Shown here piece by piece: positions 1 to 19,145 of a DNA stretch of 19,145 nt; the stretch's first letter is position 1; each line of letters begins with the position of its first letter. The stretch spans positions 1-19,145 of the forward strand of contig JAGQIY010000177.1 in NCBI GenBank assembly GCA_020430865.1, in the 5' to 3' direction. The DNA is from Myxococcales bacterium (GTDB lineage Bacteria; Myxococcota; Polyangia; Polyangiales; Polyangiaceae). The notes under the pieces were generated by a model. The model was given only the letters and a program-made list of their open reading frames with translations. It was not told the origin of the DNA and searched no databases. Position numbers and translations under genes: made by a program.

Positions 1-21
1 GACGCATTCAAGGCGCTGTGA
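1..21 (+). CDS. 3' end of an upstream gene (partial)
   Basis: Frame 1 reads D-A-F-K-A-L and then TGA at 19-21, followed by a long stretch with no good coding signal. The six codons are compatible with the C-terminal helix of an upstream protein, but nothing more can be said. It could equally be chance, because the window opens only 18 bases before the stop. Confidence 0.35.
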   Translation, partial: DAFKAL

Positions 22-540
22 AGACGGCTTCGAGCAAGCGCGCGGTCGGCGTCTTGGAACGCTGCTCGTGGGTGACGTGCGGCGGCTCGAGCAGTGTGCT
101 CAGAAGAGCTTACTGCGGGCGGAATCGAAGCGGCATCGAGGTGACGGAACTAGCCGCGGAAGCGCGTGATCCAGCGGAGATCCTAGCGCGATCCGCCTTT
201 ACTTCGCTCGTGCCGTCTGCCTATGCTTCGGGCCTCTTGGAGCGGGAACGAGCGCCGTGGATAGGCGCGAAACCAGCGCGATGTTTGTTGTTTGTTCGAA
301 CCGTCGGAGGCTCGAACTCGGTTGCTCGCGGCGCCCGACAACGGTCGTCCGTGAGCGGTTTCAGGCGCCCACGGCTGTGCTGCTGGGCGGTGCCTCTTCG
401 GGAGGCGAATCGGTTGATCGCGCCGCCGTCGGCGTGACGAACACGCTTAGCGACTAGTTTGAGCTGACCGCGCAGGGGCGTTGCTTGATAGCCATGCTGG
501 TTGGTAAGCGTGAGGAAGAACAGAGAAGGGTGAGCTCGCG
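22..540. other. 519 bp intergenic stretch, no convincing gene
   Basis: No open frame here looks like a protein. The longest rightward frame (18-437) is rich in Arg, Ser, Cys and Trp without domain logic, and its composition differs from every neighbouring protein. A small GC hairpin lies at 421-434 (arms CGCCG/CGGCG, loop 4). The final 60 bp are purine-rich and should hold the promoter and leader of the TPR lipoprotein. I could not identify a well-spaced -35/-10 pair: TTGAGC at 459-464 and TTGATA at 485-490 are 20 bp apart, which is too long. Confidence 0.55.
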
Positions 541-1461
541 ATGAAAGTGTTGTCGAAGTTCGTGGCGGGAGCTTTGGGCTTCAGCCTCTTGCTGGGGGTG
601 ACGGGGTGTAACCGTGACCACATCGAGGCGATCAACCTCTCCAACGAAGGTGACAAGGCCTACCGAGTCAACGTCGAAGGGGCGATCTCCAAGTACGAGC
701 AGGCCACTCAGCTCGACCCGACGAACCACCGCATCCTCTGGAAGCTGGCCAAGGCGTACGAGCGCAAGGAGGACTGGGACAAGGTCGCGTCCACGGCCTC
801 TCGCGCCGTACAGATTGCGCCCGACTTCGCGAACTACTGGTACAAGCGCGGCTTCGCGTTGATGCAGCTCGCTCGCGCCGGGGACAAGGATCGCTACGAG
901 GAGGCGAAGGAGCCTCTGAAGAAGTGCATCGAGAAGGACCCGAACTACGCCGAGTGCTACCACGAACTCGCTGAGGCGGATCTGTGGACCGACGATCTGC
1001 AAGGTGCGGTCGAGAACTACAGCAAGGCGATCGAGCACGATCCCACGGTGGGCTACTTCTATGCGCCGCTGGCGGACGTCTACGTCACCTTGCGGCTGTA
1101 CGACGAGGCGGAGAAGGTGCTGAAGGAAGCCACGCGGCTCCTGCAGCCCACGGAGAAGAACGCGAACTATCTCCACGCCTCCTACGTCCTGATGGCCAAG
1201 GTCTATCAGGCCAAGGGCGACAACGCGGCGATGATCACCGCCCTCGAGAAAGCCCATGAGATCGGCGGCGACAAGCACGCGGAGGACAAGTTCTTCTTGG
1301 GCTCCGCGTACGCCACCAAGGAACCGCCGAACAAGGAGAAGGCGGTGCGCCTGCTGAACAGCTTCAGCAAGACGTCGTGTCGCGGGGCGAAAGCCAAGCA
1401 GTTCAAGGAGCAGTGTCAGGCAGCTCAGGATCTCATCCAGAAGCTCGGAGGAGCCAACTGA
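541..1461 (+). CDS. TPR-repeat lipoprotein, 306 aa
   Basis: This is probably an envelope scaffold that binds partner proteins through TPR superhelix grooves. Residues 1-23 form a lipoprotein signal: MKVLSK, a hydrophobic core (FVAGALGFSLLLG), and lipobox V-T-G-C with the acylated Cys at residue 23. Asn follows the Cys, so there is no Asp+2 inner-membrane retention signal; outer-membrane sorting is possible but unproven. The mature part contains about six or seven TPR-like helix pairs from residue 34 to about 275, with typical cores such as AISKYEQATQLDP (48-60) and AVENYSKAIEHDP (156-168). A Cys pair (C280, C292) near the C-terminus could form a disulfide. The ATG at 541 is preceded by GGTGAG six bases upstream, a moderate ribosome site, and it is the only start giving the signal peptide intact. 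The next gene downstream also encodes TPRs, but a 430 bp gap separates them. Myxococcus AglT/GltE is a TPR lipoprotein too; orthology is not shown. Confidence 0.93.
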   Translation: MKVLSKFVAGALGFSLLLGVTGCNRDHIEAINLSNEGDKAYRVNVEGAISKYEQATQLDPTNHRILWKLAKAYERKEDWDKVASTASRAVQIAPDFANYWYKRGFALMQLARAGDKDRYEEAKEPLKKCIEKDPNYAECYHELAEADLWTDDLQGAVENYSKAIEHDPTVGYFYAPLADVYVTLRLYDEAEKVLKEATRLLQPTEKNANYLHASYVLMAKVYQAKGDNAAMITALEKAHEIGGDKHAEDKFFLGSAYATKEPPNKEKAVRLLNSFSKTSCRGAKAKQFKEQCQAAQDLIQKLGGAN

Positions 1462-1535
1462 CACGTTTTACCGTGTGTGAATTGCCTGTCGAACCTGGCG
1501 TACTGCGAGCAGCGACCGCCGGGCGTAGTCTGGAG

Positions 1536-1553
1536 GCCCCATCGAGTTGGGGC
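1536..1553 (+). terminator. possible terminator after the TPR lipoprotein gene
   Basis: Perfect inverted repeat GCCCCA / TGGGGC (1536-1541 and 1548-1553) with a 6-base loop, 75 bp after the stop codon. There is no T-tract, so it is at best a weak intrinsic terminator. Confidence 0.3.
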
Positions 1554-1820
1554 TCGGACGGCGCCCGGCGCTCGTCCATTGCAGGGTCGGATTTCGCGTC
1601 TGATCACGGCTCCGACGTGGGACCACGCCCGCAGCACCCGACGGTCGTCGTCACGACTGACAGCCCCAGAGTTCTCCCTGAGCGCGCATCTGGTCACGCC
1701 TCCCCGGCCAGCCAGCGCGACGCTCAGCCCCGGAGATTGGGCCAGATCGGCCTCACCTCCAACAAACCGAACAAGTTCGCTATTTTTGGCGCGAGGCTCG
1801 CTGTAGTCTCGTGCGACAGT

Positions 1821-1836
1821 TGTGGGGTCACCCACA
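1821..1836 (+). promoter_or_regulatory. small hairpin in the leader of the giant TPR gene
   Basis: TGTGGG (1821-1826), loop GTCA, CCCACA (1831-1836), ending 55 bases before the ATG at 1892. It would lie in the 5' untranslated region if transcription starts in the AT-rich patch near 1790. A chance hairpin is quite possible. Confidence 0.2.
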
Positions 1837-1883
1837 CCCCCTGAGCGGAACCCGCGGTCGCTCCGTTCCCGCACAGTGCCCCC

Positions 1884-1890
1884 GAGGAAG
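1884..1890 (+). promoter_or_regulatory. ribosome binding site that decides the giant gene's start
   Basis: GAGGAAG at 1884-1890 sits just ahead of ATG 1892; GAGG ends four bases before the start. Spacing is short but usable. The upstream in-frame GTG at 1811 has no comparable site and would add 27 residues rich in Arg, Gly, His and Pro, unlike the helical protein that follows. Confidence 0.55.
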
Positions 1891-1891
1891 C

Positions 1892-4800
1892 ATGGATCTA
1901 GAGGCGCGTCTCAATAACCTGGAGAACTCCCACGAGTGGCATGCCATGGTCGAGGCCCTTGAACAGGGAATCGCCGGCGCCCAAGACGATGGGGTCAAGG
2001 CACAGCTTCACCTGAAGCTGGGTCGCTTGTTGCGTGATCGCTTCTTGCAAGGCGTCAAAGCACTCAAGCACTTCCAGGACGCTTTCAAGCTCAACAACCA
2101 GCTCACGGAGGCGCTCGAGGAAGCGCGCTCGGTCTACTGGGAGTTGGGCAAGCTCAACATGGTGCAGAAGCTGCTCGAGTTGCAGCTCAAGAACACCTCG
2201 GATGACGCCGCCGGTTCGGAGCTGTGCGTCCTTCTGGGCGACGTGCTGACCGACCAGGGCGACTACGATCGAGCGACCGAGGCCTACGCCAAGGCGCTCC
2301 AGCTTGCCGCGGGGCAACCCAGTCGGGCGAGCCAGATGCTGGAAGACGTACAGGTCGCGCCCGACCAGTGGCAGGATCACATCGGCACGCTACTACGGTC
2401 GGCGCATGGTGCGGACGACGCCAACGGGAAGGCGATCGCATTCCTCCGGGCGTCCCGCGTGGCCAGTCGCTTCGCCCCCGAAGAGGTCGAAGGGATCCTG
2501 GGGCAGGCCTACGCAGCGGATCCCTCCGGAACCGTTTCCGGTGCCCTCTTCGAGGGTTTCCTGGTGTCTCAGGATCGGACCGACTCAATCGTCGAGGCCC
2601 AGCGCAAGGTACTCGACTCCGACCTGGATGCGGCAACCAAGGCCGCGGTGGCCTACCGCTTCGGGGTGCGTTGGGCGACGCGTCACCAGAACCTGGATCT
2701 GGCCAAGAAGCTGTTCGAGGAATCGCTGAAGGCCGACCCGACGCGCGACGACGCGTTCAACTGCCTGCGAGAGATCTATGCCGCCGAGGGCAACACGGCT
2801 CGCAGTCTCGAGCTGGCGGAGCAAGTCGCTTCGAGTACGAACGGTGTGAATCACGCGGCGGCGCTGGCCGCAGCCGGGAGCATTGCCTGGCGGCAACAAG
2901 GCGACCTGATCCGGGCTCGAGGGTATTTCGAGCAACTGGCAGGTGTCTTCCCTACTCATCCAGCTTTGAAGGCGTTCGAGGCTCAGATCGGTGAAGAACT
3001 CGCTCCAGGAGATGCGGGGGCGGTCGTCGCGCAGGCCGAGGCCGACGAAGAGCTGGTGGTCGAGGAAGCAGGAGACGAGACCTCCGCGGCCGACCAGGCC
3101 GTGGATGAGGCTGGCGCTCCCGACGAGGCGGCGCTGGAGGTCGTCGAAGAGGAGCTGCCTGCCGAAGAGCTGGCCGACGTGCAGGAAGCGGATGATATCC
3201 CCGCGGAAGCTACGGGCGGCGACGAGGCCAAGATCGCGGAGCTGCGTGACCAGCTGGCCAAACAGGAAGAAGCCAAGCGCTATCACGAGTACGTGAAGAC
3301 TCTGATCGAGCTCGGTGACGAGGTGCAAGATCCTGTCGAGAGGGTGGAACTCTACACTCAGGCAGCCGACCTCTACGTCAACAAGTTCGTCAACCAGGCC
3401 GAGGCGGTGAAGACCTACGAGAAGGTGCTCGAGGTCGATCCGCAGAACGACGGCGCCATCGAGTACCTGCGGGGCATGTACGAGAAGCGGCGCGACTGGG
3501 AGAAGCTGATCGCGCTGCAGAAGTCGCAGGCCGACTTCCTGCCCGCTGGTCCCGAGCGCACCGCAGCCTACAAGGAGATGGCTCAGCTCGCGACCGAGCG
3601 CGTGAAGAAACCCGACGTGTGTATCGACCTTTGGGCCGTCGTGTTGAACAACGACCCGGACGACGTCGACGCACTGGGCTCCCTGGCGCAGCTCTACGAG
3701 CGCGCGCGCGACTACGAGAAGCTGGCCGATGTGCTGGAGAAGCAGGCCGATCTCACCTTCGACACCAAAGAGAAGATCGACATCCTGACCAAGCTGGGGC
3801 AGGTCACCGGGGATCGTCTCAAGGACGACGAGCGCGCGGTGGAAGCCTACCGCACGCTGCTCACGCTCCAACCGGACGACCGCCGCGCTCAGGAGCAACT
3901 CAAGAAGCGCTACGTTGCCCTGGGGAGATGGGACGATCTCGAGACGTTCTACCAGGACAGCGGTAAGTGGGACGAGTTCATCCGAGTCCTGGAGAGCAAC
4001 GAGTCGAAGACCAAGGATCCCGAGCAGAGCATCAAGATGCTCATCAAGATCGCCGAGCTCTGGATGACCCAGAAGGGCAAACCCGATCGGGCGGCCCGCG
4101 CGTACGAGAAGATCCTCTCCCTCGATGAGCAGAACCTCGACGCTGCCGAGCGACTGATCCCGATCTACGAGTCCGCGAACAACCCCAAGGGGCTGAGCGG
4201 GGCGATCGAGGTCAAGCTGGTTCACGAACAGAACCCCTCCGAGCGCCTGGACTTGCTGCGTCAGGTCGCTGCCCTCTACGAGGGGCGGATCAACGACAAG
4301 ACGAAGGCCTTCGAGCGCTACCTGGCTGCGTTCGAGTTGGAACCCTCGGACGAGCAGTGTCAGACGGATGTCGAGCGAGCGGCTCAGCAGATCGGCAGCT
4401 GGGACGCTCTGATCAACAGCTACCGCGCGGCAATCGAGAGCCTCACCGAGAGCGGTGACGCGATGGGTGCGATCAACCTGCGCTTGCGCCTGGGTCGTGT
4501 GCTCGTCGAGGAAGTCCAGCGCGTGGACGAAGCGCTGATCGAGTACCGCGCGGTATACGAACTGGAGCCCGAGAACGCCCAGGCGCTGAGCGCACTCGAG
4601 GGGCTCTATGCTCAGACCGAGCGCTGGTCAGATTTGCTCGAGGTCTACGGCAAGAAGCGCGACCTCGCGGTCGAGCCGGAGGAGCGCAAGCAGATCCTGT
4701 ACGGCATCGCGCGCTTGCACGAGGAGCGCCTGAGCGCGCTGGATCAGGCGATCGAGACTTACCGTGCGGTACTGGAAGACGACCCCGTGGACACCACGGC

Positions 4801-7800
4801 GCTCGAGGCGCTGGATCGCCTCTACAGCCAGACCGAGAACTGGGGACCCTACGCCGAGATCTTGTCGCGTCGCATCGAACTCGATGTGGGAGAGAACGAG
4901 CTCATCGACCTCAAGTTCCGACTGGCAAAGACCCAGCTCGAACAGCTCGACGACCCTGCTGCAGCGCTGGAGAACTACCGCGAGATCCTGTTCCTGAATC
5001 AGGACCACGAGGGCGCCCGGGCTGCGCTGGAAGGGCTCCTGGAGCACGAGACGCTAAGGGGAGAAGCCGCGTCCATCCTCGAAGCGATCTACGAGGCCAG
5101 AGGGGACTGGACCAAGTTGATCCACGCGTTGGAGATCTTGGTCCTGGCCGCTCCCGACGTGGATCGCCAGGTGGAGCTTCTGAGGCGTATCGCGCAGACC
5201 TCCGCGAATCAGCTCGGCGATCTCGAGAAGGCGTTCGATGCCCAGGCCCGTGCCGTGAAGGCGGATCCCGCGCACGGAGATGCGCGCTACGAGTTCGAAG
5301 GGCTCGCCCAGCAGGCGAATGCTTGGGAGCAGCTGCTCACCATCTACTCGGAGGTCGCCGAGGGACTCTCCGACTCGGACCTCGCTCGCAGCTACTGGAT
5401 GCGCCTCGCGTCCATCGAGGAGCAGCTTGGGAAGGTGGACGAGGCTGCGAAGGGCTACGAGCGCGTGCTCGCGCTCGATCCCGGTGATGCCGAAGCGCTG
5501 CAAGCCATGGACGCGTTGTACCGCGGACACGAGAAGTGGAGCGAGCTGATCGGCGTGTATCGTCGCCGCATCGAGCTCACTCAGGACGGCAGTGAGCGCG
5601 AGGGCCTGTACGCGCAAATGGCGCAGGTTTACGAGGAGCGCCTCGGACAGCCCGCAGACGCCATCGGGGCCTACCGTGAGGTGCTGGCCCTCGATCCAGC
5701 CAGCCAAGTGGCTCTTCGAGCCCTCGATGGCCTGTTCAGCCGCCAGAGCATGTGGCCAGAGCTGGCCGAGAACCTGGAGACGCAGCTCGGCCTGGCGGAG
5801 ACCGAGGACGAGCAGCTTGGCCTGATGTTGCGCCTGTCCGCCTTGCGAGAGCAGCAGATGGGCTTGGTCGAGGCCGCCATCGAAGGCTACCGCGAGGTGC
5901 TGGAGCGCGATCCAACCAACCAGGCAGCACTGAGTTCCCTCGAGCGCCTCGGGCGCGACCAGGCGCATGAGCTGATGATCGCCGAGATCCTCGAGCCGCT
6001 CTATCGTCAGCAGGGCGACTTCCAGAAGCTGATCGGCGTTCACGAGGTCCAGGTGCGACGTGCGGACGACGTCAATCGTCGGGTCGAGCTGCTGCACCAG
6101 ATCGCAGAGCTGTACGAGGACGCAGCGGGCGATTCGAACGCCGCCTTCGATACCCTGGCGCGCGCGCTCGCGGCAGACCCAGCTCACGAGTTCACCCAGG
6201 AAGGTCTGGATCGCCTCGCGCGGACTACAGGTCGCTTCACCGATCTGGCGCGTGTGTTCGAGGACCTGGGTGCGCAGCAAGAGGACCCGGAGCTGGGCAG
6301 CCAGCTCTATACCTTCGCCGCGCGCGTCTTCGTGAACGATGTGGGCGACGTGGATCGCGGCATCGAGCTGTTCCGCAAGGTACTGAGCATCGATCCCATG
6401 AACCTCGCCGCGGCTGAGTCGCTGCAGACCTTGTTCCATAGCACCGAGCGCTACTCGGACATGTCGCTGATCCTTCAGCGCAAGGCGCAGATCCTCGAGG
6501 ATATGGATGCCCAGAAAGAGGCGCTGTATCAGTCTGCGACCCTCGAGGAGGAGGTGCTGGACCGCAAGGAAAACGCCATCGGCGTCTATCAGAAGATCCT
6601 CGAGATCGACCCCGAGGACCTGCGAAGCGTGGACGCGCTGATCAACCTGTTCCTGGGTCTGTCGCGGTGGGAGGAACTGCTCGGCGTCTACAGCAAGAAG
6701 GCCGACTTGGTGATGGATACGGAGGAGCGCAAGCTCATCTACTACCAGGTCGGAGCGGTCTACGAGCGTGAGCTGTCCGATGTGACCCGAGCCATCGACA
6801 CGTATCAGCGCGTGCTCGAGCTCGATCCTGACGATCTGACGGCGCTGGGTCGACTCGACGTGCTGTACCAGAGCACCCAGAACTGGTCGGAGCTGCTCAG
6901 CGTGCTGACCCATGAGAGCGAGCTCACGGCGGACCCCGCGGAGGCGATCAGCTACCAGTACCGGATCGCCGAGCTGTACGAGAAGCACCTGGACGACGTC
7001 GCCAGGGCGGTTGAGCTCTACCGCGACATCCTGGGTATCCAGCCAGACCACGAGCCCACCTTGGCGGCCCTCGAAGGCATCAAGAACGGTGAGGTCGAGG
7101 CGCTCCTGGCCTCCAGCGTCTTGGAGCCTGTCTACGACGCCATGGGCGAGTGGGCGCGCCTCATCAGTGTGCTCGAGGTCCAGGTCCGGTTCGCGGACGA
7201 TCCCTTCAGCAAGGTGGACTTGCTCCACCGCATTGCGCGCCTCTACGAGGAGAACCTGGGACAGCACGCCGACGCGTTCCAGACGTATGCGCGCGCTGTG
7301 GCGGCGGACAACCAGAACGAGGAGTCCCTGGGGTCCCTCGAGCGGCTCGCGATGACCATCGAGCGTTGGCCCGCGGTGGCGGAGCTGTACGACCAGCAGC
7401 TCGCGACCTTGACCGACGAGCCAGAGCGCCTGGTGGAGCTTGGACTGCGTGTGGCGCAGGTCTACGAGGTTCAGCTCGAGGACGTCGACAGTGCGATCGC
7501 CCGCTACCGCAAGGTGCTCGAAGCCGACCCAGAGAACCAGAGCGCCGTGCGCTCGCTGGATCGTCTCTTCTCGCAGTCGGAGCGTTGGGCGGAGCTAGCG
7601 GACGTGCTGACCCGAGAGGCCGAGATCGGTCAGACCCCAGACGAGATCCTGGAGTTCAAGTATCGCCTCGGTCAGGTGTACCAGATGCGGCTCAACGATC
7701 TGGATCGCGCGATCGACGCCTATCGAGAGGTCATCGGTGCGGCGCCCGAGCACGTGGAGACCCTGGAGGCGCTGGAGTCTCTCTTCGCCATGGGCACGAA

Positions 7801-10800
7801 GCAGCTCGAGATCGCCGAGATCCTGGAGCCGCTCTACCAGTCCACCGCGGAGTGGGAGAAGTTGATCCGCGTTCACGAGGCTCAGCTCGCCCACACCCAG
7901 GACGCGGACGAGCGCATGAACATGTACTACCGCATCGCAGAGGATGCGGAAGAGCGTTTGATGGATCCCTATCAGGCGTTCAACGTGTACGTGCGCGCGA
8001 TCAAGGAGCGTCCGCTCGACGAGCGCACGGGTGAGGACATCGAACGCCTCGCCGCGATGATCGACGGTGGCTGGGAGCAGCTCGCGAATGCCTACGCCGA
8101 CGTGCTTGGCATCGAAGGACTCCCGGTGGAGACACAGGCTGCAGTCGGAAAGCGGCTGGCACGGGTGTTCGAAGAGGAGCTGGCGGATGTGACGAAGGCG
8201 GAGGAGACTTACCGCTACGTCTTGTCGGTTGCACCTGGTGACCAGGACTCGCTCGCCAACCTCGACCGCATCTACTCCTCCCTGGAGCAGTACGCGGAGC
8301 TCGCTGGAGTCCTGGAGCAGCGCGCGGTCGGCGCGGAAGAGCACGAGCAAGTCGAGCTGTGGGGACGTCTGGGGCAGGTGTACGAGGAGGCGCTGCAGCG
8401 CATCCCGGATGCCATCCGCGCGTACCGCAAGATCTTCGACGAGCTGGAGCCAAGCAACGAGGAAGCCATCGCCGCTCTGGGGCGCATCTACGAGCAGACC
8501 GAGGACTGGGAAGCCCTGAACAAGGTCTACGAGCGTGAGATGGAGACGGCTGTTGGCGACGTCGCGGAGGCGGAGATCCGCGCCAAGATGGCGCACCTGG
8601 CTGCTTCTCGCTTGGGTCGCATCGATGACGCGGTCGAAGGCTGGAAGCGGGTGCTCGACTTGCGGGGTGAGGATCCCGAGGCCCTCAACGCTCTGGCGGG
8701 CCTGTATCAGCACTTGGGCCAGTGGGCGGAGCTCACCGACGTTCTCGAGCGTCAGTTCGACATCGCCGAGGACGACGAGGAGCGCGTCAACGTGCTCACC
8801 AATCGCGCACGTCTGTTCATCGAACAGCTCGGCCGGGACGATGAGGCGCTCGAGACCTGGCAGCGTGTGCTGGACATCGACTATGCGAACCTCCCCGCGC
8901 TGCGCGCCGTCGCTCAGATCTGGCGCACGCGAGAAGACGCACAGGAGTTGGTCAGCGCTCTCCACGCGATGATCGATCGGGCTGCGGCGTTGCTCGAGGC
9001 CGACGAACTCAAGGAGGTCTACCGCGAGCTAGGTCAGACCTACGGCGTCAAGCTGGAGCAGCCGTACGACGCGGCAGACGCCTGGCGTCAGCTGCTCGAG
9101 GTCGATCCCTTCGACTTCGAGGCCATGGCGGAGCTCGAGAAGATCTACCGCCTCGACGAGAAGTGGCCCGAGGTCGTCGACGTGAAGATGCAGCGCGCGG
9201 AGGCCCTGCAGGAGCCCGAGGAGAAGATCCGCGAGCTACTCGAGGTCACCCAGATCTGGAAGAAGGAGGTCAACGACTACGATCAGGCCACGGCCGCCTT
9301 CGAGAAGATCCTGACCATCGATCCCGCCCATACCGAGGCCTTCGAGGCGCTGGAGCGTCTCCACACGGCAGCGGGCCGCTGGGAACCGCTGATCGAGCTG
9401 TACCTGAACCGTCTCGAGACCCGGGAGGACGTGGACGAACGTGGCGATCTCCTGCGGCGCATCGCGCAGGTCTGCGAAGTCCATCTCCAGGATCCGGATC
9501 AGGCGTTCGTGGGCTTGCTCGAGGCCTTCGGAGAGAACTACTCGGACGACGAAACCGTGCGCTACCTCGAGCGCATGGCCCAGCAGACCAACCGCTGGCC
9601 CGAGCTGATCCAGAACGCCAATCAGTGGCTCCAGGAGACCGAAGATCCGCAGCAGAAGATCATGCTCTGCCTGCGTCTCGGCAAGTGGTACGGCGAGGAC
9701 CTGGGGCACTTCGACTACGCGAAGCCCTACTACGCCCAGATCATGCAGCTCGACCCGAACAACGTTCAGGTCTTGCGGCAGATGGCCAACATCCACCGCA
9801 TCGGTGCCCAGTGGCAGAAGATGGGCGAGATGCTGACTCGTGCGTTGGACGTCGCGGTGAGCAGCGAAGATCGCAAGGCCATCCTGTGCGACCTCGGTGA
9901 GCTTCTCGACAAGCACATGGGCGAGACGGACAAGGGGATCTCGTTCTACAAGCGGGCGCTCGAAGTCGATCCGCTGTGCATGCCTGCGCTCGAAGCGCTC
10001 GAGCGCATCTATGACGAGCGGGGTAACCATCAAGAGCTGGTCGAGATTCTGAGCCGCAAGGTGCAAGGCCTCGAGGACTCGGATCGCATCGCTCAACACA
10101 AGCTCCGGATGGGCGGTCTGTACGAGACGGCGCTGGGCGACTTGGAGCGAGCCGGGCGTCAGTACCGCGAGGTACTGGAACTCGACGGCGGCAACCTCTT
10201 TGCGATGCGCGGCCTGGAGCGGATCTACGAGGCGACCCAGAACTGGAACGAGTTGGTCGACGTGCTCGAGCGTCAGCTCGACGTCGTCGAGACCGAGCGA
10301 GAGCGAGTGAGTGTGTTGCTCAAGCTGGCGTTGATCCAGGAGGAGCAGTTCCTCAAGGCAGACATCGCCGCGCAGCGCCTGGAGCAAGCGCTGGAGATCG
10401 ACCCGGCGGACGCCCGGGCGTATGTCGCTCTCGAGCGCTGCTATCGTCGCCTGAAGCAGTGGCTCGACCTCATCAACACCTACGAGCGTCACATCAGCGA
10501 GGCGGCTTCGACCGACGACAAGATCGAGCTCTACGGTCAGATCGCTCAAGTCTACAGCGACGAGGTGGGTGATACGGATCGCGCCATCGACGCCTATCAG
10601 AACATCGTCGATCTCGATGACACCAACATCCCAGCGCTCGAGGCGTTGAGTCGGCTGTACGAGAAGCAAGAAGATCCGGCGCGCGCCATCGAGAACATGA
10701 CGCGAGTCGCCGATCTGACCACGGACGGCGGCCAGCGCGTGGAGATGTATTTCCGCATCGGCACCGCGCTCGAGCAGCAGCTGGGCGACCGCATCACCGC

Positions 10801-13231
10801 GCAAGAGCGCTTCGAGATGGCGCTCGACCTGAACCCGGCTCACCTGCCGTCCCTGGCCGCCCTCCGCACCATTGCGATGGACGAAGCGGACTGGGATCGC
10901 GCGGCGCGCTACCTCGACCAGGAGCAGCTCAACACCGAGATGCCCCGTCAGCGCGCCAAGCTACTGGTGGAGCTCGGCAAGCTACGTGACGAGATGCTGG
11001 GTGAGCACGAGGCCGCCATCGAGGCCTATCAGCTGGCGATGCAGTGCGACGACGACTGCGAGGAGGCCGCGCTTCCTCTCGTCGAGGAGTACATGCGAAC
11101 CGAGCGCTTCCAGGAGGCGGAGCCGCTCGCGGAGCTCCTGGTTCGCAAGGGACGCAATCGTGAGCGCCACGAGCAGCACATGCTGAACAACTTGCTCGGC
11201 AAGGTGCTCTCGGCGGTGGGCAAGGACGAGAAGGCGCTCAAGGCCTATCAGGCCGCGCACCAGCTCGACCTCACGGATCAGGAGACGATCCGCGGGATCG
11301 CCGACGTGTCGTTCAGGCTCCAGGACTGGCCCAGCGCGCTGACCAACTACCAGAAGGTGCTCACCTCGCTCGGAGAGGACGAGGTCGATCAGCGCACGGA
11401 CGTCTACTACCGCCTCGGCTGCATCAAGCGTGAGCAGCAGCAGGTGAAGCAGGCGATCAACAACTTCGAGAAGGCGCTCGCGCTGAACTCGGAGCACCGC
11501 CCGACGCTCGAGGCGCTGGTGGAGGTCTACGCTCAGGCCAACGACTTCAAGCAAGTCGCGGCATACAAGCGGCAGATCCTCGATGGCATCTTCGATGGTG
11601 AAGAGCGCTTCGTCTTGCTCAATGACATCGCCGATGTCTGGGCTGGCAAGGAGAACAACGCGCCGAAGGCCATCGAGGCCCTCGAGGAGGCCCTGGAGCT
11701 GAAGCCTCAGGACCCGTCGCTGCTGCACAAGATCCTCGAGCTGTACCAGAAGGCCGAGGACTGGTCGAAGATGGTCGATACGCTGCAAGCGATCGCCGAC
11801 ATCAGCGACAGCGCGCAGGTCAAGTCGCGTTGCTTCAACACCATGGCGCAGCTCTATCGCGACAAGCTCGAGGATCCCGATCGCGCGGTCGAGCTGTTCA
11901 ACGAAGCGCTGGATCTGAACCCCGACTTCCTGAAGGCCTTCGAGCGCATCAACAAGATCCTGACACGCGAGAAGAACTGGAAGCAGCTCGAGCGCCAGTA
12001 CCGGAAGATGATCCACCGCGTCACCAACAAGGGGAAGGCGGACCTGGAGTACACGCTGTGGCACCAGCTCGGGTTGATCTATCGCGATCGTCTCCAGGAA
12101 ATGGAGAGCGCGGTGGGCGCTTTCAAGATGGCCTCCACCACCAAGCCCGATTCGCTCATGGATCGTCAGATCTTGAGCGAGCTCTACGAGGGTACGGAGC
12201 GCTTCGATGAAGCCATCGAGGAGCAGCGGAAGATCCTCGATCACAACCCACTGGACATCGATCCCTACCGGGCGCTCTACCGCCTCTACTTGCACAAGCA
12301 CAGCTACGACGAAGCGTGGACCCTGGCGGCGGCCATCGCCTTCATGGGCAAGGCAGACCAGGAGGAGATGCAGTTCTACGAGGACTACCGGCCTCAAGGC
12401 ATGCTGCAGGTGAAGGGGAGGCTCTCGAACGATCTCTGGACGCGGCAGCTGTTCCATCCGGACCTGAACCTCTACATCTCGAAGATCTTCGAGATGATCG
12501 TTCCCGCCGCCTTGAAGGCGAAGGTCGCGATGATGGCTCGTCAGCAGTCGCCCATCGATCCCCGCTTCAAGCAAGATCCAGCGACTTCGACGGTTACCTT
12601 CGCCAAGACCTTCGGCTGGGCAGGACAGGTGCTCGGTTTGAGCACGCCCGAGCTCTACGTTCGAAGCGACGTGAACGATGCTATCCGTGCGGTACCGCAC
12701 CTGCCTCCTGCATCGCTGGCGGGCAAAGCGGTGCTATCCGGGTTCCAGCCTCAGGAGCTGACGTTCATCTGCGGCAAGCACCTCGCGTCTTACCGACCCG
12801 AGATCTACATGCGGAACCTGTTCCCCACCCAGGCGGAGCTCACCGTGTTGCTGTTCGCTGGCGTGATGATCTCGGCGCCGAACACGCCGATGCCGCCAGA
12901 GAACGCGACGCAGATCCGCAACACCGCGCAGGAGCTGGCCAAGTACATGGATCCGGTGCAGATGGAGCACCTGCGCGCGGTCGTGAAGCGCTTCATCGAA
13001 GAAGGCGCGAAGGCCAACATCAAGCGCTGGGTCCAGGCAGCAGAGCTGACTCAGCTGCGTGCGGGCCTCCTCGTTTGCGGTGACCTCAGCATCGCTCGCA
13101 AGATCATCACCATGGAGCCAGCGATGCCTGGTGATCTGTCCCCAGAGGAGAAGATCAAGGAACTGTTGCTGTTCAGCGTGAGCGAGGAGTACGCCCAGCT
13201 GCGCAGCGCTCTGGGGATCGCGATCGGCTGA
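1892..13231 (+). CDS. giant TPR scaffold protein with C-terminal degenerate M48-like domain, 3,779 aa
   Basis: Likely a very large cytoplasmic protein-interaction scaffold; no signal peptide or membrane segment is visible. Residues 1-370 hold a first TPR block, 371-448 an acidic Ala/Glu/Asp linker, about 449-3482 a continuous TPR array, and about 3485-3779 a non-TPR domain. The array uses 36-residue helix pairs arranged as 72-residue doubles: [A-L-x-x-L-x-x-L-Y...W-x-x-L] followed by [E-R...Y-x-x-V-L-x-x-D-P]. For example L-Y-A-Q-T-E-R-W (4604) and L-Y-S-Q-T-E-N-W (4820) are exactly 216 bp apart. Dividing length by 36 gives roughly 90 TPR-sized units. The C-terminal domain resembles M48 zinc peptidases but lacks the catalytic motif (see findings). 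Start chosen at ATG 1892 with GAGGAAG upstream. Myxococcus AgmK/GltI of the gliding machinery is also a giant TPR protein; that link is only a hypothesis. Long leftward frames across this gene are shadows. Confidence 0.95.
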   Translation: MDLEARLNNLENSHEWHAMVEALEQGIAGAQDDGVKAQLHLKLGRLLRDRFLQGVKALKHFQDAFKLNNQLTEALEEARSVYWELGKLNMVQKLLELQLKNTSDDAAGSELCVLLGDVLTDQGDYDRATEAYAKALQLAAGQPSRASQMLEDVQVAPDQWQDHIGTLLRSAHGADDANGKAIAFLRASRVASRFAPEEVEGILGQAYAADPSGTVSGALFEGFLVSQDRTDSIVEAQRKVLDSDLDAATKAAVAYRFGVRWATRHQNLDLAKKLFEESLKADPTRDDAFNCLREIYAAEGNTARSLELAEQVASSTNGVNHAAALAAAGSIAWRQQGDLIRARGYFEQLAGVFPTHPALKAFEAQIGEELAPGDAGAVVAQAEADEELVVEEAGDETSAADQAVDEAGAPDEAALEVVEEELPAEELADVQEADDIPAEATGGDEAKIAELRDQLAKQEEAKRYHEYVKTLIELGDEVQDPVERVELYTQAADLYVNKFVNQAEAVKTYEKVLEVDPQNDGAIEYLRGMYEKRRDWEKLIALQKSQADFLPAGPERTAAYKEMAQLATERVKKPDVCIDLWAVVLNNDPDDVDALGSLAQLYERARDYEKLADVLEKQADLTFDTKEKIDILTKLGQVTGDRLKDDERAVEAYRTLLTLQPDDRRAQEQLKKRYVALGRWDDLETFYQDSGKWDEFIRVLESNESKTKDPEQSIKMLIKIAELWMTQKGKPDRAARAYEKILSLDEQNLDAAERLIPIYESANNPKGLSGAIEVKLVHEQNPSERLDLLRQVAALYEGRINDKTKAFERYLAAFELEPSDEQCQTDVERAAQQIGSWDALINSYRAAIESLTESGDAMGAINLRLRLGRVLVEEVQRVDEALIEYRAVYELEPENAQALSALEGLYAQTERWSDLLEVYGKKRDLAVEPEERKQILYGIARLHEERLSALDQAIETYRAVLEDDPVDTTALEALDRLYSQTENWGPYAEILSRRIELDVGENELIDLKFRLAKTQLEQLDDPAAALENYREILFLNQDHEGARAALEGLLEHETLRGEAASILEAIYEARGDWTKLIHALEILVLAAPDVDRQVELLRRIAQTSANQLGDLEKAFDAQARAVKADPAHGDARYEFEGLAQQANAWEQLLTIYSEVAEGLSDSDLARSYWMRLASIEEQLGKVDEAAKGYERVLALDPGDAEALQAMDALYRGHEKWSELIGVYRRRIELTQDGSEREGLYAQMAQVYEERLGQPADAIGAYREVLALDPASQVALRALDGLFSRQSMWPELAENLETQLGLAETEDEQLGLMLRLSALREQQMGLVEAAIEGYREVLERDPTNQAALSSLERLGRDQAHELMIAEILEPLYRQQGDFQKLIGVHEVQVRRADDVNRRVELLHQIAELYEDAAGDSNAAFDTLARALAADPAHEFTQEGLDRLARTTGRFTDLARVFEDLGAQQEDPELGSQLYTFAARVFVNDVGDVDRGIELFRKVLSIDPMNLAAAESLQTLFHSTERYSDMSLILQRKAQILEDMDAQKEALYQSATLEEEVLDRKENAIGVYQKILEIDPEDLRSVDALINLFLGLSRWEELLGVYSKKADLVMDTEERKLIYYQVGAVYERELSDVTRAIDTYQRVLELDPDDLTALGRLDVLYQSTQNWSELLSVLTHESELTADPAEAISYQYRIAELYEKHLDDVARAVELYRDILGIQPDHEPTLAALEGIKNGEVEALLASSVLEPVYDAMGEWARLISVLEVQVRFADDPFSKVDLLHRIARLYEENLGQHADAFQTYARAVAADNQNEESLGSLERLAMTIERWPAVAELYDQQLATLTDEPERLVELGLRVAQVYEVQLEDVDSAIARYRKVLEADPENQSAVRSLDRLFSQSERWAELADVLTREAEIGQTPDEILEFKYRLGQVYQMRLNDLDRAIDAYREVIGAAPEHVETLEALESLFAMGTKQLEIAEILEPLYQSTAEWEKLIRVHEAQLAHTQDADERMNMYYRIAEDAEERLMDPYQAFNVYVRAIKERPLDERTGEDIERLAAMIDGGWEQLANAYADVLGIEGLPVETQAAVGKRLARVFEEELADVTKAEETYRYVLSVAPGDQDSLANLDRIYSSLEQYAELAGVLEQRAVGAEEHEQVELWGRLGQVYEEALQRIPDAIRAYRKIFDELEPSNEEAIAALGRIYEQTEDWEALNKVYEREMETAVGDVAEAEIRAKMAHLAASRLGRIDDAVEGWKRVLDLRGEDPEALNALAGLYQHLGQWAELTDVLERQFDIAEDDEERVNVLTNRARLFIEQLGRDDEALETWQRVLDIDYANLPALRAVAQIWRTREDAQELVSALHAMIDRAAALLEADELKEVYRELGQTYGVKLEQPYDAADAWRQLLEVDPFDFEAMAELEKIYRLDEKWPEVVDVKMQRAEALQEPEEKIRELLEVTQIWKKEVNDYDQATAAFEKILTIDPAHTEAFEALERLHTAAGRWEPLIELYLNRLETREDVDERGDLLRRIAQVCEVHLQDPDQAFVGLLEAFGENYSDDETVRYLERMAQQTNRWPELIQNANQWLQETEDPQQKIMLCLRLGKWYGEDLGHFDYAKPYYAQIMQLDPNNVQVLRQMANIHRIGAQWQKMGEMLTRALDVAVSSEDRKAILCDLGELLDKHMGETDKGISFYKRALEVDPLCMPALEALERIYDERGNHQELVEILSRKVQGLEDSDRIAQHKLRMGGLYETALGDLERAGRQYREVLELDGGNLFAMRGLERIYEATQNWNELVDVLERQLDVVETERERVSVLLKLALIQEEQFLKADIAAQRLEQALEIDPADARAYVALERCYRRLKQWLDLINTYERHISEAASTDDKIELYGQIAQVYSDEVGDTDRAIDAYQNIVDLDDTNIPALEALSRLYEKQEDPARAIENMTRVADLTTDGGQRVEMYFRIGTALEQQLGDRITAQERFEMALDLNPAHLPSLAALRTIAMDEADWDRAARYLDQEQLNTEMPRQRAKLLVELGKLRDEMLGEHEAAIEAYQLAMQCDDDCEEAALPLVEEYMRTERFQEAEPLAELLVRKGRNRERHEQHMLNNLLGKVLSAVGKDEKALKAYQAAHQLDLTDQETIRGIADVSFRLQDWPSALTNYQKVLTSLGEDEVDQRTDVYYRLGCIKREQQQVKQAINNFEKALALNSEHRPTLEALVEVYAQANDFKQVAAYKRQILDGIFDGEERFVLLNDIADVWAGKENNAPKAIEALEEALELKPQDPSLLHKILELYQKAEDWSKMVDTLQAIADISDSAQVKSRCFNTMAQLYRDKLEDPDRAVELFNEALDLNPDFLKAFERINKILTREKNWKQLERQYRKMIHRVTNKGKADLEYTLWHQLGLIYRDRLQEMESAVGAFKMASTTKPDSLMDRQILSELYEGTERFDEAIEEQRKILDHNPLDIDPYRALYRLYLHKHSYDEAWTLAAAIAFMGKADQEEMQFYEDYRPQGMLQVKGRLSNDLWTRQLFHPDLNLYISKIFEMIVPAALKAKVAMMARQQSPIDPRFKQDPATSTVTFAKTFGWAGQVLGLSTPELYVRSDVNDAIRAVPHLPPASLAGKAVLSGFQPQELTFICGKHLASYRPEIYMRNLFPTQAELTVLLFAGVMISAPNTPMPPENATQIRNTAQELAKYMDPVQMEHLRAVVKRFIEEGAKANIKRWVQAAELTQLRAGLLVCGDLSIARKIITMEPAMPGDLSPEEKIKELLLFSVSEEYAQLRSALGIAIG
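5009..7889 (+). repeat. four hinge modules embedded in the TPR array
   Basis: A variant unit, with core [IV]-L-E-[AP]-[LIV]-Y followed by [GE]-[DE]-[WF]-x-[KR]-L-I and then L-L-x-x-I-A in most copies, begins its core at nt 5075, 5987, 7118 and 7820 (protein residues 1062, 1366, 1743, 1977). Spacings are 304, 377 and 234 residues. The first module is about 89 residues, 17 longer than the standard 72-residue double repeat. The outer limits given are approximate. Confidence 0.75.
12344..13228 (+). other. C-terminal pseudo-peptidase (M48-like) domain of the giant TPR protein
   Basis: Seen: after the last TPR (about residue 3482) comes a domain with P-E-L-Y-V-R, then N-D-A, then Q-E-L-T-F-I-C-G-K-H-L-A-S (E at 3622, K-H-L-A-S at 3629-3633), and later W-V-Q-A-A-E-L-T-Q-L-R-A-G-L-L (W3713, E3718). 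Known: M48 peptidases have P-E-[VL]-Y-V, N-A-F, E-L-x-x-V-L-A-H-E-L-x-H, and W-x-R-x-x-E-x-x-A-D-R-A-G-L-L in this order. Inferred: this is an M48 fold that lost both His and the catalytic Glu of HExxH and the Asp of ExxxD, keeping only the third-ligand Glu. Confidence 0.65.
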
Positions 13232-13266
13232 GCCCCCACCGCACGAGTGCTGCGGCGAGGTCTACT

Positions 13267-13296
13267 TCGCCGAGACGTACCTCGCCGAGACGTACC
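13267..13296 (+). repeat. 15 bp perfect tandem duplication
   Basis: TCGCCGAGACGTACC occurs at 13267-13281 and again at 13282-13296, directly after the giant gene and just before the shared terminator. The segment ACCTCGCC in it also pairs with GGCGAGGT at 13254-13261, so the region can fold. Confidence 0.8.
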
Positions 13297-13309
13297 TCAC
13301 CAACGCTGT

Positions 13310-13337
13310 GGAGCCGCAGGTTCATCCCTGCGGCTCC
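13310..13337. terminator. strong bidirectional terminator hairpin between convergent genes
   Basis: GGAGCCGCAGG (13310-13320) and CCTGCGGCTCC (13327-13337) form a perfect 11 bp GC-rich stem with a 6-base loop TTCATC. It lies 79 bp after the giant gene's stop and 121 bp beyond the stop of the leftward barrel gene, so it can end both. No T-tract follows on the + strand, which is common in GC-rich genomes. Confidence 0.7.
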
Positions 13338-13457
13338 GGCATTCCATGCGCCAGCTGTCCAGCGCCGTTCGACGCTCGCGGCACGTTACGGTGCGCCAAG
13401 CGGCCGTCCAATGAGCGCGGTCGCGCGCTCGAATATTGCCGCAGGGAAACTAGCGGC

Positions 13458-14231
13458 TCAGTGTCCTGGCAGGTCGAGACGCATGCGGAACCCGAAGATG
13501 GCTTGCCACTCCAGCGCGCCCCCCGGCGTTTCGCCATCGGAGCGGCTGACGTTCCGGGTGATATCGGCGCCAAGGAAGGGACCAAGGCCGAACTGCTTGG
13601 CAAGCATCCAGTCACCACCGAGCATGAGGTGCGCCACCACACCGCCATAGGTGACCGAGCCCTCGTCGAGCTCGAGCTTGGAGCTGCGGTAGCCGAGGCC
13701 CGCCATCGCGTAGGGATCGAAGCGCAGCCCCTGCACCAGGAAGTAGCTGGCCTGTAGCCCCGCCGCCCAGCTCGACAGCGAGCAGTCGGTGCAGTCCGGG
13801 TCATCGCCTCCGAACGCGCTGAACTGGCCCCACACACCAACCGCGACGTTGCGGTGGACCCCGTAGGCAAGCTGGGCGTCTAACCCCCAACCCGAGCTGA
13901 GGAGATCGTTGCTGTAGCGACCCGCCTCGATGCTTCCGAAGGGGAGGCTCAGGTAGCCACCGACGCCGGCGAGGAAATGACCGCTGCGCTGGTCGGTGGC
14001 GGGAGGGATCTTCGGCGGCTCGGGCTCGCTGTCGTCCTCGATGTCCTCTGGGGGCGCCTCTGCAACCTCGCCGTTGCCCCGACCCAGGCCCGGATCGAGG
14101 CTCGCCGAGCCGTCCAGTTCCTCGACGTCGTCCTGGGCCAGCGCCAGGCCAGGGAGCGTTCCGAGCAGCAGCCCAGCCAGCAGGCCGAGGACCAAACGCG
14201 GTGGCGCGCTCGCGGGTTTCCAGCCGATCAT
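13458..14231 (-). CDS. predicted outer-membrane beta-barrel protein, 257 aa
   Basis: Probably a small outer-membrane barrel of the OmpA/OmpW-like size class; no ligand can be assigned. Residues 1-32 form a Sec signal peptide with a hydrophobic core (RLVLGLLAGLLLGTLPG) and predicted cleavage after A-L-A (residue 32, before QDD). Residues 33-80 are an acidic, Pro-rich disordered segment. From about residue 84 to the end there are alternating Gly/aromatic strands (H-F-L-A-G-V-G-G-Y-L-S-L, W-G-L-D-A-Q-L-A-Y-G, Y-A-M-A-G-L-G-Y-R), consistent with about eight beta strands. A Cys pair C147/C150 (D-C-T-D-C) lies in what would be a loop. The last strand (A-I-F-G-F-R-M-R-L-D-L) is followed by P-G-H rather than a terminal Phe. 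No strong ribosome site precedes the ATG. Divergent from the FHA regulator, so co-regulation is possible. Confidence 0.88.
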   Translation of the reverse strand: MIGWKPASAPPRLVLGLLAGLLLGTLPGLALAQDDVEELDGSASLDPGLGRGNGEVAEAPPEDIEDDSEPEPPKIPPATDQRSGHFLAGVGGYLSLPFGSIEAGRYSNDLLSSGWGLDAQLAYGVHRNVAVGVWGQFSAFGGDDPDCTDCSLSSWAAGLQASYFLVQGLRFDPYAMAGLGYRSSKLELDEGSVTYGGVVAHLMLGGDWMLAKQFGLGPFLGADITRNVSRSDGETPGGALEWQAIFGFRMRLDLPGH

Positions 14232-14472
14232 GAGGCGGCACAGTTAGCACGCCAGCGACGCTGGACGACAACCGCTTTTTGCTCGAAAGCGGGTCGCTGA
14301 GCGGGCTCGACACCGGGGTTGCTCACAACCGCTCCAGTCAGGGGCTTTCTGGCTGGTTCGGGGGAGAGAGAGCCAGGCGCCTGCGGCGCCAGGGCGGTGC
14401 AAGACGCCGTAGGACACTCCGGGAGCGTGCTACGTAAGCAACCGAACGGCTCAGTGTCCGAGCAGTCCATGC
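14232..14472. promoter_or_regulatory. 241 bp divergent promoter region
   Basis: Must carry promoters for the leftward barrel gene and the rightward FHA regulator. I looked for a sigma-54 type GG-N10-GC element by eye and found none with correct spacing. A 5 bp inverted repeat GGTTG/CAACC lies at 14317-14330 and a TACGTA palindrome near 14432; either could be an operator, without further support. Confidence 0.4.
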
Positions 14473-15744
14473 ATGAGTCGGAGAGACGAGACCCAGGAGC
14501 TGCTGTGCGCTTCGCCGAGCGGCGCCTGGCTGATGGAAGTGACCACGCCAGCGCAGTCGTCCGTGGTGCGTATCGAACGCGGTCAGAACCTGATCCTGGG
14601 CAGCGCCGACGCGTGTGACGTGCTGATCGGCGATCCGACGGTGAGCGCACGGCACGCGGAACTGTGTTGGGGTGAGGACGGACTGGAGGTCAGGGATCTC
14701 GACTCGACGAATGGGCTGCGAGTTGGTTCCGCGAGGGTAAGAGGTGCGAAGCTGCTGGCCTCGGGAAGTCACTTCCAGCTTGGCCGGACGCTCGTGGTGC
14801 TGAGGAGCGAGGAGCCCGACGAGGCGGAGGCGAAGTTCGAGCCGGTGCCGGGCATCGTCGGGAACTCGGCTGCCATGCGGCGTGTGGCGCTGGAGATCCG
14901 GCGCGCCGCTCCGCTCAAGGCTCCAGTGCTGGTCGTTGGCGAGAGCGGCACGGGCAAGGACTTGGTGGCGACGGCGTTGCATCAGCTCTCCCAGCGTGGC
15001 GGTATGCTGGTGCCCCTTAACATGGGGAGCCTTACCGAGGGTTTGGCCGACGCCGACCTGTTTGGGCACACGCGCGGCGCGTTCACGGGCGCCATCGCCC
15101 AGCGCAGCGGAGCATTCGTGCTGGCCCACGGGGGAACGCTCTTCCTCGACGAGATCGCCGACCTGAGCCCGGGCCTTCAGGTGAAGCTGCTGCGAGTGGT
15201 CGAAGACGGCAGAGTGCGAGCCCTCGGGTCTACCGAGCATCGAGAGGTCGATGTGCGCGTGGTGTCGGCGACCTGGGCGAATCTGCACGAAAGGGTGGAG
15301 CAAGGTCGGTTCCGGGAGGATCTGTTGCACCGGATCTCCACGCTACTGATCCGCTTGCCACCGCTCCGGCAACGCAAGTCCGACATCGCCGCGCTGAGTC
15401 GCACCTTGCTCGCTCGCTACGCCGTCGAGTTTGGCGAGCTCAATCTGACGGACGCCGCGCTCTCGGGCTTGATGAGTCATGACTGGCCAGGAAACGTCCG
15501 CCAGCTGGGAAGTGTGCTCTATCGCTGCGCCCTGATGGCTCGCGCCGGGACGATCACGGCTCCAGACGTAGCGCAGGCCATTGGTTCGACGGCGCAACGT
15601 GCGAAGCCGGTCGCGTCCCCGGTGGATGCGCTGCGCGTCCTCAAGCAGCACGGCGGGAACGTGAGCGCGGCCGCCAGGGCGCTGCGCGTGCCGCGGAGTA
15701 CGTTTCGCGCCTGGTTGGAGCGAGCCGAGAACAGCGCGGCCTGA
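14473..15744 (+). CDS. FHA-domain sigma-54-dependent enhancer-binding transcription activator, 423 aa
   Basis: Activates RNA polymerase-sigma54 promoters by ATP hydrolysis, with an FHA domain in place of a response-regulator receiver. FHA spans about residues 32-112: L-G-S (42-44), S58, R60-H61, and D-S-T-N-G (77-81). The usual Gly-Arg phospho-Thr contact is L-G-S here, so Arg is missing. AAA+ core about 125-370: Walker A G-E-S-G-T-G-K (156-162), N183 at the Glu-switch place, G-A-F-T-G-A sigma54 loop (202-207), Walker B T-L-F-L-D-E (222-227), arginine-finger segment G-R-F-R-E-D-L (278-284), sensor [10 protein letters not shown] (338-345). A Fis-type helix-turn-helix covers 388-418. All catalytic motifs are intact. 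The FHA domain implies control by Ser/Thr kinase signalling, as for other myxobacterial activators of this type. Targets are unknown; the divergent barrel gene is the nearest candidate. Confidence 0.95.
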
Positions 15745-15753
15745 GACCAGATC

Positions 15754-15792
15754 GCGGACGGCCACACACCCTTGGGGCGCGTGGCCGTTCGC
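15754..15792. terminator. long bidirectional hairpin between convergent genes
   Basis: GCGGACGGCCAC (15754-15765) pairs with GTGGCCGTTCGC (15781-15792) over 12 positions with one G-U pair and a 15-base loop. It fills most of the 62 bp gap between the stops of the FHA regulator and the leftward PEGA gene, so it probably terminates both. Confidence 0.7.
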
Positions 15793-15806
15793 TTGGCGCC
15801 CACTGG

Positions 15807-17003
15807 CTAGAAGGCGCTACCGAAGGCGAAGCCCTTGTAGGTGTCGGTGATGACTGGGCTCGCGTAGGCGCGAGGGGCCCGCTTGCGCGTGGCGCTGGAC
15901 TCCGTCTTCTTTGCCGTCAGGAAATACCCTCCGACGATCACGCCAGCGCCAATTCCGGCAGCGACGAAGCCAACCGTGGCGACGGTCTTCTGCGTGTCTC
16001 CGGCGTCCACGTTGTCCTGCCACTTGGAGCACGCCTCCGCGTAGTGGGCGTAGACGGGGTTGGTCGGGGTGCAAGGCGGCGAGTTCGTACGGAAGTCCTG
16101 GTTTTTGCTGATTTCTTCCATCGTCGGCTCGCGTTGGGTCTCCGCGAAGATGGCCTCTCGGATACTGTCCGCGTCGCTGTAGTTGGCGCTCGAGGTCAGC
16201 GCGAAGACGACGCCGCTGATCAAGCCCACGACGACGAGGCCACCGCCGACGTAGGCCACGGGGCTCTTCTTGGCCCAGTCGATGAATGGCTCGCGGTTTC
16301 CGGCGGTGCTGACAGAGAAGCCGTTACCATCGTCCGGCGGAGGCTGCGGTCCGGTGCTGCCGCCCTCGGGTGGCGGAGTCGTTCCAGGGCCCCCGGCGGT
16401 TGGGCCGACTCCGACCGGGGCAGGGGCGCCTCCGAACGCCAGAGTCTGGGGAGAGGAGCCGCCCGCCACGGCGGTCACGTCCAGAACGGCGCTGTCCGAG
16501 CCCTTGCGTGCCTCCAGCTTGTGATTCCCCGGGGAAAGGTAGATCGGAGCGGGGAGCGGCGCGGTGCCCACTGGCTCCCCGTCGACGAACACCTGAGCGC
16601 CGGTGGGGGCAGTCACCGGCACGGACGCTACCTTGGCCTTGGCTGCCTCGAGCCCCTTCTGCGCCTCGCTGCGCTCGGCAGCGGATGCGGAGGGGTTCTC
16701 TCGCAGGAACTGATCGAAGTGCTGAGCGGCGTCCGCCTCATGCCCCGAACGCAGCTCGCTCTGCGCGAGGTTGAGCAAGACGGACGGGTGCTTCTTCAGC
16801 GCGTAGGCCTGAAGGAACGCGGCCCTTGCCTTCTCGTAGTCCTTCGCGTCGTAGTACTGGACGCCCTCCTGGAAGCGCTGGCGCGCCATCTCGGTCATCG
16901 CGTCTGCGCTCTGGGCGTGAGCCGTGCTGGAAACCAGTAAGGGCGCGGCGCACGCAGCGCTCAAGGTGAGGGCGAAAGCGAGGGAGTAAGCGCGGGTTCT
17001 CAT
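15807..17003 (-). CDS. TPR and PEGA-domain membrane protein, 398 aa
   Basis: Envelope protein of unknown job; similar proteins are frequent in myxobacteria. Residues 1-30 form a signal peptide with cleavage after A-H-A. TPRs lie at about 38-106 (V-Q-Y-Y-D-A-K-D-Y-E-K-A-R, then H-P-S-V-L-L-N-L-A-Q). A PEGA domain covers about 128-190, marked by A-P-T-G-A-Q-V-F-V-D-G-E-P-V-G (132-146); PEGA folds are small beta modules thought to bind envelope surfaces. A Gly/Pro-rich linker (191-225) leads to hydrophobic segments at 249-270 and 341-363, which flank a loop with C311 and C325. The tail is basic (K-K, R-K-R) and ends G-F-A-F-G-S-A-F. With a cleaved signal and two membrane passes the basic tail would be periplasmic, against the positive-inside rule, so topology is unsure. 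ATG 17003 has GAGG five bases upstream. Confidence 0.9.
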   Translation of the reverse strand: MRTRAYSLAFALTLSAACAAPLLVSSTAHAQSADAMTEMARQRFQEGVQYYDAKDYEKARAAFLQAYALKKHPSVLLNLAQSELRSGHEADAAQHFDQFLRENPSASAAERSEAQKGLEAAKAKVASVPVTAPTGAQVFVDGEPVGTAPLPAPIYLSPGNHKLEARKGSDSAVLDVTAVAGGSSPQTLAFGGAPAPVGVGPTAGGPGTTPPPEGGSTGPQPPPDDGNGFSVSTAGNREPFIDWAKKSPVAYVGGGLVVVGLISGVVFALTSSANYSDADSIREAIFAETQREPTMEEISKNQDFRTNSPPCTPTNPVYAHYAEACSKWQDNVDAGDTQKTVATVGFVAAGIGAGVIVGGYFLTAKKTESSATRKRAPRAYASPVITDTYKGFAFGSAF

Positions 17004-17008
17004 CGGAT

Positions 17009-17012
17009 CCTC
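17009..17012 (-). promoter_or_regulatory. ribosome binding site of the PEGA gene
   Basis: GAGG on the minus strand, five bases ahead of the ATG at 17003; good spacing and supports that start. Confidence 0.6.
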
Positions 17013-17149
17013 GAATGGTTTTGCGTTCGCGCCACCACGGGCGCGGATTGGTCGGCAGTGTGGGTGCGAATCTGTCCGCAGTGCAGAAGGTCTCTCGGGC
17101 TGCTCGGATGGGCGATAGGCCCGGACGTCGGAAAATGCAAGCTTCGCCT

Positions 17150-17175
17150 GGCTTCCTCGCGGTTTCGGAGGAGCC
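17150..17175 (-). terminator. possible terminator after the KQT-motif protein gene
   Basis: GGCTTCCTC (17150-17158) and GAGGAGCC (17168-17175) can pair with one bulged base around a 9-base loop, 11 bp beyond the leftward stop at 17186. No T-tract. If it is real, the PEGA gene downstream needs its own promoter in 17004-17149. Confidence 0.4.
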
Positions 17176-17185
17176 GCATCCAGCC

Positions 17186-18640
17186 TCAGAAGGGCGCGTC
17201 TCGGACGATCTTGCCGGGCGAGGGCGGAGTGGGCTTCGGCTTGGGCGGTGGGGTGGGTTTGGCGGTCGCTGCCGGCTTGCTGGCGGGTTTTGCGCTCGGC
17301 TTGGGCGCCGCGGTCTTGGCAGCAGGGGCCTTCGGCTTGGCGGCGGGCTTCGTCGTCGCGTCGGGGATCGGATCCGGTGCCTTCGCTTCGGGTTCGGCCC
17401 TCTCTGGCTCGTCCGCTTCGGCAGTGGCTTCGGGCTCCGGGGGCTCCGCTACGGGGTCCGGTTCGGCGGTGGCCGGCTCATTGGCCGCTGCGGTTGGCTC
17501 GGGCGTGGTGGCTGCCGCGGTCTCTACGGTCGCCGGCTTGGACGTGGCCGCGGGCTTTTCCGCAGGGCTATCCTCGTCGCCCTGAGTGAGGAAGTATGCG
17601 CCGCCGATCAAGACCACCGCGGCGGCTCCGATCAGCGCAAACTTCCCGCCCGAGCCGGAACTCCGAGTCGGCGGGACGAAGACGTCCTCGGCTTCCACCG
17701 TGACGCGTCGGCGCGGGGCAGGCTCGGCCGAAGCAGCCTTGCCAGGCCGTGCGGCGACCACTTTTTCATCTTCGTCCTCTTCGTCCTCTTCGTCCTCTTC
17801 TTCGTCTTCGTCCTCTTCGTCCTCTTCGTCGGCCTGGCTCGCCTGGGCCTTGTCGTCCTCGTTGTGGGCTGCCTGGGCCTGGTCGACCTTGTTGTGGGCT
17901 GCCTGGGCCTGGTCGACCTTGTCTTGAGTTGCCTGGGGCTCGTCCTCGTCCTGGGTTGCTCGCTCGCCTTCGTCGGTCTTGGCGGTCGCCTCGTCGTCAG
18001 CCTTCGGGGTCACCACTGGAGCGGCCAAGGACTCGGGCTTCTCGTCAGCCCGCGCCTCGGCGCCAGGCTCCTCGGCTGCTGGCGAAGCGGCGCTCGGCTT
18101 GGTGTCGGCAGGCTCGTCGCTGGCCTGGTCTCGTACAGCCTCGCCCTGTGCGGCGCTCTTGGGTTTCGCCTCAGGAGGCACCTTGGCTCCCGCGCTGGGT
18201 GGGGCCACACCGAGCAGGGTTTGCTTGGAGAGCGGCGTGTGCTTCGCCGTGTCCTTGCGTGGGTCTCGTTCGGGTTCGCTCGACTCGTCGGTTCCCCGGG
18301 GAACTTTCACCGCACCGAGGCCGAGCATGGTTTGCTTGGGGGCCGGGGGACCGTCCGCCTTCGCGTCCGGCTTCATCGCTTCCTCCGGCCGCTCCAGCTT
18401 CGCGACGCGGGGAGCGGAACCCGTGTCTTCTCGCGTGATCTTGGAGGGCGTTAGCCCAACGAGCGTTTGCTTAGGCGTCGGGGGTTTGCCGCCGGTGGCT
18501 ACTGCGGCCGACTCGTCGTCGTCCCAGACCGCTCGGAAGTCGTCAGACATCCGTTCGGCTTCTTCGGCGGTCAGGCCACCCACGCCAACCCAGTCAGACT
18601 TCGAGTCCGGGGGGCCGCCCGTTCCAGTGCTTTCGCCCAT
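17186..18640 (-). CDS. single-pass disordered membrane protein with three KQT[LM]xG motifs, 484 aa
   Basis: Not a family I recognise by name. Order: a Gly/Ser/acidic N-terminus, three motifs KQTLVGL (57-63), KQTMLGL (102-108) and KQTLLGV (139-145), an Ala/Glu/Lys/Pro disordered stretch, a 10-residue tandem repeat (241-260), a D/E-only run (271-292), a basic patch R-R-R (310-312), one membrane helix (about 333-352, ALIGAAAVVLIGGAYFL), and a 130-residue tail that is Glu/Pro-rich first (about 362-422) and Lys/Pro-rich later (about 431-470), ending K-I-V-R-D-A-P-F. Positive charges before the helix suggest N-in, C-out: motifs in the cytoplasm, the Pro-rich tail in the periplasm, rather like a TonB-style spanner but with no TonB domain. 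M31 (nt 18550) is an alternative start; neither start has a strong ribosome site. The PEGA gene follows on the same strand after 182 bp. Confidence 0.87.
   Translation of the reverse strand: MGESTGTGGPPDSKSDWVGVGGLTAEEAERMSDDFRAVWDDDESAAVATGGKPPTPKQTLVGLTPSKITREDTGSAPRVAKLERPEEAMKPDAKADGPPAPKQTMLGLGAVKVPRGTDESSEPERDPRKDTAKHTPLSKQTLLGVAPPSAGAKVPPEAKPKSAAQGEAVRDQASDEPADTKPSAASPAAEEPGAEARADEKPESLAAPVVTPKADDEATAKTDEGERATQDEDEPQATQDKVDQAQAAHNKVDQAQAAHNEDDKAQASQADEEDEEDEDEEEDEEDEEDEDEKVVAARPGKAASAEPAPRRRVTVEAEDVFVPPTRSSGSGGKFALIGAAAVVLIGGAYFLTQGDEDSPAEKPAATSKPATVETAAATTPEPTAAANEPATAEPDPVAEPPEPEATAEADEPERAEPEAKAPDPIPDATTKPAAKPKAPAAKTAAPKPSAKPASKPAATAKPTPPPKPKPTPPSPGKIVRDAPF
17765..17830 (-). repeat. 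simple-sequence GAG/GAC run encoding 22 acidic residues
   Basis: On the + strand this is a near-perfect CTC/TTC/GTC repeat (units such as GTCCTCTTC). It encodes residues 271-292 of the KQT-motif protein, all Asp or Glu. Such tracts are prone to slippage in steps of three bases, changing the length of the run without a frameshift. Confidence 0.85.
17831..17950 (-). repeat. 30 bp tandem repeat, two perfect and two degenerate copies
   Basis: The segments 17861-17890 and 17891-17920 are identical over 30 bp and encode K-V-D-Q-A-Q-A-A-H-N twice. Flanking units at 17831-17860 and 17921-17950 keep the same frame and share the central GCCTGGG core with changes elsewhere. The unit is a multiple of three, so copy-number changes keep the reading frame. 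Confidence 0.85.
18452..18472 (-). other. KQT motif copy 1 (KQTLVGL)
   Basis: Encodes residues 57-63 of the leftward disordered protein. Copies 2 and 3 lie at 18317-18337 (KQTMLGL) and 18206-18226 (KQTLLGV). Each follows a Pro-containing stretch (T-P, A-P, P-L-S) and sits in otherwise low-complexity sequence, so the motif is the conserved part. Confidence 0.8.
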
Positions 18641-18845
18641 GCGGTCCAGGCTAATACCGCGGAGCCCAACTTTCTACCGAAGTTCGCGGAGTGAAAGAGT
18701 GGGGGACGGCGGTGTCTGCCGTGGTTTCGGGGTGCGGGGCAGTCGCGACGCTCCGGTATTCGTTCAGGTTGAAACAATTCGATGCCACTCCACCGCTGTG
18801 GTGCTTTCCTTGCGCGAACCAGGGACTCGCCGCTATCTCACGAGG
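18641..18845. promoter_or_regulatory. 205 bp divergent intergenic region
   Basis: Lies between the leftward KQT-motif gene and the rightward lipoprotein gene. It contains the most AT-rich patch nearby (about 18755-18785, with TTGAAACAATT at 18769-18779) and is where both promoters should sit. No spaced -35/-10 pair is clear. Confidence 0.35.
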
Positions 18846-19145
18846 GTGGGCGCCAGAAGCTTTCGTCAGCGAGTTCAGCGCCCGGTGCTGCTTGGCCTGA
18901 GCCTCGGTCTCGGGGCGGCCTGTTCCAGGGAGCAGACGCCTGGGCAGCAACCCTCCGCTTCCTCGGCCGAAGCAGCGCAGGTGCAGGCGCCGCCCCGCAC
19001 GCGCGCCGAGTTGGTGGCCGAAGCGGACCGGTTCGCCGTGGCGGGAGAGCGTCAGGACGGGCCCGGGGGCGCGAAGCAACTAGACCAGGCTGCGCGGCTC
19101 CGGCGAGACGTGTGGCGGCGCTGGGGGCGGCGTGTGGATGCGCTC
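18846..19145 (+). CDS. N-terminus of a lipoprotein, cut by the window end (100 codons seen)
   Basis: An open frame with strong G/C third-position bias runs from GTG 18846 to the last base. It encodes a clear lipoprotein signal: a basic n-region G-A-R-S-F-R-Q-R-V-Q-R-P, a hydrophobic core V-L-L-G-L-S-L-G-L, and lipobox G-A-A-C with Cys at residue 26 (18921-18923). A Gln/Ser/Ala/Pro-rich linker follows, then a charged helix-rich start (T-R-A-E-L-V-A-E-A-D). The fold cannot be told from 100 residues. The frame stays open upstream and has other GTG codons at 18798 and 18801. GTG 18846 gives the most typical signal length, although GAGG directly abuts it with no spacing. Opposite-strand frame 18651-19079 is a shadow. 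Confidence 0.72.
   Translation, partial: MGARSFRQRVQRPVLLGLSLGLGAACSREQTPGQQPSASSAEAAQVQAPPRTRAELVAEADRFAVAGERQDGPGGAKQLDQAARLRRDVWRRWGRRVDAL

Follow-up and report, generated by a model that had tools for sequence, protein, structure and literature searches.

The giant tetratricopeptide repeat (TPR) protein encoded in the window (the whole 19,145-nucleotide stretch of a myxobacterial contig that was analysed) ends in a degenerate M48 (gluzincin) peptidase domain, hereafter pseudo-M48, an assignment supported by profile–profile comparison with controls, the predicted fold and motif alignment. Our main reading, to which we give a probability of about 0.6, is that this domain forms the end of a TPR scaffold without catalytic zinc or proteolysis and works as a cap that binds proteins or peptides. 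The features are collected in Table 1.

Table 1. Positions of the giant TPR protein, its parts and its neighbours in the window
Feature	Position	Strand	Basis and remarks
Giant TPR protein, 3779 aa	1892..13231	+	likely start ATG 1892, with GAGG at 1884-1887 upstream
TPR solenoid	2234..12250	+	residues 115-3453, first to last positive-score repeat; commonest spacing ~72 residues
Pseudo-M48 domain, residues 3485-3779 (~295 aa)	12344..13228	+	homology, AlphaFold model, fold matches
P-E-L-Y (3586-3589)	12647..12658	+	first core strand; model strand 103-106 of the domain
K-H-L-A-S (3629-3633)	12776..12790	+	replaces HExxH; lies in domain helix 136-148
W-V-Q-A-A-E-L-T-Q-L-R-A-G-L-L (3713-3727)	13028..13072	+	stands where M48 has its second motif; retains Glu 3718 but not the Asp
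Lys 3754	13151..13153	+	invariant in 121 listed giant rows; paired with the M48 HPx4R plug Arg in the hhalign alignment; plug His-Pro lost
Outer-membrane beta-barrel protein	13458..14231	-	Pfam OMP_b-brl
FHA + sigma-54 activator	14473..15744	+	Pfam; retained at many relatives' loci
TPR protein, weak PEGA match	15807..17003	-	Pfam; retained at many relatives' loci

Homology of the C-terminal domain to M48 peptidases

Searches of the C-terminal domain returned no Pfam or NCBIfam match, and neither the domain nor the profile of its 61-row family matched a PDB sequence. PF01435 was reported in one of the 61 family members, at E 0.19 and with a score short of the cut-off, and did not match the giant's domain. 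These results, together with weak Foldseek E-values for the predicted model (best 0.12, none under 0.001), would suit an unrelated helical domain that shares a few words with M48 by chance, as would the weak comparison of the family with a set of HtpX proteins (hhalign E 0.022) and the lack of any hhalign match to other distant M48 proteins (L079, L082 and L086/L091). However, an hhalign comparison of the 61 family rows with 11 rows, each of them a PF01435 match, gave a probability of 98.4 and E 8.8e-15, with both motifs in register, and comparison with four M48 proteins found through PF01435, independently of this domain, gave 96.5 and E 8e-10, whereas the null controls reached only 0.2 and E 0.38 (reversed alignment) and a best E of 0.14 (60 other open frames). 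BLASTP of the giant's domain against L148, an intact M48 protein, aligned 54 residues over the second motif (pairwise E 6e-7), and in the alignment with intact HExxH proteins such as L148 both motifs occur in order and in register, as the earlier note had proposed when it described the domain as following the M48 order. The reversed and unrelated-frame controls led us to reject chance likeness, and we consider it very improbable.

The AlphaFold model of the domain was confident (pLDDT 95.8, pTM 0.92), and its predicted M48-like fold spans domain residues ~44-292. The top fold matches were Ste24, BepA and other M48/M56-type peptidases, with middling scores, and the top 18 rows of VIA-align, among the families that it lists, were M48, M56 or minigluzincin entries. 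The structure comparison that the earlier note had proposed thus placed M48/M56-type folds best, with no unrelated fold ahead, which points to an M48 fold as far as the model goes.

Loss of the zinc site across the family

Analysis of the active-site positions revealed that HExxH is absent from all 138 distinct rows of the pseudo-M48 domain (L072, L073 and L135 lack that stretch), which bears out the claim that K-H-L-A-S replaces the zinc His residues and the catalytic Glu and shows the loss to be family-wide as sampled. The position of the first zinc His is Lys or Arg in 132/138 distinct rows, and that of the third zinc ligand, rightly noted before as a remaining Glu (3718) in the giant, is Glu or Asp in 132/138 (E 79, D 53). 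Both occur together in 128 of the 135 rows in which both positions are filled, and all three M48 zinc ligands are never found together (0/148 rows). This co-occurrence of a basic residue (Lys/Arg) at the first His position and an acidic one (Glu/Asp) at that of the third ligand suggests, at the level of sequence, an ion pair in place of zinc at the former metal site; such pairing would keep the core together in the absence of metal, and the domain would be unable to bind catalytic zinc or to cut peptides.

The strong retention of Lys/Arg, His and Glu/Asp at these positions could also indicate that the domain has remained enzymatic, using a different metal site or a different chemistry drawn from the conserved residues Lys 3629, His 3630 and Glu 3718. 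His 3630 is present in 121/121 listed giant rows and in 103/138 distinct rows overall; however, its position holds Ala, Gln, Asn or other residues in 32/138 and is uncovered in 3, the three zinc ligands never coincide, and we know of no peptidase of M48 fold that works without the His pair. We therefore regard continued catalysis as improbable.

The remaining motif positions are conserved to different degrees. Within the P-E-L-Y strand, P and L are found in 121/121 and Y in 120/121 listed giant rows. The Asp of the second motif (ExxxD) is Leu 3722 in the giant and is retained in 16/138 distinct rows, including 13/13 of the kinase class; its loss, pointed out in the earlier note, is thus general, but the Leu is local (of the 121 listed giant rows, 96 have Cys here and 5 have Leu). 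Likewise, the N-x-A described there is present in this giant but is not shared by the family: 95 of the 121 listed rows have Pro at position 3595 and 6 have Asn. The HPx4R plug is missing from the giant; HP occurs in the tail of 1/148 family rows and in 5/5 intact M48 rows.

No TPR-linked member with an intact HExxH was found among the 148 rows, the 168 rows (138 distinct), the 121 listed giants or the 120 listed shorter proteins, samples gathered with a profile of dead members; an active TPR-linked member that scores low could be missed because the search profile was built from dead members, and the same profiles recovered five intact M48 proteins. The 121 giant rows represent the 120 listed of 473 matches with the query counted twice, and the shorter proteins the 120 listed of 340 matches. 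The L128 open frame contains HEEEH outside its pseudo-M48 domain.

The TPR scaffold and the spread of the domain

The reading frame of the giant (1811-13231) is in frame with the domain, and the coordinates and residue numbers given previously are exact with the ATG 1892 start. Pfam TPR models exceeded their cut-offs by far (TPR_8 247.3 bits, TPR_7 243.3 bits), and a repeat profile trained on the protein itself revealed 46 repeats, 43 of positive score, spaced 70-76 residues apart in 24 of 45 intervals. We read each ~72-residue repeat, from its sequence, as a TPR pair; the repeat solenoid proposed earlier is upheld, and the figure of ~90 TPR units is an estimate only. No export signal was seen in the N-terminus on inspection by eye, and the scaffold is probably located in the cytosol.

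Relatives of the giant belong to Polyangiaceae and other myxobacteria, and 106 of the 119 listed homologues other than the giant itself are 3,700-3,900 aa long. Database names of the ~3,780-aa relatives are merely 'tetratricopeptide repeat protein' or 'golgin subfamily B member 1'. We rejected decay of the gene, since the same losses recur in relatives and identity to them is high across the full ~3,780 residues. At relatives' loci (75, of which 61 extend >3 kb downstream), the open-frame clusters of the FHA + sigma-54 activator and of the TPR/PEGA neighbour were found in 43 and 44, respectively.

The search covered 377 Myxococcota genomes, drawn from a larger group, with up to six candidates scored in each; 192 of them had a clear pseudo-M48 member, often more than one, the numbers of matches being at least those listed and a single gene being able to yield two. 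This profile search covered Myxococcota only. A contig scan for close relatives that included other phyla gave 74 loci, whose titles were myxobacterial or carried unresolved 'delta' or 'Proteobacteria' labels; one partial protein among the shorter matches (P0147) bears the source label Candidatus Nanopelagicales. The carriers comprise giants, Ser/Thr kinase-TPR proteins and shorter proteins, with a kinase domain in 11/11 tested of the ~1,800-aa class (L171 and ten others). A quick tree was built from an identity-thinned set of giants, leaving out L135 and short fragments, with class labels that we assigned; on it the 77 pseudo-M48 rows formed one clade (SH-aLRT 100) separate from five intact M48 rows and six other M48 rows without HExxH.

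The ~230-aa N-terminal domain of one paralogue class, which looked caspase-like by eye, had no Pfam match and only three PDB matches (E 0.34-0.89), none a caspase; the N-terminus of the short class, which may be TerB-like, had no Pfam support for this. Matches to defence families were weak and limited to short stretches (PDC-S48, 3.7e-5 and 4e-4; PDC-M71B, 0.007), and the N-terminus of kinase L177 weakly matched EAD7 (E 6e-6; 26.3 bits, short of the cut-off of 32).

In the family rows listed, the pseudo-M48 domain stops no more than ~22 residues from the end of the open frame, a position that would fit a purely structural cap in which the dead domain seals and stabilises the hydrophobic end of the solenoid and has no ligand of its own. 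We rejected the domain as the giant's conservation peak, its conservation being no higher than that of the TPRs (in 40 of 106 proteins, every second one of those with better scores), and the strand taken as the edge strand is poorly conserved, both of which also speak for such a cap. However, the domain likewise ends ~500-aa proteins without a Pfam TPR (L161, L162, L194 and L195), and 54 of its 295 positions, including His 3630 and Glu 3718 of the former active site, are identical in at least 120 of 121 listed giant rows, which seems beyond what a plain cap would need. We find a structural cap without a ligand rather doubtful.

Proposed role and comparison with known systems

Because the zinc site is lost and the same dead domain caps kinases and other proteins, the C-terminal domain is probably a binding module, not an enzyme, as the earlier note had supposed; we infer a binding, capping or scaffold role, and its presence on kinases as well as giants is consistent with, without proving, a binding or regulatory one. 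The former substrate groove or surface may anchor a partner where the solenoid ends, further partners would be held by the TPRs, and in the kinase paralogues the domain may dock substrates or tie the kinase into the same network. More tentatively, one might envisage a dead-M48 family across the phylum Myxococcota, with an ion pair for zinc, that supplies one shared C-terminal docking module to giant TPR scaffolds, eukaryote-like kinases and other signalling proteins; in this picture the giant would be a hub that unites paralogues and clients. The phylum is rich in kinases, with 360 protein kinases reported in Minicystis rosea (PMC8436480).

The identification gives a conserved domain without a fitting Pfam or NCBIfam model an origin and testable residues, provides a handle on the ~3,780-aa proteins and adds an example from bacteria in which a peptidase fold has become a likely binding module, spread across kinases and scaffolds. 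No published account of this domain was found in literature outside subscription papers, and it is undescribed in the available text of PMC11266112, PMC7950410, PMC8423444, PMC7159879, PMC8195603 and PMC8436480.

The domain resembles M48 peptidases (PF01435; Ste24/ZMPSTE24, HtpX, 3c37) in its predicted fold, in the position of the HExxH helix and in the second-motif helix (W..xxE.T..RAGLL). It differs from them in lacking HExxH, with the first His replaced by Lys/Arg and the Glu mostly by His, in the loss of the second-motif Asp (in most rows) and of the plug HP, and in the TPRs in front. The nearest HExxH relatives found, intact Myxococcota M48 proteins (L148; L078, L080, L081 and L083), are open frames of 321-483 aa that, unlike pseudo-M48, contain HExxH, ExxxD and the HP plug. 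Inactive zincin-like effector domains of bacterial conflict systems, mentioned for iSTAND2 systems in PMC8195603, are similar in that a dead zincin is attached to multidomain signalling proteins; in contrast, the main text of that study does not use the term 'M48', and the Pfam matches of the giant include no STAND NTPase. A review of metallopeptidase pseudoenzymes describes loss of catalysis with gain of binding (PMC11266112), an idea that pseudo-M48 shares, although 'M48' is absent from its main text. In periplasmic BepA/YfgC of E. coli, a TPR domain of 4 motifs lies behind a peptidase with an intact zinc site (PMC7950410), whereas the giant has the reverse order, with an estimated ~90 TPRs before a dead site. 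The edge strand of BepA is also required for a chaperone-like role (PMC8423444), which gives the binding-cap reading a precedent for putting an M48 groove to non-proteolytic use.

Structure and conservation of the giant TPR protein

The giant gene lies within a single uninterrupted frame and encodes 3779 aa from its ATG, which is preceded by GAGG; with this start, the residue numbering of the earlier note is correct. Twenty Pfam families matched the protein, TPR in the majority (best 247 bits), and a profile built from the protein's own repeats detected 46 of them, 43 of which scored positive (residues 115–3453), with spacings of 70–76 residues in 24 of 45 intervals. We read this spacing, from sequence, as TPR pairs; thus the roughly 90 units previously proposed for the solenoid are a fair estimate. 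Comparison with 40 full-length relatives, alternate ones among the better-scoring of 106 relatives of 3,700–3,900 aa, revealed constraint along the entire length, with median identity of 68.5% in the C-terminal dead M48 domain and 69.1% in the remainder. Relatives that bear names belong to Polyangia, Polyangiaceae and Myxococcales. The minus-strand open frames within the gene (longest 737 aa) are expected for high-GC coding DNA. Downstream of the giant, clusters of the FHA-sigma-54 activator and of the TPR/PEGA type were found at 43 and 44 of 75 loci, respectively; these counts are approximate, being based on single-linkage clusters of open frames, and 61 of the 75 loci have more than 3 kb downstream.

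Coordinates of the features (window positions, or positions in the named locus)
Feature	Position	Strand	Remark
Open frame	1811-13231	+	
GAGG	1884-1887		upstream of ATG
Giant gene	1892-13231	+	ATG at 1892
Dead M48 domain	12344-13228	+	residues 3485-3779
Minus-strand open frames	2585-12700	-	within giant gene
Neighbours	13458-17003		beta-barrel, FHA-sigma-54 activator, TPR/PEGA protein
L171	247-5874	-	kinase, TPR and dead M48 domain
L143	967-1887	+	second dead group
L094 (G004:C10)	7491-7907	-	Polyangium, intact HELGH

Relation of the end domain to M48

With E values allowed up to 10, searches of Pfam, NCBIfam and the PDB sequences with the dead M48 domain alone yielded no match, and among 61 family members any Pfam or NCBIfam model matched at most one, always at chance level. 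The dead-domain profile found an intact M48 in another Myxococcota genome (L148; HELGH and WMRKAELSCDRAGLL; Pfam M48 65 bits), in which BLASTP with the window's domain found the second motif (pairwise E 6e-7), and six Myxococcota proteins without HExxH (L143–L147 and L149; open frames 307–384 aa), hereafter the second dead group, in which the first His is replaced by Arg, once by Gln, and the DRAG motif is retained. PF01435 matched all 11 rows of the M48 set, including the second dead group, at E ≤ 10. The M48 motif order that the earlier note had seen was confirmed: the P-x-L-Y strand and the helices of the HExxH and W..xxE.T..RAGLL motifs align in register, and hhalign of 61 family rows against the 11 M48 rows gave a probability of 98.4 (E 8.8e-15). 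Since this set was partly found via the dead domain itself, the comparison was repeated with four intact M48 found through PF01435 (96.5, E 8e-10); the reversed alignment gave 0.2 (E 0.38), and the best among 60 other open frames E 0.14. The match to HtpX proteins was weak (E 0.022) and three further M48 or M48-like sets gave none; thus the domain seems, at the level of sequence profiles, related to one branch of M48. PF01435 also found a Polyangium protein (L094) whose 1,957-aa open frame retains HELGH intact.

The old active site and the distribution of the family

The domain is highly conserved and had 473 protein matches at E ≤ 1e-3, of which 120, including the window's own, were listed. 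In the resulting 121-row alignment, which includes the query twice, 54 positions were identical in at least 120 rows; His is invariant at 3630 (all 121 rows), Glu occupies 3718 in 120, and 3629 holds Lys in 117 rows but Arg in the other 4. The active-site survey covered 168 rows, 138 of them distinct after duplicate removal. HExxH occurred in none of the 138 (three are without that stretch). The first zinc His was replaced by Lys (82) or Arg (50) and the catalytic Glu mostly by His (103; Glu retained in 3), whereas the third-ligand position held Glu (79) or Asp (53); the second zinc His and the second-motif Asp were retained in 6 and 16 rows, respectively. No row among 148 had all three zinc ligands together. 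Lys/Arg at the first and Glu/Asp at the third position occurred together in 128 of the 135 rows with both filled; since each of the two states is almost fixed, the pairing lends no support to covariation, and position in the M48 fold suggests a putative ion pair at the former zinc place.

The dead-domain profile matched 204 of 377 Myxococcota genomes at E ≤ 0.01. Twelve of these, counted from the table, matched only at E ≥ 1e-5, leaving 192 with a clear member; of the seven inspected among the twelve, six carried a member of the second dead group and the other an intact M48. Multiple matches were common within a genome; among the matches listed, open-frame length varied from a few hundred aa up to 4,654 aa, with some frames clipped by contig ends. 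In a quick tree of 88 rows, the 77 family rows formed one clade (SH-aLRT 100, stem 2.43) separate from intact M48 and the second dead group, with long branches flagged by the program.

The domain also ends proteins of other architectures. A protein kinase is combined with TPR and the domain in L171, L176–L182 and L184–L186 (open frames 1,770–1,952 aa); Pkinase was found in all 11 tested of this ~1,800-aa class of 13 rows, all of which keep the second-motif Asp. The N-terminal domains of several other architectures had no Pfam match, among them a conserved ~230 aa in L168, L170 and L187–L190, which to the eye resembles a caspase altered at both catalytic positions. In six proteins of ~500 aa (L161, L162, L192–L195), the domain is joined by a coiled-coil-like stretch and a conserved N-terminus that looks helical; the four of these that were scanned for TPR (L161, L162, L194, L195) gave no match.

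Possible role and comparison with BepA

The earlier note's observation is confirmed, and profile homology and the active-site survey support the anatomy previously proposed, an M48-derived domain with a dead site at the end of a TPR solenoid. No published description of the family was found in the searchable literature. No export signal was seen by eye, and we infer that the giant may be a cytosolic scaffold whose end domain would bind a partner without cleavage. The main rival is that the domain is a mere end cap. In BepA, according to PMC8423444, the M48 groove can play a chaperone-like, non-proteolytic role; the strand matched with the BepA edge strand is, however, the fourth most variable among 17 elements, which counts against a peptide-groove reading. 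The His-Pro of the M48 plug, which PMC7950410 describes for BepA and PF01435, is present in 5/5 intact M48 rows vs the tail of 1/148 family rows. In terms of known kinds, the dead M48 domain is a pseudopeptidase.
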